This document shows, piece after piece, positions 1-64,000 of a stretch of 64,000 nt of DNA. The notes under the pieces were generated by a model. The model was not told the origin of the DNA. It saw nothing but the letters and a program-made list of their open reading frames with translations, and searched no databases. Positions within the stretch are counted from its first letter, which is position 1. Every line of letters starts with the position of its first letter. The position numbers and the translations under genes were made by a program. Source of the stretch: a virus; the IMG/VR virus record IMGVR_UViG_3300047509_000088, positions 1 to 64,000 of that record. One strand, written 5' to 3'.

Positions 1-34
1 GGGCGTTCGCACGAGGCGGTATGATGCCCGCATC

Positions 35-619
35 GTGACCACTCCGGCGCCACCGGCGGCACCATTTGACTGGGATGCGCTTGGCCAGTACAAGGCGGCC
101 GGCGTGCTCCTGGCCGGCTACCCCTCGAACATGCGGACCTTCTACTCGCCGGTCGACAAGGTCCACGAAGTTCTCGTGGCTTTGATCGGTTCCGCTCGGC
201 ATTCCGTAGTTCTGAACCTTTTCGGCTACGACGACGACGAGCTGGACGCTTTGATCCGATCCAAGATGCTCGATTCCGGGGTGTACGTTCAGATGAGCCT
301 CGACTCCTCGCAGGCGGCCGGCGTACACGAGAAGGCGATCCTGGCCAAGTGGCCGATCGATTCCTTCGGGACCTCGGTTGCGGTCGGCCAGTCGATCAAG
401 CATGCGATCTCGCACCTCAAGATCGCGATCGTCGATGGCATATTCGTCGCTCGCGGCTCGACCAATTGGTCCCTCTCCGGCGAGCAGGCACAGGACAACG
501 AACTCACCCTAGTGAACGATCCCGTGGTGGCGGCCGAAACGAGGGCCATACTGGACGTCAATCACACTGAGATCCTGAAGCAGATGGCGGCCAAGTTGAA
601 GGTGGGGGTGCCGCAATGA
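35..619 (+). CDS. Phospholipase D-like (single HKD motif) protein
   Basis: The 194-aa product has one HxK(x)4D motif (H127, K129, D134) followed by GSTNWS at 141-146, the signature of the PLD superfamily of phosphodiesterases and nucleases. Only one HKD half-site is present, so by analogy with Nuc-type PLD nucleases it would act as a dimer. The start is GTG; the ATGs at 21-26 hit a stop at once. It overlaps the next small gene by ATGA. The substrate (DNA or lipid) cannot be told from the sequence. No signal peptide is evident. Confidence 0.75.
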   Translation: MTTPAPPAAPFDWDALGQYKAAGVLLAGYPSNMRTFYSPVDKVHEVLVALIGSARHSVVLNLFGYDDDELDALIRSKMLDSGVYVQMSLDSSQAAGVHEKAILAKWPIDSFGTSVAVGQSIKHAISHLKIAIVDGIFVARGSTNWSLSGEQAQDNELTLVNDPVVAAETRAILDVNHTEILKQMAAKLKVGVPQ

Positions 620-702
620 GCCTCGAACAGTTCGTAATTCTTGCCTTGGTCGTGATCGTGGTTGTCTGGGTTATTCGCTGGATACTCCGGAGAGGCGCGT
701 AA
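616..702 (+). CDS. 28-aa single-span membrane protein
   Basis: Starts in an ATGA overlap with the PLD-like gene. After a short acidic N-terminus the peptide is a run of V/I/L/W residues and ends in basic residues (RWILRRGA), as expected for one membrane helix with a cytoplasmic tail. It lies between the PLD-like gene and another membrane-anchored gene, which suggests a small operon acting at the envelope. No homologue recognised. Confidence 0.5.
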   Translation: MSLEQFVILALVVIVVVWVIRWILRRGA

Positions 703-703
703 A

Positions 704-1663
704 ATGGCATCCAATCCCGGATCGCCCGGATCGCCCGGAGGCGCGGGCGCAAGTCCTGGCCAGCCGATCTACGTCTCCCAGCCGACCGCTGGCCTGGTTC
801 CGGTCCCCGACCCGACACTCCTGACCACCCAGCTCGTCAGGGAGGCATTGGCCTCGTTCCGCGAGGTCATGGAAGCGCGTCTTGACGGGATGGACCGAGC
901 GACCAAGCTGTTGACAGACGACACGCTCAAGGCAAGCTATCGGGATATCGTCGAAGCCCGGCTGACGGCGATTGACAGGGCGACCGAGCTGTTGTCGGCG
1001 GAGTTGCTCAAGCTGCCCTATCGCGAGGTCGTCGACGCGCGTCTGACCGGGATGGACCAGGCCACGCTCGTTCTGGCTCGCGACCAGGCCAAGATCACGG
1101 CCGATCTGGCGGAGCAGCGCCAGCTTCTGCGAAACGAGCTGCATGCCGCCATACAGGCATTGGCCGACCTTCACGGCCAGATGATTGCTTCGCTGGAGAG
1201 GGTGGTGGGCGCGAAGATCAACGAGATCCAGTCAGTGACGAACGAGCGCTTCGCCGCGATCGACACTCGTTTCCAGGAGCGCGACACCCGGACCGAGCAG
1301 GCTGCCCAGGAGAGCAGGATTAGCCTGGATGCCGCGCTTGCCGCCGCCAAGGAAGCGGTCTCGCTCCAGAACGAGGCCAACAGCCAGGCGATCGGCAAGT
1401 CGGAAGCCGCCACGACCAAGGAGATCGACGCCGTCAAGACGGCCGCCACCCAGACGACCAAGACGCTGGATGACAAGATCGTCGCCTTAACTGCGCGAGT
1501 CGATCGCGGAGAGGGCTCCAGCGTCGGTCAAGACAAGGCCCAGGAGCGGCAGCAGTGGTCGACCGGTCTGGTCGTGACCGCCGTGATCGGAGCCACGGCC
1601 GTCGGGGTCACTGTCCTGGGGATCATCGTCTCGATCGGCCTCTATATCGCCCTGCACCACTGA
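704..1663 (+). CDS. Coiled-coil protein with C-terminal membrane anchor
   Basis: I chose ATG 704, two bases after the preceding stop; a TTG at 662 in the same frame is possible. The 319-aa product has a Gly/Pro-rich head (1-40), three copies of a 27-residue repeat (about 53-79, 80-106 and 107-131, core EARLxxxDRAT), a long alanine-rich coiled coil (about 130-275) and a C-terminal hydrophobic helix (about 287-317). The layout suggests an elongated oligomer anchored in the membrane, with its bulk on one side. It could be a lysis-accessory or host-envelope protein; function is not recognised. Confidence 0.65.
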   Translation: MASNPGSPGSPGGAGASPGQPIYVSQPTAGLVPVPDPTLLTTQLVREALASFREVMEARLDGMDRATKLLTDDTLKASYRDIVEARLTAIDRATELLSAELLKLPYREVVDARLTGMDQATLVLARDQAKITADLAEQRQLLRNELHAAIQALADLHGQMIASLERVVGAKINEIQSVTNERFAAIDTRFQERDTRTEQAAQESRISLDAALAAAKEAVSLQNEANSQAIGKSEAATTKEIDAVKTAATQTTKTLDDKIVALTARVDRGEGSSVGQDKAQERQQWSTGLVVTAVIGATAVGVTVLGIIVSIGLYIALHH

Positions 1664-1675
1664 TCTAACCGTGGA

Positions 1676-1957
1676 TCAAGACCAGCTTCTTCCGGGATGG
1701 AGCCTGGCGTGACAGGACGAGCAGATCGAGGCCAGCCAGGCATCGGGCTCGTTCCCGTCAAACGCTCCGTACTTGAGGTGGTGGACCTGGGTCGCTGGCT
1801 GGCTGCATCCTCGACGTTCACAGGTCGGGTGAGCTGCCCGATATCGTCTAGACCTCGCCCGCCAGACGGCTGACTGGATATATCGGAGGTACTCGTCGGA
1901 CAGCCGGCGAGGTCGGGGTCGCCGCCGCTTTGAGGGAGGGGTTGCCTTGAGGGTCAT
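1676..1957 (-). CDS. HNH endonuclease next to terminase
   Basis: A 93-aa HNH nuclease: a basic N-terminus, paired cysteines C46/C51, the HH dyad at 59-60 (motif VHHLKY), then CSSCH at 79-83 and H87. The cysteines make the zinc knuckle and the histidines the metal-binding catalytic site. HNH proteins beside terminase genes assist genome packaging in several HK97-like phages. Here it sits immediately upstream of terminase but on the opposite strand, so it is not co-transcribed with it; it could instead be a free-standing homing gene. Confidence 0.8.
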   Translation of the reverse strand: MTLKATPPSKRRRPRPRRLSDEYLRYIQSAVWRARSRRYRAAHPTCERRGCSQPATQVHHLKYGAFDGNEPDAWLASICSSCHARLHPGRSWS

Positions 1958-1989
1958 CTCGATCTTCCGGGTGGACGGGTGGTGTTCGG

Positions 1990-2068
1990 GTGGACGGCTG
2001 TTTTCCGTACGCTCTTAGTTCGTATGTTAGTGCAGATTAGTAACTTGTATGGTATATGTTATTCGTTT
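1990..2068 (+). promoter_or_regulatory. AT-rich putative late promoter ahead of terminase
   Basis: A conspicuously AT-rich stretch in GC-rich surroundings separates the divergent HNH gene from the terminase operon. TATGTT at 2055-2060 ends 8 bases before the terminase ATG, close to the -10-to-start spacing of leaderless genes elsewhere in the window. No good -35 box was found, and no Shine-Dalgarno sequence lies before the ATG. Confidence 0.4.
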
Positions 2069-2533
2069 ATGCCCGGCAGAGGACCCGCACCCCAGCCCAC
2101 CGCCCTGAAGGTGTTGAACGGCAACCCCGGCAAGCGTGCCCTGCCGAAGGACGAGCCCAAGCCGGACCCGGCCGAGCCGTTCATGCCGCCGTTCCTTGAC
2201 CAGGACGCCCGCGCGGAGTGGCGGCGGATCGTGCCCATCCTGCTCAAGATGGGCGTGCTGACGGTGGCGGATGGCGCCGCTCTGGCCTCCTACTGCGAGA
2301 CGTACTCGACCTACACTCACGCGCTCAAGGTGATCGAGGAGGAGGGGATGTCCTTCCAGAGCCCCAAGACGATGGTCGAGCACCTTCGGCCCGAGGTGGG
2401 GATCGTCCAGCAGTGCCGGGTCCACATCAAGGCGTTCTGCCAGGAGTTCGGGATGACGCCGTCGGCGCGTTCGCGCATGACCGTGGCCAACAACGAGAAG
2501 GAGAAGGACGGCATGGAGGGCCTCCTCCAGTGA
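2069..2533 (+). CDS. terS: Terminase small subunit, P27 family
   Basis: A 154-aa protein beginning MPGRGPAPQPTALKVLNGNP, the hallmark N-terminus of P27-family small terminases, followed by a helical body with conserved tryptophan and tyrosine positions. It would recognise phage DNA and regulate the large subunit. Start at ATG 2069; the frame is open upstream but the family begins here. The gene ends in a GTGA overlap with a 40-codon gene and is followed by the large subunit. Confidence 0.88.
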   Translation: MPGRGPAPQPTALKVLNGNPGKRALPKDEPKPDPAEPFMPPFLDQDARAEWRRIVPILLKMGVLTVADGAALASYCETYSTYTHALKVIEEEGMSFQSPKTMVEHLRPEVGIVQQCRVHIKAFCQEFGMTPSARSRMTVANNEKEKDGMEGLLQ

Positions 2534-2652
2534 CCGAGGAGGACGAGAAGCCGTCTGGCGGGATCGTCTGGTGGTACCTCGACGAGGACGACGACGACTA
2601 CGCGGGGACGGCGGTAGATCGACGTCGTCGGGTGTGGAAGTCGTCCGGGTAG
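2530..2652 (+). CDS. 40-aa acidic/basic small protein
   Basis: A GTG start overlaps the small terminase stop (GTGA), with GGAGGG upstream as ribosome-binding site. The peptide has a Trp pair, an acidic patch (DEDDDDY) and a basic tail (DRRRRVW). It sits between the two terminase genes. No function recognised; the tight overlap and ribosome-binding site are the main support. Confidence 0.45.
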   Translation: MTEEDEKPSGGIVWWYLDEDDDDYAGTAVDRRRRVWKSSG

Positions 2653-2658
2653 ACCCGG

Positions 2659-4227
2659 ATGAGCTGGCAGCCTCGTAACGCGGCCGAGCGAGATGCCGCC
2701 GATCGCGCCGTCCAGTTCATCTCTCTCCTGACGCATACCAAGGGCAAGTGGGCGGGCAAGCCGTTTGATCTCCTTCCATGGCAAAGGGACATCATCCGTC
2801 CTGTGTTCGGCACGCTCAATCCGGACGGCTCACGGACTATTCGGACTGTGTATGTCGAGGTGCCCAGGAAGCAGGGTAAGTCGGAGTTAGCGGCAGCAGT
2901 TGCATTGAAGCTTCTGTTCGCGGACAAAGAGCCCGGCGGCGAAGTCTATGGCGCCGCAAACGACCGCGATCAGGCGTCGATTGTTTTCAACGTCGCCGGT
3001 CAGATGGTTAGAACCAATGCCGCCCTGCGTAGTCACTCGCGCGTGATCGACTATTCGAAGAGAGTGGTAGTGACCAAGGGCATCAGTGAGGGGTCTGTCT
3101 ACAGGGCAATCCCCGCCGATGCGGCCGGCTCTCACGGGTTTAACGCCTCTGGCGTGATCTTTGATGAGATCCACACTCAACCCAACAGGGATCTGTGGGA
3201 CGTCTTGACGACCGCCACCGCCGCGCGCAATCAGCCGTTGACATTCGGTATCACGACGGCTGGATACGACAGGAATTCGATCTGCTGGGAGCTGCATGAG
3301 AGGGCCCGCCAGATTATCGAGGGGGTGATCGTGGACCCCACCTGGTTCGCGGTGATCCACGCTGCTCCCGAGGAAGCCGACTGGCGCGACGAACAGGTCT
3401 GGCGGGATGCCAATCCGTCCTTTGGGATCACGGTGCCCAAGGAATACTTCGAGCAACAGGCGCAACAGGCGATCACGAGTCCTGCGTACGAGAACACGTT
3501 CAGAAGGTTGCATCTCAATCAATGGACGGCACAGCAGTCCCGGTTTATTCCGATGCGGGACTGGGACGCCTGTGCTGGTCCTGTAGTCGAGGCCAGTCTG
3601 ACGGGCAGGACGTGCTATGCCGGCGTCGACCTCGCCTCGACGACCGACCTGTCTGCATTGGCCCTTGTTTTTCCGCCGGCCGATCCGAATGTCGGCGAGT
3701 ACGAGGTCGTTATGCGTTTCTGGGCTCCGGAGAGTCGTCTGGAAGAGCGGGGGTCCAGGGATCGTGTGCCGTATAGGCACTGGGTCCAGACCGGTTTCTT
3801 GGAAGCGACCGAAGGCAATGTGATCGACTATGCCGCGATCGAGCGAGAGATCCAAAAAGCGTCCCTCAAATACCGACTACCCCAATTGGCGGTTGACAGA
3901 CTGTTCAACGCCGAGTATCTCGCCCAGCGGATCGACGACACCGGCATCGAGGTCGAGCGGCGCGGGATGGGCTTTCTCGACATGTCGTTCCCGACGAAGG
4001 AACTCCTTCGGCTGATCCTTCAGCGGCGGATTCGCCATGGCGGCCATCCGATTCTTCGCTGGATGGCCGATAATCTGATGGCGGAACAGGATGCGGCTGG
4101 AAACGTCAAGCCGTCCAAGGCCAAGTCCACGCAGAGGATTGACGGGATCGTCGCGTTGATCTTGGCCCTCGACCTCGCCCTGCGCCACCAGGATGACGAA
4201 TATGACGTCCTGGAAAGTGTGAAATGA
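2659..4227 (+). CDS. terL: Terminase large subunit
   Basis: A 522-aa DNA-packaging motor. The ATPase domain has a Walker A-like VPRKQGKS (68-75) and Walker B GVIFDEI (165-171). The C-terminal RNase H-fold nuclease starts near YAGVDLASTTD (320-330), where the aspartates would bind metal. Length and motif order match Terminase_1-type large subunits of HK97-like siphophages. It pumps DNA into the prohead through the portal encoded next. Confidence 0.95.
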   Translation: MSWQPRNAAERDAADRAVQFISLLTHTKGKWAGKPFDLLPWQRDIIRPVFGTLNPDGSRTIRTVYVEVPRKQGKSELAAAVALKLLFADKEPGGEVYGAANDRDQASIVFNVAGQMVRTNAALRSHSRVIDYSKRVVVTKGISEGSVYRAIPADAAGSHGFNASGVIFDEIHTQPNRDLWDVLTTATAARNQPLTFGITTAGYDRNSICWELHERARQIIEGVIVDPTWFAVIHAAPEEADWRDEQVWRDANPSFGITVPKEYFEQQAQQAITSPAYENTFRRLHLNQWTAQQSRFIPMRDWDACAGPVVEASLTGRTCYAGVDLASTTDLSALALVFPPADPNVGEYEVVMRFWAPESRLEERGSRDRVPYRHWVQTGFLEATEGNVIDYAAIEREIQKASLKYRLPQLAVDRLFNAEYLAQRIDDTGIEVERRGMGFLDMSFPTKELLRLILQRRIRHGGHPILRWMADNLMAEQDAAGNVKPSKAKSTQRIDGIVALILALDLALRHQDDEYDVLESVK

Positions 4228-4243
4228 CTGGTAGGATGGGCTG

Positions 4244-5701
4244 ATGGGCTGGCGTGATCGTTTGCTAGGCGGATCTAGTAGGCAGCGGGTCGAGGAGCTG
4301 GAGGGCCGCGTCCGGGATCTCTCTGAGTTGAGGTCAATCGACACGCTCCCGTGGAATGTCGGCGCCGACGCGCCGACCCGGACGCCATCCGCCGAGCGTG
4401 CGATGCGCCTGGCGCCGGTCTACGCGGCTGTCTCGCTGATCGCCCGGAACGTCTCGACCCAGCCACTTCACGCCTACCGGAAGGCCGGCACGGGCAGCCC
4501 GGTGACCCGCATGCCCTATCTGCCCCAGTTGTTCCAGAGTCCGTCGATCCATGGCGGCCTGGTGGCGTGGCTGCATCGTCTTCTGACCAGCCTGCTACTG
4601 GACGGCAACGCCTATGGTCTGATCACACAGAGAGACGGGTACGGTTTCCCGACCATGATCGAATGGCTCAATCCGGCCCAGGTCTATGTTTGGGACGAGA
4701 GCCAGTGGGGAAGGGGGTCGTACTGGGATCCAATCTACTACTGGCGCGGGCGAGAGGTCGATAGAGAGAATCTCGTTCACATCCCCTTCTTCGCGGTCCC
4801 GTTCCGGGTCAGGGGACTCAGTCCAATGGGTGCGTTCGCGTCGGCGGTTGACATCGGTCTCGAAGGTCAGAAGTACGCTTCCGACTGGTACCGAGCTGGC
4901 GGAGTGCCGCCGGGCACGTTCAAGAATGCGAACAAGACAATCAACGACACCGAGGCTACCGCCGTCAAGGGTCGGTTGGTCGACTCGATCCGGACACATC
5001 AGCCGCTCGTGTATGGCGCCGACTGGGACTACTCGCCGATTGCGATCAATCCTCGTGACGCGATCTTCGTGGAAACCCACCAGATGTCGGCGACCGACAT
5101 CGCGTCTGTCTACGGGATCTATCCGCCGGAGAGGATCGGCGGCAACACGGGCGGAAGATCCGTCGTGTACGCGAATGTCGAGCAGGAACAGATCCAGTTT
5201 ATTCAGTTGACGTTGTTGCCGTATGTCGCCACCCTCGAATCGACCTTTTTCGATCTGCTGCCCGAGCCTCAGTACGTCAAGTTCAATCTCGACGCTCAGA
5301 TTCGGACCGACACCAAGACCCGGCACGAGGTTCATCAGATCGACCGTGAGATCGGCCTTAAGAATATCGACGAGATCCGTGAGGTCGAAGACATGGCGCC
5401 GCTGCCGAACGGAGAGGGCAAGGTCTACGACCCGCTGATCGTGGTCAGGGAGACGATCAAGGCCACCGCTCAGTCTCAATTCAATCCGAACCAGCCCAAC
5501 TTCCAGACCGCGCCCGCGCCGGTCACCGAACCCGGTCAGCCGGCTGCACCTGGTCAGCCGGCGGCGGCACCGGCCTCGTCAAATGGATCAACCGGCTCAA
5601 ACGGAACCAATGGCCGATTCACCGGCAGCCTGGACGAGCTGGCGGTCGCCGGCCCGGCCGGACGGTCGCGAGGAGAGGATAGTGACTTCCCGCCTTTCTG
5701 A
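4244..5701 (+). CDS. Portal protein, HK97 family
   Basis: A 485-aa portal protein. Recognisable segments are the N-terminal APVYAAVSLIARNVST helix, LLLDGNAYGLI, the LSPMGAFASAVDIGLEGQKYA stretch (family signature, here shortened in reading) and MSATDIASVYGIYPPERIG near the crown. The C-terminal 90 residues are a low-complexity Pro/Gly/Asn tail. ATG 4244 is preceded by AGGATGGG. It would form the dodecameric DNA channel at the capsid vertex. Its 3' end overlaps the next gene. Confidence 0.93.
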   Translation: MGWRDRLLGGSSRQRVEELEGRVRDLSELRSIDTLPWNVGADAPTRTPSAERAMRLAPVYAAVSLIARNVSTQPLHAYRKAGTGSPVTRMPYLPQLFQSPSIHGGLVAWLHRLLTSLLLDGNAYGLITQRDGYGFPTMIEWLNPAQVYVWDESQWGRGSYWDPIYYWRGREVDRENLVHIPFFAVPFRVRGLSPMGAFASAVDIGLEGQKYASDWYRAGGVPPGTFKNANKTINDTEATAVKGRLVDSIRTHQPLVYGADWDYSPIAINPRDAIFVETHQMSATDIASVYGIYPPERIGGNTGGRSVVYANVEQEQIQFIQLTLLPYVATLESTFFDLLPEPQYVKFNLDAQIRTDTKTRHEVHQIDREIGLKNIDEIREVEDMAPLPNGEGKVYDPLIVVRETIKATAQSQFNPNQPNFQTAPAPVTEPGQPAAPGQPAAAPASSNGSTGSNGTNGRFTGSLDELAVAGPAGRSRGEDSDFPPF

Positions 5702-6437
5702 TTCGTCTGACGCCGAAGAGAGGATCGGTTCATCCAATCAGTCCCATGATTCGTCTGGCAAGTTCGGCGCCGGCAACGTCCCCGGGACGGTATCAGGCCA
5801 CGGCAAGAAGGGCGGACCCTACGCCCAGAAACATTCCCCGGGCGGACCAAGCGCGGGAGGGGGAGGCGGCGAGTCCGATCCGACCAGCGGCGAGTCGAGC
5901 GGCGGGACCAATCGCCCCGGCAAGAAGGAGACGATCACCTCGTCTGGCCAGTCGGCTGCCGTGCAAGCGTGGCTGGGGCCATCTCAGGCAGCGATCAACG
6001 CTGAAGCGATCAGTGGCCAGCCGGGGCAGTACGCGACGACCATCGCCGCGCTCGACGCCGAGATCAAGTCGTCCAAGCCGCACACCGCCGACCTGGTCGT
6101 CTATCGGGAGATCTCTGGGGCGGAGACGCTGACGATCGGTGGTACAGTGACAACCAAAGGATTCATGGCTACGTCGCCAACTCCACTCTCTGCGACGGCG
6201 TCCAGGATCACGATCCCGGCCGGGGCACATGCCCTGACTCTGCCGGGCGAGGTGCTCCTACCAAGAGGCACCCAGCTTCGAGTAGATGGCCCGAGACAAT
6301 TCACTGTCCAACTCGCGTCGAACGGAGGCCGTCACCTCGCGTACTACCGGCTGCTGTGGATGCAATCGGATACTCCGGAGCAGCGAGCCGAGATTCTTGC
6401 CGCAGTCAACCGCATTCAGGGCGGAATGCGCCCATAA
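5682..6437 (+). CDS. ADP-ribosyltransferase-like virion protein
   Basis: The GTG at 5682 is chosen because AGGAGAGG lies just upstream; it overlaps the portal end by 20 bases. After a Gly/Ser-rich N-terminal half (1-95), the C-terminal domain has the R-S-E order of mono-ADP-ribosyltransferases: VVYREIS with R142, FMATSPT with S165, and GEVLLPRGT with E190. Such domains are often fused to the Mu gpF-like head protein next to portals and are presumed to be injected to modify host targets. Here there is no MuF domain. Only one glutamate of the usual ExE pair is plain, so activity is uncertain. Confidence 0.7.
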   Translation: MTSRLSDSSDAEERIGSSNQSHDSSGKFGAGNVPGTVSGHGKKGGPYAQKHSPGGPSAGGGGGESDPTSGESSGGTNRPGKKETITSSGQSAAVQAWLGPSQAAINAEAISGQPGQYATTIAALDAEIKSSKPHTADLVVYREISGAETLTIGGTVTTKGFMATSPTPLSATASRITIPAGAHALTLPGEVLLPRGTQLRVDGPRQFTVQLASNGGRHLAYYRLLWMQSDTPEQRAEILAAVNRIQGGMRP

Positions 6438-6457
6438 TGTGCTAGGAGGTTTACCTG

Positions 6458-7522
6458 ATGGGCGCAATTCGACATACGCAGACCGCGACCAGCGACACTG
6501 CGTGGGACGAGACCGATCACGAGCAGCGGCTCGGCGGGAGGAAGCGAACGCCCGGCCAGTTGGGGGCCGCCTATGGCTGGGTCGACACTGGCGGGGACGC
6601 ATCGTCCAAGGCGAGCTATCGCTACCTGCACCACCTGGTCGACGCTTCCAGCGGTTCGATCGGCGCGGCCTCGACCCGTGCCTGTCTGGCGGGGATCGCC
6701 AAGCTGAACGGGGCCGGCGGCGTCGACACCGGCATCCCCGAGGGCGACCGTGCCGCTGTCTACGAGCACCTGGCGCGACACCTCACGGACGCCGGCATGA
6801 ACGCGCCCAAGCTCAGGACGATCGATCCCGAGGTGGACTTCGCGCCCACTGTGGAGCGCCGGTTCACCATGGTGCCGGTCGAGATGCGCCAAGGCGATGG
6901 CGACAACCCGGTCATCGCCGGCTACGCGGCCGTCTTCGATCGGACCTCCCACAACCTCGGCGGCTTCGTGGAGCGGGTCGCGCCCAGCTTCTTCAACGAA
7001 GCCCGGCTGGCCGGCTGGCCGGATGTGCTGGCCCGGTTCAACCACGAAGACAACATGCTCCTGGGGACCAGCTCCGCCCGGACGCTTCGGCTTCGGACGG
7101 ACAACACCGGCCTGCACTACGAGATCGATCCGCCCAAGTCTCGGGCGGACGTGGTCGAGTTGATCCAGCGCGGCGACGTCAGGCAGTCATCCTTCGCCTT
7201 CCGGGCGGCCAAGGATGAGTGGACCCTTTCGGACGAGGGATACCCGCTCAGGATTCTGCACAGCGGTCAGATCATGGACATCGCTCCGGTCACTCGCGCC
7301 GCCTACCCGGACACGACCTCGGCCATTCGCAGCCTGTCAGAGCAGATGGGCGCCGATCCAGAGGAGATCCGGCACATGGCGGCGGCTGACGAGCTGCGGA
7401 GCCTGTGGGTTCGGTCCAAGGGCAACAAGCCGGCGGCGAAGCCGTCAGAGCCCAAGCGCCTGTTCGGTCCTGCCGCCATGATGCTGCTCGACCAGCTTCG
7501 GGAGGGGCCGGAAGAGGGATAG
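6458..7522 (+). CDS. Prohead protease with N-terminal accessory domain
   Basis: 354 aa; ATG 6458 follows AGGAGG by 7-8 bases. Residues 135-310 match HK97-type prohead (U35) serine proteases, with RFNHED (catalytic H196) and QSSFAF (catalytic Ser about 244-245). Residues 35-115 form a separate module (YGWVDTGG, GGVDTGIP, EHLARHL) that I recall from phage head-maturation proteins in general. It would cleave scaffold or capsid precursor during maturation. It lies directly before the capsid gene, as usual. Confidence 0.88.
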   Translation: MGAIRHTQTATSDTAWDETDHEQRLGGRKRTPGQLGAAYGWVDTGGDASSKASYRYLHHLVDASSGSIGAASTRACLAGIAKLNGAGGVDTGIPEGDRAAVYEHLARHLTDAGMNAPKLRTIDPEVDFAPTVERRFTMVPVEMRQGDGDNPVIAGYAAVFDRTSHNLGGFVERVAPSFFNEARLAGWPDVLARFNHEDNMLLGTSSARTLRLRTDNTGLHYEIDPPKSRADVVELIQRGDVRQSSFAFRAAKDEWTLSDEGYPLRILHSGQIMDIAPVTRAAYPDTTSAIRSLSEQMGADPEEIRHMAAADELRSLWVRSKGNKPAAKPSEPKRLFGPAAMMLLDQLREGPEEG

Positions 7523-7659
7523 CCACCCTTCTTTCAGACGGTTAGTTCGATCTGCCGGTGGCTCCCGGCAGGCCCGTCCACCTTCCGGTAGGCGGGCTAG
7601 AGAACCAGCGGAACGCAGAGGCCAGCGGTCCGTCATTCAAAGGGAACAAGGAGGTCCCA

Positions 7660-8928
7660 ATGTCTGACGAGATCGTCAAGCGTCTCAAGGATCGGCGGCA
7701 CCAGGTCTGGGAGCAGGCCAAGGAGATCGCCTCCAGGGCGGCTGACGAGAACCGCGCCTTTTCGGCGGAAGAGCAGGGCCAGTGGGATGGGCTGAACTCC
7801 GAGCTGACCGACCTGGACAAGCGCATGAAGGCGGCCCTGGACGTCGCCCAGCGCGGGAAGGACGCCAACGACGCCTTCGACAAGCTCTACAAGAAGCCGG
7901 AGGACCGCCGGGGCGGGCCCAGCCTCTCCGAGAGCGAGGCCGAGCTTCGCGCGTTCTGCCGGGGCGATGCCGGGGCTCCCCGCGTCTACGAGGTCAAGCC
8001 GCCGCCGGGCAGCCGGATCGAGCTGCGCAACACCCTGACCAAGGGTTCCGCGACGGCCGGCGGCGACACCGTTCCGACCGCGTTCTACGACCGGCTGATC
8101 GCTCACCTGATCCAGGTCTCGGGCCTGCTCCAGGCGGGCGTCACGGTCCTCAACACGTCCTCGGGCGAGCAGATCCAGGTGCCCAAGACGACCGCCCATT
8201 CGGCGGCCCTGCTGACTGCCGAGGCGGGGACCATCACGGCCTCCGATCCGGTCTTCGGTCAGGCCACCCTCGGCGCCTTCAAGTACGGCATCCTGGTCCA
8301 GGTCGCCCGCGAGCTGGTCGATGACACTGGGGTCGACCTGGAGGGCTACCTGGCCATGCAGGCGGGACGGGCTCTGGGCAACGCGCTCGGCGCCGACCTG
8401 ATCACCGGCACCGGCACCGGGCAGCCGACCGGCCTCATGACCTCGACCACGACCGGCGTGACGTCGACGACCGGCGTGAGCGGCGGCTTTGGCGCTCAGG
8501 GGACGGCTGGGCAGGGCGGCGACGCCCTGATCAACCTGTTCTATTCGGTCATCGCGCCGTACCGTTCGTCTGCAAGCTGCGCCTGGCTGATGCGTGACGC
8601 GACCATGGCCAAGGTCCGCACGATCCAGGACACCACCGGGCAGTACCTCTTCCAGCCGTCGCTGGTGGCGGGCACCCCGGACACGCTGATGGGCAAGCCG
8701 CTCTACAGCGACCCCTTCATGCCGGCGATGGCGACCGGCGCCAAGTCGGTGGCGTTCGGCGACCTCAGCCAGTATTTCGTGCGACTGGCGGGCGGGGTCC
8801 GCTTCGAGCGCTCGGACGAGTTCGCCTTCGGCAACGACCTGATCACGTTCCGCGCTCTGCTCAGGGGCGACGGCGTGCTGGTCGATCAGACCGGGGCTGT
8901 CAAGCACTTCGCGGGCGCAACCACGTAG
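7660..8928 (+). CDS. Major capsid protein, HK97 fold
   Basis: ATG 7660 is preceded by AAGGAGGT. The 422-aa protein has an N-terminal coiled-coil scaffold-like delta domain (1-100, rich in E/K/A), then the HK97 core: TVPTAFYDRLIAHLIQVSG, VPKTTAHSAALLTAEAGTI, VQVARELVDDTGVDLEGYL and the C-terminal GKPLYSDP and VRFERSDEFAF segments. The preceding protease probably removes the N-terminal domain. The 7523-7659 leader holds no gene. Confidence 0.95.
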   Translation: MSDEIVKRLKDRRHQVWEQAKEIASRAADENRAFSAEEQGQWDGLNSELTDLDKRMKAALDVAQRGKDANDAFDKLYKKPEDRRGGPSLSESEAELRAFCRGDAGAPRVYEVKPPPGSRIELRNTLTKGSATAGGDTVPTAFYDRLIAHLIQVSGLLQAGVTVLNTSSGEQIQVPKTTAHSAALLTAEAGTITASDPVFGQATLGAFKYGILVQVARELVDDTGVDLEGYLAMQAGRALGNALGADLITGTGTGQPTGLMTSTTTGVTSTTGVSGGFGAQGTAGQGGDALINLFYSVIAPYRSSASCAWLMRDATMAKVRTIQDTTGQYLFQPSLVAGTPDTLMGKPLYSDPFMPAMATGAKSVAFGDLSQYFVRLAGGVRFERSDEFAFGNDLITFRALLRGDGVLVDQTGAVKHFAGATT

Positions 8929-8959
8929 GACTATGGGCTGGTAGTAAGGAGAATAGCCC

Positions 8960-9355
8960 ATGGCGAGAATCCACGGTCGAGGCTCAAAGGTCTATCTCGG
9001 CGTAGGGGTAGCGGTCCCTTTGTCGAACGCGGCCGACTGGACGCTCGACCTGGCGTTCGACAGCGTCGATGTGTCCCAGCTCGGCGACGACTGGAAGCAG
9101 ACACTCCGTGGCCAGGGCGGTTGGTCGGGTACGATCAACGGCCCGCTGGAGACGACCACGGGGACGGTCTGGGCGGCGACCACGTCCGGCGTGACGTGCC
9201 CGCTCTACATCTATCCCAACTGGCGGGTGGATGGCGGCGCCACGTACTACTACGGGACCGCGTGGTTCGAGGCGTCAGTCAAGGGCGGTGTGACCACCGC
9301 AGTTACGTTCACCGGAAAGGTGGTCGGACTCGGACCGCTGACCTCGTACCCGTAG
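8960..9355 (+). CDS. Tail-tube-like beta-sandwich protein
   Basis: The 131-aa product resembles siphophage major tail (tube) proteins: FDSVDVSQLGDDWKQTLRG followed by GWSGTINGPLE, then the aromatic strand pair YYYGTAWFEASVKGGV and VTFTGKVVG. These motifs fit a tail tube better than a capsid decoration protein. The position directly after the capsid gene, ahead of all connector genes, is unusual for a tube gene, so a head-decoration role is the main alternative. Confidence 0.65.
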   Translation: MARIHGRGSKVYLGVGVAVPLSNAADWTLDLAFDSVDVSQLGDDWKQTLRGQGGWSGTINGPLETTTGTVWAATTSGVTCPLYIYPNWRVDGGATYYYGTAWFEASVKGGVTTAVTFTGKVVGLGPLTSYP

Positions 9356-9425
9356 CTCGATGACAATCTGGACGGCTGGTCGCTTGAAGGGGCGATCAGC
9401 CGTTCTCAATTAGGAGGTGGTGCCG

Positions 9426-9887
9426 ATGCCGATCACCAGCGCGAGCTTTAGGGGACAGTCCCCCGAATCGGCTGAACCCGAGGAGCGGGCCGCCGGCAAG
9501 AAGGTGACGATCAAGACTGGCAAGGGCAGTCCAAATATCACCTTCAAGAAGGGCGGCCTGCATCAATCGCTGAACGTGCCGGCGGATGAGACCATCCCGC
9601 CCGACAAGATGGCCGCCGCATTGGCCGGCGCACACGGCCCGCTGGCGAAGAAGCAGGCGGCACTGGCCAAGACCCTCTCTGGGATGAGAGACGATACTTC
9701 GCCCGAGATGCCGGCATCCCTGGCCAAGCTGCCGCCGGCATTGCGCGTGAAGGCGCTCGCCAAGAAACAGGCGGCTGCCAAGAAAGGGCCTGCGGCACGT
9801 ACACTGGGCGCAACGGCCGGCGCCATTCTGGTGCCGACGGCGGTTCTCGGAAGCAACAAGAAGAAGCGACAAGGAGGAACCAAGTGA
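9426..9887 (+). CDS. Lys/Ala-rich protein with 'ITxSxF+G' N-terminus
   Basis: ATG 9426 follows TAGGAGGT; a GTG at 9417 lies inside the ribosome-binding site. The 153-aa product is rich in Lys and Ala and contains KKQAALAKTL and AKKQAAAKKG, suggesting a basic helical protein. It begins MPITSASFRGQ, an N-terminal motif shared with the next two proteins. The context between capsid and connectors suggests a virion or assembly protein. Function not recognised. Confidence 0.6.
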   Translation: MPITSASFRGQSPESAEPEERAAGKKVTIKTGKGSPNITFKKGGLHQSLNVPADETIPPDKMAAALAGAHGPLAKKQAALAKTLSGMRDDTSPEMPASLAKLPPALRVKALAKKQAAAKKGPAARTLGATAGAILVPTAVLGSNKKKRQGGTK

Positions 9888-10222
9888 CGATCAAGAAGAG
9901 CGATTTCAAGGGCAAGCCCGAAGAGAGGGGCTGGTCGCCGGATGGCGGCGACGGCTCCGCAGGCAGCTCGACCGAAGATCTCCTCAAGGGCCTGGCGGCC
10001 GAGATGAACGACCCGGCGGCCAAGGGCGGCAACAACGCTCAGGGCGCGGTCGGCGACGGTTCCGGGAGCCCCCGGCGACACGGCGCGGCGCAGGCGGTTC
10101 CGGCCGGGAACGACGCCTCGACCGGCGCGGCTGGTCCGTTTCCAAAGGGCCCCGCCAATCAGCCTGGACCCTCGACGACGGGCGCCGGCTCGGGCAGCGC
10201 GACGGTCAAGAAGTACGGATGA
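9884..10222 (+). CDS. Gly/Pro/Ser-rich protein with 'ITxSxF+G' N-terminus
   Basis: The GTG start is in a GTGA overlap with the upstream gene, after AAGGAGG. The 112-aa product begins MTIKKSDFKGK and is otherwise low-complexity (Gly, Ser, Pro, Ala), probably disordered. It ends TTGAGSGSATVKKYG, matching the tail of the next protein (TTGAGKGKRTLEKY), so the two are paralogues. Possibly a disordered virion-surface or assembly linker. Confidence 0.6.
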   Translation: MTIKKSDFKGKPEERGWSPDGGDGSAGSSTEDLLKGLAAEMNDPAAKGGNNAQGAVGDGSGSPRRHGAAQAVPAGNDASTGAAGPFPKGPANQPGPSTTGAGSGSATVKKYG

Positions 10223-10461
10223 CCATCACGAAGTCGTCGTTCAGGGGACGGCGGCCAGTCGAGCAGCGGGCCGCGAACTCGGCCTCGACCGGAGCTGGCG
10301 GCGCCTTTCCGGGCAAGATGCCGGGTGAGCCGGGCGACGAAACAACCGGCGCCGGCAAGGGCAAGCGGACCCTCGAGAAGTACGCCGGCAAGGTCGCGGG
10401 CGCACCGCCAACCTTGACGACGCCCGGCGGCGCTCTGGGGAAGACCGGCGGGGGTCCGTGA
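10219..10461 (+). CDS. Paralogue of upstream Gly-rich protein
   Basis: 80 aa, beginning MTITKSSFRGR and carrying TTGAGKGK(x)nEKY in the middle: the same N-terminal tag and C-terminal motif as the 9884-10222 product. ATGA overlap with the upstream stop. Low complexity. The three adjacent genes appear to come from duplication with divergence. Function unknown. Confidence 0.6.
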   Translation: MTITKSSFRGRRPVEQRAANSASTGAGGAFPGKMPGEPGDETTGAGKGKRTLEKYAGKVAGAPPTLTTPGGALGKTGGGP

Positions 10462-10625
10462 TGTCGATCAAGACCGTCTGGTGGAGGCTCGCCTGGCGGT
10501 TGCCGGGGACGGGGTGGGCCAGGTTTGGTCGGATCGGAAGAACTCGCTGGCTGTATCCGCTCGATCTGCGAACCCTGGCGTTCAAGGGTCCGCTGGTCGA
10601 CGGCAGTCGGAGGTTGACCGGGTAG
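10461..10625 (+). CDS. 54-aa Trp/Arg-rich small protein
   Basis: ATG overlaps the previous stop (TGATG). The peptide is rich in Trp, Arg and Leu (MSIKTVWWRLAWRLPG...) and basic overall. It may be membrane-interacting. No family recognised; support is the overlap chain with neighbours on both sides. Confidence 0.45.
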   Translation: MSIKTVWWRLAWRLPGTGWARFGRIGRTRWLYPLDLRTLAFKGPLVDGSRRLTG

Positions 10626-10879
10626 TGGCCAAGCGGACCCCACCCCCAGCGACCCATCCTCATTTCCCTGTGGCCAAGCCGAAGGTCAGCCGGCAGGCTG
10701 GGCCGCCCCCGCCTTCAGTCAGCTCGTCACTTATCGCCGGCTGGCCAGGTGCTTCCAGTCAACTGGGCTCGTCCAGCGCGCCCGGTCAGCCGCCGCCCGT
10801 TCCGCCGGCCGCGAGCCAGATCTCCGGTCAGCCGGCCGAGCCCGGCAAGCAGCCCCCGCCGCGACCTCGACCCGGGTAA
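10625..10879 (+). CDS. 84-aa proline-rich protein
   Basis: The GTG start overlaps the previous stop (TAGTG). Almost half the residues are Pro, Ser, Gly or Gln, with poly-Pro runs near both ends (RTPPPATHP, KQPPPRPRPG). Likely disordered. It belongs to the chain of small genes between capsid and connectors. Function unknown. Confidence 0.45.
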   Translation: MAKRTPPPATHPHFPVAKPKVSRQAGPPPPSVSSSLIAGWPGASSQLGSSSAPGQPPPVPPAASQISGQPAEPGKQPPPRPRPG

Positions 10880-10882
10880 GAG

Positions 10883-11113
10883 ATGCCCTTCCCGGAGTTG
10901 GTCTCGATCCCGAACCCGGGTGAGCCGGCGGAATGCTCGATCCCGGAATGCCCGCGCTGTCGGGCGGAGGGTCGGGGGAGCCAGCCGCTATGGATGCCAA
11001 CCTACTCCGGGATGGGGCACGCGGCCTGTCGAAGGTGTAGGTTGATCGTCAGCGATGACGGTTTCTATTGGTGGAATGGCCAGGTCGGCGCCTGGCGTCT
11101 GATCGGGAGATAG
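10883..11113 (+). CDS. Zinc-ribbon-like small protein
   Basis: 76 aa with four or five cysteines in a ribbon-like pattern (CSIPECPRC about 18-26 and CRRC about 49-52), separated by a loop with aromatic residues, then VSDDGFYWWNGQVGAWRLIG. Probably a small zinc-binding domain; partner unknown. It starts three bases after the preceding stop. Confidence 0.55.
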   Translation: MPFPELVSIPNPGEPAECSIPECPRCRAEGRGSQPLWMPTYSGMGHAACRRCRLIVSDDGFYWWNGQVGAWRLIGR

Positions 11114-11118
11114 GGGAT

Positions 11119-11289
11119 ATGTGGACAGCAAGCGTGGTGTTCATGGCGATTTCGGCGGTCCTGCTCTTGCTTGCGGCACTGGCGACCATCTGGCCCCACT
11201 CGAAGCAGCCGGTCGCGGGCTGGTTCGGGTTGTTCTTCCTGTCCCTGTCACTTCTGGTCCAGATGGCGCATCCGTTCGGCTGGGTCTGA
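11119..11289 (+). CDS. 56-aa two-span membrane protein
   Basis: ATG 11119 is preceded by AGGGGAT. Two hydrophobic helices (about 4-24 and 33-50) are separated by a short loop with HSKQPVAG. Size and topology would fit a small holin, but its place far from any lysin argues for another membrane role. Function not determined. Confidence 0.55.
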   Translation: MWTASVVFMAISAVLLLLAALATIWPHSKQPVAGWFGLFFLSLSLLVQMAHPFGWV

Positions 11290-11292
11290 TCG

Positions 11293-11460
11293 ATGGCGGA
11301 TTCGGTCGTCTTCACCTCCGATCTGACCGGAGCGACATTTGACTGCGCCACGCATACGCGAACCGAGTGGCCGGACCGGGCGACCGGCCAGACGATCTCG
11401 GTGACCGAGGCACAGGCCACGGAGTTGATCGCGATTGGATTGGCGACTGACGCCTCGTAA
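11293..11460 (+). CDS. 55-aa small-domain protein (paralogue 1 of 3)
   Basis: A short domain ending TGQTISVTEAQATELIAIGL. The same scheme (hydrophobic-polar strand, V-x-L/V-P/T, then an A-x-x-LI-x-x-G helix) recurs in the products at 13681 and 14112. Such small proteins are common between capsid and connector genes in phages of this type. Function unknown. Confidence 0.5.
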   Translation: MADSVVFTSDLTGATFDCATHTRTEWPDRATGQTISVTEAQATELIAIGLATDAS

Positions 11461-11463
11461 GGC

Positions 11464-11994
11464 GTGAAGCACCTCCAGTGGCAGCCTAAGTCGGTTGACG
11501 GCGTCGGTCCGCCCATCCGGACGTCTATAACCGATACCGAGGCATCCCGTCTGCGTGATCTGGCTCGCGACGGGCACGTCCTGGAGATCGGTTCGGCCTT
11601 CGGGTATTCGACCGTCGTGATGGCCCAAACTGCAATTGATGTGACGTCGATTGATCCGCACATTGCGCTGGAGAGCCGGGAGATCCTCCGCAGTAACCTC
11701 CAACTGTATGGCGTTGCCCACAAGGTTACGTGTGTGGTCCACTATTCATGGGACATACTGCCCCTCCTACCTCCGGGATTGTTCGACCTCGTGTTCATCG
11801 ACGGCGACCACTCCGAGGCGGCGGTCTGGCGGGACATCGCGTTATCGCTTCCGCTGATCAAGCTGGGCGGTCATATCGCCTGCCACGACTACGACGAGGA
11901 CACCTGTCCAGGCATTAAGCCGCCCTGCGATCAGCTCTTGCCGGGCGGGGTTCTGACGGATACCCTCTGGGCCTGGAGGCGAGATGCAGGCTAG
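11464..11994 (+). CDS. SAM-dependent methyltransferase, class I
   Basis: The 176-aa GTG-start product has motif I VLEIGSAFGYST (SAM-binding glycine loop), an acidic residue after the second strand (TSIDPH) and motif IV FDLVFIDGDHS, typical of O-methyltransferase-like Methyltransf_24 proteins. The next gene starts inside its 3' end and encodes a glycosyltransferase, so a sugar or glycopeptide substrate is likely (inference from context). It lies in the virion gene block, so it may help modify the particle surface. Confidence 0.78.
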   Translation: MKHLQWQPKSVDGVGPPIRTSITDTEASRLRDLARDGHVLEIGSAFGYSTVVMAQTAIDVTSIDPHIALESREILRSNLQLYGVAHKVTCVVHYSWDILPLLPPGLFDLVFIDGDHSEAAVWRDIALSLPLIKLGGHIACHDYDEDTCPGIKPPCDQLLPGGVLTDTLWAWRRDAG

Positions 11995-12580
11995 GCCCCT
12001 TGTCTCGGTTATAACACCCACCTGGAATAGACACCATCTACTATTGGAGAGGTGTATACCGTCTGTCGAGAACCAGACCTATCTGACGTGGGAACATATA
12101 GTCATCTCGGACGGTCCCGATCCAGAGCTTGAGATGATCCTCCGGCAGAAGTCGATGGTCATGTTCAATCAGATGTCGTACCACGACCCGGGTGTTTTGT
12201 GGGGTAACCGTGCCCGGATCAAGGGCGAGGAGATGGCGATGGGTGAGATCATCGCCCACCTCGATGACGACAATTCGTGGAGACCTCAGCACCTTGAGCT
12301 GCTGGTCGACAAGCTCATGGACACCGGAGCCGACTTCGTTTATTCGAGGATGGTCCGTCACCCGAATGAAGATGAGATCGGCGCCTCGCCTCCCAGGTAT
12401 GCGCAATTGGACACGTCGCTGCTGGTACACAGGCGCGAACTCCTGATTTTGGCGGACTGGATTCCTCATCCTGAGCGCCGAGATCCGGACTGGGAGCTGG
12501 TCGAGAGGTGGATCAACGGCGGCGCGACCTGGGCGTACGTCCCACAAGTGACGGTCGATTACTACATGCCAGGATACTGA
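11984..12580 (+). CDS. Glycosyltransferase family 2 (GT-A fold)
   Basis: 198 aa with the GT2 opening VSVITPTWNRHHLLLERCI, a nucleotide-binding ISDGPDPE segment and the DxD-type motif AHLDDDNSW for the metal-sugar nucleotide. It overlaps the methyltransferase gene by 11 bases. Shorter than average GT2 enzymes but with the core complete. Expected to transfer a sugar from an NDP donor; acceptor unknown, plausibly a virion protein or DNA. Confidence 0.82.
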   Translation: MQARPLVSVITPTWNRHHLLLERCIPSVENQTYLTWEHIVISDGPDPELEMILRQKSMVMFNQMSYHDPGVLWGNRARIKGEEMAMGEIIAHLDDDNSWRPQHLELLVDKLMDTGADFVYSRMVRHPNEDEIGASPPRYAQLDTSLLVHRRELLILADWIPHPERRDPDWELVERWINGGATWAYVPQVTVDYYMPGY

Positions 12581-12582
12581 TT

Positions 12583-12675
12583 GTGGACATGACGTGCGGT
12601 TCCTGCCAGGGCGGAGATCATCAGTGTGATCATGACGGTTGTTCGTGCGTGAAGTGCAATCCGGAGAAGTTGTAA
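12583..12675 (+). CDS. 30-aa Cys/His-rich microprotein
   Basis: GTG 12583 (or ATG 12589) encodes a tiny peptide with six cysteines and two histidines: CGSCxxGDHxCDHDGCSCVKC. The spacing looks like one or two zinc sites. It lies between two glycosyltransferase genes, two bases after one and one base before the other. Not recognised as a family. Confidence 0.45.
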   Translation: MDMTCGSCQGGDHQCDHDGCSCVKCNPEKL

Positions 12676-12676
12676 C

Positions 12677-13672
12677 TTGAGATTACACTTGCTTTGGGAT
12701 GGGGCCGCCTGCGGTCGTATCCGTATTCTCCAGCCGGCCGAGCAATTGAAGCTGCACGGCCATGACGTGACGACGTCGGTTGACTGGGAATCCGGCAAGG
12801 AGAACATCCTTTCGTCGAAGATCCTGGTCGGCCAGCGATTGTCCCGATTAGAGGGCGCCGAACTCTGGCGATCCCTTAAGCCGGGTCGTCAATTGGTGTA
12901 CGAATTGGACGACGACTTCTGGCATATCGATCCATCGAACCTGGGCGCCTATTTACGGCATGGCGTCACTCATCAGTTCGCGATGGAAACCATAATCGAA
13001 CAATCCGACCTGGTAACCGTCTCGACTTATCCACTGGCCGAGGTCGTACGGCCCCACAACTCGAATGTCCGCGTCCTGCCGAACTGTATAGACGGTCGAA
13101 TTCTCGATATGGTCAGGCCCCGCCATCCCGACAAGATTGTCATAGGCTGGGCTGGCGGGGATTCGCACGTCCGTGATTTGGCGCTCGTCATCCCAACGCT
13201 CCGCCGTTTGCTCAATCAGAATAGAAACGTCGAGTTTCACACGATCGGCGCCGACTTTTTAACGCTGTTCAAGGTCCCGGGCAGGCATACGCCCTGGCAA
13301 GAGGATCTGTTTGATCTTTACAGGGCGATGGATTTCGATATCGCAATTGCCCCGTTGACGAATACGATCTTCAATCAGTCAAAATCGGGGATCAAGGCGA
13401 TGGAAGCAATGGCGCTCGGGATTCCGGTAGTAGCGTCAGACGTCGAACCCTACCGGGGCGTAGTGAAGGACGGCATAACTGGCTTCCTCGTCCGTGAACG
13501 CCACAAGTGGATGGGCAAGCTCCGCGAACTGATCAACGACCCTGATCTGCGCGAACGAATGGGCCAAGCCGGCAAGCGGGCCGCAGGCAAGATGACCATT
13601 CAGACTGGCTGGAAGGGGTGGGAGGACGCATACGCAAGTCTTTTCACCAAGTCGGAATCGGGTGTAGTCTAG
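12677..13672 (+). CDS. Glycosyltransferase, GT-B fold (GT4-like)
   Basis: 331 aa from a TTG start preceded by GGAGAAG. The C-terminal half has the GT4 donor-site pattern: IGWAGGDSHVRD, a DIAIAPL stretch and SGIKAMEAMALGIPVVASD with the E-x7-E-like acidic pair and GITGFLV. The N-terminal half is a Rossmann-like acceptor domain (LHLLWDGAACGRIRI). A retaining sugar transferase. With the GT2 and methyltransferase genes just upstream it forms a small glycan cassette. Confidence 0.82.
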   Translation: MRLHLLWDGAACGRIRILQPAEQLKLHGHDVTTSVDWESGKENILSSKILVGQRLSRLEGAELWRSLKPGRQLVYELDDDFWHIDPSNLGAYLRHGVTHQFAMETIIEQSDLVTVSTYPLAEVVRPHNSNVRVLPNCIDGRILDMVRPRHPDKIVIGWAGGDSHVRDLALVIPTLRRLLNQNRNVEFHTIGADFLTLFKVPGRHTPWQEDLFDLYRAMDFDIAIAPLTNTIFNQSKSGIKAMEAMALGIPVVASDVEPYRGVVKDGITGFLVRERHKWMGKLRELINDPDLRERMGQAGKRAAGKMTIQTGWKGWEDAYASLFTKSESGVV

Positions 13673-13680
13673 GGGTCATC

Positions 13681-14115
13681 ATGCTTTGTAGGATGGTAGT
13701 AGACATCCAAGGGTTCACGGTTCGAAGTGACGGCTCGACGTTCGAGTATCCGAAGCGCGGCCAGACGGTCGATCTGCCGTACGAGGATGCGGTCGGCCTG
13801 ATCGCTCAGGGATATGCCGTCCCGGTACCGACCCGGAACGTGGCCGAGACCACCCGTCGGCCGGCGGACGACGCTGAATACCGGATGGTCTCCGCAGCCC
13901 AGGTGATCGCACGGCCCGAGCATCAGGAGCCGGTCGCGATCCCGTCCAAGCCGGCCGAGCCACCCGTTCAGCCGATCGAGTCGGCTGCGTCCATTCAGCC
14001 GGCTGTTCAGCCGGCCGCTCAAGTCGCGGCTCCAGTCCAACCAGTTGAACCCGAGGCCAGACGTGGGCCCGGCCGCCCGCGCAAGTATCCAAGACCAGGA
14101 GAGATGGGGCGATGA
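13681..14115 (+). CDS. Small-domain protein with AT-hook-like tail (paralogue 2 of 3)
   Basis: 144 aa. The N-terminal 45 residues (GSTFEYPKRGQTVDLP, then AVGLIAQGYAV) match the small domain of the 11293 and 14112 products. A Pro/Ala/Gln-rich linker follows, and the C-terminus RRGPGRPRKYPRP is an AT-hook-like DNA-binding motif. This could link a virion component to DNA. Start ATG 13681; an alternative ATG lies at 13693. Confidence 0.55.
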   Translation: MLCRMVVDIQGFTVRSDGSTFEYPKRGQTVDLPYEDAVGLIAQGYAVPVPTRNVAETTRRPADDAEYRMVSAAQVIARPEHQEPVAIPSKPAEPPVQPIESAASIQPAVQPAAQVAAPVQPVEPEARRGPGRPRKYPRPGEMGR

Positions 14116-14327
14116 CGAAGGTACGTATGGCAACCGATCTCATGGGCCACTGGGCTGACGAGAATGGCGCTCACCACGAGTGGCCGGCGCATGGCTCAGA
14201 GGTCACTCTTCCTGACGACCTGGCGGATGAGGTGATCCGGCTGGGGCACGCGGTCAAGGTCCGGCCACCGCAGCACGCGAAGGCCGTCGCCGCTGATCCG
14301 GTCAAGAAGGTTGTCGACAAGGCGTGA
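14112..14327 (+). CDS. 71-aa small-domain protein (paralogue 3 of 3)
   Basis: Begins in an ATGA overlap with the AT-hook gene. The domain WADENGAHHEWPAHGSEVTLP followed by ADEVIRLGHAV aligns with the N-terminus of that protein, indicating tandem duplication. Basic C-terminus. It lies just before the head-tail connector gene. Function unknown. Confidence 0.55.
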   Translation: MTKVRMATDLMGHWADENGAHHEWPAHGSEVTLPDDLADEVIRLGHAVKVRPPQHAKAVAADPVKKVVDKA

Positions 14328-14935
14328 TGGGCGGTCTGGCCCTGTTCGCGGCCCCGCTCGTCGAACCGGTGTCGCTGGACGATCTTAAGGATCATCTCCG
14401 TATAACCGATTCGTCCGAGGATGAGCTGGTCACGGGCTATGGAGTCTCGGCCCGACAGACCCTTGAGGCGGACCGCTACCCCGGTCTCGGGATCTCCCTG
14501 ATCACGCAGACCTGGGATCTGTTCCTCGACTCGTGGCCGTCAGGCGTCGATCCGATCATCTTTCCCAAGCCGCCGCTCCAGACCGTCACGTCTGTGAGCT
14601 GGTTCGATTTGGCCAACAATGAAACTGTTCTCGACGTCTCGACCTACCGGGTGGACAATACCGTTCAGCCGGGCGAGGGCGTGAGCATGGCCAGGATCTT
14701 TCCGGTATCAGGGTGGCCGGGCGTCTCCTTGAGACAGGCGAATGGGGTCAAGGTTCGCGGTGTGGCTGGTTTCGGGGATGTACCGACCACCGTTCCGATG
14801 TCGCTGGTCCTGGCGATCAAGATGTTGACCGGAACGTTCTACGAGTTTCGTGAGGCGTCGTCCGAGGTGGCGGCCAAGTGTCTGCCGTACAGTTTCGACA
14901 CCTTGACCGGGCTGTATCGCCGAGATGGTACGTGA
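14327..14935 (+). CDS. Head-tail connector (gp6-like) protein
   Basis: ATG 14327 overlaps the previous stop (TGATG). The 202-aa product starts with PVSLDDLKDHLRITDSSEDEL, the classic opening of HK97 gp6-like DNA-packaging/connector proteins. Later segments (LQTVTSVSWFD; the GFGDVPTTVPMSLVLAIKML helix) also fit. It should form a ring under the portal. Immediately followed by the head-tail adaptor. Confidence 0.85.
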   Translation: MGGLALFAAPLVEPVSLDDLKDHLRITDSSEDELVTGYGVSARQTLEADRYPGLGISLITQTWDLFLDSWPSGVDPIIFPKPPLQTVTSVSWFDLANNETVLDVSTYRVDNTVQPGEGVSMARIFPVSGWPGVSLRQANGVKVRGVAGFGDVPTTVPMSLVLAIKMLTGTFYEFREASSEVAAKCLPYSFDTLTGLYRRDGT

Positions 14936-15291
14936 TGGCAGTCCAGGCCGGCAAGTACAGGCATCTGGTGCGATTGCAAAAGCAGGTGTTCACGCCAGAC
15001 AACCAGGGCGGCTACACGAACGCTTGGACGGAGATCGATGAGGTCCACGCTGAGGTCATACAGGGCGGTGGCACCGAGATCCTGCACGCCGGCCAGTTGG
15101 AGACGGTCGGCACCTATCAGGTCAAGATGCGGTGGCGGAAAGACTTCACGCCGGCACAGCGCCTTATCTGGGAAGATGGCGACGAGTCCCGAATCCTCGA
15201 TGTGACCTCGGCTAGCTCGGACGGGAAACGCCGCGAGTTGACGCTGGGCTGTATAGAAAGGACGCCGGGGCCGGGGCCGGTCGGGTCGTAG
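14935..15291 (+). CDS. Head-tail adaptor (SPP1 gp16-like)
   Basis: 118 aa from ATG 14935 (TGATG overlap). Typical pattern for phage head-tail joining proteins: AGKYRHLVRLQKQVFTPDNQ with GGYTNAWTE, AEVIQGGGTE, then YQVKMRWRKDF and a C-terminal LGCIER. It closes the head after packaging and contacts the tail. Confidence 0.85.
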   Translation: MAVQAGKYRHLVRLQKQVFTPDNQGGYTNAWTEIDEVHAEVIQGGGTEILHAGQLETVGTYQVKMRWRKDFTPAQRLIWEDGDESRILDVTSASSDGKRRELTLGCIERTPGPGPVGS

Positions 15292-15292
15292 G

Positions 15293-15535
15293 ATGAAGCC
15301 GATCAGAACCGTCAAATCGAACATGACCTACATCGGCCCGACGCCGAACATTGGCGATTTGCCGTGCGAGCGCGTCCCGCCGGATGAGGTCAACTCGACC
15401 TGGGCATTCGACGCCAAAGAGCGGGACGCGATTGCGCGCGGCGCCAATTTGGAGCTATCGATCCTGGGCGAGCCGATCCCGCCGGTTGGGCTGCGTCTCA
15501 CCTGGGATAGAGAGATAGTTGAAGGACAGCGATGA
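15293..15535 (+). CDS. Hypothetical 80-aa protein
   Basis: Starts two bases after the adaptor gene and overlaps the next by ATGA. It shows KSNMTYIGPTPNIGDLPCERV near the N-terminus and ends in basic residues. No family recognised; its place in the connector cluster suggests a head-tail joining accessory. Confidence 0.5.
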   Translation: MKPIRTVKSNMTYIGPTPNIGDLPCERVPPDEVNSTWAFDAKERDAIARGANLELSILGEPIPPVGLRLTWDREIVEGQR

Positions 15536-15768
15536 ATGCAATACGACGGTCGAGAGAGGTCTGGGTCGCCACGGAGGTGGTCGAACAATTCCTGGAGTCC
15601 GACGGATTCAAGCCGCCGCATCGCGTTGTCAGTGGAATCGACCCTGAGGCCAGGATCATTGGAGTTCGGATGGTCAACAAGGATATGATCGCCGTGGTGT
15701 ACGACCGCCCCGTCCATGAGCCGAGCTTCGAGATGATCAACCACTGGCCGGTAGCGGATGTCGTCTGA
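15532..15768 (+). CDS. Hypothetical 78-aa protein
   Basis: Starts in an ATGA overlap with the upstream gene and ends 11 bases inside the tail terminator gene. It has predicted beta strands (ARIIGVRMVNKDMIAVVYD). No recognised motif. Confidence 0.5.
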   Translation: MNAIRRSREVWVATEVVEQFLESDGFKPPHRVVSGIDPEARIIGVRMVNKDMIAVVYDRPVHEPSFEMINHWPVADVV

Positions 15769-16186
15769 CCGGTCCGCCATTGGCGTCGTGCAGGCGTCGG
15801 TCTATCAGTACCTCCACGCCGACACGACCCTGATGGCGCTGGCGCCGGTATTCGATCAGGTTCCCCAGGGTCAACCCTACCCGTACCTGGAGATCACCGA
15901 CTTGGTCGAGACTTTGGACGATACGATCGGCGAGCAGGGGAGATCGATCACGGTCACCATCTCGGCCTGGGACCAGACGCCCGGCTACAAATTGCTCGAA
16001 CAGATCCTCGACAATCTCATAAGGTTGCTGGACGAGGGCCTCATCCCGACCGTCTCCGGCTCAGGCTGGACAATTTGGAACAACATCTACGTCCGGGGGG
16101 AAGTGAGCAAACTACCAGACGGGATCACCCGACAGGTGATGACCGAGACACAGATCATGGTCACCAAGGACGACCTGAGTGAATAA
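15758..16186 (+). CDS. Tail terminator/completion protein (DUF3168-like)
   Basis: 142 aa. VVQASVYQYLHADTTLMALA at the start, PVFDQVPQGQPYPYLEITD, a central strand block (RSITVTISAWDQTPGYK) and ILDNLIRLLDEG match the DUF3168 tail completion family (lambda gpU-like fold), which caps the tail tube at the head side. Its position just after the adaptors supports this. Confidence 0.8.
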   Translation: MSSDRSAIGVVQASVYQYLHADTTLMALAPVFDQVPQGQPYPYLEITDLVETLDDTIGEQGRSITVTISAWDQTPGYKLLEQILDNLIRLLDEGLIPTVSGSGWTIWNNIYVRGEVSKLPDGITRQVMTETQIMVTKDDLSE

Positions 16187-16562
16187 TCAACTGCCCGACC
16201 TGAGCGATCACATCGTCAGCGTCGACCTCGATCTCGGGGATGGCCACTATCTTGCCTGGACAACTCAGGCTTTGTATGACGATACGGGCAAGGTAAAGGA
16301 GGATGAAGACGGACAGAGGATCACGGACGAAAGAGGTCCGATCGGTGCCATTATTTGTCATCGCCGCCCGTCGGGCGGTTGGTGCGCGGCTGGCATTACG
16401 TTCGATGTCTCGTACCTACATGAAGGGTACCGGACCCGAGGCGGACAGCCGGTCCCGCTTTGGAAGATCGAGTCCCTGGACCCGCTGACCTTGAGTCCGA
16501 GCCTGCTTTGTCACTGCCGTGACCACGGATTCATTAAAGAGGGCAGGTGGATTCGTGCTTGA
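16179..16562 (+). CDS. Hypothetical 127-aa protein with 'CxCRDHGFI' C-terminus
   Basis: Short overlap with the tail terminator gene. The C-terminus LSPSLLCHCRDHGFIKEGRW matches that of the next protein (SLLCPRGCGDHGFITVGRW), a shared Cys/His motif likely to bind metal. The rest is beta-rich (LGDGHYLAWTTQ). Function unknown. Confidence 0.5.
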   Translation: MNNQLPDLSDHIVSVDLDLGDGHYLAWTTQALYDDTGKVKEDEDGQRITDERGPIGAIICHRRPSGGWCAAGITFDVSYLHEGYRTRGGQPVPLWKIESLDPLTLSPSLLCHCRDHGFIKEGRWIRA

Positions 16563-16833
16563 GAACTATCCCGAGAACCTGCCTGGCGTGATTGACCTGG
16601 GCGACCGTCACTTCGCGCTTCTGGTTCAGAACGATTCAACGATGACCTTCCTCTGGTGGCATGACTGCCCGGTCGACCAGACCTGGAACTGGATCGGCCA
16701 GGTGGGTGCGATGCAGTCGGGCCACGTTATCCGATATAACGATCCACTTTCCGTAGAAGGGTCACTGCTCTGTCCAAGAGGCTGCGGGGATCATGGATTC
16801 ATAACTGTGGGAAGATGGGTGGCGGCGGCATGA
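16555..16833 (+). CDS. Paralogous 92-aa protein with 'GCGDHGFI' C-terminus
   Basis: GTG 16555 is chosen because a GGGCAGGTGG ribosome-binding site precedes it; it overlaps the upstream gene. The product is Trp-rich in the middle (TFLWWHDCPVDQTWNWIG) and shares the SLLC..C.DHGFI..GRW ending with its neighbour. Function unknown. Confidence 0.5.
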   Translation: MLENYPENLPGVIDLGDRHFALLVQNDSTMTFLWWHDCPVDQTWNWIGQVGAMQSGHVIRYNDPLSVEGSLLCPRGCGDHGFITVGRWVAAA

Positions 16834-16934
16834 ATCCCTGGGCGGTCGTCGGGCTTGTGGCTGGCGGGGTTGCGCTAGGATTCATCGGCTGCTATGCCTG
16901 GCTTGGCTGGACGTTTCGGAATATATTGAGATGA
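16830..16934 (+). CDS. 34-aa single-span membrane protein
   Basis: ATGA overlaps at both ends. One hydrophobic helix (VVGLVAGGVALGFIG) with a basic C-terminus (RNILR). Its chain position supports translation. Function unknown. Confidence 0.45.
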   Translation: MNPWAVVGLVAGGVALGFIGCYAWLGWTFRNILR

Positions 16935-17167
16935 CCGGCCGGTACGAGCTAATCGACGATCAGCCGCCCGAGCATCAGTGTCATCTTCCGGGCTGGTTCA
17001 GCAGACGGTGGCATTCCGCCGGAGTCGGATCAATCTGGCGGTGCGGCGTCTGCGGCCGGCGGTACATGTGGCGGGTTCCACATCTCGGCGTGACGCCGGA
17101 GTGGTGGGACATGAACTCGCACAACTTCCTCCACTATGGCCCCTATTCGCAGAGGATCGTACCGTGA
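16931..17167 (+). CDS. 78-aa zinc-ribbon-like protein
   Basis: The knuckle CGVCGRRYMW (about 38-47) with upstream C/H residues (HQCHLPGW) suggests one zinc site. Rich in aromatic residues. ATGA overlap with the membrane peptide gene and GTGA overlap with the next gene. Function unknown. Confidence 0.5.
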   Translation: MTGRYELIDDQPPEHQCHLPGWFSRRWHSAGVGSIWRCGVCGRRYMWRVPHLGVTPEWWDMNSHNFLHYGPYSQRIVP

Positions 17168-17376
17168 ACGAGACGAGAGAGACGACAACCAAGACGATCA
17201 CTGTCAGTCGGTCAGCGATCAATGGTCATCACCTGGTCGTAGCCGATATCCTGGGCTTCGCGGACGAACTCAAGAAAGCCGGTGTCCCGGGGAACGAGAT
17301 AGTCGTGGTGGAGACGTCGTTCGAGACGCTACACCCAATCAGGCTTCGTGTGCGTTGGGCCGAGGACGTATCGTGA
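17164..17376 (+). CDS. Hypothetical 70-aa protein
   Basis: GTG start in a GTGA overlap. The product is beta/alpha mixed (TKTITVSRSAINGHHLVVAD; ADELKKAGVPGNEIVVVE), compact and probably folded. It ends overlapping the start of a glycosyltransferase gene. No family recognised. Confidence 0.5.
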   Translation: MNETRETTTKTITVSRSAINGHHLVVADILGFADELKKAGVPGNEIVVVETSFETLHPIRLRVRWAEDVS

Positions 17377-18374
17377 GCAAGCTCCGGATTCTGTTCGTCG
17401 ATACAGCCGTCGAGATCTCAATCGCCGACTCGGCTCGCGGCTATCTGGCCGCCCTGAAGAGGCAGGGTCACGACGTCCACCACTTCAAGACGTCCTCACG
17501 GATTCGGTTCGCGGCCACTGCCCTCCAACATGGCCCTCAACCCGACCTGGTGAAGGACTTCGGTCTGATATCCCAGTTGGCCAGCGAGATGATCGTCGTT
17601 GAAGCCCTCAAACATCGGGCCGACTTGATAATCGTTCCCTCCGGGCTGGGTCTGCACCAGAACGGTCTTGAGCTGGCGACTCGGGCGGGGTTCCCGATCG
17701 TCCTGATCCTCACAGAAAGTCCGTACGAAGACGGCCACCAGGAGAAGGCAGCCCGACACTCAGCGCATGTCTTTACGAACGACCTTTCATCTGCGATGAC
17801 CCACCCGGACTGGAGATATCTCGCATCTGCGTATGATCCGGAGTATCACCATCCCTATCCGGTTGATCCGGATAGTCAGGCGGATGTCCTGTTCGTCGGC
17901 ACCGGCTGGCCAGAGCGTCAGGCCCTACTGGAGGGTGTGGACTGGACCGGAATCAATCTCCGTCTGATGGGCACCTGGCCTAACCTGACTGATGAGAGTC
18001 CACTCTGGCCCTTTTTCGAAGACGTCCAGGTCAACAACTCTGAAACTTCCCGACTTTACTCTTCAACAAAAGTAGCAGTCAACCATCATCGATCTGACCC
18101 GAAAGCCATGTCCCTCAACCCCCGAGGATATGAGTTGGGAGGGTGCGGCGTCTTTCAGATATCGGACTGGCGGCCGGAGATCGAGGACGTCTATCGAGAC
18201 GCCGTTCCGATCTATCACGACTCAAAGAGCCTTGAGCAGACGATTCGATTTGCGCTCGACAATCCCCGAGCCAGGACGCGAACGGCCAATCGTCAAAGGG
18301 AACGCCTACTTGAGGGCAGGCATACCTTCGATGATCGTGCCGCTCAGTTGATAGACCAACTTGTGACGGCATGA
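17373..18374 (+). CDS. CgeB-like glycosyltransferase
   Basis: 333 aa, GTG 17373 preceded by GAGGA. N-terminal Rossmann opening LRILFVDTAVEISIADSARG and the family signature MSLNPRGYELGGCGVFQISD, where the donor nucleotide binds, followed by DAVPIYHDSKSLEQTIRFAL. CgeB-type proteins are GT-B glycosyltransferases found in spores and in many phages. With the two transferases at 12-13.7 kb this makes three in the late region. Confidence 0.8.
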   Translation: MSKLRILFVDTAVEISIADSARGYLAALKRQGHDVHHFKTSSRIRFAATALQHGPQPDLVKDFGLISQLASEMIVVEALKHRADLIIVPSGLGLHQNGLELATRAGFPIVLILTESPYEDGHQEKAARHSAHVFTNDLSSAMTHPDWRYLASAYDPEYHHPYPVDPDSQADVLFVGTGWPERQALLEGVDWTGINLRLMGTWPNLTDESPLWPFFEDVQVNNSETSRLYSSTKVAVNHHRSDPKAMSLNPRGYELGGCGVFQISDWRPEIEDVYRDAVPIYHDSKSLEQTIRFALDNPRARTRTANRQRERLLEGRHTFDDRAAQLIDQLVTA

Positions 18375-18403
18375 TCCGTCTATCTGGTTATGAGGTCTAG
18401 CCG

Positions 18404-18697
18404 ATGAAAGCCGAGGGGATCGGCGGCGAGCTGTTGGTTGGCGGGTATCAGCATGCAGCCTATCTCGGACCGTGGCGACTGGGGCCATCCGACTCGGGGC
18501 CGGACCACTGGAAGATCGTGGCTCAGCTTGTTCATGTGGATTCGTACTGGATCACCCAGTCTCCGGTCCGGGTAGTTCTGCGGCTGGGCGATCTCGAATG
18601 GTCCTGGGATGACGTACAATTCGATCCTGACAACCCGTCGGCGTCGATCGTCTCAGGTATGCCCCGGGAAGGAGTCCGGGTAGTGAGGGGCGGCTAG
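18404..18697 (+). CDS. Hypothetical 97-aa protein
   Basis: ATG 18404 after GAGGT. A Trp-rich, beta-rich product (DHWKIVAQLVHVDSYWITQS; VVLRLGDLEWSWDDVQF), probably a compact virion or assembly protein given its place before the tail completion gene. No family recognised. Confidence 0.5.
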   Translation: MKAEGIGGELLVGGYQHAAYLGPWRLGPSDSGPDHWKIVAQLVHVDSYWITQSPVRVVLRLGDLEWSWDDVQFDPDNPSASIVSGMPREGVRVVRGG

Positions 18698-19102
18698 GTG
18701 GACATCAAGATCAAGTCGGAGATCACTGGAGTGGATCGGTCGATCGATCAGCTTCGGCGTCTTCGCCGCGAGCTGCCCAGCGCGCCCAAGGAGGCGATCT
18801 CGGCCGGTGCCCGGACCATCATGGCCGCCACCGACTCGATCATCGCCCGCCGGACCGGAGCCCTGATGGCATCTGGCGAGGTGGAGATCTGGTCCCAGGG
18901 TGACTCCCACGGAGCGACCGTCACATATGGCCGTGGTATCTCGTACGCGGTCTATGCGATGTTCCAGAGGCGCAACTACAAGCGCACCCCGCCCGGTGAG
19001 GTCGATGCTTTGTTCAAGGCCGCCAGATTCCTGGGGCCGGGGATTCAGTTCAACATGAGGCTGGCGGTGGACGCGCTGGTGAGGAGAATCGAGAGTGGCT
19101 AG
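18698..19102 (+). CDS. Tail completion protein (HK97 gp10-like)
   Basis: 134 aa from GTG 18698 (GAGGGG upstream). The layout (N-terminal IKSEITGVDRSIDQLRRLRR helix, a middle ARTIMAATDSIIARRTGAL, then a GRGISYAVYAMF strand) matches gp10-like minor tail or completion proteins. It overlaps the tail chaperone gene by 8 bases, in the usual order. Confidence 0.65.
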   Translation: MDIKIKSEITGVDRSIDQLRRLRRELPSAPKEAISAGARTIMAATDSIIARRTGALMASGEVEIWSQGDSHGATVTYGRGISYAVYAMFQRRNYKRTPPGEVDALFKAARFLGPGIQFNMRLAVDALVRRIESG

Positions 19103-19532
19103 GTTCGAGGCTTTCGCGCAACCCGGCATCGTCCGGCTCTGGCTGATCGACCACGAGGACGGCACGCCGGACGAAGACGGGCCCTGGGTCGAGGTCAAGG
19201 CCGAGATCGGCGACAGGGACCAGCGAAAGATCGACTCGGCCCTACTGCGCGGCGCCCAACAGGTCACTCCAGAGGGCGGCGATCCCAATACAGTCGAGCT
19301 GAAGCTGGACGGCGCCGGAGTGGCGGGTGTCAAGTTTCGAACCTATCTCGTAGCGTGGAGTTTCATGGACCGGAACGACAAGCCAGTCAAGCTGAACGCG
19401 GACTCGATCGCGGCCTTGAAGCCGCATGTCGCTGACCGCATTCTCGAAAAGCTGAACGCCTATATCGACGCTCAGGCGGAGGAGCGGGCATCAGACCCTT
19501 TCAAGAGCAGCTCGGAACGAGAGTCCGCGTGA
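19095..19532 (+). CDS. Tail assembly chaperone, upstream frame (gpG-like)
   Basis: The 145-aa product lies just before the tape measure gene, where siphophages encode the chaperone pair. The body has WVEVKAEIGDRDQRKIDSAL and LNAYIDAQAEERASDPF. The 0 frame crosses a CCCTTTC heptamer at codons DPF. Slipping by -1 there enters the 19532-19651 frame, as lambda G-GT does. The short form should exceed the fusion in amount. Confidence 0.78.
   Translation: MARFEAFAQPGIVRLWLIDHEDGTPDEDGPWVEVKAEIGDRDQRKIDSALLRGAQQVTPEGGDPNTVELKLDGAGVAGVKFRTYLVAWSFMDRNDKPVKLNADSIAALKPHVADRILEKLNAYIDAQAEERASDPFKSSSERESA
19496..19502 (+). promoter_or_regulatory. -1 programmed frameshift slippery heptamer CCCTTTC
   Basis: In the 0 frame the heptamer reads C CCT TTC. 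Both tRNAs can re-pair one base back (CCC, TTT), fitting the X XXY YYZ rule. The -1 frame is open well upstream of the site and continues to 19651. The position at the end of the first chaperone frame is that of known G/GT frameshift sites. No downstream pseudoknot was identified by eye. Confidence 0.7.
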
Positions 19533-19651
19533 TGAAGCGGATGCACTGGACCTGGGACGAGCTGGGCAACACTCCTCGGTACGTGATAGACAAGGTGATC
19601 GAAGTCCTCCAGGAAGAGTCGGACGACATCGAGGACGAGCTGGAAGGGTAA
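19532..19651 (+). CDS. Tail assembly chaperone, downstream frame (T domain)
   Basis: 39 codons from an ATG overlapping the upstream stop (TGATG), but more likely made as a fusion through the -1 slip at 19496-19502. The fused tail adds about 12 residues before MKRMHWTWDELGNTPRYVI. The WxWDEL..TPRYV pattern is typical of the short downstream domain of tail chaperones. It would recruit the tape measure protein during tail assembly. Confidence 0.7.
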   Translation: MKRMHWTWDELGNTPRYVIDKVIEVLQEESDDIEDELEG

Positions 19652-19660
19652 GTTAGGGAT

Positions 19661-22600
19661 ATGGCCGATATTCGCGTAAGGATCATCAACGAGGTCTCGG
19701 GCGCATCCGAGATCGACAGGCAGATCGTACGCGAGCAGGCGCTTCGAGCCGAGACTGAAAAGCTGGGCACCGCTCATCTCCAGTTGGGCCAGCGGATGGA
19801 ACTCTCTCGCGCAGAGTCTCAGAAGCTCGGCGAGATCATGCGCCTCCAGGGGTCATCGATGAGCGACGCCAAGGCCGCCACCGCCGCGCTGGGTCAGATT
19901 ATGGGATTGACCGCAAATGAGTCAGCCAGGGCTGGACAGACTTTCAAGAATGTCGTGACGCCGGCCGTCGCTGAGTTGAATCGCGGCTTTGGTGATATGG
20001 CCAAGGTCCAGAAGTTGCTCGGCGGCGGCGGTGGTCTGTTTGGTGAAGCGCTGAAGCCGTTTGCGTCTGACATGAAGGGTGCCGGTCAAGCGGTCGAGGA
20101 ATCGTCGAGGTCGTTCGGGAAAATGACGACGGTCGCCGACCAGATGGTCAAGAAGCTGTCCGGCGAGGAGCTGAAAGCCCTGCCGAACGTGATGCACGCC
20201 GCCAAGGTTGGCGCCGAGGAAACCGAAAGGGCCTTCGGCGACCTGGCCAAGGTCGGCGAGCAGATGGGCGTTCAATTGACTGGCGGCGCATTGAAGGATC
20301 TGCCGTCTGTTCTTAAGAATACGGAAAAGGCGATCACCGACGTCACAACCGAAGCCGTGCGTGGTTTCGGCGATATGGCCAAGGTCGGCGAGCTGATGAG
20401 CGTCAAGTTGATCGGTGGCGCACTGAAAGATCTGCCAAACGCGATGCAGGCCGCCAGAGCGGGCGCCGACGAAACAGCCAGGTCATTCGGTGACATGGCC
20501 AAGGTTGGCGAACAGATGGGCGTCAGGTTGACAGGCGGTGCGTTAAAGGATCTGCCGTCGATCATGGAGAAAACCGGCACGTCTATTCGGTCGATGAACA
20601 GGGACTTCGCCGACGCCCGTGCGGTTTCGGCGGCGCTTGGATCGACCCTGGGGGTCACCGGCCGCGAGTTCGAGAAGATCGCCGCCGAGGCGGTCAATGT
20701 CGCCGGGGGAGCTGATTCGACGGCTAGGTCAGGCGGGTTCCTGTCCAATATCTTCAGTACACTAACATCAAATTCGACCGGCCTGAACAAAGCCCTCACC
20801 CAGATGGGAGGGGGCGGAGGTGGGGGCGGAGGTGGTGGCGGTGGTGTGGTGGGCGCGCTTGGCGGCGCGTTCGGAGGACTGACCACGGTCCTCGGCGCCC
20901 TGCCACTGCCGGTCCTGATTCCCGTGCTTCTGGGGGTGGCCATGGCGGCTGCCTCACTGCTGACCCAGCTCGCCGGCCTTCTGTTCGTGATCGGGGCCAT
21001 GACGACCGCCCTGGTACTGGCGACCACCGTCCTGGTGACCTTCGCGGCGACGGCGTTCGGCGCCTTCGCCATACTCGGATTGGCAATCGCGCCGATCATT
21101 GCCATCGCGGTCGCTCTGGGGACCATGTCGGCCGCTCAAGCCAAGGCCAGTCAGACCGCGACTGCTGGAATGGTATCGGCTACCACCGCATATCAAAATG
21201 CTCAGAAGGCACTAGCTTCAGCACAGCAAACTTCTCCCGCCCTGGCGAACGCTCAGACCGCCGCCGGTATAACAGCCGGTCAGTTGCAGGTCGCACAACA
21301 GAATGTGGCTGCTCGGCCAACATCAATCGGTGCTCAGGGGGCGCTGTCCGCAGCTCAGGCCGCGAACCAGGGCGCGCAACAGACCCTCCTTCAGCAGCAA
21401 CAGGCACAGACCGACAAATTGGCCGCTGCCCAGGCCGCCCTCAAAACGGCAACCGACAACCTTGCTACAGCCCAGCAGGCGGTCGCTGCGACATCGGGTG
21501 TTCAGACCTCTGCGTTTCAGGGCTTGACGGATGGGATGTCGAAGATGACTCAGGTCTGGGTTGCGGCGGCGCTGCCGGCGCTGACTCAGATCAATGACTG
21601 GCTGGTCAAGAAGATCCTGCCATCAGTAACAGATCTCGGACTGGGCGTGATCAAGTGGTTCAGTAATGTGATCGGACCCACCCTCAAGGCGCTATCGCCG
21701 TTCTTCGACGCTCTTATCGTTGTCCTGAACAAGAGCGGTGGTCTCTTTGCGGATTTCTTCCAGAAGATGCTGGCACGGATGCCAGAGATACTGCCAATCT
21801 TCATTAGGCTCGGCGACATAGGTCTGCGTGCATTTTCGTGGCTGCTCGACGCCGGCATTCGATTCCTTGATTGGTTCATCAAGGAAGAGCCCGGACTGGA
21901 AAAGACAGCCAACAAGATCATGGATACGCTTGGCGGCGCTTTCGGCCAGGTACTAAAGGACGTCGATCATTTCATTACGTGGCTCGTTATAAACTGGCCC
22001 TCGATCCAACCCACGTTTCAGAGAACGGTTGACTTCATCGCTCAACAGATCGATAGACTGATCGGACCAGGCGGTGCGCTGGAGGGGTTTATCATATGGA
22101 TCGAGGACCCCAAGAATTTCGCCGATGCCATGAAGAACGCGGGCGATTTCATGCACGAGCTGGGGGATGCGGTCAATGGGCTGAACCAGGCTTTCCAGAC
22201 ACTGAATTCGATTGTCAACTCGCAAGGGTTCAAGGATACCATCAAGACCCTACAGACACTCGCAAGCGTGGTCAAGCTTCTCCATGACCTTGGCTCTGAG
22301 ACCAGCCCCGGAGCAAACCTTCAAAGGTTCGCCGAGAACCCGTCGGGAAGCAGTGGGCTCGGAGATGGAGGTGGAGGCGGGTCATCTGGTCCGGGCGTGT
22401 TTGGCAAGGGCGGTAAGCAGTTCGGCGGGGTTGTGACTGGTCCTGGCGGAATCGATAACGTCCTTACTCGTCTAACCGCAGGCGAGGGGATCGTGACAAC
22501 CTCGGGTATGAGTCGGATCGGGGCGTCCGGTCTGGCCGCGATCAACTCGGGCGCCAATCTGTCCGGAGGTGGCAGCATGGCGCGGGTTGAGGCGCTTCTC

Positions 22601-22726
22601 CAGCAGTTGATCTCGGCCCAGTCTGGCGGCGGTCTGGTCGTGAACGCTACGGCGATGGACCATAGGTCGCTGGCAGTCGAGATCGAGAAGCAGCGCCAAT
22701 TCAGCGTAGCGGCGGGTAGGGCATGA
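19661..22726 (+). CDS. Tape measure protein
   Basis: 1021 aa. Helical N-terminus; about five imperfect 40-45-residue repeats with core FGDMAKVGEQM and GGALKDLP (about residues 105-310); a run of about 14 glycines (about 385-398); hydrophobic segments (about 400-500); an Ala/Gln-rich coil (520-620); amphipathic helices; and a Gly/Ser-rich C-terminus. By the usual rule of about 1.5 angstroms per residue it implies a tail near 150 nm (inference). Start ATG 19661. Confidence 0.92.
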   Translation: MADIRVRIINEVSGASEIDRQIVREQALRAETEKLGTAHLQLGQRMELSRAESQKLGEIMRLQGSSMSDAKAATAALGQIMGLTANESARAGQTFKNVVTPAVAELNRGFGDMAKVQKLLGGGGGLFGEALKPFASDMKGAGQAVEESSRSFGKMTTVADQMVKKLSGEELKALPNVMHAAKVGAEETERAFGDLAKVGEQMGVQLTGGALKDLPSVLKNTEKAITDVTTEAVRGFGDMAKVGELMSVKLIGGALKDLPNAMQAARAGADETARSFGDMAKVGEQMGVRLTGGALKDLPSIMEKTGTSIRSMNRDFADARAVSAALGSTLGVTGREFEKIAAEAVNVAGGADSTARSGGFLSNIFSTLTSNSTGLNKALTQMGGGGGGGGGGGGGVVGALGGAFGGLTTVLGALPLPVLIPVLLGVAMAAASLLTQLAGLLFVIGAMTTALVLATTVLVTFAATAFGAFAILGLAIAPIIAIAVALGTMSAAQAKASQTATAGMVSATTAYQNAQKALASAQQTSPALANAQTAAGITAGQLQVAQQNVAARPTSIGAQGALSAAQAANQGAQQTLLQQQQAQTDKLAAAQAALKTATDNLATAQQAVAATSGVQTSAFQGLTDGMSKMTQVWVAAALPALTQINDWLVKKILPSVTDLGLGVIKWFSNVIGPTLKALSPFFDALIVVLNKSGGLFADFFQKMLARMPEILPIFIRLGDIGLRAFSWLLDAGIRFLDWFIKEEPGLEKTANKIMDTLGGAFGQVLKDVDHFITWLVINWPSIQPTFQRTVDFIAQQIDRLIGPGGALEGFIIWIEDPKNFADAMKNAGDFMHELGDAVNGLNQAFQTLNSIVNSQGFKDTIKTLQTLASVVKLLHDLGSETSPGANLQRFAENPSGSSGLGDGGGGGSSGPGVFGKGGKQFGGVVTGPGGIDNVLTRLTAGEGIVTTSGMSRIGASGLAAINSGANLSGGGSMARVEALLQQLISAQSGGGLVVNATAMDHRSLAVEIEKQRQFSVAAGRA
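19986..20605 (+). repeat. Tandem repeats inside the tape measure gene
   Basis: About five degenerate units of roughly 120-135 bases encode FGDMAKVGEQM-x(5)-GGALKDLP blocks. The last three are closest to each other. They are in frame, so gain or loss of a unit would lengthen or shorten the tail by a fixed step. Confidence 0.7.
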
Positions 22727-23475
22727 GTATTCCTTTTGAAGCCGGGAGTTACGGCGGCGTCAGTTGGGGCTATCCGGGAGATCCGTATCGGATTCAGGCG
22801 GCAACTGGCTTCCGGGATTTGCCTCAATTGAGGCGTCGGGTTACGCCCCACAGTCAGGCAGACGGCGCCGCGAGGTCGAAGTACCGCTTGGATGAACATA
22901 TTCTTCAACTAACATTCCATATCATCCCGATCCTCGGTCAAACGGTCGATACCTCATGTCGGCTGCTCGAAGCCGCCACCCCCCGGAACGCCGGCCTGCC
23001 GGGCGTTCTGTTGTTTGACAACTCGACCAAGCGAGCAACCTGCTTCGTCGCCAACCGGGCAATTACGCCGGGCGCGAAAGACAACTACGCTTCGGCGGTC
23101 GTCCAGTTCGAGCTGTCCGATCCGAAGATCTATTCGGACCCGGCAACCACCCAAACCGGAACCATCCCCACGACAATCTCGGTAACCAACTCGGGGAACG
23201 ATCGAGCCGGCTGGGTCGCGACCATCACTGGGGCGTGCGTCAACCCGGCGATCACGTACGGATCAGCCATCGTGAGGATTCCGAGGACGATGTCTGGCGG
23301 GGACGTCCTGATCGTGGATGCGTATCAATTGACCTGTACCTTGAACGGCACCCGTGTGTCAGAGACCCCGGCATCAGACTGGTTCCTGATCGACCCGGGT
23401 ACGAGTCCCGTCGTCTTCTCGGCCGACAGCGGCACTCCGACCGTTTCGCTGGTCACCAGGTCAGCGTGGGCCTGA
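22723..23475 (+). CDS. Distal tail protein (Dit-like)
   Basis: 250 aa, ATGA overlap with the tape measure stop. N-terminal GGVSWGYPGDPYRIQAATG, central NAGLPGVLLFDNSTKR and SAVVQFELSDPKIYSDP, then a C-terminal beta domain: the organisation of siphovirus Dit hub proteins, which form the hexameric ring joining tube and tip. The gene order (tape measure, Dit, Tal-like) supports the call. Confidence 0.75.
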   Translation: MSIPFEAGSYGGVSWGYPGDPYRIQAATGFRDLPQLRRRVTPHSQADGAARSKYRLDEHILQLTFHIIPILGQTVDTSCRLLEAATPRNAGLPGVLLFDNSTKRATCFVANRAITPGAKDNYASAVVQFELSDPKIYSDPATTQTGTIPTTISVTNSGNDRAGWVATITGACVNPAITYGSAIVRIPRTMSGGDVLIVDAYQLTCTLNGTRVSETPASDWFLIDPGTSPVVFSADSGTPTVSLVTRSAWA

Positions 23476-23478
23476 CGG

Positions 23479-26400
23479 ATGTCGTATGACAGCACGATTC
23501 TTGCTGACGGCCCAATTGGATTCTGGAAACTCTCAGAATCAATAGGCGCGACCAGCTTCGCCGACTCATCCGGGAACGGTCTGACCGGGACAGTTGACGT
23601 AGCCTCAACTGCTCCCGTCTTTGGTTCTACGGGCGTCCTACCCAACTCGTCCGATACGGCCGTTCACTTTGCCGGCCGAGCGGCAGGGTTGTCAATCCTG
23701 CGAGTCGCGGGCGTAGGTGCATTCATAGACGATACAGCCGGGCAGTCCCTTGAGTTCTGGACCCACATCTCGGCCGACTCTGACGGCGGTATTTGGTCAT
23801 GGTTCCAGTATGGCCCATCCGGCGTGGTGCCGTACAACGGCGCCTATCGGTCAAGCCACTGTCAGTACCCCTGTTTCAGTGAAACCGCTCGCCATGACAC
23901 CTTCGATGGCGAACCATTGAACGTAGACGGTGAGCTGCACCACGTCGTCTACACGCGACTGACTGGCGGCAACTTCAAATACTACGTAGACGGCATTCTT
24001 GTCGGGACGGTCGCTGCCGGGACGTATAGTCACACGGCGAACCTACTGATTGGCGGCGACGACGTCTCCGGTGACCCTCGCGAGTTCACGGGCGAGCTGG
24101 GGCGGGTATCGCTCTGGAACAAGGAGCTGTCTCAAGCCCAAGTCACGGCGCACTACCTGGCTGGTCTGACGCCGTATCGGGCGGCTGTTATGGCAGATAG
24201 CCCCTGGGCGTTTTACCCGATGGCGGCCGATTTTACTGATGTCTCCGGAAACGAACGCGACCTATCTGTTGCATCGGGAACCGTCACAACCGGCAACACC
24301 AACCTCTGTCCCGGCGATACTGGCGGAGCGTCGGCACATTTTGACGGCTCCAGCTACCTCGGCTTCGCGACATCCTCCAATCCGGGAATGACTCTTGAGT
24401 ATTGGGTTGAGCAGTCCGCCCATACCGACTACACGATAGCGGGCGATTACCCGGACTACAGCTTCGGGGTTTCGTCCGCGTATGCCACGTCGGCTCCATA
24501 TGCGATAGCCACGGGCGGCTCGTCGACCGGCGCGGTCTATGGGTCGTCTGGTCCAAATATCTCGGACGGCTCACCACACCACGTGGTCATGGCCTGGGCG
24601 GACGCTGATACGGTCGTGATCTACGTCGATGGGTCGGCCATCTCCCAGACAGGGACAATGCACCGGGTTCATGGTGGCGGCGGGTCGTTCGGCGGATTCG
24701 GCGGGACGCCCTGGCTAACTGGTAATATTCAGAACCTTGCGATCTATGACGGCCAGTTGTCGGCTGCTCGGGTCCTAGCGCACTACGACGCCGGGACCGG
24801 TGCCGGCGGGGTCAACCTGGTTCGTACTGCCGCTGACGGTCTATCCGAAGTAGCTGATTCCTCCGGCCGATTAATGGCGCTTGGACGGGCGTTTGGGGAC
24901 TTACTGTCAGCGATCGCTGATTTCGCGGTCAACTTCGGAACAAACGTCTCCCTCACCCGGACGGCTGTCGATACGACTCCGGTTATCACGGATGCTGCCG
25001 CTGGGACCGTAACCACCGGCGTCGCTCTCGTGCGGACCGCTCACGACACCATCCCTATCATCTCGGATACGGCTCGACGGGTCGTGATCGAATCCCTTCA
25101 GGCGCAATTTCACCCCGAGATTGTGTTCAAGTCGTTTGATCTGAATACACTTGAATACTTTGGAACGCTGCCGCTGGACGGCGTAACGTTTCAGTGCCGA
25201 TATAATTCGTTGATAGGAACCTTGCAAGGAACCCTGGCACTTGATCCGGCACCGAACCCCCTTCCCCGCCCAGAGGCCATCCGGCTGCGTAGGATGCTCA
25301 TAGTCGAGATCAACGAATGGCCAGCATGGGTGGGTGTGATTGATAGGTTGAACTGGGACAGCGATTCGAGTCTTTACCAATTCAGAGCATCTGAACTCTG
25401 GGGGCTGTTTGACGCTTGGCCGCTCGTGAACGACAGAGTATATCCGGATATTGAGCAAATAGCGATCTACCAAGATTTGATGAACAACGACGTCGCGCCA
25501 TTTGTTCTGCCGTCTGGATGTGCTGAATGGTTTGTCACGTCCGATATTCATCGAAACGAAGCAATCATCGGGTCGGCCAACATGCTCTTCGGGAACTTCG
25601 TTCGCGCGCACGGTATCTCAATTTTCGACGGCTACCAGATTCGCGGTCCAAGGGTCGTGTATCTGGACGCCAGCCAGACTCCCTATCTGGTACTAGAAGC
25701 CGCTTCACCGACGCTCGGGCATCGATATGACGGGATCAACACCCCGAGATTCAGATATCTTCCCCAGGGCGGCGAGATCATCAAGGTCACCTGGGCGGAT
25801 GATGCCGCCGTCGGCGCCGGGTATGCGACCACTATCTTCGGGACGTCTATTCTTTCGGGGAACCCGGCGCCTGCTCCACTGACGGCTGTGTCTGAGAATA
25901 CGGCCCTGATATCGGCTGGCTGGCCGAGGGTTGCGTATGTTCTGCCGGCTGTCCAGGACTATACGCAAGGAGAACTCCAGGCCCGGTGCGACGCCGAGAA
26001 GTGGCGGCGAGCACTTGTGTACGGTGCCCCGTCAGTAACGATTACCCTCGCGGCATACTGGCAATCTCGATTGCTGCCGGGGGATGACGCCGTCTTGGTC
26101 CTCCAGGATAATCTGCGTTGGCCAGTCAAAACGACCCTCGTCTATCGTGTGACTGAGATTGAAGTTGACGTCGAAGCTGAAACGGCGACCTTGACCTTTG
26201 ATCCATCGTCAGTAGCCATTCTGACGGCATATGGTCCCGAGCTGGCCGATGAAGCTCTGACTCAGATGCCCGGCACCACAAACCAGAACCCGTCAAACGG
26301 CCCCGGTCAGGATACGGGTGGTTCGTATTATCCGCCCATTATCATAGGCCCTCCGAATCTGCCGATTGGATATCCGCCTCCTCCTACGACCCCGCCGCCG

Positions 26401-26829
26401 TTCACTGCTCTGCTGTACCGTGCCAACCAGGATAGTTTGGCCGGTTCGACGGTCTCATTCGGCAGTCCGACCTACTCAGGTTCGGGTACAGGTCTGGTCG
26501 CAAGGCTTCCGGGTGCAACCCAGGTGGCAGGGCAGTCGATCTGGTTCAACACGGACTGGTCGGGGTCGATCATGGGTACAGATATCCCGGTCACGCTCGA
26601 CCTGGTCTGGACGTCATCCATCCTCGGCGTGGTGGCGCGAACACGGGTCACGGTCGAGGCTCGGTCGGACGGCCCTTCTGAATTTTCGCTTGCGGTCTCG
26701 TATTCGGCCTGGTCATACAATCCGCTCGTGGGAGATATGGTTCCCTCGTTGGAGGTTGCGGCGGCGGCGGGCTCCTGGACGATCACTCACCTTGACGCCG
26801 AGTTCCTGATATCCACTCTGGCCCAGTAG
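23479..26829 (+). CDS. Large tail-tip protein with two LamG-type domains
   Basis: 1116 aa. Residues about 1-225 and 230-450 are two concanavalin/LamG-like domains (ILADGPIGFWKLSES; VMADSPWAFYPMAAD; both with DGxxHHVV..YVDG). Residues about 540-920 are hub-like (Tal/gp27-type: VTFQCRYNSLIGTLQGTL, PAWVGVIDRLNWD). A Pro-rich linker (960-985) leads to a C-terminal beta domain. The LamG pair probably binds host glycans. Placing receptor-binding domains at the N-terminus of the hub protein is noteworthy. Confidence 0.72.
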   Translation: MSYDSTILADGPIGFWKLSESIGATSFADSSGNGLTGTVDVASTAPVFGSTGVLPNSSDTAVHFAGRAAGLSILRVAGVGAFIDDTAGQSLEFWTHISADSDGGIWSWFQYGPSGVVPYNGAYRSSHCQYPCFSETARHDTFDGEPLNVDGELHHVVYTRLTGGNFKYYVDGILVGTVAAGTYSHTANLLIGGDDVSGDPREFTGELGRVSLWNKELSQAQVTAHYLAGLTPYRAAVMADSPWAFYPMAADFTDVSGNERDLSVASGTVTTGNTNLCPGDTGGASAHFDGSSYLGFATSSNPGMTLEYWVEQSAHTDYTIAGDYPDYSFGVSSAYATSAPYAIATGGSSTGAVYGSSGPNISDGSPHHVVMAWADADTVVIYVDGSAISQTGTMHRVHGGGGSFGGFGGTPWLTGNIQNLAIYDGQLSAARVLAHYDAGTGAGGVNLVRTAADGLSEVADSSGRLMALGRAFGDLLSAIADFAVNFGTNVSLTRTAVDTTPVITDAAAGTVTTGVALVRTAHDTIPIISDTARRVVIESLQAQFHPEIVFKSFDLNTLEYFGTLPLDGVTFQCRYNSLIGTLQGTLALDPAPNPLPRPEAIRLRRMLIVEINEWPAWVGVIDRLNWDSDSSLYQFRASELWGLFDAWPLVNDRVYPDIEQIAIYQDLMNNDVAPFVLPSGCAEWFVTSDIHRNEAIIGSANMLFGNFVRAHGISIFDGYQIRGPRVVYLDASQTPYLVLEAASPTLGHRYDGINTPRFRYLPQGGEIIKVTWADDAAVGAGYATTIFGTSILSGNPAPAPLTAVSENTALISAGWPRVAYVLPAVQDYTQGELQARCDAEKWRRALVYGAPSVTITLAAYWQSRLLPGDDAVLVLQDNLRWPVKTTLVYRVTEIEVDVEAETATLTFDPSSVAILTAYGPELADEALTQMPGTTNQNPSNGPGQDTGGSYYPPIIIGPPNLPIGYPPPPTTPPPFTALLYRANQDSLAGSTVSFGSPTYSGSGTGLVARLPGATQVAGQSIWFNTDWSGSIMGTDIPVTLDLVWTSSILGVVARTRVTVEARSDGPSEFSLAVSYSAWSYNPLVGDMVPSLEVAAAAGSWTITHLDAEFLISTLAQ

Positions 26830-26835
26830 GGAGGC

Positions 26836-26848
26836 TATACTACCTGGC
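26836..26848 (+). promoter_or_regulatory. Candidate leaderless -10 box (TATACT-N7-ATG)
   Basis: TATACT at 26836-26841 lies 7 bases before the ATG at 26849, the spacing seen for the leftward promoters. No clear -35 box. A GGAGG lies farther upstream, so ordinary initiation is also possible. Confidence 0.4.
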
Positions 26849-27220
26849 ATGAGCGTGAATCCCGAGAGCGGCGGCGCCTGGTTCCTCTCCGGGGGGCTGT
26901 TTCAGGCGCTCAACAACTACACGGCGGCGCTCCAGGCCAACACCGCCGCCGTCCAGGCGAACTCGGTCCTTCTTCAGCAGTTGATCGACAAGGAGACACT
27001 TCTGATGGCAGATTTGACCGCACTCACGGCGATTGTGACGACCCTCGCGTCCGACGAGTCGACCCTGGCCACGAACATCGCGGCCGTCGAGACCGAGCTG
27101 GCGGCGGCAAAGGCGGCCGGCTTCACGCCCGCCAATCAGGCAGCCCTGGACGCCGCCATTGCCGCCCTGACGGCGACCCACACCCAGCTCCAGGCGGACG
27201 CAGCAGCGGCCGTCCCGTAA
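26849..27220 (+). CDS. Alanine-rich coiled-coil tail-associated protein
   Basis: 123 aa: a short N-terminal segment, then a nearly continuous amphipathic helix rich in Ala, Thr and Leu (LQANTAAVQANSVLLQQLID; ANQAALDAAIAALTATHTQL). It probably forms a trimeric coiled coil, as in small tail fibres or neck passage proteins. It directly follows the tail-tip gene. Function inferred from context only. Confidence 0.55.
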   Translation: MSVNPESGGAWFLSGGLFQALNNYTAALQANTAAVQANSVLLQQLIDKETLLMADLTALTAIVTTLASDESTLATNIAAVETELAAAKAAGFTPANQAALDAAIAALTATHTQLQADAAAAVP

Positions 27221-27224
27221 CAGA

Positions 27225-27243
27225 TATCCTCAAGGGGAGGGGT
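27225..27243 (+). promoter_or_regulatory. Candidate -10 box TATCCT before the dehydratase gene
   Basis: TATCCT at 27225-27230, the same hexamer as the leftward promoters at 35436 and 42204, lies 13 bases before ATG 27244. A strong ribosome-binding site (AAGGGGAGGGG) sits between them. This would give a very short leader. No -35 box was seen. Confidence 0.35.
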
Positions 27244-29349
27244 ATGCGCGTCCTGGTTACCGGAGCCGCTGGGTTCCTTGGACATCATTTTGTGGAGCAT
27301 GTCCTTCGGACTCAGCCAGACTGGGAGGTGGTGGGGCTGGCGAGCTTCGCTCATAGGGGCTGTCCGCTCCGGTTGAAACACCTCGTGGACAATCCCCGGT
27401 TCGAGCTGGTCCCGAAGGTCGACCTGGCGGCGCCGATCACTTATCGGATCGCGAACGTAATCGGCCCGATTGATGCGATCGTCAACTACGCGGCTGAGAG
27501 TCACGTGGATAGATCAATCGAAGACCCGAGGCCGTTCGTGTCGAATAACGTCGAGCTGACCATGACCATTCTGGAGTACGCCAGAATGGTCAAGCCGAAG
27601 TGCGTGATCCAGGTCTCGACTGACGAAGTGTACGGCCCCGCCAAGTTCGGACAAAGACACGCGGAGTGGAGTCCGATCCTCCCGTCCAATCCATATTGTC
27701 TGCCTCCAACCTCCCGGATCGTGACGACTCGCGGTCTTCGACCGATTAGCGAGTTTGATCCATGGACGGAAAACGCGGTATCCCGAAACCATGGACGCAT
27801 TTGTGGCGAACAGTCGGTTGCAGCTAAGTATACCAAGCAGTTTAAGGGTGAACTGCTCAGGATCGAAACCGAGCACGGGTCACTAGAGGTAACCCCTGAA
27901 CACACGCTCTTCAAGCGTGGGACTGGATACTCTGGTGCTCCTGTGCAAGTTTTCGGAGGCACTTGGCTACCGGGACGTCCACACCATCAGATCGACGAGA
28001 TCCAAGCCATGGACGTTGCAGTCGGCCAGCATCTCATGTTGGCTCGCCGAATCCCGGCCCCCTGCGACGCAAGGGAAGTGCCTCTTGCACTGGCCCGTTT
28101 TCTTGGCTACTTTGTAGGAGACGGATCATATTCAAAGCGTAGTCGATACGTGAGGCTTGCGGATCAGAACGTGGAACGACTGGATCGATACCGCCAGTGG
28201 CTGAAAGTCGAACTTGGACCAAGCCTGAAGTCAGTGACTGGCGCGTTTGGTACGATCTATAAGCATGGCTCCAAGGATTGCCATTACCTTCAGTTCGCAT
28301 CGGAATCGCTTAGATGTCGAATCGATCTGGAGCGACCAAAATCCGAACTGGCCTGGACGTTAGCAGATACAACGGACGAGGTTGTGGGCGCCTACATCGC
28401 CGGGTTCTTTGACGCCGAGGCCCACTACCAATACAAAGATGGTCGACTTGTAAATGTCACCGTCTTTCAGGCCGACAAGACAATCCTGGAGGCGGCGCAA
28501 TTCTATCTGCGTCGCCTAGGAATCGTGGCCAAGATTATGCCCCATCGAAGGGGCTATCGGCTATCAATTCACGAGAATCTCTCTAGACGTAGGGCGCTGG
28601 GAATCTGCACAGACAAAGCCATACCCGACGCCGGCCTGAGCAAGGCGCAGCAACGGGGCTGGGCAAAAAGTTCAGACCACATGTGGACAAGAGTCAGCAA
28701 AGTGACCAAGGTTTTCTATGAAGGGCCTGTCTATGATCTGGAGATGAGTGGCCTACATCCAAACTTCATAGCAGACTACTTCGTTGTCCACAACAGCGCC
28801 TCCAAGGCCGCACAGGAAGCAATTGCGATCTCATGGTGGCGGACGTACGGCGTACCGGTCGTAATCGTCAATTCGATGAACCTGATCGGTGAAAGACAGG
28901 ACGGCGAGAAGTTCCTCCCTCTCCTGATCAGACACATCTCGCAAAACGAGGTGGTTCCGATTCACGGTCAAGCCGTCGGGATCGGGACAGATCATATCTT
29001 CGGCTCGCGGATGTACCTGCATGCCCGGAACCTCGCTGATGCTCTGATCTGGTTATTAAAAAGACCGGTCAATAAGTATCCGGACACGGACCGGCCGGAC
29101 AGGTGGAACGTCGTCGGTGAGCGGGAGATCTCGAACCTCGAACTCGCGCAGATGGTGGCAGCCATCTTGGAAAAGAGGCTCCGTTATAAGGTGATCGACT
29201 TTCATGACGCACGGCCCGGTCATGATAGACGGTATGCCTTGGACGGGACCGCGATCCGGGAAGCCGGATGGGAGCAGCCTATTGATTTTATGGAGTCGTT
29301 AGAGCGGACTGTTCGCTGGACAATTCGTAATCCCGAGTGGGTCAAATAG
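27244..29349 (+). CDS. dTDP-glucose 4,6-dehydratase-like protein interrupted by an intein
   Basis: 701 codons. The exteins (residues 1-151 and 518-701, 335 aa together) form an RmlB-like extended SDR: VTGAAGFLGHHF for NAD, STDEVYG with its catalytic aspartate/glutamate, the Y-x3-K motif reconstituted as NPY|SASKA, and ARPGHDRRYAL near the end. The enzyme would make an NDP-4-keto-6-deoxysugar for the nearby glycosyltransferases. The intein (152-517) sits immediately after the catalytic Tyr, so there is no activity before splicing. Start ATG 27244 after AAGGGGAGGGG. Confidence 0.9.
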   Translation: MRVLVTGAAGFLGHHFVEHVLRTQPDWEVVGLASFAHRGCPLRLKHLVDNPRFELVPKVDLAAPITYRIANVIGPIDAIVNYAAESHVDRSIEDPRPFVSNNVELTMTILEYARMVKPKCVIQVSTDEVYGPAKFGQRHAEWSPILPSNPYCLPPTSRIVTTRGLRPISEFDPWTENAVSRNHGRICGEQSVAAKYTKQFKGELLRIETEHGSLEVTPEHTLFKRGTGYSGAPVQVFGGTWLPGRPHHQIDEIQAMDVAVGQHLMLARRIPAPCDAREVPLALARFLGYFVGDGSYSKRSRYVRLADQNVERLDRYRQWLKVELGPSLKSVTGAFGTIYKHGSKDCHYLQFASESLRCRIDLERPKSELAWTLADTTDEVVGAYIAGFFDAEAHYQYKDGRLVNVTVFQADKTILEAAQFYLRRLGIVAKIMPHRRGYRLSIHENLSRRRALGICTDKAIPDAGLSKAQQRGWAKSSDHMWTRVSKVTKVFYEGPVYDLEMSGLHPNFIADYFVVHNSASKAAQEAIAISWWRTYGVPVVIVNSMNLIGERQDGEKFLPLLIRHISQNEVVPIHGQAVGIGTDHIFGSRMYLHARNLADALIWLLKRPVNKYPDTDRPDRWNVVGEREISNLELAQMVAAILEKRLRYKVIDFHDARPGHDRRYALDGTAIREAGWEQPIDFMESLERTVRWTIRNPEWVK
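27697..28794 (+). mobile_element. Intein with in-frame LAGLIDADG endonuclease (dehydratase host)
   Basis: 366 aa. Block A begins at Cys1 (CLPPTSRIVTTRGLRP), block B has VTPEHTLF (TxxH), the endonuclease has FLGYFVGDGSYS and YIAGFFDAEAHY, and the C-terminus is FVVHN followed by Ser+1. All splicing residues (Cys1, block B His, penultimate His, Asn, Ser+1) are present, so it should be active in splicing and probably in homing. Removing it restores NPYSASKA exactly. Confidence 0.92.
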
Positions 29350-29360
29350 GAGGAACTCGA

Positions 29361-29732
29361 TTGAGTCGATACTGGAAGGCGATCATCGCCGTGGTCGTGA
29401 CGGTGTTGACGGCGCTGGTGCCGTACCTCAGCAACTCGAACCATCTGACCAGTGCTGAGTGGGTCAATGTCGTCATCGTGGGTCTGGGCGCCATCACCGT
29501 CTACCTGGCTCCGAACCTACCGGGGTCATGGTCGATCTACACGAAGGCGATCGTCGCCGCCCTGACCACCGCCGCCACGTTACTGGTTTCCGCGATCGGC
29601 GCCGGCTCGTTCGGGTCGGTACCAAGCGCCGAATGGATACAGATCATCCTGGCTGCCCTAGGGACGCTGGGAGTCTACGGAGTGCCGAACGCCGCGCCAG
29701 CGGCCGTGGCTCGTTCGGCTCCTTCGATCTAA
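29361..29732 (+). CDS. Holin-like membrane protein made of two similar halves
   Basis: 123 aa from TTG 29361 after AGGAGGA. Two halves align: KAIIAVVVTVLTAL...SAEWVNVVIVGLGAITVYLAPN and KAIVAALTTAATLL...SAEWIQIILAALGTLGVYGVPN (compared in parts). Each has two hydrophobic segments. The unit resembles small actinophage holin-like proteins, so a fused tandem duplication is likely. It is the last gene of the late block; the putative lysin lies far away at 40.5 kb. Confidence 0.65.
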   Translation: MSRYWKAIIAVVVTVLTALVPYLSNSNHLTSAEWVNVVIVGLGAITVYLAPNLPGSWSIYTKAIVAALTTAATLLVSAIGAGSFGSVPSAEWIQIILAALGTLGVYGVPNAAPAAVARSAPSI

Positions 29733-29775
29733 CCGGCCAAGTCAACCTCGAACTCCCTCCCCCCTCAACTCGGGG

Positions 29776-29813
29776 CCCCTCGACCGGCCGGTTAATCCGG
29801 TTTGGTCGGGGGG
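29776..29813 (+). terminator. Hairpin between convergent transcription units
   Basis: The left arm CCCCTCGACCGGCCGG (29776-29791) pairs with 29797-29813 with two or three G-T pairs and one bulge, around a TTAAT loop. A TCCTTCC tract follows on the + strand. It sits between the end of the rightward late module and the end of the leftward module, so it may end transcription from either side. Confidence 0.65.
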
Positions 29814-29823
29814 TCCTTCCTAG

Positions 29824-30096
29824 TTAAGGGCTGTCCTCTGGATCTGATTCGAACTCTCCGGTCAGACGGTCCTGTTTGCGAATCTCCCTCAGGACGCGAT
29901 CCTGGAGCTTGAAGACGATCTCGGATGGATTCAGGTTTGCAACGTTAACCCCCTCCATATCCGATATCGCGTGAACCAGGCTGACGACCTCCTCGGGGCA
30001 TGGAACCTCATGGCAGTTGGCTTTCTCGATCTGCTCGTGGATTCGATCTAAATATACGAGCCTCTCGTGGTGGGTCATGCTGGTCCATTCATTCAT
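29824..30096 (-). CDS. Hypothetical 90-aa acidic helical protein
   Basis: Last gene of the leftward module. It starts MNEWTSMTHHERLVYLDRIH, is predicted to be mainly helical with many Glu/Asp/Lys/Arg, and has two Cys (NCHEVPC). No family recognised. ATG 30096 lies after the repeat-rich spacer 30097-30164. Confidence 0.55.
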   Translation of the reverse strand: MNEWTSMTHHERLVYLDRIHEQIEKANCHEVPCPEEVVSLVHAISDMEGVNVANLNPSEIVFKLQDRVLREIRKQDRLTGEFESDPEDSP

Positions 30097-30111
30097 TTCC
30101 GTCTTTATCCC

Positions 30112-30171
30112 CGGTTATCCGGTCTAGTCGGTTAGTCGGTTTATCCGTTTATCCGATTAGTCGGTTAGTCG
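30112..30171. repeat. Degenerate CGGTTAG/CGGTTTAT tandem repeats
   Basis: The short spacer between two leftward genes is a run of near-repeats of cggttatc, cggtctag, tcggttag and cggtttat. The same kind of octamer array recurs in other spacers of the leftward module (43295, 58238, 59862, 60463). Confidence 0.6.
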
Positions 30172-30413
30172 TACGGAGACGCCATCACCCGGAGAATCGA
30201 CTTCCGAAAAACCTTGATCGACAATGGCGCCCATACGCCTAAGTGCCGGACGTGGCCGGTCCGCATCAACTGGACCTCGACCATCTCGCCTCCGTCATCC
30301 CGGACAACCCTGGCGGTCCGGGTGGTGACCTGGTTGTTGGCGCCTAGCTCGGCATACGGCTCTTTGATCCGAACGATCGTCCCAGCCGGATAGACCTTAA
30401 CCGGCTCAGTCAC
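30165..30413 (-). CDS. Hypothetical 82-aa beta-rich protein
   Basis: GTG 30413 overlaps the upstream gene's stop (GTGA) and is preferred over an in-frame GTG at 30458. The product has VYPAGTIVRIKEPYAELG and an RTARVVRDDGGEMVEVQLMR block, resembling small KOW/SH3-like folds, but no certain family. Confidence 0.5.
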   Translation of the reverse strand: MTEPVKVYPAGTIVRIKEPYAELGANNQVTTRTARVVRDDGGEMVEVQLMRTGHVRHLGVWAPLSIKVFRKSILRVMASPYD

Positions 30414-30853
30414 GACTCCAGTTCCCTGAGTCTCTTGTCGACCTCGACCGATCGCCACGATCTGAGTGTCAAAAGATTGACGGTCGCCTCGGGTGAATCG
30501 AAGATCAACCGGAGGGGTATGCCGATGGTGACCATGTAGCCGTCCGGTCGCCAGTGTTGGAATTGAAGCTCATTCCCTTCGTTGTCCGGGTGGTACGTGA
30601 ACGACCAATTCCCTTCCAGCTTCGAGATGACAGCCTGAACCCCGGCCCAGGTCTCGCTGGCCGAATAGTCGACTTTAACCGGCTTATTCACGACAGCTCG
30701 CCCAACTCCTGAAGGATCAATCAACAGCCGATAGGCGGCCGTTGCCGACGATAGACGGCGGATCTCCTTACGCGCCTCGGCCAGCTCCCCCTCCAGCCGG
30801 CGGATCTCGACGGCGGCGTTGGTCAATTTCAGATGGATCTCGTTCTCCCTCAT
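30410..30853 (-). CDS. Hypothetical 147-aa protein with N-terminal coiled coil
   Basis: Residues 1-45 are a charged coiled coil (EIRRLEGELAEARKEIRRL). The rest is a mixed domain with NWSFTYHPDNEGNELQFQHW. It overlaps genes at both ends (ATGA/GTGA). Function unknown. Confidence 0.5.
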   Translation of the reverse strand: MRENEIHLKLTNAAVEIRRLEGELAEARKEIRRLSSATAAYRLLIDPSGVGRAVVNKPVKVDYSASETWAGVQAVISKLEGNWSFTYHPDNEGNELQFQHWRPDGYMVTIGIPLRLIFDSPEATVNLLTLRSWRSVEVDKRLRELES

Positions 30854-31350
30854 CCCGGGTTCGACCTGACATACGATTGATCGTGCAGGTCAATCGCCAA
30901 GCTCAATAGGCCAGGCATCGATATCCTGAGCATCGAACTCGGGGGAGGCTGCCACCCCTCCTCACGGCCAGTTTCAGCGAGGATCGCCGCCAGGGCTTGC
31001 GAGAGCGCCATGCCTAGCCCCACCACGACCCAGGCATCGCAGTGTCTCAGCTCAAGCCGTAGGGCCTCCAGCCGGCCTTCCGCATCTGTCAGGTCGGCCT
31101 CGGACATGTCGACGGGAATCCTCTGGGCGATCATAGATCTGATTCGGTTAATCTGCGTCTCGCCATTCAGGACGCGCTTACGCAGTTCGGCGGCACGGTC
31201 CTCGGCCTTGTGGATCTGAGGCAGGAAACGCCGGAACACCGCCCGTACGCCTTCCGCGTCCAAGGGCTGCGGGTTGCCGGCGTCGATATTCGGCTTGTCG
31301 GAGATGGAGGGATCGGAACCAGCCGGATAAGTCATATCCGGATTACCCAT
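30850..31350 (-). CDS. Hypothetical 166-aa helical protein
   Basis: Polar N-terminus, then helices with coiled-coil character (RAAELRKRVLNGETQINRIR; EGRLEALRLELRH) and a more hydrophobic segment (WVVVGLGMALSQALAAILAE). Overlaps the MazG-like gene upstream by 8 bases. No family recognised. Confidence 0.5.
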   Translation of the reverse strand: MGNPDMTYPAGSDPSISDKPNIDAGNPQPLDAEGVRAVFRRFLPQIHKAEDRAAELRKRVLNGETQINRIRSMIAQRIPVDMSEADLTDAEGRLEALRLELRHCDAWVVVGLGMALSQALAAILAETGREEGWQPPPSSMLRISMPGLLSLAIDLHDQSYVRSNPG

Positions 31351-31762
31351 CCCGCGCTTCCAGGCCGGGTGACGGCGCCTCGAAGCCTTGATCGAACTGC
31401 CGGGCGATGATCATCTCCAGTTCGGGCGGAGACCAGTCCGGCCCCTTCAGGAGCTTGCCGTCCGCTCGAACTGGACCGCCGGCCTTGGTCATGTTGGACC
31501 TGTGGACCTCCGCGAAGATCGGCTCCAGGTCGAGTCCCCATGCCTCGCCTGCACCATATACGACATACAGTAGGTCCGCGAGCGCGTCCGCGACCCCCAC
31601 GACGTCTCCGCTGTCCGATGCTTCGCAGAACTCCTCCCACTCCTCAAGGATCAATCGCTTGCGGAGGGTGCGGATGCCGGTCGTCGGGGCGGACGGGCGG
31701 TCGGCCGAGTAGGCGCCGATCAGACGGTGAAAGCTTCTGACCGAGGACTGTTCTTTGTTCAT
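31343..31762 (-). CDS. MazG-like nucleotide pyrophosphohydrolase
   Basis: 139 aa from ATG 31762. The all-alpha NTP-PPase pattern is visible: RLILEEWEEFCEA (ExxE) followed by DVVGVADALADLLYVVYG (ExxD-like metal site) and an AEVHRSNMTKAG helix. Such phage enzymes hydrolyse NTPs or dNTPs, or lower alarmones. It is downstream of the helicase gene with a 4-base gap, so probably co-transcribed. Confidence 0.7.
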   Translation of the reverse strand: MNKEQSSVRSFHRLIGAYSADRPSAPTTGIRTLRKRLILEEWEEFCEASDSGDVVGVADALADLLYVVYGAGEAWGLDLEPIFAEVHRSNMTKAGGPVRADGKLLKGPDWSPPELEMIIARQFDQGFEAPSPGLEARDG

Positions 31763-31766
31763 TTCG

Positions 31767-34712
31767 CTAAATCCTATACCCCTGATGCCCTTCCGCAATC
31801 CAGATGAGCGTCTTCTTGGCGCGGGTGGCGGCGACATAAAAGACCCGATTTTCGCCGTCTGGATTGTCGTTATATTCCTGGTAGGTTCGGCGGGTCATAC
31901 TAACTGAGGTGGCGACGTGGTCGGCCTCCTCGCCCTTGGCGCCGTGAATAGTCGAGATCTCCACTCGCGGCTTCTCGGATAGACTAGCCAGACCGAACCG
32001 CTTGACAATCCGTTTGAGGTATTTCCGCTCATACGGCTCCATCCGGATTGCCTCAAGGGGATCATTCCAGAGCTGTTCGGTTAGACGAGAAGAGGCGCCG
32101 GCCTTCATCAGGTCGGGAAGACCATACAGGTGCGACCACTGCGTCCTGTCCACTTCCCACTGATCGGGATAGATCTGGCGCATTAGTTGCTTGAGGCGGC
32201 CCTGTCGAACCAGCCGACCCGAATTGAGTTCGGCGGCAACCTTGATCGCCAAGCCTCGATCCCGAGTCGGATCGGGGATTCCCTGGCTGGACGTTCTGTC
32301 TTTGAACGGTATACCCCCCTCTACGAGCATCCCCCGGGCGACTTCGGCAAACACCCGATTCCTGACCAGGAGCAGCCACGAGTCATCCGCCGTCGCCGCG
32401 ATCCTCTCGGCCAGCCCCATCCCCCCCTCCGGCTTGTCGGCCCAGCCGAACAGACGGTCGACCTCCCCGCCTTCGTAGTGGGGCTCGAAGCCGCCCGGGG
32501 CTCGCTCGGCAACGGGAACTCGATTGATGATCGACAATGCTTCGGCGTGAACGACGGACGGCAGCCGGTATGAATGCGAGAGGTACATCTGGTGGCCGGG
32601 ACGCTCCCAGACCTCAGACGGGATGGCGCCGCTGAAGGCAAAGATGCACTGATTCACATCACCAAAGGCCATGAGATAGTCCGCGTCCTCTTTCCACATG
32701 TCGACTACCCGCCACTGACACGGCGTCAAGTCCTGGCAGTTCTTTACGAGGATTCCATTGGCGAAGAAGTTGTGGTTGTCCTCTACGTCGAGGCAATAAA
32801 CTGACCCATCGAGTTGCGCTGCCTTCGACTGAAGTCGCGGGGCCCCGATGTTTTCCAGCTCAAGTCTGCTTGGCACTGGTCGCTGCATGTTCGAGGAAGA
32901 GGATGACCCAGCGCCTTCCTGGTAGTGCTGAACTGATCGCCACAGATCACGCAGATTCCGGTTATTGTCTCTAGTTTGGCGGGGTGGCGCAATCGAGATT
33001 GTGCCGTCATCAACCTGAATCGTGCTAGCTCGCATTCCCTGGAGTCGCAGATTCGCCACGTTCCGCGATTGCTGATTTGGCGTCCACAGATATCGCAGAA
33101 TCGAGGTGGCGGCTCCATTTTGATCGTTACTTCCGGAAGGGTTGGCCTTAGATCGCCTCGAAGCTTGTAGATGAGAGAGGGATGAATGTATGGTCGAAAT
33201 CGCCTGCGCAATTCGTTGACGTAAGCTGAGGGAAAGTAGATCACCGGACCCTTCTTGGTTTCGTGGATGTGACATCCCAGCCCCATCGATATCAGATGAT
33301 CCCGGACGAACTTCACCTCTTCGCGCGAACGACTGCTCACTGTTATACACATGCTTCTGTCGCGTGATGATCCATCGTCCATGAACCAAACCGCCAAGGC
33401 CAGGTTGTCCACCCACGATAGGAGCTGAGGGGTGATAATCTTGGGGCCATTGGGTCGAGCTATTCGATGAATCTCGGTGAAGACTGGATGGCTCTTGGTG
33501 GAGAAGCTGTAGACAGAGCCGCCGAAAGAGGTGGGGGATGGACCTCTTATGGGGGATGACCACCGAACCAGCATGTCGTGTTTCCACCGAAGGTATCCGA
33601 GTTGTGCTTGCCCCTGAACGAATCGAACTCGTGCGTTCCCCCGTGGACCGGGGCTCAAGCTGATCGAGGCGTCTCCAAGTAGCGATCCGACCACGATTGA
33701 TCGCTCCGACGGTGAGAGCTTCTCCGAGGGGTCGTATGTTTTCACTGGTCAATTGTAGCACGCGGTCCAAGATCTGACACCGCTCCAGTGGAACGTATCC
33801 CTTTCCCAGTACGAGAAGAGGATGGTTGCCCGTGGCTGTGAGCGGTCCCGCCTGGTACAGCGAACGTCCGCGCAACGGATTCATATGCCAGCCAGTAACT
33901 CGTTTGGGTTCGATTGAATCGGTGGCGGGGTTGTAACTGAGGACCGATACTGACAGTCGGCGCTCGACGATCTCTCGGATAGGCATCTGGCTGCCGTTCG
34001 CCAGCGTAACCATCGAATCACCGGGAAGGCACTCGTCAGTGAATATCCATTTGACGGGTGGGCGAAGGCGTTCGCGGAGGACAATTTCAAGCATGTCCGC
34101 GAAATCAAACAGGCCGGAGGATTGCTTCCACTCATGGTACGTATCCGAGAACTTCGCGGCGTCCCTCTCGCCCCAGGGGGTGTCCGTCGGATTCTTGAGG
34201 CGCATCATTCGAACTATCTCAGGGATGGTCTTGACCAGCGCCCGTCTAAGTTCTTCGGCGACGTAGCACCAGTCCCCGAAGGTGACAATCGATCCCACGG
34301 CATACGGATCGTCAACCGACCTTTGATTCAATACGCCCTGGAACTTGTAGCCAGACGACTCGCCGAACTCCCGGAGGCCGGACATGGTCACAACCTGCTC
34401 GGATCTGAGTTGAAGCAATTGAAAGCACGTCGAGTGAATCGTCCTGACCCAGGGCATCTCGTTATCGGTCAGACCGTATTCGGTTGACAGGCGGCGTCTT
34501 AGTTCCTGAGTAGCGTTTCGGGTGAAGGCGTTCACGAGCATTTGGTCGGACGGCAATCCCGCCTTGAGGTGGGCGTCGAGGATCACACCCAGGCTTCGCG
34601 TCTTGCCGCACCCGGGGCTTCCGTAGATCATCACCTCGCGGTCATTGTCGACTTCGCGGTGCAGCTTGAGATCTGGAAGCAGCTCAAGCAGGCGGGCGGT
34701 CAGGGCGCTCAT
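31767..34712 (-). CDS. UvrD/PcrA-like SF1 helicase interrupted by an intein
   Basis: 981 codons. The exteins (residues 1-227 and 659-981, 550 aa together) make an SF1A helicase: Walker A GSPGCGKT (31-38), motif Ia NAFTRNATQEL, motif II reconstituted as FTDE|CQDL, YLSHSYRLPS (motif IV region), a VEISTIHGAKGEEADHV block (motif V) and NRVFYVAATRAKKTL (motif VI). The 431-aa intein interrupts motif II. The same open frame runs without a stop through the nested endonuclease gene, so full-length precursor can be made. Confidence 0.9.
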   Translation of the reverse strand: MSALTARLLELLPDLKLHREVDNDREVMIYGSPGCGKTRSLGVILDAHLKAGLPSDQMLVNAFTRNATQELRRRLSTEYGLTDNEMPWVRTIHSTCFQLLQLRSEQVVTMSGLREFGESSGYKFQGVLNQRSVDDPYAVGSIVTFGDWCYVAEELRRALVKTIPEIVRMMRLKNPTDTPWGERDAAKFSDTYHEWKQSSGLFDFADMLEIVLRERLRPPVKWIFTDECLPGDSMVTLANGSQMPIREIVERRLSVSVLSYNPATDSIEPKRVTGWHMNPLRGRSLYQAGPLTATGNHPLLVLGKGYVPLERCQILDRVLQLTSENIRPLGEALTVGAINRGRIATWRRLDQLEPRSTGERTSSIRSGASTTRIPSVETRHAGSVVIPHKRSIPHLFRRLCLQLLHQEPSSLHRDSSNSSTQWPQDYHPSAPIVGGQPGLGGLVHGRWIITRQKHVYNSEQSFARRGEVRPGSSDIDGAGMSHPRNQEGSGDLLSLSLRQRIAQAISTIHSSLSHLQASRRSKANPSGSNDQNGAATSILRYLWTPNQQSRNVANLRLQGMRASTIQVDDGTISIAPPRQTRDNNRNLRDLWRSVQHYQEGAGSSSSSNMQRPVPSRLELENIGAPRLQSKAAQLDGSVYCLDVEDNHNFFANGILVKNCQDLTPCQWRVVDMWKEDADYLMAFGDVNQCIFAFSGAIPSEVWERPGHQMYLSHSYRLPSVVHAEALSIINRVPVAERAPGGFEPHYEGGEVDRLFGWADKPEGGMGLAERIAATADDSWLLLVRNRVFAEVARGMLVEGGIPFKDRTSSQGIPDPTRDRGLAIKVAAELNSGRLVRQGRLKQLMRQIYPDQWEVDRTQWSHLYGLPDLMKAGASSRLTEQLWNDPLEAIRMEPYERKYLKRIVKRFGLASLSEKPRVEISTIHGAKGEEADHVATSVSMTRRTYQEYNDNPDGENRVFYVAATRAKKTLIWIAEGHQGYRI
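32783..33745 (-). CDS. LAGLIDADG homing endonuclease nested out of frame in the intein
   Basis: 320 codons from GTG 33745, in the +1 frame relative to the intein/helicase. Two LAGLIDADG motifs, SIVVGSLLGDASIS and NLALAVWFMDDGSS, match the LAGLIDADG_2 type usually seen as free-standing or intron-borne enzymes. Two C-terminal zinc knuckles follow (CDICGRQ...CDSREC and CVICGDQ...CSDQC). A TGA two codons upstream of the GTG shows it is not an in-frame extension. It ends inside intein block F. Expected role: cut the intein-free helicase allele. Confidence 0.85.
   Translation of the reverse strand: MKTYDPSEKLSPSERSIVVGSLLGDASISLSPGPRGNARVRFVQGQAQLGYLRWKHDMLVRWSSPIRGPSPTSFGGSVYSFSTKSHPVFTEIHRIARPNGPKIITPQLLSWVDNLALAVWFMDDGSSRDRSMCITVSSRSREEVKFVRDHLISMGLGCHIHETKKGPVIYFPSAYVNELRRRFRPYIHPSLIYKLRGDLRPTLPEVTIKMEPPPRFCDICGRQISNRGTWRICDSRECELARFRLMTAQSRLRHPAKLETITGICVICGDQFSTTRKALGHPLPRTCSDQCQADLSWKTSGPRDFSRRQRNSMGQFIAST
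33745..33760 (-). promoter_or_regulatory. Extended -10 box for a leaderless nested endonuclease transcript
   Basis: On the minus strand TGC-TACAAT (-10 at 33757-33752) is followed by 6 bases and then the GTG of the nested gene. This is the TANNNT-N6-start spacing seen at several operon heads here, so the mRNA would begin at the start codon. There is no Shine-Dalgarno sequence and no good -35, but the TGn extension can compensate. Confidence 0.6.
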
Positions 34713-35017
34713 CTTCCGTCCAGCACAGCCCGCTCGATCGCCTCCCAGCGTTCTACCTGAGTCGGCAGGTTCAGCTCATCAAACGATTCATCAGCCTGCC
34801 ATCTCCGCCACAACATGTGATAGTACGGCATTCGCTCATACGGTTCCAGATCAGACCAACAGTCCTCGCACAAAGGAAAGCAACCTCCCCCCTCCCGAGG
34901 ATACGTGACGTGTCCGTGAACAAACGCCCAGGGCATCCCGCACCTCAAACACTGTCCGTAGCCGTGCGAGAACCACCGAGCGAAGGGTGCAAGTAATCGG
35001 CGGGTCCGGTAGGTCAC
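34709..35017 (-). CDS. 102-aa zinc-ribbon-like protein
   Basis: GTG 35017 overlaps the upstream stop (GTGA). Paired motifs CLRCG (about 23-27) and CEDCW (about 50-54) form a probable zinc ribbon, followed by a helical C-terminus rich in Trp and Glu. It overlaps the helicase start by ATGA, so the two are translationally coupled. Function unknown. Confidence 0.55.
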   Translation of the reverse strand: MTYRTRRLLAPFARWFSHGYGQCLRCGMPWAFVHGHVTYPREGGGCFPLCEDCWSDLEPYERMPYYHMLWRRWQADESFDELNLPTQVERWEAIERAVLDGR

Positions 35018-35232
35018 CTTCCGCAGTCCATGCAGAGATGCAGATCCCGGAACCTGACGGCGCCCTGGATCAGTAGGCCGTGAGCTTGGACCCATTCACG
35101 CGGCCAGGTTGGATGGGGGACCGCCTCGATATCGAGCGGCGGTGGCATCCAGGTCGGGCGGTTTCGGAGGTGGGGGCAGTCCGGCCTCAGATGGGCGGTC
35201 TTTGAGGTTCGATTAGCGAGCCAGACGATCAT
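35014..35232 (-). CDS. 72-aa His/Cys protein
   Basis: ATG 35232 overlaps the upstream stop (ATGA). Contains CPHLRNRPTW in the middle and ends DLHLCMDCGR, so a metal site is possible. It resembles small 'LRPDCPHLRN' phage proteins in feel, but no family is certain. Confidence 0.5.
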   Translation of the reverse strand: MIVWLANRTSKTAHLRPDCPHLRNRPTWMPPPLDIEAVPHPTWPREWVQAHGLLIQGAVRFRDLHLCMDCGR

Positions 35233-35429
35233 CTCCCGTACCGGACATACGCATAGATCCCGGCGCCGGGCAGGTAGTACCAGTCCGAGTCCAGTTGGGT
35301 CAAGGTTCGATAGTATCCTCCGAACTCGACCGCTTGTGCCTTGAGCTTGATGCGGTGTTTCGCCAGATCGAACAACCTGATGTCCAAAAACGTGAACGTC
35401 CCCCAGAATGCGAACATGATCCAGGTCAT
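35229..35429 (-). CDS. 66-aa membrane-anchored small protein
   Basis: N-terminal hydrophobic helix (MTWIMFAFWGTFTFLDIRLF), then a basic and aromatic segment with Tyr-rich end. It heads the operon that contains the helicase: a TTGACT-N17-TATCCT promoter ends 6 bases before its ATG, so it is probably translated from a leaderless mRNA. Confidence 0.55.
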   Translation of the reverse strand: MTWIMFAFWGTFTFLDIRLFDLAKHRIKLKAQAVEFGGYYRTLTQLDSDWYYLPGAGIYAYVRYGR

Positions 35430-35464
35430 CTGGCGAGGATATCACCTGGGAGCGTACAAGTCAA
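35430..35464 (-). promoter_or_regulatory. Sigma70-type leaderless promoter (TTGACT-N17-TATCCT-N6-ATG)
   Basis: Minus strand: -35 TTGACT at 35464-35459, 17-base spacer containing GTACGC, -10 TATCCT at 35441-35436, six bases, then ATG 35429. Both boxes and the spacing are near consensus. No Shine-Dalgarno sequence fits between. Confidence 0.82.
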
Positions 35465-35487
35465 ACCCCGCCTAATCGATAGACCGT

Positions 35488-36096
35488 CTAGCTGGAAGAT
35501 CGCGGCTGGATGCGCTCAACCCAGACAGCCGGCGGCTGGCCGGGTAAGGCGGTCAGTCGGGAGACACCAAGCAATCTTAATTTAGCCTTGTAGCGTTTCT
35601 TCGCTGCTTTGGCGCAGATTGAACACCATCGCTCACCGCTTGTTTTGCGTCGATCGAACGGATGACCTCTAGGGCAGACAGTTTTTCGAGCGTTGATAGC
35701 GGCCGGACCTTCTCCGCGAAGTGTATTCTCTCGTTCCGTGACCGGTTCCCCGCAGCAAGGATTGACACACCACGGATTCCGACAGAGATGATCAAGGTCT
35801 AACCCAGTAGGGATCGGGCCAATCATTTTCTCGTAGAGGAATCTATGCAGCAGGACTTGTTTACCCTGAGACGCAATGACAGCATAACGGTCATCGTTTG
35901 ATCTCTTACTATTTGAGCGACTCTTACGAAGCCTCCAGCATCCGTTATTGAGAGGTTCGATCCTCGACATTGCGCGATCAAAAGCAGAAGCCGATTGAGC
36001 CTCGCGTTGAACCCTCCTTCCAAAGGGAAGTTGGTGGCCGTTTACGAATCGTTTGCCCGGGTTCGGAGATTCACCACACCCGCATTCACAGCTCAT
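35488..36096 (-). CDS. HNH endonuclease (HNH_3 type) with captured 3' tail
   Basis: 202 aa; ATG 36096 overlaps the upstream gene's stop (ATGA). N-terminal Cys cluster (MSCECGCGES), then the HNH core LLHRFLYEKMIGPIP, LDLDHLCRNPWCVNPCC and GNTLR-like ERENTLRG, then a Cys pair (CPRGHPFD; WCSIC). The last 20 residues include ALPGQPPAVWVERI, nearly the same as the C-terminus of the upstream protein (ALPGLPPQVWVERI). That suggests the nuclease gene inserted at that 3' end. Probably a free-standing homing enzyme. Confidence 0.82.
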   Translation of the reverse strand: MSCECGCGESPNPGKRFVNGHQLPFGRRVQREAQSASAFDRAMSRIEPLNNGCWRLRKSRSNSKRSNDDRYAVIASQGKQVLLHRFLYEKMIGPIPTGLDLDHLCRNPWCVNPCCGEPVTERENTLRGEGPAAINARKTVCPRGHPFDRRKTSGERWCSICAKAAKKRYKAKLRLLGVSRLTALPGQPPAVWVERIQPRSSS

Positions 36097-36584
36097 ATTC
36101 TTTCTACCCATACTTGGGGCGGAAGGCCAGGTAAGGCAACCACGACTTTGCCGGATAGCTTCATAGCTTTCCGGATTGTGTCGGCGGTTCCGTTTGACTC
36201 GCCGTTCCAAAACGCGACTATCACGTCAGACGCCAGGACGATTACGGTATTCCGCTCAAACAGGGTTCGGACATATCGCTCACCCTGGGCGGTGACCTCG
36301 ATAACGTCTCGGCGGTACGTCTGGGCCTTGAGGCGAGCTTCCCGGTCGACCCCCCGAGCGCCTCCAGATATCACATATGCGTCGGGATGAAGCAGTTGTA
36401 TGAGCTTGCCGACCCGGTCAAGCTCGGGATAGTTCCGCGAACCGACGATTCCCACCCGTCTGGCGTCCTTCAAAATGTCAATTGAGGTCTTGATCGAAAA
36501 ACACCCCGCCTCGTCCGCGACCTCGGCGCCGACCTTGTTCATCGCCAGAGCGGGGTTGACCAATCCGGTATTGACGTCGGTCAT
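36093..36584 (-). CDS. SLOG-superfamily (DprA/YpsA-like) protein
   Basis: 163 aa from ATG 36584. Rossmann-like RRVGIVGSRNYPELDRV, the phosphate-binding YVISGGARGVDREARLKA, and VIVLASDVIVAFWNGESNGT followed by TIRKAMKLSGKVVV fit small SLOG/DUF2493-like nucleotide-binding proteins. Possible roles are DNA or nucleotide signalling. The 3' end is duplicated in the neighbouring HNH gene. Confidence 0.68.
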   Translation of the reverse strand: MTDVNTGLVNPALAMNKVGAEVADEAGCFSIKTSIDILKDARRVGIVGSRNYPELDRVGKLIQLLHPDAYVISGGARGVDREARLKAQTYRRDVIEVTAQGERYVRTLFERNTVIVLASDVIVAFWNGESNGTADTIRKAMKLSGKVVVALPGLPPQVWVERI

Positions 36585-36784
36585 GCTTTCCCATCTCTCA
36601 GGCGGATGATCTCTTGGTACATCTCTTCGATCAGATTTGCGCAGTCGAGCAGGTATTGACCGTCCCCTCGACTGTACGGCGGATTCATCCATCGAACAAT
36701 CAAAGCCCTGCGCCGGAGCCCTTCAATTGTGCGATGAACCTTCTTACCGAACCTGGCTGACCCCGGGGCTGGATACACGGTCAC
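36581..36784 (-). CDS. Hypothetical 67-aa protein
   Basis: GTG 36784 overlaps the nuclease gene's stop (GTGA). Basic middle (HRTIEGLRRRALIVRW), then MNPPYSRGDGQYLLDCANLI and a helical end. NPPY recalls adenine methyltransferases, but the protein is too short and lacks other motifs. Function unknown. Confidence 0.45.
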   Translation of the reverse strand: MTVYPAPGSARFGKKVHRTIEGLRRRALIVRWMNPPYSRGDGQYLLDCANLIEEMYQEIIRLRDGKA

Positions 36785-37653
36785 GCTATGTGATCCCCGG
36801 CCCCGAAAAAGCAGAAATACCACCATGGGCAGTATTTTTCATGGCATGATCGACTCGACGGTTTGGCCGGGAAAATGCCTGCCTCGACCTGGTCGACCTT
36901 TCGGCGAACGACGGCATCGATATATCGCTGTATCTTGCTCGGATCAAACGGGATCTCCCACTCCTGGATCTCATCCTTTCCGAACACTCGTGGTATGACC
37001 AGAAATTTGAAGGTCGGGATTCGATCGTAATGGGCGAAGTATGCACCCATATAGAGGTTGGCCTGGAGATCGTATTTGTCCGGGTTGTCCCATGGCTCCG
37101 TCGTTGACTTGAGGTCCGCGATCAGGTCACCCTCACACTCAAGGTCCAATTTAGCCTCGAAAGCCCAACTGTCCCTCCAGCTCGACTTGGGCGTGAGCGG
37201 GACGAAGATCGAGTGCTCCGTCCTCAATATCCGGATGGAACCGTACTTCTTGATGTAGACGGGAATCTGGCGTTCGAGCCAGTACACCGCCACCTCGCGG
37301 CACCACAACTTGCCGTAGTTGCCTCTGGCTTTGCTGATTGAGCCGTCTTTGTTCAGGTCGGGTGGGTCATCCCAGGTTAATGGGAACTTCTTTCGGTTCG
37401 GTGAGTTGATCTCTCGGTCGAGAAATGCAATTGCCGCCCGAACCGCTTCGGACGAATTGCGTGCCTCGCCCTTGTTGTGCGCCTCGATTCCGCGATGGAT
37501 CGCTGAGCCGTAGATTACGAAGATCCCAATCCCGGAGCGGGGAATTCTTTGTCTGTGATAGGAGAGCGCCAGGTCACAGTCATGGTTGAGCTGGCTAAAG
37601 CTGATCGAATTGCCGACCGGCCGGCTGACGGTACGTTCTACGGTAAGTGGCAA
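36781..37653 (-). CDS. Cas4/RecB-like PD-(D/E)XK nuclease with Fe-S cysteines
   Basis: 290 aa, TTG 37653. H53 lies in YGSAIHRGIEAH (motif I). The nuclease core is AKLDLECEGDLIADLKST with D170, D180 and K182, and Q197 starts the QANLYMGAY helix (motif QxxxY). One N-terminal cysteine (C26 in NHDCDLAL) and three C-terminal ones (C270, C275, C281) are placed like the 4Fe-4S ligands of Cas4/AddB nucleases. Expected activity: exonuclease on DNA ends, for phage recombination or host DNA degradation. Confidence 0.82.
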   Translation of the reverse strand: MPLTVERTVSRPVGNSISFSQLNHDCDLALSYHRQRIPRSGIGIFVIYGSAIHRGIEAHNKGEARNSSEAVRAAIAFLDREINSPNRKKFPLTWDDPPDLNKDGSISKARGNYGKLWCREVAVYWLERQIPVYIKKYGSIRILRTEHSIFVPLTPKSSWRDSWAFEAKLDLECEGDLIADLKSTTEPWDNPDKYDLQANLYMGAYFAHYDRIPTFKFLVIPRVFGKDEIQEWEIPFDPSKIQRYIDAVVRRKVDQVEAGIFPAKPSSRSCHEKYCPWWYFCFFGAGDHIA

Positions 37654-37654
37654 T

Positions 37655-37843
37655 TCAGCCTCGAAGCCACCACTTCACCAGGCCGCGAAGTGTACCGTAC
37701 ACAAGCCGATAGTCCTCGCGGTCTGCGGACCCCACGTCAATACGCATCTCGCTGATTCGACGTTCATTCTCGGGGGTGCGCGGGAAGGACATCGCCATGA
37801 TCTCGGCGATATACTCGGACTCGATGCGATGTTGATCTCTCAA
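37655..37843 (-). CDS. Hypothetical 62-aa protein
   Basis: TTG start; charged helical product (QHRIESEYIAEIMAMSFPRT; ISEMRIDVGSADREDYRLVY). It ends one base before the nuclease gene starts, so they are likely coupled. No family recognised. Confidence 0.45.
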   Translation of the reverse strand: MRDQHRIESEYIAEIMAMSFPRTPENERRISEMRIDVGSADREDYRLVYGTLRGLVKWWLRG

Positions 37844-37870
37844 ATTCGATTCTTCAGTCTAGCGGTTTGA

Positions 37871-37899
37871 GGGCTGCCGGCCGAGATGACCGGCAGCCC
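37871..37899 (-). terminator. Perfect 10-bp hairpin downstream of the 37923-38750 gene
   Basis: GGGCTGCCGG and its exact reverse complement flank a 9-base loop. It lies just past the stop of the leftward gene 37923-38750. No long U tract follows, so it may act as an attenuator or RNA 3'-end protector. Confidence 0.55.
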
Positions 37900-37922
37900 G
37901 TCACGTGGGGTGTGAAAGTCCT

Positions 37923-38750
37923 CTAGAAGGTGATCTTGGGGGCCGCCGGCTGACCAGCCGGCTGACCACCGGGTACCGGCGGGAGGGGTGGCGGGGCGGG
38001 GGGAGCGACCGGCGGCGGAGCGACGGCGGCGGCCGGAGGTGGTGGCGGGACGGGCGGTGCGGTGGGGATCGGGGCCCACTCGTACGCGGAGCCGTTCAGC
38101 CAGAGGCCGTGGCCGTTCTCGATCCTCTCGAAGGGCTGGCCGTTCGGCGCCAGGGGAACCGCAGCCTGGCCGTTCCCGGGGGTCGGGAGGGGTGGAGCCG
38201 CCTGGGTCGGCTGGACGGCCGCAGGCGGCGGCTGAGCGGCTTGAGGAGGCTGGAAGGCGGATGCAGCGGGTGCGCCGGGGGTCGCAATCGGAACCCCGAC
38301 CTGGCCCGGGACGTACCTCGACCAGCCGATCGGCTTGAGGCGGAGCACCTCGGCATTCGGGTTGGCGTAGTTGCCGACGAATACGACCCGCTGCCCGACC
38401 AGGGCCTCCAGGTCGATCGCGTACGCCTGGTCGTCGGTGATCGGGCCGTAGATCGCCTCGACGAACTGCCGGAGCATCGACTTCTGACCGGACGTGGTGG
38501 CGGACATGGTGAGGTTCATGAAGACCATCAGTTGACCCGGGACGGCCTTCGGCATGTTCGTCAACGGGTCGGTGATCGTGATCTGACTGTACGGACCCTC
38601 GAACACCTTGAAGTGGATCTTGACCTGGTCGTTGCCGAACTTGGGTCCCTTGTCGGCCTTCGGGGCTTCGGCGACCTCGACCGGAAGTGGGGTCATCGGA
38701 GGCAGCGGCGGCCACTGTTCCCTCGCCTTCGGATTTGCCTTCAGCGGCAT
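37923..38750 (-). CDS. Proline-rich protein with an N-terminal replication-accessory-like domain
   Basis: 275 aa, ATG 38750 after AAGGAG. Residues 35-150 fold as a domain (VKIHFKVFEGPYSQITI; LRQFVEAIYGPITDDQAYAI; LEALVGQRVVFVGNY). The second half is a Pro/Ala-rich linker interrupted by FERIENGHGLWLNGSAYEWA. The LRxxVEAxYGP..D(E/D)QA...DLExLxGQ block recurs in the 59120-59461 product. It somewhat resembles DUF669-type ssDNA-binding-like phage proteins, but that is weak. Confidence 0.55.
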   Translation of the reverse strand: MPLKANPKAREQWPPLPPMTPLPVEVAEAPKADKGPKFGNDQVKIHFKVFEGPYSQITITDPLTNMPKAVPGQLMVFMNLTMSATTSGQKSMLRQFVEAIYGPITDDQAYAIDLEALVGQRVVFVGNYANPNAEVLRLKPIGWSRYVPGQVGVPIATPGAPAASAFQPPQAAQPPPAAVQPTQAAPPLPTPGNGQAAVPLAPNGQPFERIENGHGLWLNGSAYEWAPIPTAPPVPPPPPAAAVAPPPVAPPAPPPLPPVPGGQPAGQPAAPKITF

Positions 38751-38796
38751 TAATTGTCTATCTCCTTGAACTGACGAACAGACGGGTGGGCAAAGA

Positions 38797-38985
38797 TCAG
38801 ACCAGCTCGACGAGCCCCTTCTCGATGATCTGGGTGACGGCGCGATGGATCTCACGGACGGCGTTGTCGTAGTTCACCGTGCCCTTCATCGGGACGAACT
38901 CCAGCAGTCGGCGGGCGGCGGTCTCCAGTTCGCGGTAGGACTGTCGCTCCGAATCGAGCCTGGCCCTGTCTGCGTCAGTCACCAT
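38797..38985 (-). CDS. Hypothetical 62-aa helical protein
   Basis: A charged helical peptide (DADRARLDSERQSYRELETA; AVREIHRAVTQIIEKGLVEL). ATG 38985 lies 8 bases after GGGAGGG. It overlaps the end of a small membrane gene. Function unknown. Confidence 0.5.
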   Translation of the reverse strand: MVTDADRARLDSERQSYRELETAARRLLEFVPMKGTVNYDNAVREIHRAVTQIIEKGLVELV

Positions 38986-39067
38986 TGACGGCCCTCCCTT
39001 TGATTCTATGTGTGACGAACCAGATGACCGCCAGCGCGATCAGGAACTCGCGAAATAGCCGGTTCAT
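38975..39067 (-). CDS. 30-aa single-span membrane peptide
   Basis: ATG 39067. MNRLFREFLIALAVIWFVTH then a basic tail: one short membrane helix. Preceded by GGATAGG. It overlaps the start of the next gene by 11 bases. The case rests on hydrophobicity and position. Confidence 0.4.
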   Translation of the reverse strand: MNRLFREFLIALAVIWFVTHRIKGRAVNGD

Positions 39068-39080
39068 CAGATCAGACGAC

Positions 39081-39479
39081 CTATCCCTTCCCGAGCTTGG
39101 CGACCGCAGCGCGGTATTGCGTCATCAGGTAGGCGCCCATGTCCATCCCCGGGTCGTGCCACAGGTCACGATTGAACTCCAGCTTGACGCCGGTTCCGTC
39201 GGGCGACTGAAAGGTCACCACGTAGGACTCAGGGTGGGTGGTCGCCGTCGGGACCGGGTCCGGGCCGTGAGCGAATCCGGATATCGGGGTGCCGTCTGTA
39301 TAGCGTCCGCGTTTGGTCGGATCGGCATGCTCCCGATACCGCATCCAGAGGTAGCCGCCCACATCGACCCCGGAATCCTCGAACAGCTCACGGCTGAGCT
39401 GTATCAGGCAGTCCGTGGTTGTATCGGGCGACTCGAAGGTCACTGCGTAGAACATGCCTCCGTTGGTCAAATCTACCAT
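39081..39479 (-). CDS. 132-aa protein made of two similar domains
   Basis: The halves align: FYAVTFESPDTTTDCLIQLS..LFEDSGVDVGGYLWMRYREH and YVVTFQSPDGTGVKLEFN..LWHDPGMDMGAYLMTQYRAA (shown in parts). Each is a strand-turn-strand followed by a helix with D-x-GM/V-D-x-G-x-YL. An internal duplication of about 45 residues. Function unknown. ATG 39479. Confidence 0.55.
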   Translation of the reverse strand: MVDLTNGGMFYAVTFESPDTTTDCLIQLSRELFEDSGVDVGGYLWMRYREHADPTKRGRYTDGTPISGFAHGPDPVPTATTHPESYVVTFQSPDGTGVKLEFNRDLWHDPGMDMGAYLMTQYRAAVAKLGKG

Positions 39480-39483
39480 CAGG

Positions 39484-40452
39484 TCATCCCTTCCCGAGCT
39501 TGATCTCGCGGCCCACCTCGTCCGCAACCTGATTCACCTGCCAGACGACCAGCCCGATCAGACCGGAGATGTTGGTCATCATCGTATGTCTCGGATCAGG
39601 CTCGGCCTGGATGTGCGCCTGGACCTCGAAGCTCTCATAGGCGCCGACGTTGACGACCCGCTTGGCGGTCGCGTGAAGCGCGAAGACGTCCGGCCGGAAG
39701 GGTGCGTCGGGATCGAGGTCGACCTTTGGGCGGTTCCGACTGCCGACCGGCCGACCGCGCCTGGGTCTCGGGGTGTCGACCGTCCGACCGTCCTCCCCCG
39801 GACCAGCCGGCTGATCATCCGCCGTCTGGTTGGGCGGGATCTCGTCGATTGGTACCGTGACGACCTCGCCGTTCGACATCATCACTCCGGCCTCGACGAT
39901 CGTCCGGGTGTTCGCGGCTTCGGCCGTCAGGTCGGTCAGAGGTGGCGGCTCGGCAGCGGCCGGCGGTGGCGGTACGTGTGGCCCCGGCTCGGGGGCTGGC
40001 CTGGTGGCGGCCGTCTGACCGGCTGTCTGAACAACCGGCTGTTCGGCCGTCAGATCAACCGTCTGAACAACCGTCTGGCCGATTGGAGGCGGGAGCGGAG
40101 GAGGTGGCGGCGGTCCAGCCGTCTGTTGTCCGGCCACCTGGACAGGCGGCGGCGGTGGCGGCGGGACGGGTGGACTGGCCGGAGCCGGAGGCGGGGTCGC
40201 CTTCGGGACAGATCGAGCGCGGGGGGCCATTCGCAATCTCCTTAACTTAATATGCCAGCAGTCGGGAGCGGTTTCGAGGCCCCCAGCGCGACATTCACAC
40301 GTGATTGTTCCGTCAGATAATCCTACCTGACGGTATCGGGTTTGTCCATCCCGGCTGATAATTCGGGTTGTGTTTGGATCAAGAGTTCGATAGACCCGAC
40401 GAACGCGAGCGATCTCTTCAATTGACGCCGAACGACTAAAGAGTTTTGCCAC
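39484..40452 (-). CDS. SWIM zinc-finger protein joined to a Pro-rich, AT-hook protein
   Basis: 322 codons from GTG 40452. Residues 1-74 contain a SWIM finger (CEC...PDCWHIK, CxC-xn-CxH). Residues 75-160 are poly-Pro and Gln/Thr repeats, an AT-hook-like PRRGRPVGSRNRPKV follows (about 235-250), and the C-terminal 70 residues are a folded helix-rich domain. A strong internal ribosome-binding site (AAGGAGA) precedes ATG 40230, so a shorter 248-aa product is probable too, or the two are separate genes fused by loss of a stop. Confidence 0.6.
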   Translation of the reverse strand: MAKLFSRSASIEEIARVRRVYRTLDPNTTRIISRDGQTRYRQVGLSDGTITCECRAGGLETAPDCWHIKLRRLRMAPRARSVPKATPPPAPASPPVPPPPPPPVQVAGQQTAGPPPPPPLPPPIGQTVVQTVDLTAEQPVVQTAGQTAATRPAPEPGPHVPPPPAAAEPPPLTDLTAEAANTRTIVEAGVMMSNGEVVTVPIDEIPPNQTADDQPAGPGEDGRTVDTPRPRRGRPVGSRNRPKVDLDPDAPFRPDVFALHATAKRVVNVGAYESFEVQAHIQAEPDPRHTMMTNISGLIGLVVWQVNQVADEVGREIKLGKG

Positions 40453-40468
40453 TTGGTTGGCGGACTGA

Positions 40469-41383
40469 TCAAGAGGTGAATGCGGTCTTGATCCTGGTCC
40501 AGAGGGTTTCTAGGGCGGTGACCCGGCCGGTCAGAGCGGAGTCGTCGTATGCCGGTCCGGCCGGTCCAGTCGGGTAGGTCATGGCGACAGCCGCCTTGGC
40601 CGCCGTCCAGTCCTGCTCGACCTTGCCCGAGAGGTTGACGACCTTGTAGTAGACCTGTTGACTGCCGACGCCCACCACGCGGACCATGAAGTGCTGTCCG
40701 TCCGGGGACCAGTCGGTCCGCTCGGTACCGGGGACGCCGACTCCTCCCCAGTCCTCCAGGGTGACATTCGCCGGGTTGCCGTCTGGCGTGACCATGTGAT
40801 AGATGTGGCCATTGCCGCCGACCACAGCGTCATCCCAGCGTCCATTTCCGGACGGGTGATACATTGAGTTTCCCTCCCTTGTGGGTGGCGGTCCTGGATC
40901 AGGCGCGGGTGCGGGCCCCAGACCGAGACTTGCCATCCAGCCGGGGTCCGTGATGTTCGAGACGTCGTAGTGGCCGCCGGCACCCATCGCCGGATCAGCG
41001 TACTGCACGGCCGCCGCACCCGGGATGCTGTGCGGACGTCCCGTGTAGTGTGCGATCCAGAGCGAGTAATTGAGCCCCGCGCATGCAGCCTGGACGGCCA
41101 TCATGGTACTGAGGTTGCAGTAGATACAGGGTTTCGCCAGACCGGCGGCCTGGCGCATCCTGATCCAGCCGGGACATTCGCCGGGGGTGGCGTCTCCGGT
41201 CTCGCAGTCGAGCACATGGCCGCCGTTCCACCCGGCCGAGACCGAGATGACCAGCTTGTACGGCGTGCTGAACCGGTCCCAGTCGGCCTGTGACCAGCGA
41301 TAGATCCCGTTCCCGTATCCGCCGACGGCCGGAGCATCAGCCGGGATATCTCGGGCCGTGACCGAATCGTACAAGTCAGCCAT
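40469..41383 (-). CDS. Glycoside-hydrolase-like (GH25/Rv2525c-like) putative lysin
   Basis: 304 aa; ATG 41383 after AAGGAGG. The N-terminal TIM-barrel-like domain (YDSVTARDIPADAPAVGGYG; LVISVSAGWNGGHVLDCETG; CIYCNLSTMMAVQAA; LWIAHYTGRPH; AAAVQYADP) resembles the glycoside-hydrolase-like domain of phage lysins, with D in VLDCETGD a candidate catalytic acid. A Pro linker and a C-terminal beta domain follow (GRWDDAVVGGNGHIYHMV), perhaps for wall binding. The best endolysin candidate in the window. Confidence 0.65.
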   Translation of the reverse strand: MADLYDSVTARDIPADAPAVGGYGNGIYRWSQADWDRFSTPYKLVISVSAGWNGGHVLDCETGDATPGECPGWIRMRQAAGLAKPCIYCNLSTMMAVQAACAGLNYSLWIAHYTGRPHSIPGAAAVQYADPAMGAGGHYDVSNITDPGWMASLGLGPAPAPDPGPPPTREGNSMYHPSGNGRWDDAVVGGNGHIYHMVTPDGNPANVTLEDWGGVGVPGTERTDWSPDGQHFMVRVVGVGSQQVYYKVVNLSGKVEQDWTAAKAAVAMTYPTGPAGPAYDDSALTGRVTALETLWTRIKTAFTS

Positions 41384-41724
41384 CAGTCCTCCTTCGGATA
41401 GACGAGCCGCATGATCGGCTTCGGATGGTGCCAGACGATTCTGGGATGACGAGCGTTCGGCAGGCCGTCCCGGCATTCGACACGACCCTCCCCCCGTCCC
41501 CTCCGAAACCACTCCTTCTTGGCCCAGATCGGCCACATCGACCAGGGCATCATGTCGAACATCAGCTCGACCGACACCGGGGTCAAGGCGCCGTATACCT
41601 GAGCTTGAACCATGAAGTCGTGAGTGGGTCGAGGGTCCTGGAGAAGCTCGTCCGACATCACCGGATCAGTCAGCGCCGGGAGATGGGCGGCGAGATAGTC
41701 CTCCAGGTGGTCGCCAAGCGTCAT
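41383..41724 (-). CDS. Hypothetical 113-aa protein
   Basis: Ends in an ATGA overlap with the lysin gene. Contains DHLEDYLAAHLPALTDPVMS and a Trp/Met-rich segment (ELMFDMMPWSMWPIWAKKEW), then a basic end. No family recognised; possibly lysis-associated by position only. Confidence 0.5.
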   Translation of the reverse strand: MTLGDHLEDYLAAHLPALTDPVMSDELLQDPRPTHDFMVQAQVYGALTPVSVELMFDMMPWSMWPIWAKKEWFRRGRGEGRVECRDGLPNARHPRIVWHHPKPIMRLVYPKED

Positions 41725-42197
41725 CCCGGGAGCGGCGCTTCCATGGTGTTGGCCGGCGGCGCCAGCGGCGGGACAGACGGCCCCACGGGCTGTCCGATCT
41801 TCGGCTTCCGGACCCGCTTCGGCTTTGACGCGGTCTGTTCGGTCGCGGCCGGGACGTCGGCGGTCGAGGTGCCATTGCCGGCCTCACGCTTGGCGGCGCG
41901 AGCTGCACGTGCCTTGGCGAGCGCCGCACGCTTCCGGGCGAGGACTTCGGGGTCGGTGATCGGCCGGCGCGTCTTCTTGACCGGCTGATCGACCGTCTGA
42001 CCGCCGGGCGGACGGCCGCGCCGCTTGCCGCCGGTTGAACCGATTGAACCGGGAACCGTGCCGAGCGCGGAGTGGACCTCGTCCAGCTCTGCCTTCAGGG
42101 TCGAGTTCTCGGCCTCCAGCTCGGCGTTTCGTGCGACCAGCGCGGCGATTGAGCCGGCGGCGCTTCCGGTGGTCCGTGTCTTCTTTCGGGGTGCCAT
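41721..42197 (-). CDS. Basic coiled-coil protein with AT-hook-like motifs
   Basis: 158 aa, ATG 42197. Residues 10-50 form a coiled coil (AALVARNAELEAENSTLKAE). Then GGKRRGRPPGG (AT-hook), KKTRRP, a lysine/alanine helix (RKRAALAKARAARAAKREAG) and PKRVRKPK. Histone H1/nucleoid-protein-like composition suggests DNA binding. A TATCCT-N6-ATG promoter precedes it. Confidence 0.6.
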   Translation of the reverse strand: MAPRKKTRTTGSAAGSIAALVARNAELEAENSTLKAELDEVHSALGTVPGSIGSTGGKRRGRPPGGQTVDQPVKKTRRPITDPEVLARKRAALAKARAARAAKREAGNGTSTADVPAATEQTASKPKRVRKPKIGQPVGPSVPPLAPPANTMEAPLPG

Positions 42198-42232
42198 TTC
42201 GCGAGGATACACTTTCTATCGGGCGATGTCAC
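42198..42232 (-). promoter_or_regulatory. Leaderless promoter (GTGACA-N17-TATCCT-N6-ATG)
   Basis: Minus strand: -35-like GTGACA at 42232-42227, 17 bases, -10 TATCCT at 42209-42204, six bases, then ATG 42197. Same -10 hexamer and start spacing as at 35436. Confidence 0.72.
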
Positions 42233-42363
42233 CAGAATTTCGAGATGAAGTGGGCGACGACATAGACGATCAAGCCGATCAAACCGATTGCGACCAACGC
42301 GACGAAGACGAACCAAGCGACGAAGCATCCAGAGCTGGGTCCGGGTATGGACGGGCCGGTCAT
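42229..42363 (-). CDS. 44-aa single-span membrane protein
   Basis: ATG 42363 overlaps the upstream stop (ATGA). A short Gly/Ser/Pro head then a long hydrophobic helix (CFVAWFVFVALVAIGLIGLI) and a short tail. Function unknown. Confidence 0.5.
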   Translation of the reverse strand: MTGPSIPGPSSGCFVAWFVFVALVAIGLIGLIVYVVAHFISKFW

Positions 42364-42527
42364 GAGATCACCACGCCATCCGGGTCCAGCTCGACCTTGG
42401 TGACCTCGACCAGATCTTTCGCGTCGGCTGGCTCGCCGGCCTCGATCCGAAGGGGTTCAACCTGCATGAAAACGTCCACGCTCGGCGGCAGCTTCGATAG
42501 GAGGTTCTGTAGGCGCCAGTTCTTCAC
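42360..42527 (-). CDS. Hypothetical 55-aa protein
   Basis: GTG 42527 overlaps the upstream stop (GTGA). Amphipathic N-terminal helix (KNWRLQNLLSKLPPSVDVFM) then acidic strands. No family recognised. Confidence 0.45.
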   Translation of the reverse strand: MKNWRLQNLLSKLPPSVDVFMQVEPLRIEAGEPADAKDLVEVTKVELDPDGVVIS

Positions 42528-42928
42528 GATCCTTTCTCCAGCAGCTTCTTCGCGCGGCGTTCCAGCCGGCCGACCCAATCCGTCTGGCGCCGGGACGGAG
42601 CCATGACCACCCGCCCCAATTTGGCTTCCTGTCTGCGGAGCGCCTTGATCTGACTGGACAGGTGCTCGACATGGGCCCGTCCTTTCTCGAATCGGTCGGT
42701 CGGATCGACGTCGCCCAGGGCGTCCGCGATCTCCAGCTTGAGTGGCTTGTTCTCGGTCAGGCCGCCAGATCCGGACGGTCGAGACATCGGGTTTCGCATC
42801 TTCGCCTCACTGACGGCTGGCAGAATATACGTCCTGTGCCACCATTCCTGCTCCTGTATGAGCTTACCGATCTCCTTCAGGAGCATCATGCGTTGTAGCC
42901 GGACGTCTTTGTCTGCCTGTTTGGTCAT
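42524..42928 (-). CDS. Hypothetical 134-aa coiled-coil protein
   Basis: Helical and charged throughout (RLQRMMLLKEIGKLIQEQEW; AHVEHLSSQIKALRRQEAKL) with a basic C-terminus. ATG 42928. Possibly nucleic-acid-associated; no family recognised. Confidence 0.5.
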   Translation of the reverse strand: MTKQADKDVRLQRMMLLKEIGKLIQEQEWWHRTYILPAVSEAKMRNPMSRPSGSGGLTENKPLKLEIADALGDVDPTDRFEKGRAHVEHLSSQIKALRRQEAKLGRVVMAPSRRQTDWVGRLERRAKKLLEKGS

Positions 42929-42933
42929 ATCGG

Positions 42934-43266
42934 TTACTGAAGTCTTGCCGTGTCGGGATCAAGCTCGGATCGCCCCTTCGCGATGGGCGGGTTGAAGTGG
43001 ATGTGCGATCGGTTCCGGGCCCAGACCCAGACCGGCCCGGCATGGATGCCGGGCGACCCTATCCGGCAAACAACCGGCGTCTCCTCGCCGATGACCATCC
43101 GCTTCCGCTCCGGGTCGGCCAGGACAATACAGGTCCCATCGTCTGTCTGCGCGGACCAGTAGTGCGCGCCCGTACCGGGATAGTTGGGGTCCTCGTGGTA
43201 GCCCATGTCCTCGACCACGGTTGCTGTTCGGGTAGTTCCTCCAAATGGCGTCGGCTTCCAACCCAT
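42934..43266 (-). CDS. Hypothetical 110-aa beta-rich protein
   Basis: ATG 43266. Strand-rich sequence: GGTTRTATVVEDMGYHED, DDGTCIVLADPERKRMVIGE, GPVWVWARNRSHIHFNPP. It heads an operon whose TATACT -10 box lies 6 bases before the ATG. Function unknown. Confidence 0.55.
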   Translation of the reverse strand: MGWKPTPFGGTTRTATVVEDMGYHEDPNYPGTGAHYWSAQTDDGTCIVLADPERKRMVIGEETPVVCRIGSPGIHAGPVWVWARNRSHIHFNPPIAKGRSELDPDTARLQ

Positions 43267-43278
43267 CCCAGGAGTATA
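43267..43278 (-). promoter_or_regulatory. Leaderless -10 box (TGA-TATACT-N6-ATG)
   Basis: TATACT at 43278-43273 with TGA directly upstream (extended -10), then CCTGGG and ATG 43266. The flank CCTGATATACTCC is nearly identical to the promoter at 60106. No good -35 box. Confidence 0.7.
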
Positions 43279-43294
43279 TCAGGTTCGAGCGTCC

Positions 43295-43350
43295 AGCCGA
43301 TCAGCCGGTTTAGCCGGTTAGCCGGTTAGCCGGTTTAGCCGGTTAGACGG
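43295..43350. repeat. AGCCGGTT(T) tandem repeats
   Basis: Five or six copies of agccggtt/agccggttt in a row between two leftward genes, the cleanest of the octamer arrays in the window. Confidence 0.7.
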
Positions 43351-43573
43351 TCAATCTCTTACGCGGTGGCGGATAGACACGGATGGCTCGCTGGCAACAC
43401 CACGTCTCGACCCGGTCATGCGAGTGCCGGACGTCCACCCCGAGATCGTCCTTCTCGTAACGCGTTTCGACGCCATGACGAATGATCGTCACCACTCGGT
43501 TCATGTGATGACAGAGGCATCGACAGGACTGAAGGTCGTCGTTCGGGGGTAGTCTGTCATACTCAACTGTCAT
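43343..43573 (-). CDS. 76-aa Cys/His-rich small protein
   Basis: Contains CRCLCHHMN (about 17-25), RHSHDRVETWCCQRA further on, and a basic Pro-rich end: a likely metal-binding peptide. ATGA overlap with the SF2 helicase stop. Function unknown. Confidence 0.5.
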   Translation of the reverse strand: MTVEYDRLPPNDDLQSCRCLCHHMNRVVTIIRHGVETRYEKDDLGVDVRHSHDRVETWCCQRAIRVYPPPRKRLTV

Positions 43574-45030
43574 CCCAGTACACTCTCCAGACTGATTGAC
43601 GTGAACAATGAAGCCTTGTGGGTATCGTCGCCGATGATCTCGCTTATCCGTTCATCAAAGGTATTCTCGGCTTCGAGAATAATGACGGATAGATGATCAT
43701 GTCGGGTAGTCAGGCGGTAGTTCCTGTCCAGGGATTGCAGGACCGCTTCCGTATCCGGAGTTCTAGAATGATAAATCATAACGCTGGCTTCCGGCAGGTT
43801 GAGACCGGCACTACCCTTCGCAAGGGTGCTAACAAACACATCCGACTTACCTGACTTGAATGAGTCATGCGCAGCCAGGTTGATGCTGTCCCGACTGGGT
43901 CCGGAGCCGTAGTAAGCAACCGCCTTATACCCGGCTTGAACGAGTAGGTCGGTAACCCTCTGGCATTCCGGCCTGAACGCGGTCCAGACAATCGCCTTCT
44001 CGCTCTCGATCTCGGGCATGATCACGTCTATCAGGTGACGGGTCTTGGCATTATCGTCATGCCACTGCCATCTATCCGTATCAATTGCCTCGAACCCGGC
44101 TGTCACTTGACATAACCTGAGCATCTCCGTCAGCCGGGAGGTGATCGCCCCTTCTACAATTCGGCCGGTCTCGGGGTCGGTCAGACGGACTTTCAATTCT
44201 CGCCGGATGTAGTTGTACGATTTCCTCTGCCAGTCCGGCAGCGTCAGTCGGTCATACCGAAACGTCCTGGGGATATTCAACACGGCCGACTTGGGGACCT
44301 GGTATCTAACCGAATCCAAAAGGCGGTTCAATCCGGCTGGGTCTTTGACGACCAGCTCCTTGCCGCGACCATCTACTACGAGAAATCGATCGATAAATTC
44401 CTGTTTGTTCCCGGGCTTCAAGGAGCCGTCTGGGCGCTGAACGGTCCAGGCGCCGAGCCAGCGAAGTATCGGATAAAGGTCGGTCGTATTCTTGATCATC
44501 GGCAAACCGGACATGGCCAACTTGAAGTCGGCGTCTAATCGGGGCTGGTGATAATTGGTCAACAACTTGGTTCGAGCGGCCGAGGCGGTTCGGAAGCCGG
44601 CGCACTCGTCGATCACGATCATGTCCCACTCGTACCCGGCCAAGATCTTGCCGAATGCTGGCAGATCTTCGCGGTCGTGGACCCATACGGTCGCCTCGTC
44701 AGGCGGGGTTTCTTCGAGCAACCTTTGTCGCTTTACACGCGGACAATCCAGGATCACATATTTGAGGTTAGGGGCGTGGGTTCGTAGTTGATCTTGCCAG
44801 ACTGTCCGGAGGTTGGAGTGTCTTGCCAGGACGAGGACTTGACAGGTTGGTCTGTGGACTGTCAGCTCAAGAATCTCTTCAATCGCTGATAGAGATTTCC
44901 CCAAACCTAACCCCGCCTCCAATAGGCAATTTTCATGCAGTTGACCGTCGACCTGGCCGCGCCTGAACTGTTTGAACTGATATTGATGCCAATGCGGTTT
45001 GGTCGGCGATCTCCACTTAATTTGGGTCAT
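43570..45030 (-). CDS. SF2 (SNF2-like) helicase/ATPase
   Basis: 486 aa, ATG 45030. Walker A EAGLGLGKS (38-46), motif Ia VLVLARHSNLRTVW, Walker B VIDECAGF (139-146), motif III LAMSGLPM (171-178), and in the second domain IVWTAFRPECQRVTDLL, VFVSTLAKGSAGLNLPEAS (motif V) and QSLDRNYRLTTRHD (motif VI). This is the DEAD/SNF2 type used by phages for replication or repair. No accessory domain is visible. Confidence 0.88.
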   Translation of the reverse strand: MTQIKWRSPTKPHWHQYQFKQFRRGQVDGQLHENCLLEAGLGLGKSLSAIEEILELTVHRPTCQVLVLARHSNLRTVWQDQLRTHAPNLKYVILDCPRVKRQRLLEETPPDEATVWVHDREDLPAFGKILAGYEWDMIVIDECAGFRTASAARTKLLTNYHQPRLDADFKLAMSGLPMIKNTTDLYPILRWLGAWTVQRPDGSLKPGNKQEFIDRFLVVDGRGKELVVKDPAGLNRLLDSVRYQVPKSAVLNIPRTFRYDRLTLPDWQRKSYNYIRRELKVRLTDPETGRIVEGAITSRLTEMLRLCQVTAGFEAIDTDRWQWHDDNAKTRHLIDVIMPEIESEKAIVWTAFRPECQRVTDLLVQAGYKAVAYYGSGPSRDSINLAAHDSFKSGKSDVFVSTLAKGSAGLNLPEASVMIYHSRTPDTEAVLQSLDRNYRLTTRHDHLSVIILEAENTFDERISEIIGDDTHKASLFTSISLESVLG

Positions 45031-45036
45031 GACTTC

Positions 45037-45351
45037 TCATGACTTCTCTTGGGCGCGGCGCTTCTCGATATCGGCGATCACCTCCGAGAACGACTTACCG
45101 GTCCTCTGCTCCCAGGCGGCGGTCATCTCCGGGGTTATGTAGTCGTCGTCCGATTCGTACACCAATCGAGGGTGGGTCGGATAGGTCTGGTTCTCGGCGT
45201 CGATCATGGACCCGCAGACGGCGTGCTTCTCGAACCAGGCGTCGAGCTTGGCTTCGAGGTCCGGCTTGGTGGCCCAGGGCTTCACGAAGTGCTTGGCGAG
45301 CATGAAGTCGTCACCACAGACACACCGTAAATACATGCGGTCGTTAGCCAT
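45037..45351 (-). CDS. Hypothetical 104-aa protein
   Basis: ATG 45351. RMYLRCVCGDDFMLAKHFVK and a C-terminal ITPEMTAAWEQRTGKSFSEV; a few Cys/His could bind metal (CVCG; HAVCG). It lies just upstream of the SF2 helicase gene. No certain family. Confidence 0.55.
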   Translation of the reverse strand: MANDRMYLRCVCGDDFMLAKHFVKPWATKPDLEAKLDAWFEKHAVCGSMIDAENQTYPTHPRLVYESDDDYITPEMTAAWEQRTGKSFSEVIADIEKRRAQEKS

Positions 45352-45467
45352 TATCTCGCGAGTATCTCCCACCACATCATCAGGACCAGAGTCGTCTCGA
45401 TCCAGAGGATAAGCGCCATGATGCGATTGACGATCTCCCAGGTTGATTGATTAGATTGGTCGGTCAT
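45351..45467 (-). CDS. 38-aa single-span membrane protein
   Basis: ATG 45467 in an ATGA overlap with the Trp-rich gene. One helix (IMALILWIETTLVLMMWWEI) at the C-terminus. It ends TAATG on the next start. Confidence 0.45.
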   Translation of the reverse strand: MTDQSNQSTWEIVNRIMALILWIETTLVLMMWWEILAR

Positions 45468-45631
45468 TGGTTCGAGTCTGGGTCGTACATCTGAGTCGGC
45501 CAGATTGTGTAATGAGCCCACTCGTGTAAACGGGAAATCCACTGCCAGTCAACTCGCCGATTCCAGATCAGCCAATTCGTGAACTGCCAGATCCACCAGA
45601 GCGGATACCGGAGTGGATTCCTCGGGTTCAC
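45464..45631 (-). CDS. 55-aa tryptophan-rich small protein
   Basis: GTG 45631, six bases after a TATACT -10 box, so likely leaderless. Nine of 55 residues are Trp (LWWIWQFTNWLIWNRRVDWQ is typical), with scattered Arg and no long hydrophobic helix. Perhaps an interfacial membrane peptide. No family recognised. Confidence 0.55.
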   Translation of the reverse strand: MNPRNPLRYPLWWIWQFTNWLIWNRRVDWQWISRLHEWAHYTIWPTQMYDPDSNQ

Positions 45632-45643
45632 GGCCGGAGTATA
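45632..45643 (-). promoter_or_regulatory. Leaderless -10 box (TGA-TATACT-N6-GTG)
   Basis: TATACT at 45643-45638 with TGA upstream, then CCGGCC and GTG 45631. TTGACG lies 21 bases upstream, too far for a standard -35. Confidence 0.65.
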
Positions 45644-45754
45644 TCACCACGGACCGTCCAACCTCGTCAAGCTGGTTAGACGGAAGAGACGCCGGTTGGC
45701 GTACCGGCGCCTCGCATGCCAGACGACCGACCGATTGTCCGAAACAGGTGTCAT
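45644..45754 (-). CDS. Possible 36-aa basic peptide
   Basis: ATG 45754 opens a short Arg-rich frame (VVWHARRRYANRRLFRLTSL) that ends in the TGA just before the TATACT box. No ribosome-binding site; may be chance. The remainder of 45755-45816 shows nothing. Confidence 0.25.
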   Translation of the reverse strand: MTPVSDNRSVVWHARRRYANRRLFRLTSLTRLDGPW

Positions 45755-45816
45755 CGAGTTTGGGACGGGATCGATCTTACCACCGGCCTAGCCGGCTGGA
45801 TGGGAGAGATCTGAGC

Positions 45817-45857
45817 CAGCGGAGGCAGGGTTCCTCGCCCTGGAGGTTCCTCCGCTG
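45817..45857 (-). terminator. Two-tier hairpin after the triple-HTH gene
   Basis: CAGCGGAGG (45817-45825) pairs with CCTCCGCTG (45849-45857), and inside it CAGGG pairs with CCCTG around TTCCTCG. It starts 12 bases past the stop of the leftward HTH gene and ends that unit, ahead of the next promoter. No strong U tract. Confidence 0.6.
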
Positions 45858-45868
45858 ACCGATCAAGT

Positions 45869-46393
45869 CTACCTCAGCCGAGCGACCGTCTCGACGTCCT
45901 CTTGGAGGTAGAAGACATTCATCGGACTCCAGTACAGGCTCCGAATCGACCCCTGTTTGGCCAGAAGCTGGAGGCTTGATCGGCCGATCGACAACCGCCG
46001 CCTGGTGTCCGCGCCGGTCAGGTAGCCCTCCGGCGCCGGAACCTTGATCCCCAGCTCGGCTACGGCCTTCATGTCCAATCCGTCAAGATCGGACTCCAGC
46101 ACCCACGTTCCCCCCAGCGGGTTCGGGAGCGTGACCCCAGTGACCAAGCCGGCCTCTACGAGCGCTGGGACGTGGTTCCTGGATATTCTCAGGCGCTTGG
46201 CGGCCTCCGGCGCCGAGATGTACTCCTCGGGCAGCCGGTACGTCGCGCGGAACCGCTTAACGCTCCCAGGCGTGACCCCTCCCCCCTCGGCCGGTTCCAG
46301 TCGGCCGATCCGAAGGAGGTACATCACGTGCGGATAGCCGATTCCCAGGAGATCCGCAGCTTCGTCATACCCTAGCTTCGCGGCGACCTCCAT
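45869..46393 (-). CDS. DNA-binding protein with three MerR/excisionase-like HTH domains
   Basis: 174 aa. Three repeats of an HTH followed by a short wing: YDEAADLLGIGYPHVMYLLR (about 9-28), YISAPEAAKRLRISRNHVPA (about 58-77) and YLTGADTRRRLSIGRSSLQL (about 123-142), each about 55-60 residues. Excisionase/HTH_17-like units normally occur singly, so this could read an extended operator. A monocistronic unit with its own promoter and hairpin, fitting a regulator. Confidence 0.7.
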   Translation of the reverse strand: MEVAAKLGYDEAADLLGIGYPHVMYLLRIGRLEPAEGGGVTPGSVKRFRATYRLPEEYISAPEAAKRLRISRNHVPALVEAGLVTGVTLPNPLGGTWVLESDLDGLDMKAVAELGIKVPAPEGYLTGADTRRRLSIGRSSLQLLAKQGSIRSLYWSPMNVFYLQEDVETVARLR

Positions 46394-46407
46394 GACCTCC
46401 GAGTATA
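46394..46407 (-). promoter_or_regulatory. -10 box TATACT for the triple-HTH gene
   Basis: TATACT at 46407-46402, eight bases before ATG 46393, with a GGAGG in between that may serve as a 5'-terminal ribosome-binding site. The upstream GTACGCCCTA block is shared with the promoter at 60106-60134. No -35 match. Confidence 0.6.
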
Positions 46408-46412
46408 TCCGG

Positions 46413-46706
46413 CTAGGGCGTACGCGCAGTCTCGATTGATTCGATTGATTCGAGCCGGTGATCTAGCCGGTGATGGCGCACGGCTGCCAGGTAGGACGTC
46501 ATCAGGATCGTCCCGACCTCGGTGGGGCGGTTGGCGACCATCTCGGGGTCGAAGCTGAACTGGTACTCGCCGCCGTACGGGTCCACGATCAGGACCATGA
46601 CCACATGCGCCTCACGGGCCGCCTGATGGAGGCTGGACGGGCGAGTCCTGGGCGGCTTGACGGTCCTAGCCGGCTGGTCGACTATTCGATTGGTCGGCTG
46701 ATTCAT
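46413..46706 (-). CDS. Hypothetical 97-aa protein
   Basis: ATG 46706 overlaps the sortase-like gene's stop. A polar head (MNQPTNRIVDQPARTVKPPR) is followed by a small domain (HVVMVLIVDPYGGEYQFSFD; GTILMTSYLAAVRHHRL). The latter recalls the GxYL/M..YxxAV motif of the 39081 product. Function unknown. Confidence 0.5.
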   Translation of the reverse strand: MNQPTNRIVDQPARTVKPPRTRPSSLHQAAREAHVVMVLIVDPYGGEYQFSFDPEMVANRPTEVGTILMTSYLAAVRHHRLDHRLESIESIETARTP

Positions 46707-47290
46707 CTCGAATCCTCGATCTTCTTGGTCCAGAGCCATCGCCAATCCAGGCGGGCGATCACCACCGTCCTCCGATCATACGTCCCCGCCGCCTGATCCC
46801 ACGCCCCAGCACAGGTCAGTAGCGAGATGATCGAGGCCCCGTCCGGGCTGAACAGATCGGCCAGGTCAGAGTTGTACGGGACCGACCTGACTGAAACGAC
46901 GTGATAAACGAGGTCATACCCGGTTAGGTCGTCAATCTGGATAAGATCCCCAAGCTTGAGCTGATCGAGGTGAGAGAAGACGGCCGGAACAATCTGGGGT
47001 CTACCCGTCTGTCTGTTGAGAGGTCCGTACCAGTCAAGATGTCCTGCCATGACCGTTCCGCCAGACTGACCTGGCGACTGTCCGAGTGACCACCAGGCTA
47101 CGTCCTGACCGTTCGTAGGAACCCCCATCCGTCCAGCCGAGTCCTCGCCTACAGGAACAACCGGAGCGCTGACTCCAAGGGCGGGTATGACTATCCGGGC
47201 AGGAGCCTGGATAGACGGAGGAGCGGCGGCCACGTCGGCCACCGCTCCCTGAACCTGGATCGCCGCCAGTATAGCGCCGAGCAGGATCAT
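46703..47290 (-). CDS. Sortase-like transpeptidase (class E/F type)
   Basis: 195 aa, ATG 47290 after GGGAGG. N-terminal signal/anchor helix (MILLGAILAAIQVQGAVA). The sortase barrel follows: ARIVIPALGVSAPVVPV, catalytic His84 in VMAGHLDWYG, catalytic Cys160 in ISLLTCAGAWD, and arginine near R174-R180 (RRTVVIARL). All three catalytic residues are in place. Sortases are rare in phages. The preceding gene encodes a secreted Pro/Cys-rich protein that is a candidate substrate. Confidence 0.78.
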   Translation of the reverse strand: MILLGAILAAIQVQGAVADVAAAPPSIQAPARIVIPALGVSAPVVPVGEDSAGRMGVPTNGQDVAWWSLGQSPGQSGGTVMAGHLDWYGPLNRQTGRPQIVPAVFSHLDQLKLGDLIQIDDLTGYDLVYHVVSVRSVPYNSDLADLFSPDGASIISLLTCAGAWDQAAGTYDRRTVVIARLDWRWLWTKKIEDSR

Positions 47291-47312
47291 CCTCCCTCTC
47301 ACGGTCGACCTT

Positions 47313-47762
47313 CTATCCCGGGTCGACGCCCGTGGCCGGCGCCAGGGGAACAACCGTCCGACGGACCGGGTGGACGACAACCGGAACATCAACGTCCTCA
47401 ACCGGCACCGGGACAGTCACGACCACGGTAACCGGCGGGGGAGGCGTCGCAACCGGCGTCGGGACTGGCGTCGGGACGGGGGTAGGAGTGGGGGTGGGAA
47501 TGGGCGTGGGGCACTTGTACTCGCAGGGCGGCGGCGAGCACTTGGGCTGATGATCGCCGGTGGTGGTCGCGACGACGCACGGCGGCGGCTTGCAGCCATG
47601 CGTATCGGGACAGGGGGTCGGACAGTAGGTCGAACAGGGCGGGTTGCCGGCGGCGGCGCTGACCACCCCGAACCCAACCACGCCCATCAGACCGAGGATC
47701 GCGGACAGAACGATTGAACCAATTGAACGAATTGGACCGACTGAACGAATTGATCGCTTCAT
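47313..47762 (-). CDS. Secreted Pro/Thr/Cys-rich surface protein
   Basis: 149 aa from ATG 47762. Signal peptide (SIVLSAILGLMGVVGFGVVS then AAAG), a Cys/Pro region (CSTYCPTPCPDTHGCKPPPC), PT repeats (TPIPTPTPTPVPTPVPTP), a Val-rich segment and a C-terminus with LAPATG, which loosely recalls LPxTG/LAxTG sorting motifs but has no following membrane helix. It directly precedes the sortase-like gene. Probably exported and displayed on the host cell or wall. Confidence 0.6.
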   Translation of the reverse strand: MKRSIRSVGPIRSIGSIVLSAILGLMGVVGFGVVSAAAGNPPCSTYCPTPCPDTHGCKPPPCVVATTTGDHQPKCSPPPCEYKCPTPIPTPTPTPVPTPVPTPVATPPPPVTVVVTVPVPVEDVDVPVVVHPVRRTVVPLAPATGVDPG

Positions 47763-47783
47763 GCCGGGGACCATAACACGAAA

Positions 47784-47942
47784 TCATCCGTTAATCCGTG
47801 CCGAGTTTTGGTCGGACCCGTCAATCAGGAAGACAAGCGGAAACAGACATGTCGTCAGGACCGTCATCAGAGCGGCGTACAGCTTCTCGCGAAAGTCATC
47901 CGGCCGGGTGGTCGGGCGATTGGGGAGTGGGGCGTGGATCAT
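47784..47942 (-). CDS. 52-aa membrane protein
   Basis: ATG 47942 after AAGGAAG. Polar head, then one hydrophobic helix (AALMTVLTTCLFPLVFLIDG). It overlaps the preceding 41-codon gene in another frame. Function unknown. Confidence 0.45.
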   Translation of the reverse strand: MIHAPLPNRPTTRPDDFREKLYAALMTVLTTCLFPLVFLIDGSDQNSARING

Positions 47943-48021
47943 CTCTTCCTTCTATCTCGGTTAAAGGTCTATCCGGATTGAGCAGCCAGGCAAGCCAGCG
48001 CAAGACAAACGTCCCCGTCAT
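47896..48021 (-). CDS. 41-aa small protein
   Basis: ATG 48021 overlaps the upstream stop (ATGA). An amphipathic Trp/Leu N-terminus (TFVLRWLAWLLNPDRPLTE) then a polar Pro-rich end. The chain position supports translation. Confidence 0.4.
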   Translation of the reverse strand: MTGTFVLRWLAWLLNPDRPLTEIEGRDDPRPTPQSPDHPAG

Positions 48022-48206
48022 CTTGACTGGATGAACCGGATGACGTCGGTGAAAGCGCCGATCTCGGAGACTAGGCGAACCTTCCGGGTCTGGGTCTGAC
48101 CATCCGATTCCAGGGAATGCTCGCGGTCCTCGATCTGACGGCGACAGTATTGAACGACGTCAAACGACGATACAGGGGCGGTGGCGAGCTTGATTTGGTC
48201 TGTCAT
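48018..48206 (-). CDS. Hypothetical 62-aa protein
   Basis: ATG 48206. A charged helical peptide (VVQYCRRQIEDREHSLESDG; VRLVSEIGAFTDVIRFIQSR). The spacer 48207-48263 upstream holds a 16-bp direct repeat and no gene. Confidence 0.5.
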   Translation of the reverse strand: MTDQIKLATAPVSSFDVVQYCRRQIEDREHSLESDGQTQTRKVRLVSEIGAFTDVIRFIQSR

Positions 48207-48243
48207 GTCGACCTCGAAGTTGGGCGGCTGGTATTGGCCTCTG

Positions 48244-48276
48244 GAGTTTAGCCGATTGGAAGTTTAGCCGATTGGG
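48244..48276. repeat. Direct repeat, 16 bp x 2
   Basis: gtttagccgattgga occurs twice back to back, overlapping the stop codon region of the next membrane gene. It is related to the cggttag-type octamers. Confidence 0.6.
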
Positions 48277-48389
48277 ACGAGGTAGTCAAACCTCATGATC
48301 AGGTAGACCGCCGATCCGGCCAGGACCAGGACGACGATTGTCCAGAGGATTGTTCGGAAGATGTCCCGGATGAGATCGATCGGTTTCAT
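48264..48389 (-). CDS. 41-aa single-span membrane protein
   Basis: ATG 48389 overlaps the upstream stop. One helix (FRTILWTIVVLVLAGSAVYL) flanked by charged residues. Part of a run of small membrane genes. Confidence 0.5.
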   Translation of the reverse strand: MKPIDLIRDIFRTILWTIVVLVLAGSAVYLIMRFDYLVPIG

Positions 48390-48571
48390 CTCAGCCTGCC
48401 GGGATTGATCCACCTGTCATACGGCGCCGTCACGGTTATCCAGACGGCCCAGACCGCGAGCACGACCAGGAAGATTGGAATGGCCATGATCCCGAAGAGA
48501 ACGTCGCCGAGGGGCGGTATGTGACGACGGCGATTCGTCAGGTTGGCTCTGAGGTCCAGCCGGTCAGTCAT
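48386..48571 (-). CDS. 61-aa single-span membrane protein
   Basis: A basic head (RLDLRANLTNRRRHIPP), one strongly hydrophobic helix (GIMAIPIFLVVLAVWAVWIT) and a short tail. It overlaps the neighbouring gene by 8 bases. Function unknown. Confidence 0.5.
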   Translation of the reverse strand: MTDRLDLRANLTNRRRHIPPLGDVLFGIMAIPIFLVVLAVWAVWITVTAPYDRWINPGRLR

Positions 48572-48797
48572 CCGGCCGCAGCTCGTCGCCCGCGAAGACG
48601 AACGCTACTGCGATCAGCGGCGCCGCGAAGACCGCGAAGACCGTGAACATCCCGCCCGCGAACCGTCTGATCAGGTTCGGCGAGGGCGAGGGGAGGGGTT
48701 GGGCGATGTTCCGGCTGATGTCGTCGATCAGTCTGTTGAAGTCGGTCTGCTCAGTTGATCCGGTCTGCTCAGTTGATCCGGTCTGCTCTCTGGTCAT
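48564..48797 (-). CDS. 77-aa membrane protein with EQTGST repeats
   Basis: The N-terminus has two to three copies of the hexapeptide EQTGST, encoded by an 18-bp direct repeat (48744-48788). An amphipathic segment and one helix follow (GGMFTVFAVFAAPLIAVAFV). ATGA overlap upstream. Function unknown. Confidence 0.5.
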   Translation of the reverse strand: MTREQTGSTEQTGSTEQTDFNRLIDDISRNIAQPLPSPSPNLIRRFAGGMFTVFAVFAAPLIAVAFVFAGDELRPDD

Positions 48798-49150
48798 GAT
48801 CCCTCTGGCCTGGTGTGGCCGTCTGACGGTTGGCTGTATACCGTCATCACGATGATCGGGATGAGGATATGGGTCGACAGGTTGCGCGAGACCCTGAGAA
48901 GCTGAAGCCGGATCTCGGTGCCGTGGCCGGGCGTCGGGTCCTCGGCCGGCGGGACCTGGCTGATCAGAACCTCCAGCTCGTGTATGCGGGTGACGAGCAG
49001 CTCTATCGTGTCGCCCATCTCCTCGGCCTTCTTGGCGACGGCTTCGCAGGCGGCGGACTTGACCGGCTTGTCGGCTGGCTGGCTGTCGGCTGGCTGGTTG
49101 TCGTCCGGTCGGCTATCACCTGACGGCGCCTGACGGGGCCCCCTGATCAT
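48794..49150 (-). CDS. 118-aa protein with C-terminal membrane segment
   Basis: ATG 49150 after GAGAGGTGG. A Gln/Pro/Asp-rich head (DDNQPADSQPADKPVKS), a coiled coil (DTIELLVTRIHELEVLISQV) and a hydrophobic stretch near the end (LSTHILIPIIVMTVYS). Function unknown. Confidence 0.5.
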   Translation of the reverse strand: MIRGPRQAPSGDSRPDDNQPADSQPADKPVKSAACEAVAKKAEEMGDTIELLVTRIHELEVLISQVPPAEDPTPGHGTEIRLQLLRVSRNLSTHILIPIIVMTVYSQPSDGHTRPEGS

Positions 49151-49299
49151 GACGTCCACCTCTCAAACAGCTCGGCGTCGGGCCCGGAGAATGGTTCGGG
49201 TGGACGGCGCTTGGACGGAAGGGGATAGGCTTCCACAATCCCGAGGGTCCAGGCCAGGCCCAGTCCGAACTTGGCGATCAGGCGGATCATCCAGGTCAT
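49147..49299 (-). CDS. 50-aa small protein with N-terminal hydrophobic helix
   Basis: ATG 49299 after AGGAGA. MTWMIRLIAKFGLGLAWTLG then a Pro-rich basic segment. It heads a chain of overlapping membrane-protein genes and follows a hairpin-rich leader. Confidence 0.5.
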   Translation of the reverse strand: MTWMIRLIAKFGLGLAWTLGIVEAYPLPSKRRPPEPFSGPDAELFERWTS

Positions 49300-49322
49300 G
49301 TCAAATTGGTCTCCTGCTTGGT

Positions 49323-49349
49323 GCCCCAGCCCGACTGTCGGGCTGGGGC
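49323..49349. terminator. Perfect 12-bp hairpin between transcription units
   Basis: GCCCCAGCCCGA and its exact reverse complement flank a 3-base loop. A second weaker hairpin (GGAGGGTCAG/CTGGCCCTCC) lies at about 49386-49417. Together with the gene-free stretch 49300-49430 they separate the DUF932 gene from the membrane-protein chain. The first hairpin could be a terminator, attenuator or processing signal. Confidence 0.65.
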
Positions 49350-49430
49350 GTGGAAAGAGGGTGAATTCTGTTTAGTAAGAGGAGGGCCAGCCCAAGCCTG
49401 AACTGACCCTCCGATTGAAGGAGGAGTGTT

Positions 49431-50534
49431 CTAGGAGGAGGTCAGCAGCTCGAACGCCCTCGTGCCGAGGTTGGAGCCGCCGATCACGGAGAGCATCCGG
49501 CTCTCCTCGGGGGACGAGTCGCTGGACGGTATGTTTCGCCGGGTGATCATGTGGTCGTTGACGAAAGTGACTGCCGAGTACGCGCGCCAGTCCGTGTGGT
49601 CGAGCATCGTGACCGTCGGGTGGTCCTGGTAGACCTCCTCGATCGCCTCCCGCCTCTTCATCACCCCTCGAACCTGGCGCGGGGTGAGTTCCTCGGTCTC
49701 GGGCAGGAGATCAGCCAGGAAACGCTTGAACCGGCTGTCTGACATGCTCTTGGCGATCATGGCCTCCGCGATCTCGGCGGCGCGGTTGGTCGCGCCCTGG
49801 GCCATCCCGAGCGTCTGACGGGCCATGCCCAGCTTGTCCTGAGCCGACTTCGTGTGGCGGATGGTGACGGTTGACAGCGCTCCCGCGAGGGACCTTTCGA
49901 GCGTGTTCTGGCAGACCACGCGGATGGTCACGATCGAACAGGTCACCTGACCGAGGCCGTCGTGCCGGTTCGAGATCAGGAGATAGGTCTCCAGCTCGTC
50001 GGCGCCCGTCAGCTCGACCTTGAAGGGGGTCGACGCGACCAGGAACACGACCCTTCCGCCCTTGAGGCTGCCGGCCGACGTGAACATCGACCCATCTCCC
50101 CCGAGCAGGTATTCCGCCCAGTCGAAGGCGGACTCGTTCGAGACGATCTCGTACCGGCCCTGGACCACCCCGAGGATCTTGGAATCGGTTGAGCGCTGGA
50201 CGCCGAACCAGCCCGGTACCGGCTGATATGAGGTTGTCGGGACCGGCTGATCGGCTGGCCAGGTTGGCGGCGCATAGAGCGGGACCTTCTTCAGGTCCCA
50301 GCCGGCCAGGTGGCTGTACTCCAGGGCTTCCTTGACGGTCATCTTGCCCGGAAGGACGGTTGACGTCTTCTGCCACGGCAGCCACCAGGGCTTCTCGTCG
50401 TCTCCCGTGGCGACCCAGTCGTCCTTCTCGATCCCGGTCCGCTTCTCGACACGGGCGGTCTGCTGTTCTAGCTGCTCTTCGGGCGACAGCCGGATCTCGG
50501 CCTTGTCAAAGCGATCCATCCACTCCTGGCTCAT
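49431..50534 (-). CDS. DUF932 (phage/plasmid TIGR03299-like) protein
   Basis: 367 aa, ATG 50534 after AGAGGAG. The family pattern is clear: GVVQGRYEIVSNESAFDWAE, YLLISNRHDGLGQVTCSIVT, IRVVCQNTLERSLAG and RHTKSAQDKLGMA. DUF932 proteins are widespread on phages and plasmids near replication or recombination genes; the biochemical role is not settled. Confidence 0.85.
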   Translation of the reverse strand: MSQEWMDRFDKAEIRLSPEEQLEQQTARVEKRTGIEKDDWVATGDDEKPWWLPWQKTSTVLPGKMTVKEALEYSHLAGWDLKKVPLYAPPTWPADQPVPTTSYQPVPGWFGVQRSTDSKILGVVQGRYEIVSNESAFDWAEYLLGGDGSMFTSAGSLKGGRVVFLVASTPFKVELTGADELETYLLISNRHDGLGQVTCSIVTIRVVCQNTLERSLAGALSTVTIRHTKSAQDKLGMARQTLGMAQGATNRAAEIAEAMIAKSMSDSRFKRFLADLLPETEELTPRQVRGVMKRREAIEEVYQDHPTVTMLDHTDWRAYSAVTFVNDHMITRRNIPSSDSSPEESRMLSVIGGSNLGTRAFELLTSS

Positions 50535-50535
50535 G

Positions 50536-50793
50536 CTAGTTACTCCTCTTTCCGTTTGTCGAATCGGACTTGGGGCGGACCTCGATTGTCCGTCCGATCA
50601 GGGGTCTGATGTCTTCGGGGTTGCCGGTTGAAGCCATGATGAACAGGGATTCCATCACGGTCCTGACGTGCTGGTCGAGGATCTCCCGGACAGACGCCTG
50701 CTGCTGGCGGTAGCGCCGGCCATCTGGTCCCTTGAACTGGATGACGAGATTGTCCGGGTCGTCGGCGATGATGCCGACAATTGTGAGGATCAC
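50536..50793 (-). CDS. Hypothetical 85-aa protein
   Basis: GTG 50793 overlaps the upstream stop. Beta-alpha mix (ILTIVGIIADDPDNLVIQFK; QASVREILDQHVRTVMESLF). It lies directly upstream of the DUF932 gene. No family recognised. Confidence 0.5.
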   Translation of the reverse strand: MILTIVGIIADDPDNLVIQFKGPDGRRYRQQQASVREILDQHVRTVMESLFIMASTGNPEDIRPLIGRTIEVRPKSDSTNGKRSN

Positions 50794-50963
50794 TCGCTTC
50801 CCTCCGACAGATGGGCAGCGATCCGCCGAAGAGACCGAGCGATGTCCAGCAGGGCGATCGTGTTGGCCGTCTCTCGGATATCCACCTCGATCACCATCGT
50901 TCTGGGTTGGTCGAGAGACAGGTCGACTATCCGTTGTGCCCAGTCGAGATCCTTCGACCTCAC
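50790..50963 (-). CDS. Hypothetical 57-aa protein
   Basis: GTG 50963 in a GTGA overlap at both ends. Charged helices (SKDLDWAQRIVDLSLDQPRT; ALLDIARSLRRIAAHLSEGS). The chain position supports translation. Function unknown. Confidence 0.5.
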   Translation of the reverse strand: MRSKDLDWAQRIVDLSLDQPRTMVIEVDIRETANTIALLDIARSLRRIAAHLSEGSE

Positions 50964-51343
50964 GACTGAGCCTCCGGCTTGACGTCAGACGGCTGGCCGG
51001 CGAGCTTGGCGGCTGCCCGCTTCACGGCTGCCAGGGCGCGGCGGCGGGCGTTCACGGCGTCCCTTTTGGCGGCTTCGGCCGAAATGATCACACCCTCCAC
51101 CCCTGGCGCGGCCGGATTGACGACCTTCTGGACGACCGGCTCGGGGTAGACGGTCTGACGGTTTGGTCGGTTCATCCGGTTTGATCGTCTGGCGGTCGCC
51201 TCATGCGGGCCCGCCGGCCCTCGACCGGTCCCGCGAATCTTGCGGGCGGTCAGACGGTAGAACTTCGGGAACCACACGGATTGAAAATCGAGGTAGGACA
51301 TCTGCCGGATGATCCCCTTGCGGATCTGAGCCGCGCGGGTCAT
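50960..51343 (-). CDS. 127-aa basic protein
   Basis: Basic N-terminal half (KFYRLTARKIRGTGRGPAGP), a middle MNRPNRQTVYPEPVVQKVVN that could also be an internal start, and an Ala/Arg helix (DAVNARRRALAAVKRAAAKL). Probably nucleic-acid binding. ATGA overlap with the upstream gene. Confidence 0.5.
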   Translation of the reverse strand: MTRAAQIRKGIIRQMSYLDFQSVWFPKFYRLTARKIRGTGRGPAGPHEATARRSNRMNRPNRQTVYPEPVVQKVVNPAAPGVEGVIISAEAAKRDAVNARRRALAAVKRAAAKLAGQPSDVKPEAQS

Positions 51344-51606
51344 ACCCGGAAGCCCGGCTTGACGGGGCCCTGATGCGCGAGCGCGAACAGACCGGGCAGC
51401 GCGCCGTCGCGCTCCCGGCGGACGACGTGGTTGCCGTTCTCGTCCAGGAGCAGGGCGATGAGCCGTGGTGCGTGACGCTTCTCGGGGTCGATCCGGACGA
51501 CCTGAAGGATCGCCGGATTGACGAGTCGACCGTCGAACCTTGCCGCCAGCTCCGCGCGAAGCTCGGCCGGGGCAGCGTTGACGACTCGACCGTTTCTCTG
51601 GTTCAT
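51340..51606 (-). CDS. Hypothetical 88-aa protein
   Basis: ATG 51606 after AGAGGAAAGAG. It has LRAELAARFDGRLVNPAILQ and VRIDPEKRHAPRLIALLLDE. The promoter at 51669-51699 probably drives it, with a 60-base leader. Confidence 0.55.
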   Translation of the reverse strand: MNQRNGRVVNAAPAELRAELAARFDGRLVNPAILQVVRIDPEKRHAPRLIALLLDENGNHVVRRERDGALPGLFALAHQGPVKPGFRV

Positions 51607-51668
51607 CTCTCTTTCCTCTTTCCTGGGTGGTCTTAGCCGGTTTGGAGCCGGTCTGGCCGGCAGGACGG

Positions 51669-51699
51669 ATTGTAGCATAGATGGACGGAGAGCGTACAA
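51669..51699 (-). promoter_or_regulatory. Promoter with extended -10 (TGC-TACAAT)
   Basis: Minus strand: TACAAT at 51674-51669 with TGC before it, and TTGTACGC (51699-51692) upstream, sharing the GTACGC block of the 35436, 46402 and 60106 promoters. The TTGTAC-to-TACAAT spacing is 19. Drives the 51606 gene. Confidence 0.55.
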
Positions 51700-51700
51700 C

Positions 51701-51946
51701 CTATCTCGACTTGGCCGGCTCTGGCGGCGGACCCGAGATCCCCTGCCCCAGCCTCTTGATCCCGCAGGCTTGTGCTTCGGCGTCGGTTCGATGCCAGCCA
51801 AGCTCCGGCTCCTCGTCTTCGTGCTCTCGGTAGAGGTGGCAGGGGGTCTCATTCGGGCACACGGCCCGATAATACGTGTTGCCTCAATAATTCCGGGAGT
51901 GAATCTCGATCCGACAGTCATATTCGTGAAGGATACGGACTAGCAT
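51701..51946 (-). pseudogene. 82-codon gene with an in-frame TGA at codon 21
   Basis: From ATG 51946 the frame encodes MLVRILHEYDCRIEIHSRNY, then TGA (51886-51884), then GNTYYRAVCPNETPCHLYRE and 40 more plausible residues (GWHRTDAEAQACGIKRL) to TAG 51701. The two parts read as one Cys/His protein, with Trp a natural residue at the TGA. TGA is a normal stop elsewhere here, so a nonsense mutation or readthrough is likelier than recoding. The downstream part could restart at a GTG nine codons after the TGA. Confidence 0.55.
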
Positions 51947-51985
51947 CTCAGGGGCCTCAGATTATCAGATGGACGGCCAGACGGG

Positions 51986-52060
51986 TGGTACCGGGGGCGG
52001 GACTCGAACCCGCACCTCCGCATCTTAAGTGCGGCCCTCTGCCAATTGGGGCACCCCGGC
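51986..52060 (-). tRNA. tRNA with UAA (Leu) anticodon, CCA encoded, short variable loop
   Basis: Folds as a cloverleaf: acceptor GCCGGGG/CCCCGGT (one G-U pair), a 3-bp D stem with the GG pair in the loop, anticodon stem CCGCA/TGCGG around CTTAAGA (anticodon TAA), variable loop AGGT only, T arm GCGGG-TTCGAGT-CCCGC, then ACCA. Bacterial tRNA-Leu normally has a long variable arm, which is missing. It would read UUA, a rare codon in GC-rich genomes, if charged. Confidence 0.85.
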
Positions 52061-52150
52061 TTAACGGTCATACGAAAGTGGGCCGAGACGCTTCCTCCCC
52101 TTCCTCCCTAATGGAGTATGGCGCCCCGGCCCCGAGTTGAGACGACTAGA

Positions 52151-52510
52151 TCAGGTTGTCGACCGCCTTCCCGCGAAGTGGGTCCAGACCACCGCGACCA
52201 GAAGAATGGTCAGGACGGGCATGATGCCGACGTCGTCGCCGAAGTCACCTGAATCGTGGATCTCCGTGATGAAGCCGAACAGTTGGGCGAGGAACGCGAA
52301 GACCACCAGTATGACCGGCCAGACCGAATAGGTCTCTCGACCCGACCTGGCCGCGAAGTACCAGATCACGAGGACGAGGCCGAACAGGATGATCAGAAGG
52401 TCGTCCGGCGAACCCTTCTCCTCCATCAGCGACAGCCCTACCAGGCTGACCGAGATGGCGGCGAGGAAGAGGGTGATCCATGTGTTGCGGGTGCGAGCTA
52501 CGGCGTTCAT
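52151..52510 (-). CDS. Polytopic membrane protein, 119 aa
   Basis: Four hydrophobic helices (WITLFLAAISVSLVGLSLME; LLIILFGLVLVIWYFAA; VWPVILVVFAFLAQLFGF; VLTILLVAVVWTHFAG) with short charged loops. ATG 52510. Function unknown; it may alter the host membrane. The stretch 52061-52150 between it and the tRNA holds nothing evident. Confidence 0.6.
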   Translation of the reverse strand: MNAVARTRNTWITLFLAAISVSLVGLSLMEEKGSPDDLLIILFGLVLVIWYFAARSGRETYSVWPVILVVFAFLAQLFGFITEIHDSGDFGDDVGIMPVLTILLVAVVWTHFAGRRSTT

Positions 52511-52546
52511 GCGGATTCTCCTGATAGACGATTTGACGGGACGGAT

Positions 52547-52589
52547 CTAAGGTCCAGTGAGCTAAGGTCCAGTGAGCTAAGGTCCGGTG
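52547..52589. repeat. 15-bp tandem repeat, about 2.9 copies
   Basis: ctaaggtccagtgag occurs twice exactly and a third time with one change, running from the spacer across the stop codon of the lipoprotein gene at 52577. Confidence 0.75.
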
Positions 52590-53125
52590 CAGAGGTTCTT
52601 CGCGGGGTTGGCGCAACCTCCCGGCGTTCCGACCGGATTGACAACCGGCTGATTCGGACGGGTGGTCGGATAGCCGGTTGGAACCGGCTGGACGGGCAAA
52701 CTGGTCGGAGGTAGATGGGACGGCGCCGAGGTGGCGCCGAAGACGTTCCGGCAGATCGCGGCGGATGTGATGGATGAGACGGGATCGTCGAGGGTCTGTC
52801 GGACCTCCTCGTCCTGGTAGCCGGTTACACTGGCAACACACGCGGAGGAGGAGTTGGCAGGCTGAGCGGCCTTGAAGATATAGAAATTGTTGTAGTACGT
52901 ATTGGTCAGGGCCTCCATTTGGGCGAGGTGTTGTTGGGTCGCCGCCACGAAGTAGGTATGCGTATCACGTAGGCCGGCGGTCGGGTTGGCGACGATCAGT
53001 TGGACGGTCAGACTGCCGCCGGATGAACCGGATGAACCGGATGACTGGCCGTTTGATCGATTGGCTGTCTGACCGGAGCAGGCCATGAGGCAGACCACGG
53101 TCGTACCGGTGACTAGAAGTCTCAC
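52577..53125 (-). CDS. Putative lipoprotein A
   Basis: 182 aa, GTG 53125 overlapping the upstream stop (GTGA). Signal peptide with lipobox CLMAC (lipidated Cys16), Ser/Gly linker, then a domain with THTYFVAATQQHLAQMEAL and three or more Cys, and a Pro-rich C-terminus. It shares its layout and the (Y/F)xVA(A/T)xQxxL motif with the next lipoprotein. Phage-encoded lipoproteins in other systems block superinfection; that is the leading guess. Confidence 0.7.
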   Translation of the reverse strand: MRLLVTGTTVVCLMACSGQTANRSNGQSSGSSGSSGGSLTVQLIVANPTAGLRDTHTYFVAATQQHLAQMEALTNTYYNNFYIFKAAQPANSSSACVASVTGYQDEEVRQTLDDPVSSITSAAICRNVFGATSAPSHLPPTSLPVQPVPTGYPTTRPNQPVVNPVGTPGGCANPAKNLCTGP

Positions 53126-53637
53126 CAGCCGAGCGCCTTGCACGCCAGATTGGCGGTCGCGGAGTCGGTTCCGTTTCGGACCACGAACACGCTCTCATCC
53201 GAACTGGCGCAGAACCATTCCCGCGTGGAATCAGCCCAGCCCTCAGACCTGGAGGCTGATCCGACTTGCAGTCCGCTGGCCTTTGCCTGACTGATAAGCG
53301 GATCGAGCTTGTCCTGTGACGTTGCAACCAGGAAGTACGAGCCAGAGGTCACGGAAGCGAAGACTTCACGAGAGGGAACCGCTCCAGAGGGGACCGAACC
53401 GTCGTTGGTGGGCGCCGGGACATAGAACACATGGACCGCGACGTTCAGGGCCGGATTCCAGGCCGGGATGGGGTGGCCGTTGACGCTCAGGTAGACCTTC
53501 GGCGCGGGGGTTGGCTGATTGGCCGGCTGGGCGGCGACCGGCTGACTGGTCGGCTGGCTGGCGGAAGGGTGGTTCGAGCTGCCTCCGCACGCAATCAGGG
53601 AGACGAATAGACCGGCGGCGATCAGGGCGAATTTCAA
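53122..53637 (-). CDS. Putative lipoprotein B
   Basis: 171 aa, ATG 53637. Signal peptide MKFALIAAGLFVSLIAC with lipidated Cys17, Gln/Pro-rich linker (SQPVAAQPANQPTPAPK), a beta domain with YFLVATSQDKLDPLISQAK, and two late Cys (WFCAS; LACKALG). Anchored outside the host membrane; possible superinfection exclusion role. Paralogous to the neighbouring lipoprotein in layout. Confidence 0.72.
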   Translation of the reverse strand: MKFALIAAGLFVSLIACGGSSNHPSASQPTSQPVAAQPANQPTPAPKVYLSVNGHPIPAWNPALNVAVHVFYVPAPTNDGSVPSGAVPSREVFASVTSGSYFLVATSQDKLDPLISQAKASGLQVGSASRSEGWADSTREWFCASSDESVFVVRNGTDSATANLACKALGW

Positions 53638-53663
53638 GACGAACTCCTTTGATTGATCTGGGA

Positions 53664-53933
53664 CTACAAGATCTCAGTGATCTGGCTGATCGGCAGGGAT
53701 CGGTGGGGCCAGTCGGGCATTCCTCGACCCTCCGTAATCTTGATCCAGCCTGACCCGTCTTCGTCGTCTACGTAAAAAACCGAATCGTAATACCGCACCT
53801 CCACCACCCGCCTTGCCTGACCGGCCAGTTTTGAGCACCACCACCCTTTTGGACTTTCTCCCACCACGCCTTTCAGGCGACGAGCAACAACCGGCTGCCC
53901 GTTCCATCTGGTCTGACTTTCGAACCCGCTCAT
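53664..53933 (-). CDS. Hypothetical 89-aa protein
   Basis: Beta-rich (RRVVEVRYYDSVFYVDDEDG; SGWIKITEGRGMPDWPHRSL). It ends 26 bases before the lipoprotein B start. No family recognised. Confidence 0.5.
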   Translation of the reverse strand: MSGFESQTRWNGQPVVARRLKGVVGESPKGWWCSKLAGQARRVVEVRYYDSVFYVDDEDGSGWIKITEGRGMPDWPHRSLPISQITEIL

Positions 53934-54088
53934 CTCTCTCTCTCTTTGGCTGAGCCGGTTGAGCCGGTTGATCGTCTATCTATTCGATCCACGAGCCAGA
54001 CCATCAGTGCCGCCGCGAGGAAGGTGATCCCGAGGATCGCCAGGCTGATCTCGGCAAGGGTCCGAAGGATCAGGTCTACCCAAGTCAT
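53930..54088 (-). CDS. 52-aa single-span membrane protein
   Basis: ATG 54088 after AGGAGA. One helix (ISLAILGITFLAAALMVWLV) followed by a polar STGSTGSAKERER tail. ATGA overlaps at both ends. Confidence 0.5.
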   Translation of the reverse strand: MTWVDLILRTLAEISLAILGITFLAAALMVWLVDRIDRRSTGSTGSAKERER

Positions 54089-54381
54089 ACCGATCTCCTG
54101 GCCAGACCGACCAACCTGGAGTCTTGATGACGCGCGGCGGCGTGCATGTCGAACTCGGTCCAGGCCAGATTCTCGGCCGAACGCTTGGCGTCACTCTGGG
54201 ACACATCCGAATAAGCCGTCCGACTGATCGTGGTCGGAAGGCCGGTGACCTGACAGTCAAGGCACTCGACCTCGACCGTCCAGACGAACCTCGATTTGTT
54301 GATTCGACCGGACGGTCGGATGGTCGACGTCAGACGGATGGTCTGATAGACGGCCGTCTGATTGGCTGGCTGGCTATTCAT
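54085..54381 (-). CDS. Hypothetical 98-aa protein
   Basis: ATG 54381 overlaps the upstream stop; an in-frame GTG at 54390 is an alternative. KSRFVWTVEVECLDCQVTGL suggests a metal or strand element, followed by a helical DAKRSAENLAWTEFDMHAAA. No family recognised. Confidence 0.5.
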   Translation of the reverse strand: MNSQPANQTAVYQTIRLTSTIRPSGRINKSRFVWTVEVECLDCQVTGLPTTISRTAYSDVSQSDAKRSAENLAWTEFDMHAAARHQDSRLVGLARRSV

Positions 54382-54479
54382 ATCGAGCACCGGCCTATGA
54401 TAATCGAGTTGATGGTCGGCGACAATAGGACAGCCAGGAAGAAGAGGAGCAAAAGGACGGTTACGATCAGGACCCTCAT
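54378..54479 (-). CDS. 33-aa membrane peptide
   Basis: ATG 54479. Nearly all hydrophobic: MRVLIVTVLLLLFFLAVLLS then a short tail with one Cys. ATGA overlaps at both ends. Too short for certainty. Confidence 0.45.
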   Translation of the reverse strand: MRVLIVTVLLLLFFLAVLLSPTINSIIIGRCSI

Positions 54480-55561
54480 ATCGGAGCTGGCCAATTCGAC
54501 CTGGTCAGATCGTCCGGATCATCAGGGTTGAAACCGATAGACGGTTGTGACGGCGGGTCGAGGTCGTGCTTCCAGGCGGTCGCCGTCAAATTGGACGGCG
54601 TCAAATTGGACGACGGACCGGCCTCCCCCCGGAGCCGGCTGGCGAGAACGTCATGGGCCAGCCGGAGCTTGTCCAGGTTGTCGCGGGCTTGATTCCGCTC
54701 CTCGATCAGGCGGGTGTAATCCAGACGTGCCTGGTCGCGCTCCTTGGTTCGACTGTCTCGCTCGACCCGGGCGCGATTTCGCTCACCCTCTATCCGGACC
54801 AGGTTGTCGAGGAGGGTCTGTTGGCGCGCTTCGGCGCCGGCCGTCTCGCGCCGCTGACCCTCAAGCACTTCACGGGTGGCGCGGAGATCGCTCTCCAGAT
54901 TGACGATCGTCTGACGGAGAGATTCGTTCAGCCGGCCGATCGACTTGACCTGGTCCCGGGCTGCCGTGAGCTTCTCCTCCAGTTCGACGACCTCCTCCCC
55001 TCGGGCGCGGATCGTCTGAACCTGATTGGCGTTCATCTGTTTGAATTGGCTGACCTGATCCTTGAGATAAGCGGTTTCGAGCGCGCGGACGTTGGCCTCT
55101 CGGAGGGACTGGATCGTCTTCTCCAATTTGGCGCGGACGTCATCGCGTTCATGTATGAGCTGATGGCGCTGTTTGCGGAGGTCGTCGTCCGACTCGGATA
55201 GCGATATGTCATGAGGCGGCCGATCGTCAGGCGGCTGGACGAGGTAGTTGACCGGCTTGAGCATCGCCCAGGCGTGCATGATCTCGTTCCGGGTCGAGAC
55301 GCCGATGTACCCGCCCGGGTTGATCACATAGACCTCATCTGACATGTCGATCTTCTGACGGTGGAGTTCGTCCAGGCGGGACTTCTCGTCCCTTGACACA
55401 TCAAGCCAGACGCCCGGTCCGATTACTATCGTGCCCTTGAGGGTCAGGTCGCTGGTGACTTTCTCGAACTCAGACTTGAACCGCCTTGACCCGACCAGAC
55501 AGACGATTGTCGGATGACCCGGTTGAACAGGATTCATGTTCTCAGTCAGACGGCCAGACAT
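54476..55561 (-). CDS. SLOG/nucleoside-deoxyribosyltransferase-like domain fused to a long coiled coil
   Basis: 361 aa, ATG 55561 after GGGAGGGAG. Residues 15-110 form a Rossmann-like nucleotide-binding domain (TIVCLVGSRRFKSEFEKVTS; DMSDEVYVINPGGYIGVSTR; EIMHAWAMLKPVNYL) of the DUF4406/deoxyribosyltransferase type. Residues 125-320 are a continuous coiled coil and the end is disordered. Such domains hydrolyse or sense nucleotide derivatives. The long coil suggests assembly into a filament or a tether. Confidence 0.65.
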   Translation of the reverse strand: MSGRLTENMNPVQPGHPTIVCLVGSRRFKSEFEKVTSDLTLKGTIVIGPGVWLDVSRDEKSRLDELHRQKIDMSDEVYVINPGGYIGVSTRNEIMHAWAMLKPVNYLVQPPDDRPPHDISLSESDDDLRKQRHQLIHERDDVRAKLEKTIQSLREANVRALETAYLKDQVSQFKQMNANQVQTIRARGEEVVELEEKLTAARDQVKSIGRLNESLRQTIVNLESDLRATREVLEGQRRETAGAEARQQTLLDNLVRIEGERNRARVERDSRTKERDQARLDYTRLIEERNQARDNLDKLRLAHDVLASRLRGEAGPSSNLTPSNLTATAWKHDLDPPSQPSIGFNPDDPDDLTRSNWPAPI

Positions 55562-55865
55562 CGGCTCCCTCCCTTCCATTCAGTGCCGGCTGGTTATCGA
55601 GGTAGTAGGCGCCGCCGTAATACCCGGACTCGGGGACGATCCCCTTTGATTCGAGGTAGGCCCGCGCTTCGATCAGATGGGTGGCCACGAAGTCGGCATG
55701 GCCGTGAACCATGATCGAGTAAGCTTCGCAGTCCATCACGAGGCACATGAGAAGGAGGTCCGATTTGGTCATCTGGCTTGCGAGGGAGACATGTCTGTCG
55801 AACCCGGGTATGGGCGGGAGCTTCTCGCGCTCTGCTGTTCGGCGGCTGTACTCTTCGACGGTCAT
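55542..55865 (-). CDS. Hypothetical 107-aa protein
   Basis: ATG 55865. Helical middle (SLASQMTKSDLLLMCLVMDC; ADFVATHLIEARAYLESKGI) and a GYYGGAYYLDNQP loop. Overlaps both neighbours. No family recognised. Confidence 0.5.
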   Translation of the reverse strand: MTVEEYSRRTAEREKLPPIPGFDRHVSLASQMTKSDLLLMCLVMDCEAYSIMVHGHADFVATHLIEARAYLESKGIVPESGYYGGAYYLDNQPALNGREGADVWPSD

Positions 55866-56290
55866 CCTTCAACCTCGCCAGCCGGCTCCGGACTGACGCC
55901 GGCCGTCTGACCAGCCGGCTGACCGGCCGGTTGGTCAGATAGTTCGTTCTCGATCTCGAAGATCGCGTTGGCGGCCGCGATCATGTCCTGACTCGCCTTC
56001 CGCCGGATGTCTCGGAGCTTCGCCAGGCCCGATACAAGCGCCTCCTTCCGGGTCGGGTAGGCGCGTTCCTCCAGCCGAGAGCGACTCTGCCTCGGATCGT
56101 GAGGCGAGAAGCCGTTTGCCTGGTGAAGGGTCCGCTCGTCCGACTGGCCGTTGACGGCGGTAACCCGATACACAACCAGGGTTGATCCGCCGCCTGTCAC
56201 GACGCACCTTTCGAGTCGGGGGACCTGGAGGATTGTGTCGTATCGTCTGACGTATATGAGCCAGAACTCGTCGCCAGTCTGTAGGTTCAT
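55862..56290 (-). CDS. Hypothetical 142-aa protein
   Basis: ATG 56290, with AAGGAG 11 bases upstream. N-terminal strands (GDEFWLIYVRRYDTILQVPR), a helix (KEALVSGLAKLRDIRRKASQ) and a QPAGQPAGQTAG tail encoded by the cggctga-type repeat. No family recognised. Confidence 0.5.
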   Translation of the reverse strand: MNLQTGDEFWLIYVRRYDTILQVPRLERCVVTGGGSTLVVYRVTAVNGQSDERTLHQANGFSPHDPRQSRSRLEERAYPTRKEALVSGLAKLRDIRRKASQDMIAAANAIFEIENELSDQPAGQPAGQTAGVSPEPAGEVEG

Positions 56291-56294
56291 ATAG

Positions 56295-56504
56295 TTAGTT
56301 CTCCTTTATCGAATGGTCATACACGACCATCCCAAGCCAGCCGCCCGTATAGCCGATCACGAGCCCGCCGACGAATATCATGAGATCGCCGGTCAGGTCG
56401 GTCGGGTGGACGTATATCAGAAGGAACGGAATCCACAGAACAATCGCCACCGCCCAGCCGGCCAGTTGAGCCCACGCCCTGGGGGATGGCGGTCTAGGCA
56501 TCAT
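56295..56504 (-). CDS. 69-aa two-span membrane protein
   Basis: Helices WAVAIVLWIPFLLIYV and LMIFVGGLVIGYTGGWLGMV with a short polar loop. ATG 56504 overlaps the upstream stop. Function unknown. Confidence 0.55.
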   Translation of the reverse strand: MMPRPPSPRAWAQLAGWAVAIVLWIPFLLIYVHPTDLTGDLMIFVGGLVIGYTGGWLGMVVYDHSIKEN

Positions 56505-56709
56505 CTGGCTGGTCGTCGTCTGACCGGTCAGACGGAGGCTGGTCGCCAGACGGTCTATCGCCGTCAGGTTGGTCGTTAGACGGAGGTTGGTCGAGGATTG
56601 GCTGGATCTTGTTCCACCTGTCCGCCACCAGTTTGAGGCGACGGCGGCCCTCCTTCTCCTCGGCTTCGGAATCGTCCCAAGCGGATAGGCGGATTATCGC
56701 AACGATGAA
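56494..56709 (-). pseudogene. 5'-truncated gene downstream of the HNH remnant
   Basis: The frame ending at TAG 56494 reads convincingly (IIRLSAWDDSEAEEKEGRRR, LKLVADRWNKIQPILDQPPS, then DQP/SGD repeats). It has no ATG, GTG or TTG between its last upstream stop (TGA at 56730) and the good sequence. Its 5' end overlaps the place where the HNH gene's own homology ends, pointing to a deletion that fused the two. Confidence 0.5.
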
Positions 56710-56938
56710 GGACGTGCTCGCCAGGATTCAGCGGTCCCCAGACAAGCTGCCAGGCAACTACGTGTGTAAGCTGCGGCACATCGAAGATTGCACGAGCGTT
56801 GACTTGACCATAGCCGAATCGAGTATGACTGCCACCAGTCCAGGGCCAACATCCGCCAGCGTCCGAGAAATCGACCCGCTCCCAGAAACGATCGATGAAC
56901 TCATCGACAGTCATCGGCCGCCGACCGCGCTTACCCAA
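56576..56938 (-). pseudogene. Truncated HNH endonuclease gene
   Basis: Starts TTG 56938 (or ATG 56914). FWERVDFSDAGGCWPWTGGS, GYGQVNARAIF, HVVAWQLVWGPLNPG and VLHRCDNPP are the first half of an HNH_3-type nuclease. Right after CDNPP, where CVNPxHL is expected, the frame runs into Gly/Pro/Arg-rich sequence that overlaps another gene. The C-terminal half of the active site is missing, so it is probably inactive. Confidence 0.6.
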
Positions 56939-57044
56939 GGTCGTATCCCTGGGCGGCGTAGTCGGCGATGATCCGATTTGCCTGATAGATCGTCTCCAGG
57001 GCGGCTTGACGGAAGTTCTTCTTCTCGTATCGGATCAGGGGCAT
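56931..57044 (-). CDS. 37-aa small helical protein
   Basis: ATG 57044 begins just after the next gene's end. MPLIRYEKKNFRQAALETIY then QANRIIADYAAQGYDLG: a compact helical peptide typical of small phage proteins. Function unknown. Confidence 0.5.
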   Translation of the reverse strand: MPLIRYEKKNFRQAALETIYQANRIIADYAAQGYDLG

Positions 57045-57045
57045 A

Positions 57046-57255
57046 TCAGCCAGTCGGGTCCGATTTGACCATGATCATCGCGGCATCTTCCGGTATGCAC
57101 TCGGCCAGCTCACGGAGTTCGTCCGCCAGGTCGCCATAGTACCCGAGGTCTGATAGTAGATCGTCAAGCTTGTCGAGCTTGGTCCGGAAGGCGCCCATAA
57201 GGGTCGTCATGTTCCGGGGATTGGGGGTCAGGTTCTCTCCGGTTAGGTTCGGCAT
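57046..57255 (-). CDS. Hypothetical 69-aa protein
   Basis: ATG 57255. Helical C-terminal half (KLDKLDDLLSDLGYYGDLAD; ELRELAECIPEDAAMIMVKS). It starts one base downstream of the gene before it. No family recognised. Confidence 0.5.
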   Translation of the reverse strand: MPNLTGENLTPNPRNMTTLMGAFRTKLDKLDDLLSDLGYYGDLADELRELAECIPEDAAMIMVKSDPTG

Positions 57256-57256
57256 A

Positions 57257-57535
57257 TCAGTCGATCTCCCTCATCAGATTCAATCGCTCGGATATCCGTC
57301 TGACCTGGCCGATGTTCGGATAGGCGTCGTAGAATCCCCGGCAAATCGGGTCTTCGAGGTTGATCTCGACCAAACCTTCCGAGTCGGTATTGCGGGTCAG
57401 ACGGTCATGACACGGGATGTGAACGTCATGCGTTATGCACGCCTGGACCATCCCCTTGACCCGGCCGGGACGCAGGAGCATCTTGTTTCCCGGCCTGAAT
57501 ATGCAAGTTGGGCACATCTCGCGAAGGACTTTCAT
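57257..57535 (-). CDS. Cys-rich 'CPTCIFRPG' protein
   Basis: 92 aa. CPTCIFRPGNKMLL at the N-terminus, ACITHDVHIPCHD in the middle and ICRGFYDAYPN near the end: a conserved set of Cys/His residues that I recall from small phage proteins of high-GC hosts. It probably binds zinc or an Fe-S cluster. Function not established. Confidence 0.65.
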   Translation of the reverse strand: MKVLREMCPTCIFRPGNKMLLRPGRVKGMVQACITHDVHIPCHDRLTRNTDSEGLVEINLEDPICRGFYDAYPNIGQVRRISERLNLMREID

Positions 57536-57771
57536 TCAGGCGCGCTCGCGGCCTGGTTCTCGGCCAGCGTTTCCACTCCGACTCGAATACACTCCTCGAC
57601 GGTCATACGGATGATCGAGCTGTCGTGGCTGTTCCTTTCACGGATAACAAGGCCGTTGTTCCGTCCGAGGATCGACATCCGCCTGTCTCGCATGTCCACG
57701 AGATAGTCCTCGACCGCCCTGCGGGCGCGCTCGTAATCCTCGTCCGTCAGCTTATCGAGATCGAGGATCAC
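57532..57771 (-). CDS. Hypothetical 79-aa protein
   Basis: GTG 57771. A helical start (LDKLTDEDYERARRAVEDYL) and a strand segment (GLVIRERNSHDSSIIRMTVE). Overlaps the next gene by ATGA. No family recognised. Confidence 0.5.
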   Translation of the reverse strand: MILDLDKLTDEDYERARRAVEDYLVDMRDRRMSILGRNNGLVIRERNSHDSSIIRMTVEECIRVGVETLAENQAASAPE

Positions 57772-57772
57772 C

Positions 57773-57988
57773 TCACCCCCGCTTCCACAAGCCGACCGCG
57801 TAGACCCCGAGCAGGAAGGACGCCATGTGATCGTCGTCCGGCAGGGTCACCATGAACGGCGCCCCTCCCCGGATTGTCCGTAGGCCGACCGTCCAGCTCA
57901 ACCCCAAAGGGTCCGTGGGCAGGACGTATGCGATCACGCCCAGCTCGGCTAGTACTCTGAGGTTCGCGAGGATCTCCTGGGAGGTCAT
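57773..57988 (-). CDS. Hypothetical 71-aa protein
   Basis: ATG 57988. Compact alpha/beta sequence (EILANLRVLAELGVIAYVLP; GAPFMVTLPDDDHMASFLLG). The 93 bases between it and the upstream membrane gene show no coding signal. Confidence 0.5.
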   Translation of the reverse strand: MTSQEILANLRVLAELGVIAYVLPTDPLGLSWTVGLRTIRGGAPFMVTLPDDDHMASFLLGVYAVGLWKRG

Positions 57989-58081
57989 GAGGCCGGCTGA
58001 TCATCTCAGGATTGACGACCGACCGGAATGGGACTCTCCGGGCCGGACCCGTGACTGACCGGCAGGCGACCGTCTGACCGG

Positions 58082-58219
58082 CTACCACCTCGCCATGCCC
58101 GCCGAGAGGTAGTAGTACGCGAGCAGGGCCCCAACCAGGATCAGGACCATGAACGTCCAGAGTCGGCCAAGGCGCCTCTCGGCTCGGCGGCTGATGTAGT
58201 TAACTGGCCTGTAGTTCAT
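58082..58219 (-). CDS. 45-aa single-span membrane protein
   Basis: ATG 58219 after GAGGAAGAG. Basic head (YISRRAERRLGRLW), then one helix (FMVLILVGALLAYYYLSAGM). Function unknown. Confidence 0.5.
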   Translation of the reverse strand: MNYRPVNYISRRAERRLGRLWTFMVLILVGALLAYYYLSAGMARW

Positions 58220-58237
58220 CTCTCTTCCTCGGATTGA

Positions 58238-58290
58238 TCGGTTAGACGGGTTGATCGGTTAGACGGATTGGTCGGGCTGATCGGATTGAG
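58238..58290. repeat. GATCGGTTAGACGG tandem near-repeats
   Basis: ttgatcggttagacgg occurs in two close copies, followed by related units that run into the end of the next leftward gene. Confidence 0.6.
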
Positions 58291-58549
58291 AATGTCGGGC
58301 GGTGATTATCGCAATTTGGGCGCGGATTCGGGCTATGTCCGATAGGTAATTCGCGTCATGCAGATAAACGACCTTGTCAGACGGGAAGTCCATCCCCAAG
58401 AGCTGCTCGTATCGCCAGACGTGACGGAAGTCCTTCCGGGCGATCCTGTGCTCGCGTGTGTAGTTGGCAGCCGCCCTGGTTCCGCCGATTAGGATCTTGG
58501 GCCGACGGGGTCTATCCGGCTGAGGCGGCGTCTCCTTCGGAGCCGTCAT
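58259..58549 (-). CDS. Hypothetical 96-aa protein
   Basis: Pro/Arg head, then ILIGGTRAAANYTREHRIAR, FRHVWRYEQLLGMDF and a helical SDIARIRAQIAIITARHSQS. Its general form recalls small phage proteins that begin with a Rossmann-like strand, but no family is certain. Confidence 0.5.
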   Translation of the reverse strand: MTAPKETPPQPDRPRRPKILIGGTRAAANYTREHRIARKDFRHVWRYEQLLGMDFPSDKVVYLHDANYLSDIARIRAQIAIITARHSQSDQPDQSV

Positions 58550-58899
58550 CAGAAGATCACCTTCTTCATCCTGTTTAACCGATCCTGCTCTTTCTCTTGG
58601 GCCGAATAGTTTGGGGTCGGAACCCCGCCAGGACCCTGAACGGGCCGGAGGGTTACTTGATCGACGACTACGTAACGGTAGTCGCCTCGCCCGACTTGAT
58701 CCGCAATTACAACCTTGAACCGTCCGAATGGATAGTCCGCTGTCCTGGTCGGGGTCGCCCTCCGCTTTCTGTCCATCAGCTTGATCTCCAGCCGGTCCAG
58801 GCGCTCCTCCTCGGTTTCAGCCGGCCTGATTTCAGCCGGCTTGGCCAGGCGGACAGTCACCAGCCGAAGGAACTCCTCACATTCAGCCTGGGTCATCAT
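58549..58899 (-). CDS. Hypothetical 116-aa protein
   Basis: ATG 58899 overlaps the HTH gene's stop (GGAGG upstream). Helical, charged N-terminal half (TQAECEEFLRLVTVRLAKPA; EEERLDRLEIKLMDRKRRAT), strands FGRFKVVIADQVGRGDYRYV, and a basic helical end. No family recognised. Confidence 0.5.
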   Translation of the reverse strand: MMTQAECEEFLRLVTVRLAKPAEIRPAETEEERLDRLEIKLMDRKRRATPTRTADYPFGRFKVVIADQVGRGDYRYVVVDQVTLRPVQGPGGVPTPNYSAQEKEQDRLNRMKKVIF

Positions 58900-59120
58900 C
58901 AGTCCTCCCGCCTCTGCCACTTGGAGATGGTCACGGCCGACACCCCGGCGAGCTTGGCGACGGCTCTTGTGGAGTGGCCATACTGAATCGCCAGGTCGGC
59001 CGAAGCCTCGATCAGATCGTCCGTAACGACCGCCAGCTCATTCTTGAGGCGAGTGCGCTCGGCGCCGAGTAGTCGGACCTTCTTCTCGGCGACGTCTCGC
59101 GCGGCGTAATAATTGTCCAT
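58899..59120 (-). CDS. Small helix-turn-helix protein
   Basis: 73 aa. N-terminal helix (EKKVRLLGAERTRLKNELAV) and a C-terminal HTH, STRAVAKLAGVSAVTISKWQ, of the phage antirepressor/terminase-like sort. Could be a transcriptional regulator or a DNA-recognition adaptor. ATGA overlaps both neighbours. Confidence 0.65.
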   Translation of the reverse strand: MDNYYAARDVAEKKVRLLGAERTRLKNELAVVTDDLIEASADLAIQYGHSTRAVAKLAGVSAVTISKWQRRED

Positions 59121-59461
59121 CAGGCGGGATCTCCATTTCGTCGAATGTCAGTCGGGTCTATTCCCACCCGGCCGGATATGACCTTCGACTCGACCTCTTG
59201 GCCTATAAGCTGTTCGAGATCCAGTTCCCAGGCTTGCTCGTCTGGCATGGGCCCGTACACCGCTTCCACCAGCCGTCTGAGCGCGGAACGGTTCGGTCGG
59301 CCGTCCGGCAGCGGGTCGGGGCGAGGATTCATGGTCGGGATGTAGACCTTCCAGAAGTCCACCCGGCCCGACTTGGCGGACGGGCGGCTGGTCGGCCGGA
59401 ACTGGACCTCGATCAGACCGGTCTGCGGGTTGAGTCGGACGGCGATGATCTTGAAGGTCAT
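59120..59461 (-). CDS. Homologue of the 37923-38750 N-terminal domain
   Basis: 113 aa. FKIIAVRLNPQTGLIEVQFR, then LRRLVEAVYGPMPDEQAWEL and LEQLIGQEVESKVISG match the domain in the Pro-rich protein at 37.9 kb; here it stands alone. Perhaps a single-strand DNA-binding or replication accessory fold, as suggested for its relative. Confidence 0.55.
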   Translation of the reverse strand: MTFKIIAVRLNPQTGLIEVQFRPTSRPSAKSGRVDFWKVYIPTMNPRPDPLPDGRPNRSALRRLVEAVYGPMPDEQAWELDLEQLIGQEVESKVISGRVGIDPTDIRRNGDPA

Positions 59462-59464
59462 CGG

Positions 59465-59668
59465 TCAAACGGCCTTTCGGTCTGACGGCCGGCTGAACCG
59501 ATCCAGTACCAGATTGACGAGTCGGACCGCCGAGACGGTCAGACGAGGAATCGGCTGGATATGAGCGGTTGTTCCAGTCGCCCGGATTGCAATACCCGGA
59601 CGACCCTTGATCCAGACGATGCCCCTCGGCTTGACGGCACCTGGAGCGGTCGTGATCTGAATGGTCAT
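59465..59668 (-). CDS. Hypothetical 67-aa basic protein
   Basis: ATG 59668. Beta-rich, basic (TIQITTAPGAVKPRGIVWIK; GIAIRATGTTAHIQPIPRLT). It overlaps the stop of the upstream frame (TATGA). No family recognised. Confidence 0.5.
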   Translation of the reverse strand: MTIQITTAPGAVKPRGIVWIKGRPGIAIRATGTTAHIQPIPRLTVSAVRLVNLVLDRFSRPSDRKAV

Positions 59669-59841
59669 ACCGACAGGTCGACCTTTGATCCGAGGTGGAT
59701 CGACGCGCCCAGGACCCGAAGCTCTTTGATCGTCCGAATCGGCGGGTCCTCCGCGAACTCCTCCCGGAGCGCGGTGAACTCCCAACCGGCGTACAGGTTG
59801 GGGCTTGGATAGACGGATTGATCGGGTGCGGGGCATGTGAT
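59665..59841 (-). CDS. 58-aa frame lacking a standard start codon (ATC start?)
   Basis: The frame DQSVYPSPNLYAGWEFTALR, EEFAEDPPIRTIKELRVLGA, SIHLGSKVDLSV reads as a real protein and ends in an overlap with the next ATG. Upstream to its first stop there is no ATG, GTG or TTG. ATC 59841, nine bases after AGGAAAG, is the best start. The ATG at 59836 is one base out of frame, so a sequencing error or +1 slip is the alternative. Confidence 0.45.
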   Translation of the reverse strand: MTCPAPDQSVYPSPNLYAGWEFTALREEFAEDPPIRTIKELRVLGASIHLGSKVDLSV

Positions 59842-59861
59842 TCTCTCTTTCCTTTTCCGGA

Positions 59862-59903
59862 TTGATTAGGCGGATAGACGGTCAGACGGCTAGACGGTTA
59901 GGC
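59862..59903. repeat. GGCGGATAGACGGTCAGACGG-type repeats
   Basis: A run of agacgg/ggcgga near-repeats in the spacer before the HicA-like gene's end. Confidence 0.5.
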
Positions 59904-60092
59904 GGCGAGTCCGGCTCGACGCAACTGCGCGCAGGTTCGCTTGTAGGCGGAGTGGTTGTCGATCTGGAGGTTCCGGGGGAGGATCGCGACCAACTTGCCC
60001 TGATACGTGAGCTTCAGGTGGGAACCGCCGTTCGAAGTCTCGACGCCCTGACGGCGGAGGCTCTTGATCAAGTCGGGAAGGGGACTTGCCAT
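59898..60092 (-). CDS. HicA-like small protein
   Basis: 64 aa, ATG 60092. LIKSLRRQGVETSNGGSHLK with the GSH motif, a LTYQGKLVAILPRN strand pair and a C-terminal helix ending CAQLRRAGL: the dsRBD-like HicA/YcfA fold, which cleaves mRNA when catalytic His is present. No HicB partner is seen beside it, so it may be a solitary phage version with another role. It has its own strong promoter. Confidence 0.62.
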   Translation of the reverse strand: MASPLPDLIKSLRRQGVETSNGGSHLKLTYQGKLVAILPRNLQIDNHSAYKRTCAQLRRAGLAA

Positions 60093-60105
60093 TTCTTCAA
60101 ACCGG

Positions 60106-60134
60106 AGTATATCAGGGTAGGGCGTACATGTCAA
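60106..60134 (-). promoter_or_regulatory. Consensus sigma70 promoter (TTGACA-N17-TATACT)
   Basis: Minus strand: TTGACA at 60134-60129, a 17-base spacer with GTACGCCCTA and TGA directly before TATACT at 60111-60106. A start 6-7 bases downstream gives a leader of about 6 bases before ATG 60092. The best promoter match in the window. Confidence 0.88.
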
Positions 60135-60140
60135 GCTGGT

Positions 60141-60254
60141 TTACTGGCTTGTCTTCCTTCTTCTGATGCGCTGCTTCTCGCGGGCGATCCATTCGTCAGT
60201 TTGGCGCAACTCGTTCCGCCACTTTTGCTCCCGGCGTTCCCACTGGACCGTCAT
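60141..60254 (-). CDS. 37-aa basic helical peptide
   Basis: ATG 60254. Almost entirely charged helix: MTVQWERREQKWRNELRQTD then EWIAREKQRIRRRKTSQ. Probably nucleic-acid binding. It follows the KOW-like gene. Confidence 0.45.
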   Translation of the reverse strand: MTVQWERREQKWRNELRQTDEWIAREKQRIRRRKTSQ

Positions 60255-60273
60255 TCGACCACCCTTGCGATAC

Positions 60274-60447
60274 CTACGCGTGGTCGGCAACCTGAAGCTC
60301 CCCCAGCTCGAACCAAAGCCTCCCGTTCGGCGAGTCGATCCACGCCCCGTCAGGATCGACCTCGGAGACCGTCCCCTCCAACCCGTCAAACATCCCGTCC
60401 GGGTCCACGACTTTGACGGTCTGGCCGATCTTGAACTTCTTGCTCAT
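60274..60447 (-). CDS. 57-aa KOW/SH3-like small protein
   Basis: ATG 60447 (an ATG at 60453 also possible; GGGAGAG upstream). FKIGQTVKVVDPDGMFDGLE, GTVSEVDPDGAWIDS and RLWFELGELQVAD are the pattern of a KOW-like beta barrel seen in small nucleic-acid-associated proteins. Confidence 0.6.
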   Translation of the reverse strand: MSKKFKIGQTVKVVDPDGMFDGLEGTVSEVDPDGAWIDSPNGRLWFELGELQVADHA

Positions 60448-60502
60448 CCTCATCTCTCCCGGATAGACGGTCTGACGGATAAAACGGTCTGACGGATAAG
60501 TC

Positions 60503-60541
60503 GTGGCGGAGCGACCACCCTCTCCGGTAATGCCCCGCCAC
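60503..60541 (-). terminator. Possible hairpin after the nuclease gene
   Basis: GTGGCGG at 60503-60509 pairs with CCGCCAC at 60535-60541, lying just past the stop of the leftward nuclease gene. The loop is long (25 bases) and there is no U tract, so this is a weak call. Spacer 60455-60500 holds agacggt/ctgacgg repeats. Confidence 0.35.
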
Positions 60542-60573
60542 CGCTATTCACTTCGTCTGATCATAACACCCGG

Positions 60574-60969
60574 TTAAAGAGATCCATCAAGGATCGTGTG
60601 GAACGTCTGTTTGGTAATCTGGCGACCGCCGGTCATATCGAGAGATCCGCGAGCGGGGGTCGGGTCTGGGCGGAAAGCGGTGATCGTTCTAAATTGCTCG
60701 TACTGGACCAACAAGACGTAATGACCGCCGGCTCGAACGACCCTGGCGAGAGATTGTCTTTGTTGAGGGGTCCATCTTGACAGGGGAAAGGTCGAACCAG
60801 TAGCAACGGACTTGCACTCAATCGCAGTAAACACCCCACCCGTTAGAACGAGGAAGTCGGCCGGCGCCCAGATCTTGAAGTGCCCCGAATAGTCCGGGGG
60901 ATGATAAGCGAAGTAGCTCGGGTCCGACAGCCAGGCCGCGATCTTGTTCTCAAAGGGGTTGTTTGACAC
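60574..60969 (-). CDS. PD-(D/E)XK nuclease, Holliday-junction-resolvase-like
   Basis: 131 aa, GTG 60969 after GGAGGAAG. PADFLVLTGGVFTAIECKSV carries the D...ExK core (D38 region, E and K in IECKS), followed by SRWTPQQRQSLARVVRAGGH, the Arg/Gln helix typical of archaeal-type and phage resolvases, then YVLLVQYEQFR. Would resolve branched DNA before packaging. Confidence 0.72.
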   Translation of the reverse strand: MSNNPFENKIAAWLSDPSYFAYHPPDYSGHFKIWAPADFLVLTGGVFTAIECKSVATGSTFPLSRWTPQQRQSLARVVRAGGHYVLLVQYEQFRTITAFRPDPTPARGSLDMTGGRQITKQTFHTILDGSL

Positions 60970-61142
60970 TTCCTCCCTCCGATTTGGTTCGCTTCAACCT
61001 CGCCTCCCGGATTCGATTCACGGCCAATTCTGCATACTCGGCTGACAGCTCGATTCTGGGATCAATCGCAATTGGTCGATCACGTGCCCTACCAATATGA
61101 CGCCTGACTGGCCGGGCGGTATCAGGTCGACAGCCGGCTGGA
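60970..61142 (-). other. Spacer with an open frame but no clear start
   Basis: The frame continuous with the nuclease gene stays open and reads plausibly upstream (RPIAIDPRIELSAEYAELAV, NRIREARLKRTKSEGGS). It has only weak TTG/GTG starts (for example the GTG in AVNRIRE). Either the nuclease starts further upstream or a small gene with an unusual start lies here. Confidence 0.35.
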
Positions 61143-61601
61143 TCATCTTTTCAGGTCGTCTAGCGACGACACATTCAAGACGTCATACCGCTCCGCCAGA
61201 TCAGACGCGTTATAAAGGGCCGTGATCTGGGCGTACTCGCATCTCAGGCCGGTCTGATGTTCGATCATACGGCCCCAGACCTGGACGGACCCGATCACGT
61301 GCCTGACCGGGGGGTCGTAATCAATGGTGGCCGCCTGAACCATCTGAGATCTGACGAAGTGCATCCATGTCAGGGCTTGGGTTGATAAGTATTCCAGGAC
61401 ATCATTTACGGACGGTAGAACCCAGATCCCGCAGGAACACTTTTCGAGCGGGGCCGGGTGATCCTCGGATGGCATCGGCGGCCAGGCCAGGTGCTCAGCC
61501 TGATTGACGCCAGGACTCCACTTGTGGCGGGTGAAGGTCAGAGAGTTGAGAGTCGTCCTATCCGGAGAGACGGCCACGAGCCAGGCCCTATACCCGGTCA
61601 T
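61143..61601 (-). CDS. GYRAW-family protein, copy 1
   Basis: 152 aa. Shared layout: MTGYRAWLVAVSPDRTTL, HKWSPGVNQAEHL, CSCGIWVLPSVNDVLEYL, GSVQVWGRMIEHQTGLRCEY, AQITALY and ERYDVLN. CxCG is a likely metal knuckle. The family pattern (WxPGxNxAxC, CxCGxW, GxVxxWGxxIEHxxGxRxEyAqvt) recalls uncharacterised domains of actinobacteria and their phages. First to be completed in a six-copy tandem array. Confidence 0.7.
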   Translation of the reverse strand: MTGYRAWLVAVSPDRTTLNSLTFTRHKWSPGVNQAEHLAWPPMPSEDHPAPLEKCSCGIWVLPSVNDVLEYLSTQALTWMHFVRSQMVQAATIDYDPPVRHVIGSVQVWGRMIEHQTGLRCEYAQITALYNASDLAERYDVLNVSSLDDLKR

Positions 61602-61619
61602 TTCTATACCCGGTCATAC

Positions 61620-62063
61620 TCATCCCTTCCAGGGGGCAGGCAGTTCCTCGGGCATCTTGTAGGTCAAGACCGGGCAATCATACCGTTCGGCAAGACGGTG
61701 GGTCCGCTCGGCGTCCGGCGACTTCCAGATCACCAGGCCAGTGACGGCTGCTCGCTCGGCTCTGTTCCCGAGCTGGTGTTCGATCACCTTGCCCCATGCC
61801 CTGACCTGGCCGATCACGTAGTTGGACGGATTGAAGTCGTTCCACACCAGATAGCTGATTGTCTCTTCAAGACTTTCTAACAACCAGAAGCCGCAGTGGC
61901 ATCCCTCATCCGGCGCCTCATGACGGCTATCGCGGCCGAGCGGCAGGATGTTGCGCCAATTGTCGCAAGCCGAGATGTTAGGACCAGGGTGCCAGACATA
62001 CGGATAGAAGAGACCTCTCAATTCCGACTTGCCGGACAGTCGCCAAGCCCTATAGCCGGTCAT
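61620..62063 (-). CDS. GYRAW-family protein, copy 2
   Basis: 147 aa: MTGYRAWRLSGKSELRGLFY, VWHPGPNISACDN, CHCGFWLLESLEETISYL, GQVRAWGKVIEHQLGNRAER, AAVTGLV and ERYDCPVLTYKMPEEL. It differs most from the others at the EYAQ position (AERAAVTG). Confidence 0.7.
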   Translation of the reverse strand: MTGYRAWRLSGKSELRGLFYPYVWHPGPNISACDNWRNILPLGRDSRHEAPDEGCHCGFWLLESLEETISYLVWNDFNPSNYVIGQVRAWGKVIEHQLGNRAERAAVTGLVIWKSPDAERTHRLAERYDCPVLTYKMPEELPAPWKG

Positions 62064-62091
62064 ACGAATATCCGATCAGACGAATGGTCGG

Positions 62092-62574
62092 TCATACCAA
62101 TTCATGTGAGAAGTCCGCCAGCAAGAGGTCGTCCGGCGGGTCAAGTAAGGGGACGTCATATACCTTAGAGAGATGTTTGGCGGTTTCGGTAAAGGCGCCG
62201 AGGAACGTCTGAAAATCGCGGATATATCTGAATGACGCCGTCTGTATTCGCCTTGGGTCATACAGGCCGGTCACCTGACCGTACTCGGATCTGAACCCAC
62301 GCTCGTGTTCGATCATCTTCCCCCAGGCCAAGATCGTTCCGTATACGAAATAGGGAGGATGGTGGAGGTACTCGACTGCCTCTTTGAGGGTTTGGAGCGA
62401 CCAGATACCGCATTGACATCTTATGCCGGGGATGTGGGGGCCATGTAGCCTGTCGACCGGTTCGATCGTCAGGTTCGAACACTCTGCGTGGTTGACCCCC
62501 GGCGACCACTCGTATGCCCGGCTGACGGCGAACAGCCGATTGGTTCCCGGCCGCCAGGCCCTATAACCGGTCAT
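62092..62574 (-). CDS. GYRAW-family protein, copy 3
   Basis: 160 aa: MTGYRAWRPGTNRLFAVSRA, YEWSPGVNHAECS, CQCGIWSLQTLKEAVEYL, GTILAWGKMIEHERGFRSEY, GQVTGLYDPR, plus an extra 30-residue segment before VYDVPLLDPPDDLLLADF. ATGA overlap with copy 4. Confidence 0.7.
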   Translation of the reverse strand: MTGYRAWRPGTNRLFAVSRAYEWSPGVNHAECSNLTIEPVDRLHGPHIPGIRCQCGIWSLQTLKEAVEYLHHPPYFVYGTILAWGKMIEHERGFRSEYGQVTGLYDPRRIQTASFRYIRDFQTFLGAFTETAKHLSKVYDVPLLDPPDDLLLADFSHELV

Positions 62575-63218
62575 CCAGGCCGCCGGCCAGGTCGGACAGG
62601 TTGGATCGATATGACGTCATCTGACCGATGATCATCCGGAGACTGGTGGTATGACTCGGCGAAGGCAATTAAGTCGTTTGGGATATTGAACATGGGAACG
62701 TCAAACCGCTGGCCGATTGACTGTATATCCGTATCCAGCCGCCGCCAGATCGCGACGTTCTCGGATCGGGAGGACGTAAAGAACACACGACCGGTCAGGT
62801 GGACATCCGGGTTTGGAAAGTGACGAACCACGATCTCTTTGACTTCAATTCCCGCCAGAAGGGCGATCACCTGAGCGTATTCGCATCTAAAGCCATTCGC
62901 GTGTTCGATTATCCGACCCCAAGCCTGGACCGCGCCGAAGATGAAGAGGTGGCGGGGCTGGACGTAATCACGAACCTCGCGTAAGGATGACCTTATCCAC
63001 AATCCGCAATCGCACAGGGGAGCAGGCGCGGAGTGATACTGTTCGTGACTGGCGCGATTGATGCCCGGCTTCCAGGGTCCGTCGCCGCGAACGATCGACC
63101 AGAGGTCAGGGGAAGCGGTCGACCAGAGGTCAGGGGAAGCGGGGGACGGTGGCAACGTATAGCCCAGGAGATGTGTCAATCGCCAGTCGTACGGCGACCA
63201 GGCGCGGTATCCGATCAT
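62571..63218 (-). CDS. GYRAW-family protein, copy 4 (long form)
   Basis: 215 aa: MIGYRAWSPYDWRLTHLLGY, then a 7-8-residue repeat (ASPDLWS twice, from a 24-bp DNA repeat at 63096-63143), WKPGINRASHEQY, CDCGLWIRSSLREVRDYV, GAVQAWGRIIEHANGFRCEY, AQVIALL, an insert, and QRFDVPMFNIPNDLIAFAES. The end closely matches the partial copy 6. Confidence 0.7.
   Translation of the reverse strand: MIGYRAWSPYDWRLTHLLGYTLPPSPASPDLWSTASPDLWSIVRGDGPWKPGINRASHEQYHSAPAPLCDCGLWIRSSLREVRDYVQPRHLFIFGAVQAWGRIIEHANGFRCEYAQVIALLAGIEVKEIVVRHFPNPDVHLTGRVFFTSSRSENVAIWRRLDTDIQSIGQRFDVPMFNIPNDLIAFAESYHQSPDDHRSDDVISIQPVRPGRRPG
63096..63143. repeat. 24-bp tandem duplication in GYRAW copy 4
   Basis: cgaccagaggtcaggggaag(cggt) is repeated with one difference, giving two ASPDLWS units in frame. 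A recent slippage event. Confidence 0.8.
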
Positions 63219-63742
63219 ATCGATATCAATCCGAGCTTGCTCTTGCCGAATACCCGGGCGTAGGTATTGATCGGTTCGGGTAGGTCGGCCGTCTCAACTG
63301 GAACGTCATATCGCTCGGCATATACCTCGATTCGTCGCTGCTCCCATTCGGTGAAGTTTGGGGAGGTATAGAGGGCGGTAATTTGCGCGAACTCAGACCG
63401 GAATCCGAAGGTGTGTTCGACGATCTTGCCCCAGGACTCGACCTGGCCATAGATTGCCGACGGCAGAAGGTTGAAGCGGCCGGTATAGGCAGGGACCTCC
63501 TCCAAAGTTGGGAGCGACCACAGACCGCACTGACCATGGTCATGTGGTATCTCGTCTGAGTGAAGCATTCTGTTCAAACCGGATCGGCCGGAAGGTATAC
63601 CGGATTGGTCGCATGTTGCGCGGTTGATTCCGGGCTGCCAGACGAACTGCCAAAAGAGGCCGCGAAGCCCAAACTGGAGGTTGGTCGATTCGCCGGCCGG
63701 GACAGGAAAGCCGATTGGCAACCAGGCACGATAGCCTAACAC
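63215..63742 (-). CDS. GYRAW-family protein, copy 5
   Basis: 175 aa: MLGYRAWLPIGFPVPAGEST, FVWQPGINRATCDQ, GQCGLWSLPTLEEVPAYT, GQVESWGKIVEHTFGFRSEF, AQITALYTSP, ERYDVPVETADLPEPINTYA. ATGA overlap with copy 4. Confidence 0.7.
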   Translation of the reverse strand: MLGYRAWLPIGFPVPAGESTNLQFGLRGLFWQFVWQPGINRATCDQSGIPSGRSGLNRMLHSDEIPHDHGQCGLWSLPTLEEVPAYTGRFNLLPSAIYGQVESWGKIVEHTFGFRSEFAQITALYTSPNFTEWEQRRIEVYAERYDVPVETADLPEPINTYARVFGKSKLGLISI

Positions 63743-63800
63743 TTCGATCCAACCCTCAAGCCGTTAATCCTCATACCCACTTCGTGGGCATTCGAGCCAG

Positions 63801-64000
63801 TCATACCGGCCAGTCGGTCATGACGACTTGACCAGACAAATCGTATGACTCGGCAAACTCGATCAGGTCGTACGAATGATCGAACAAGGGCACGTCAAAC
63901 TGTCGTCCAATCTTACGGCCGACCCGACCAGAGGACTTCATGTCCCATCTAATTGAACCGGGTAGGCCATCTGAACCCTGGATCTTTTGGGCGACCTGAC
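63801..64000 (-). CDS. GYRAW-family protein, copy 6 (C-terminal part; runs off the window)
   Basis: Only the last 66 codons are inside. GRKIGRQFDVPLFDHSYDLI and EFAESYDLSGQ match the end of copy 4 (QRFDVPMFNIPNDLIAFAES), so it belongs to the same array, which continues beyond the window. Confidence 0.65.
   Translation of the reverse strand, partial: QVAQKIQGSDGLPGSIRWDMKSSGRVGRKIGRQFDVPLFDHSYDLIEFAESYDLSGQVVMTDWPV

Follow-up and report, generated by a model that had tools for sequence, protein, structure and literature searches.

The homing endonuclease of an intein is generally expected to be encoded in frame with it, since enzyme and intein are spliced out together. Dassa et al. reportedly described, in 2009, fractured genes with split inteins in which a free-standing homing endonuclease gene (HEG) stands between the two halves. 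In phage methylases, the ShiLan domain and the Pacc40 insertion are out-of-frame HNH insertions (Arsenault, Gosselin and Gogarten 2025, PMC11855218), and a further out-of-frame example of the ShiLan kind has been published (PMC12613952). In the passages searched, mycobacteriophage intein surveys (PMC5050341) and a report on a cyanophage intein with an in-frame HNH domain (PMC6293099) describe no out-of-frame enzymes. Our literature searches, which did not extend to most subscription journals and preprints, returned no description of a HEG lying out of frame within an intein.

Here, we analyzed computationally a 64,000-nucleotide stretch of virus record IMGVR_UViG_3300047509_000088, referred to as the window, in which a helicase gene is interrupted by an intein that carries a LAGLIDADG endonuclease gene in its +1 frame. 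We consider it very likely that this is a composite mobile element, in which a gene of its own, overlapping the intein, encodes the homing endonuclease.

Two open frames in the helicase gene of the window

The locus comprises the following features, all on the minus strand.

31767–34712 (−): UvrD/PcrA-like helicase ORF interrupted by an intein, 981-aa precursor (Pfam UvrD-helicase 7e-22, UvrD_C 6e-11)
34032–34712 (−): N-extein, ending ..FTDE at Walker B
32739–34031 (−): intein, 431 codons, from C1 to N431, followed by the +1 extein Cys (CQD)
33735–34031 (−): Hint N part, blocks A and B, with C1, T67 and H70 (pLDDT 84–91 over most of residues 1–90)
32814–33734 (−): intein-frame linker, a disordered, stop-free passenger reading of the HEG (pLDDT <50; 0 stops)
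32739–32813 (−): Hint C part, blocks F and G, ending KN/C (pLDDT ~88–90 over most of residues 407–431)
31767–32738 (−): C-extein (CQDLTPCQ...)
32783–33745 (−): nested +1-frame HEG, 320 aa, GTG start (LAGLIDADG_2 3.2e-34)
33665–33697 (−): first LAGLIDADG motif of the HEG, IVVGSLLGDA, with D25, aligned to LGLILGDA of I-SceI
33368–33400 (−): second LAGLIDADG motif, LALAVWFMDDG (AVWFMDDG invariant in 8/8 members)
32870–33097 (−): C-terminal Cys-pair (zinc knuckle) region of the HEG, from the family alignment
32783–32785 (−): HEG stop codon TAG, within the block-F codons gTA GAg (Val-Glu)
33749–33751 (−): TGA in the HEG frame, shortly 5' of its start, from the frame translation

The intein occupies residues 228–658 of the helicase ORF and is inserted at Walker B (FTDE/C...KN/CQD, where slashes mark the intein boundaries). 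NCBIfam profiles matched its C-terminal (TIGR01443, 1.5e-8) and N-terminal (TIGR01445, 1.3e-4) splicing regions. The class 1 Hint residues C1, T67, H70, block F His420, N431 and the +1 Cys are all present, and C1 and the TxxH of the N part are invariant across the family. The penultimate residue is Lys430 (32742–32744, −), where block G usually has His; among the six other complete LAGLIDADG members this residue is His in five and Ser in L005. The penultimate position varies among many active inteins.

AlphaFold prediction of the intein frame was confident only at residues 1–99 and 407–431, with pLDDT below 50 across residues 100–406. The first-pass annotation had described about 310 structureless central codons; the disorder stands, and the extent is corrected to about 307 residues between Hint parts of 99 and 25. 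In Foldseek searches the predicted Hint parts best matched the Ssp DnaB intein (1mi8) and also matched the Mtu RecA intein. The model thus places the window intein in the Hint fold, and the intein would be expected to splice.

The product of the +1 frame has a different character. A profile of the HEG family matched I-SceI (1e-22) with both LAGLIDADG motifs and their acidic residues aligned. AlphaFold, run with eight family sequences, gave a mean pLDDT of 81 and values above 90 over most of residues 11–190, and Foldseek returned I-WcaI and I-SceI with a TM score of 0.74 on the target. As modelled, the protein has an I-SceI-type LAGLIDADG_2 fold and is predicted to cleave DNA site-specifically. 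Because the intein ends fold as Hint and residues 100–406 are disordered, the structureless middle is explained as the unread frame of the enzyme gene. The TGA at 33749–33751 argues against a Hint–HEG fusion by simple read-in, and the HEG is probably translated as a free enzyme. No Shine-Dalgarno sequence was found upstream of the GTG start in the window, and the search for one across members gave inconsistent results. The annotation's reading of this frame, a 320-aa protein with two LAGLIDADG motifs and zinc knuckles, held in each particular.

Across the HEG span, the intein frame contains no stops and the third frame contains 18. We estimated the chance of such an opening by fixing the HEG protein and redrawing its codons from the usage of the ORF itself or of the host extein. 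The probability of a stop-free intein frame was ~10^-5.3 to 10^-5.7 for the window alone and 10^-2 to 10^-16 for each of seven relatives described below. Chance opening of the intein frame was therefore rejected on these statistics together with the relatives. The same figures bear on the reading of the locus as a group I or II intron, or a translational bypass element, that carries an HEG, with the intein frame open merely by coincidence. Phage introns often contain HEGs, and the enzyme is of a free-standing type. However, an Rfam intron search was negative at E up to 1, the open frame occurs at joint odds far below chance, and the boundaries of the element are those of Hint domains with C1, TxxH, block F and N/C. 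We regard an intron or bypass element as highly improbable.

Two further genes in the window carry endonuclease domains. A sugar-nucleotide epimerase-like gene (27244–29349, +) contains an ordinary intein with an in-frame LAGLIDADG_3 enzyme, the contrast that the annotation had pointed to, and an HNH_3 endonuclease ORF (35488–36210, −), possibly another mobile HEG, lies a short distance upstream of the helicase gene. The collections searched contained no close relatives of the window and yielded no empty site for its own helicase.

Recurrence of the layout with LAGLIDADG_2 and HNH enzymes

We drew LAGLIDADG_2 loci from IMG/VR and GTDB. The Hint N part proved too divergent for a profile scan of the collection. 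The seven closest loci (L001, L002, L003/L073, L004, L005, L023 and L081) all have a stop-free intein frame. All seven are inteins at Walker B, five in UvrD-like helicases (DE/C...CQD) and two in terminases (ADE/C...CQN in L004; V/C...CFVDE in L005). With the window included, the third frame of the LAGLIDADG members holds 9–33 stops, compared with none in the intein frame. At the remaining ~145 LAGLIDADG_2 loci, either both other frames contain stops or the enzyme belongs to an in-frame intein; a few show no stop, and these are short, GC-rich partial matches with no intein, for example L044. One candidate member with a single stop, L128, was rejected because it is actually an in-frame RecA intein.

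The architecture of the members is uniform. The HEG is in the +1 phase in 8/8, and in the seven complete members it starts 283–292 nt downstream of the first intein base. In 8/8 it ends with a TAG within block F, 44 or 50 nt short of the intein end, supplied by the hydrophobic-acidic codon pair xTA GAx. The relatives thus keep exactly the arrangement claimed for the window, an intein and a separate LAGLIDADG_2 gene in two frames of one DNA stretch. The annotation had named a closed helicase frame in relatives, or compensating frameshifts at the junctions, as evidence that would speak against it; the frame is open in all seven and the junctions are the same.

An exact +1 relation in every member is also what programmed ribosomal frameshifting would produce, giving one polypeptide of Hint N and HEG, possibly returning into Hint C, with the enzyme still an intein domain. 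The A-rich start region (GTGAAAAC, ATGAAAAA) could slip, and the lack of a Shine-Dalgarno sequence before the window's start fits such a scheme. Nevertheless, a stop in the HEG frame one to two codons before the start (window, L001, L002 and L081) leaves almost no room for a shift, the HEG has its own stop, and shifting in and out would not need a precursor frame free of stops for 310 codons. We therefore judge frameshifting very unlikely, and favor a separately initiated enzyme.

Some members have additional features. Of the two inteins in the L005 terminase (2440–5985), the downstream one contains the nested HEG, and no endonuclease domain is obvious in the upstream one. In the L023 helicase (2–2581), the contig edge truncates the nested-HEG intein, and a second intein lies near the C-terminal motif of the helicase (GTNH/C...HN/SVKGGE). 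L081, a 15-kb contig of a Nostoc MAG, is the sole nested LAGLIDADG_2 member found in the cellular genome set; the contig probably derives from a phage or plasmid and was binned with the MAG. The Nostoc-relative genomes searched yielded only matches of 27–34% identity to its enzyme and no further copy.

To look beyond LAGLIDADG_2, we scanned IMG/VR DNA for a +1-frame TAG within block F, independently of any enzyme. The 115 matches were bimodal in the length of the +1 ORF upstream, which is at least 169 codons in eight and at most 95 codons in the rest. Each of the eight long ORFs codes for a LAGLIDADG or HNH nuclease; three belong to members already identified, and the other five lie in terminase inteins with a zinc-finger HNH enzyme (L166/L179, L233, L170 and L239). 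A second stop-signature pattern recovered only L001 and L002, and searches with L005 and L233 as queries recovered only themselves. Homology searches with the HNH members led to two cultured phages, bringing the non-redundant total to six terminase inteins with out-of-frame HNH nucleases.

L290, 2107–3261: terminase intein of Gordonia phage Clown gp5, with a hidden +1 HNH gene
L291, 1468–4008: terminase intein of Synechococcus phage S-EIV1, with a nested HNH gene ending in TAA inside block F

In Clown and S-EIV1 the HNH gene is again in the +1 phase, with 0 stops in the intein frame and 10 and 27, respectively, in the third frame. Both proteins are annotated as terminase only, and the nested HNH gene is unmarked. 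In Clown the Val-Glu pair is written GTG GAG, so the HNH frame continues for 25 nt beyond the end of the intein. Gordonia phage Danyall, whose terminase exteins are 81% identical to those of Clown, lacks exactly the 385-aa intein (TGQPMD/FGIIDDP in Danyall; TGQPMD/intein/CGIIDDP in Clown). This exact empty site indicates that the composite was gained or lost as a unit.

Recurrence with HNH enzymes goes beyond what the first-pass annotation foresaw. Because 13 or more further sequences share the layout, two cultured phages among them, and the nucleases involved are of two unrelated types, we conclude that it is real. This recurrence also bears on the possibility that two compensating sequencing or assembly indels mask an ordinary in-frame intein endonuclease. 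Such a pair of errors is conceivable in principle on a single contig, but the same offset and junctions occur in 14 non-redundant sequences, finished isolate genomes included, and the intein frame is stop-free throughout. We consider the chance of such an artifact negligible.

Selection on the two frames and origin of the nesting

We examined how the two frames coexist. Across the 14 members, none of the 741 eligible codons before AA, AG or GA ends in T, compared with 721 of 2339 elsewhere. This absence only restates that the frame is open, yet it shows that openness was reached through synonymous choice. Each NNT codon has an NNC synonym, and since this change is always synonymous, any protein can be written in the +1 phase without stops in the overlapping frame. 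Placed in the +2 phase, 8/8 enzymes would carry at least one unavoidable stop.

Between-member identity at HEG codon positions 1, 2 and 3 was 0.49, 0.57 and 0.33, respectively. Conservation of positions 1 and 2 over position 3 marks the HEG frame as the selected one; its third position, which is the first position of the intein codons, is nearly free. Conservation of the linker protein beyond the HEG constraint and the no-stop rule was small (mean z 1.1; 0.7 in the interior; 0.4 without L081), and this slight excess of similarity may reflect shared ancestry. The linker is a stop-free passenger with almost no other constraint at the protein level. The proposal that selection kept both frames open thus stands as to openness, whereas little selection beyond freedom from stops is seen on the linker protein.

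These values also bear on whether the HEG is a dead relic, a pseudogene inside a degenerating intein. The disordered linker and the missing penultimate His of the window intein could be taken as decay. In opposition to this, the HEG motifs are invariant among members at 25–54% identity, codon positions 1 and 2 are held while position 3 drifts, and the window HEG has an intact frame with both acidic motifs. A relic is accordingly very unlikely, and we retain the reading of a maintained enzyme gene.

In a 119-sequence tree, from which the partial L023 sequence was omitted, six nested enzymes formed one clade (100/99) placed among in-frame intein enzymes, with weak deep support. L005 fell apart from this clade as sister to L056, an in-frame LAGLIDADG_2 enzyme of a terminase intein (95/93). 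LAGLIDADG_2 enzymes accordingly became nested on two or more occasions, and HNH enzymes did so separately; the pairing with L056 favors conversion of in-frame enzymes. L056 (3077–6169) and the nested L005 constitute a natural in-frame/out-of-frame pair. Conversion through two compensating indels and a new start, or swapping of enzymes, would account for the nesting no less well than a free gene invading a mini-intein. Of the suggestion that a LAGLIDADG_2 gene invaded a mini-intein, the sharing of one DNA by two frames is upheld; invasion is not established, as the nested enzymes group with in-frame ones.

Proposed mechanism and comparison with known systems

We propose that a single mRNA is read in two ways. 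Ribosomes starting at the helicase start would make the 981-aa precursor, whose split Hint domain (intein residues 1–99 and 407–431) would fold across the disordered 307-residue linker and splice the helicase. Internal initiation at the GTG at 33745, or at the equivalent start ~283–292 nt into each intein, would yield the free enzyme, of I-SceI type with a zinc-knuckle tail. This enzyme would cut intein-less alleles at the Walker B codons, and repair would copy intein and HEG together, so that the composite spreads by homing. The overlap is upheld by synonymous selection in the HEG against T-ending codons before AA, AG or GA.

More broadly, we think it likely that these loci represent a recurrent "overlapping-gene intein" class, in which splicer and enzyme are separately translated, which has at least three origins (the main helicase/terminase LAGLIDADG_2 clade, the terminase L005 and the HNH set), and which is locked to the +1 phase by the synonymous NNT-to-NNC escape. 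Such a class would offer a second solution to the housing of homing endonucleases, with enzyme and splicer sharing DNA and not a polypeptide. It presents a long dual-coding stretch, ~960 bp on one strand, whose selective logic is plain, as the code makes the +1 phase always synonymously repairable. It also offers a testable case for how overlapping genes begin and are kept. A caution for genome annotation is that phage terminases and helicases hide nucleases that go unannotated, as in Clown gp5 and the S-EIV1 terminase.

Canonical endonuclease-bearing inteins (for example the PI-PfuI type; here L056, the RecA inteins L128/L105 and the window intein at 27244–29349) likewise have a Hint domain split by an endonuclease and Walker B insertion sites, and L056 and L105 encode related LAGLIDADG_2 enzymes. 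In these canonical inteins the enzyme is read in frame and excised with the intein, whereas in every nested member it lies in the +1 frame and would be a separate protein. I-SceI and I-WcaI share the two-motif monomeric fold and the aligned acidic motifs, but they are intron-encoded, have no C-terminal zinc knuckles and overlap no coding intein. In fractured genes, too, a single site provides both intein function and an endonuclease that is translated on its own; two genes flanking the HEG encode the intein there, whereas here one unbroken precursor frame crosses it.

The ShiLan domain is the closest published case. It too is an out-of-frame homing-type nuclease in an insertion that leaves the phage host frame open, with no Shine-Dalgarno sequence and a GTG start, and its zinc fingers and HNH domain resemble the HNH members found here. 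Unlike them, it lacks a splicing domain, is predicted to remain part of the methylase, and has its HNH gene in the third frame (PMC11855218). The window element, in contrast, is an intein with a Hint domain, and its enzyme is of the LAGLIDADG_2 type and encoded in the +1 frame.
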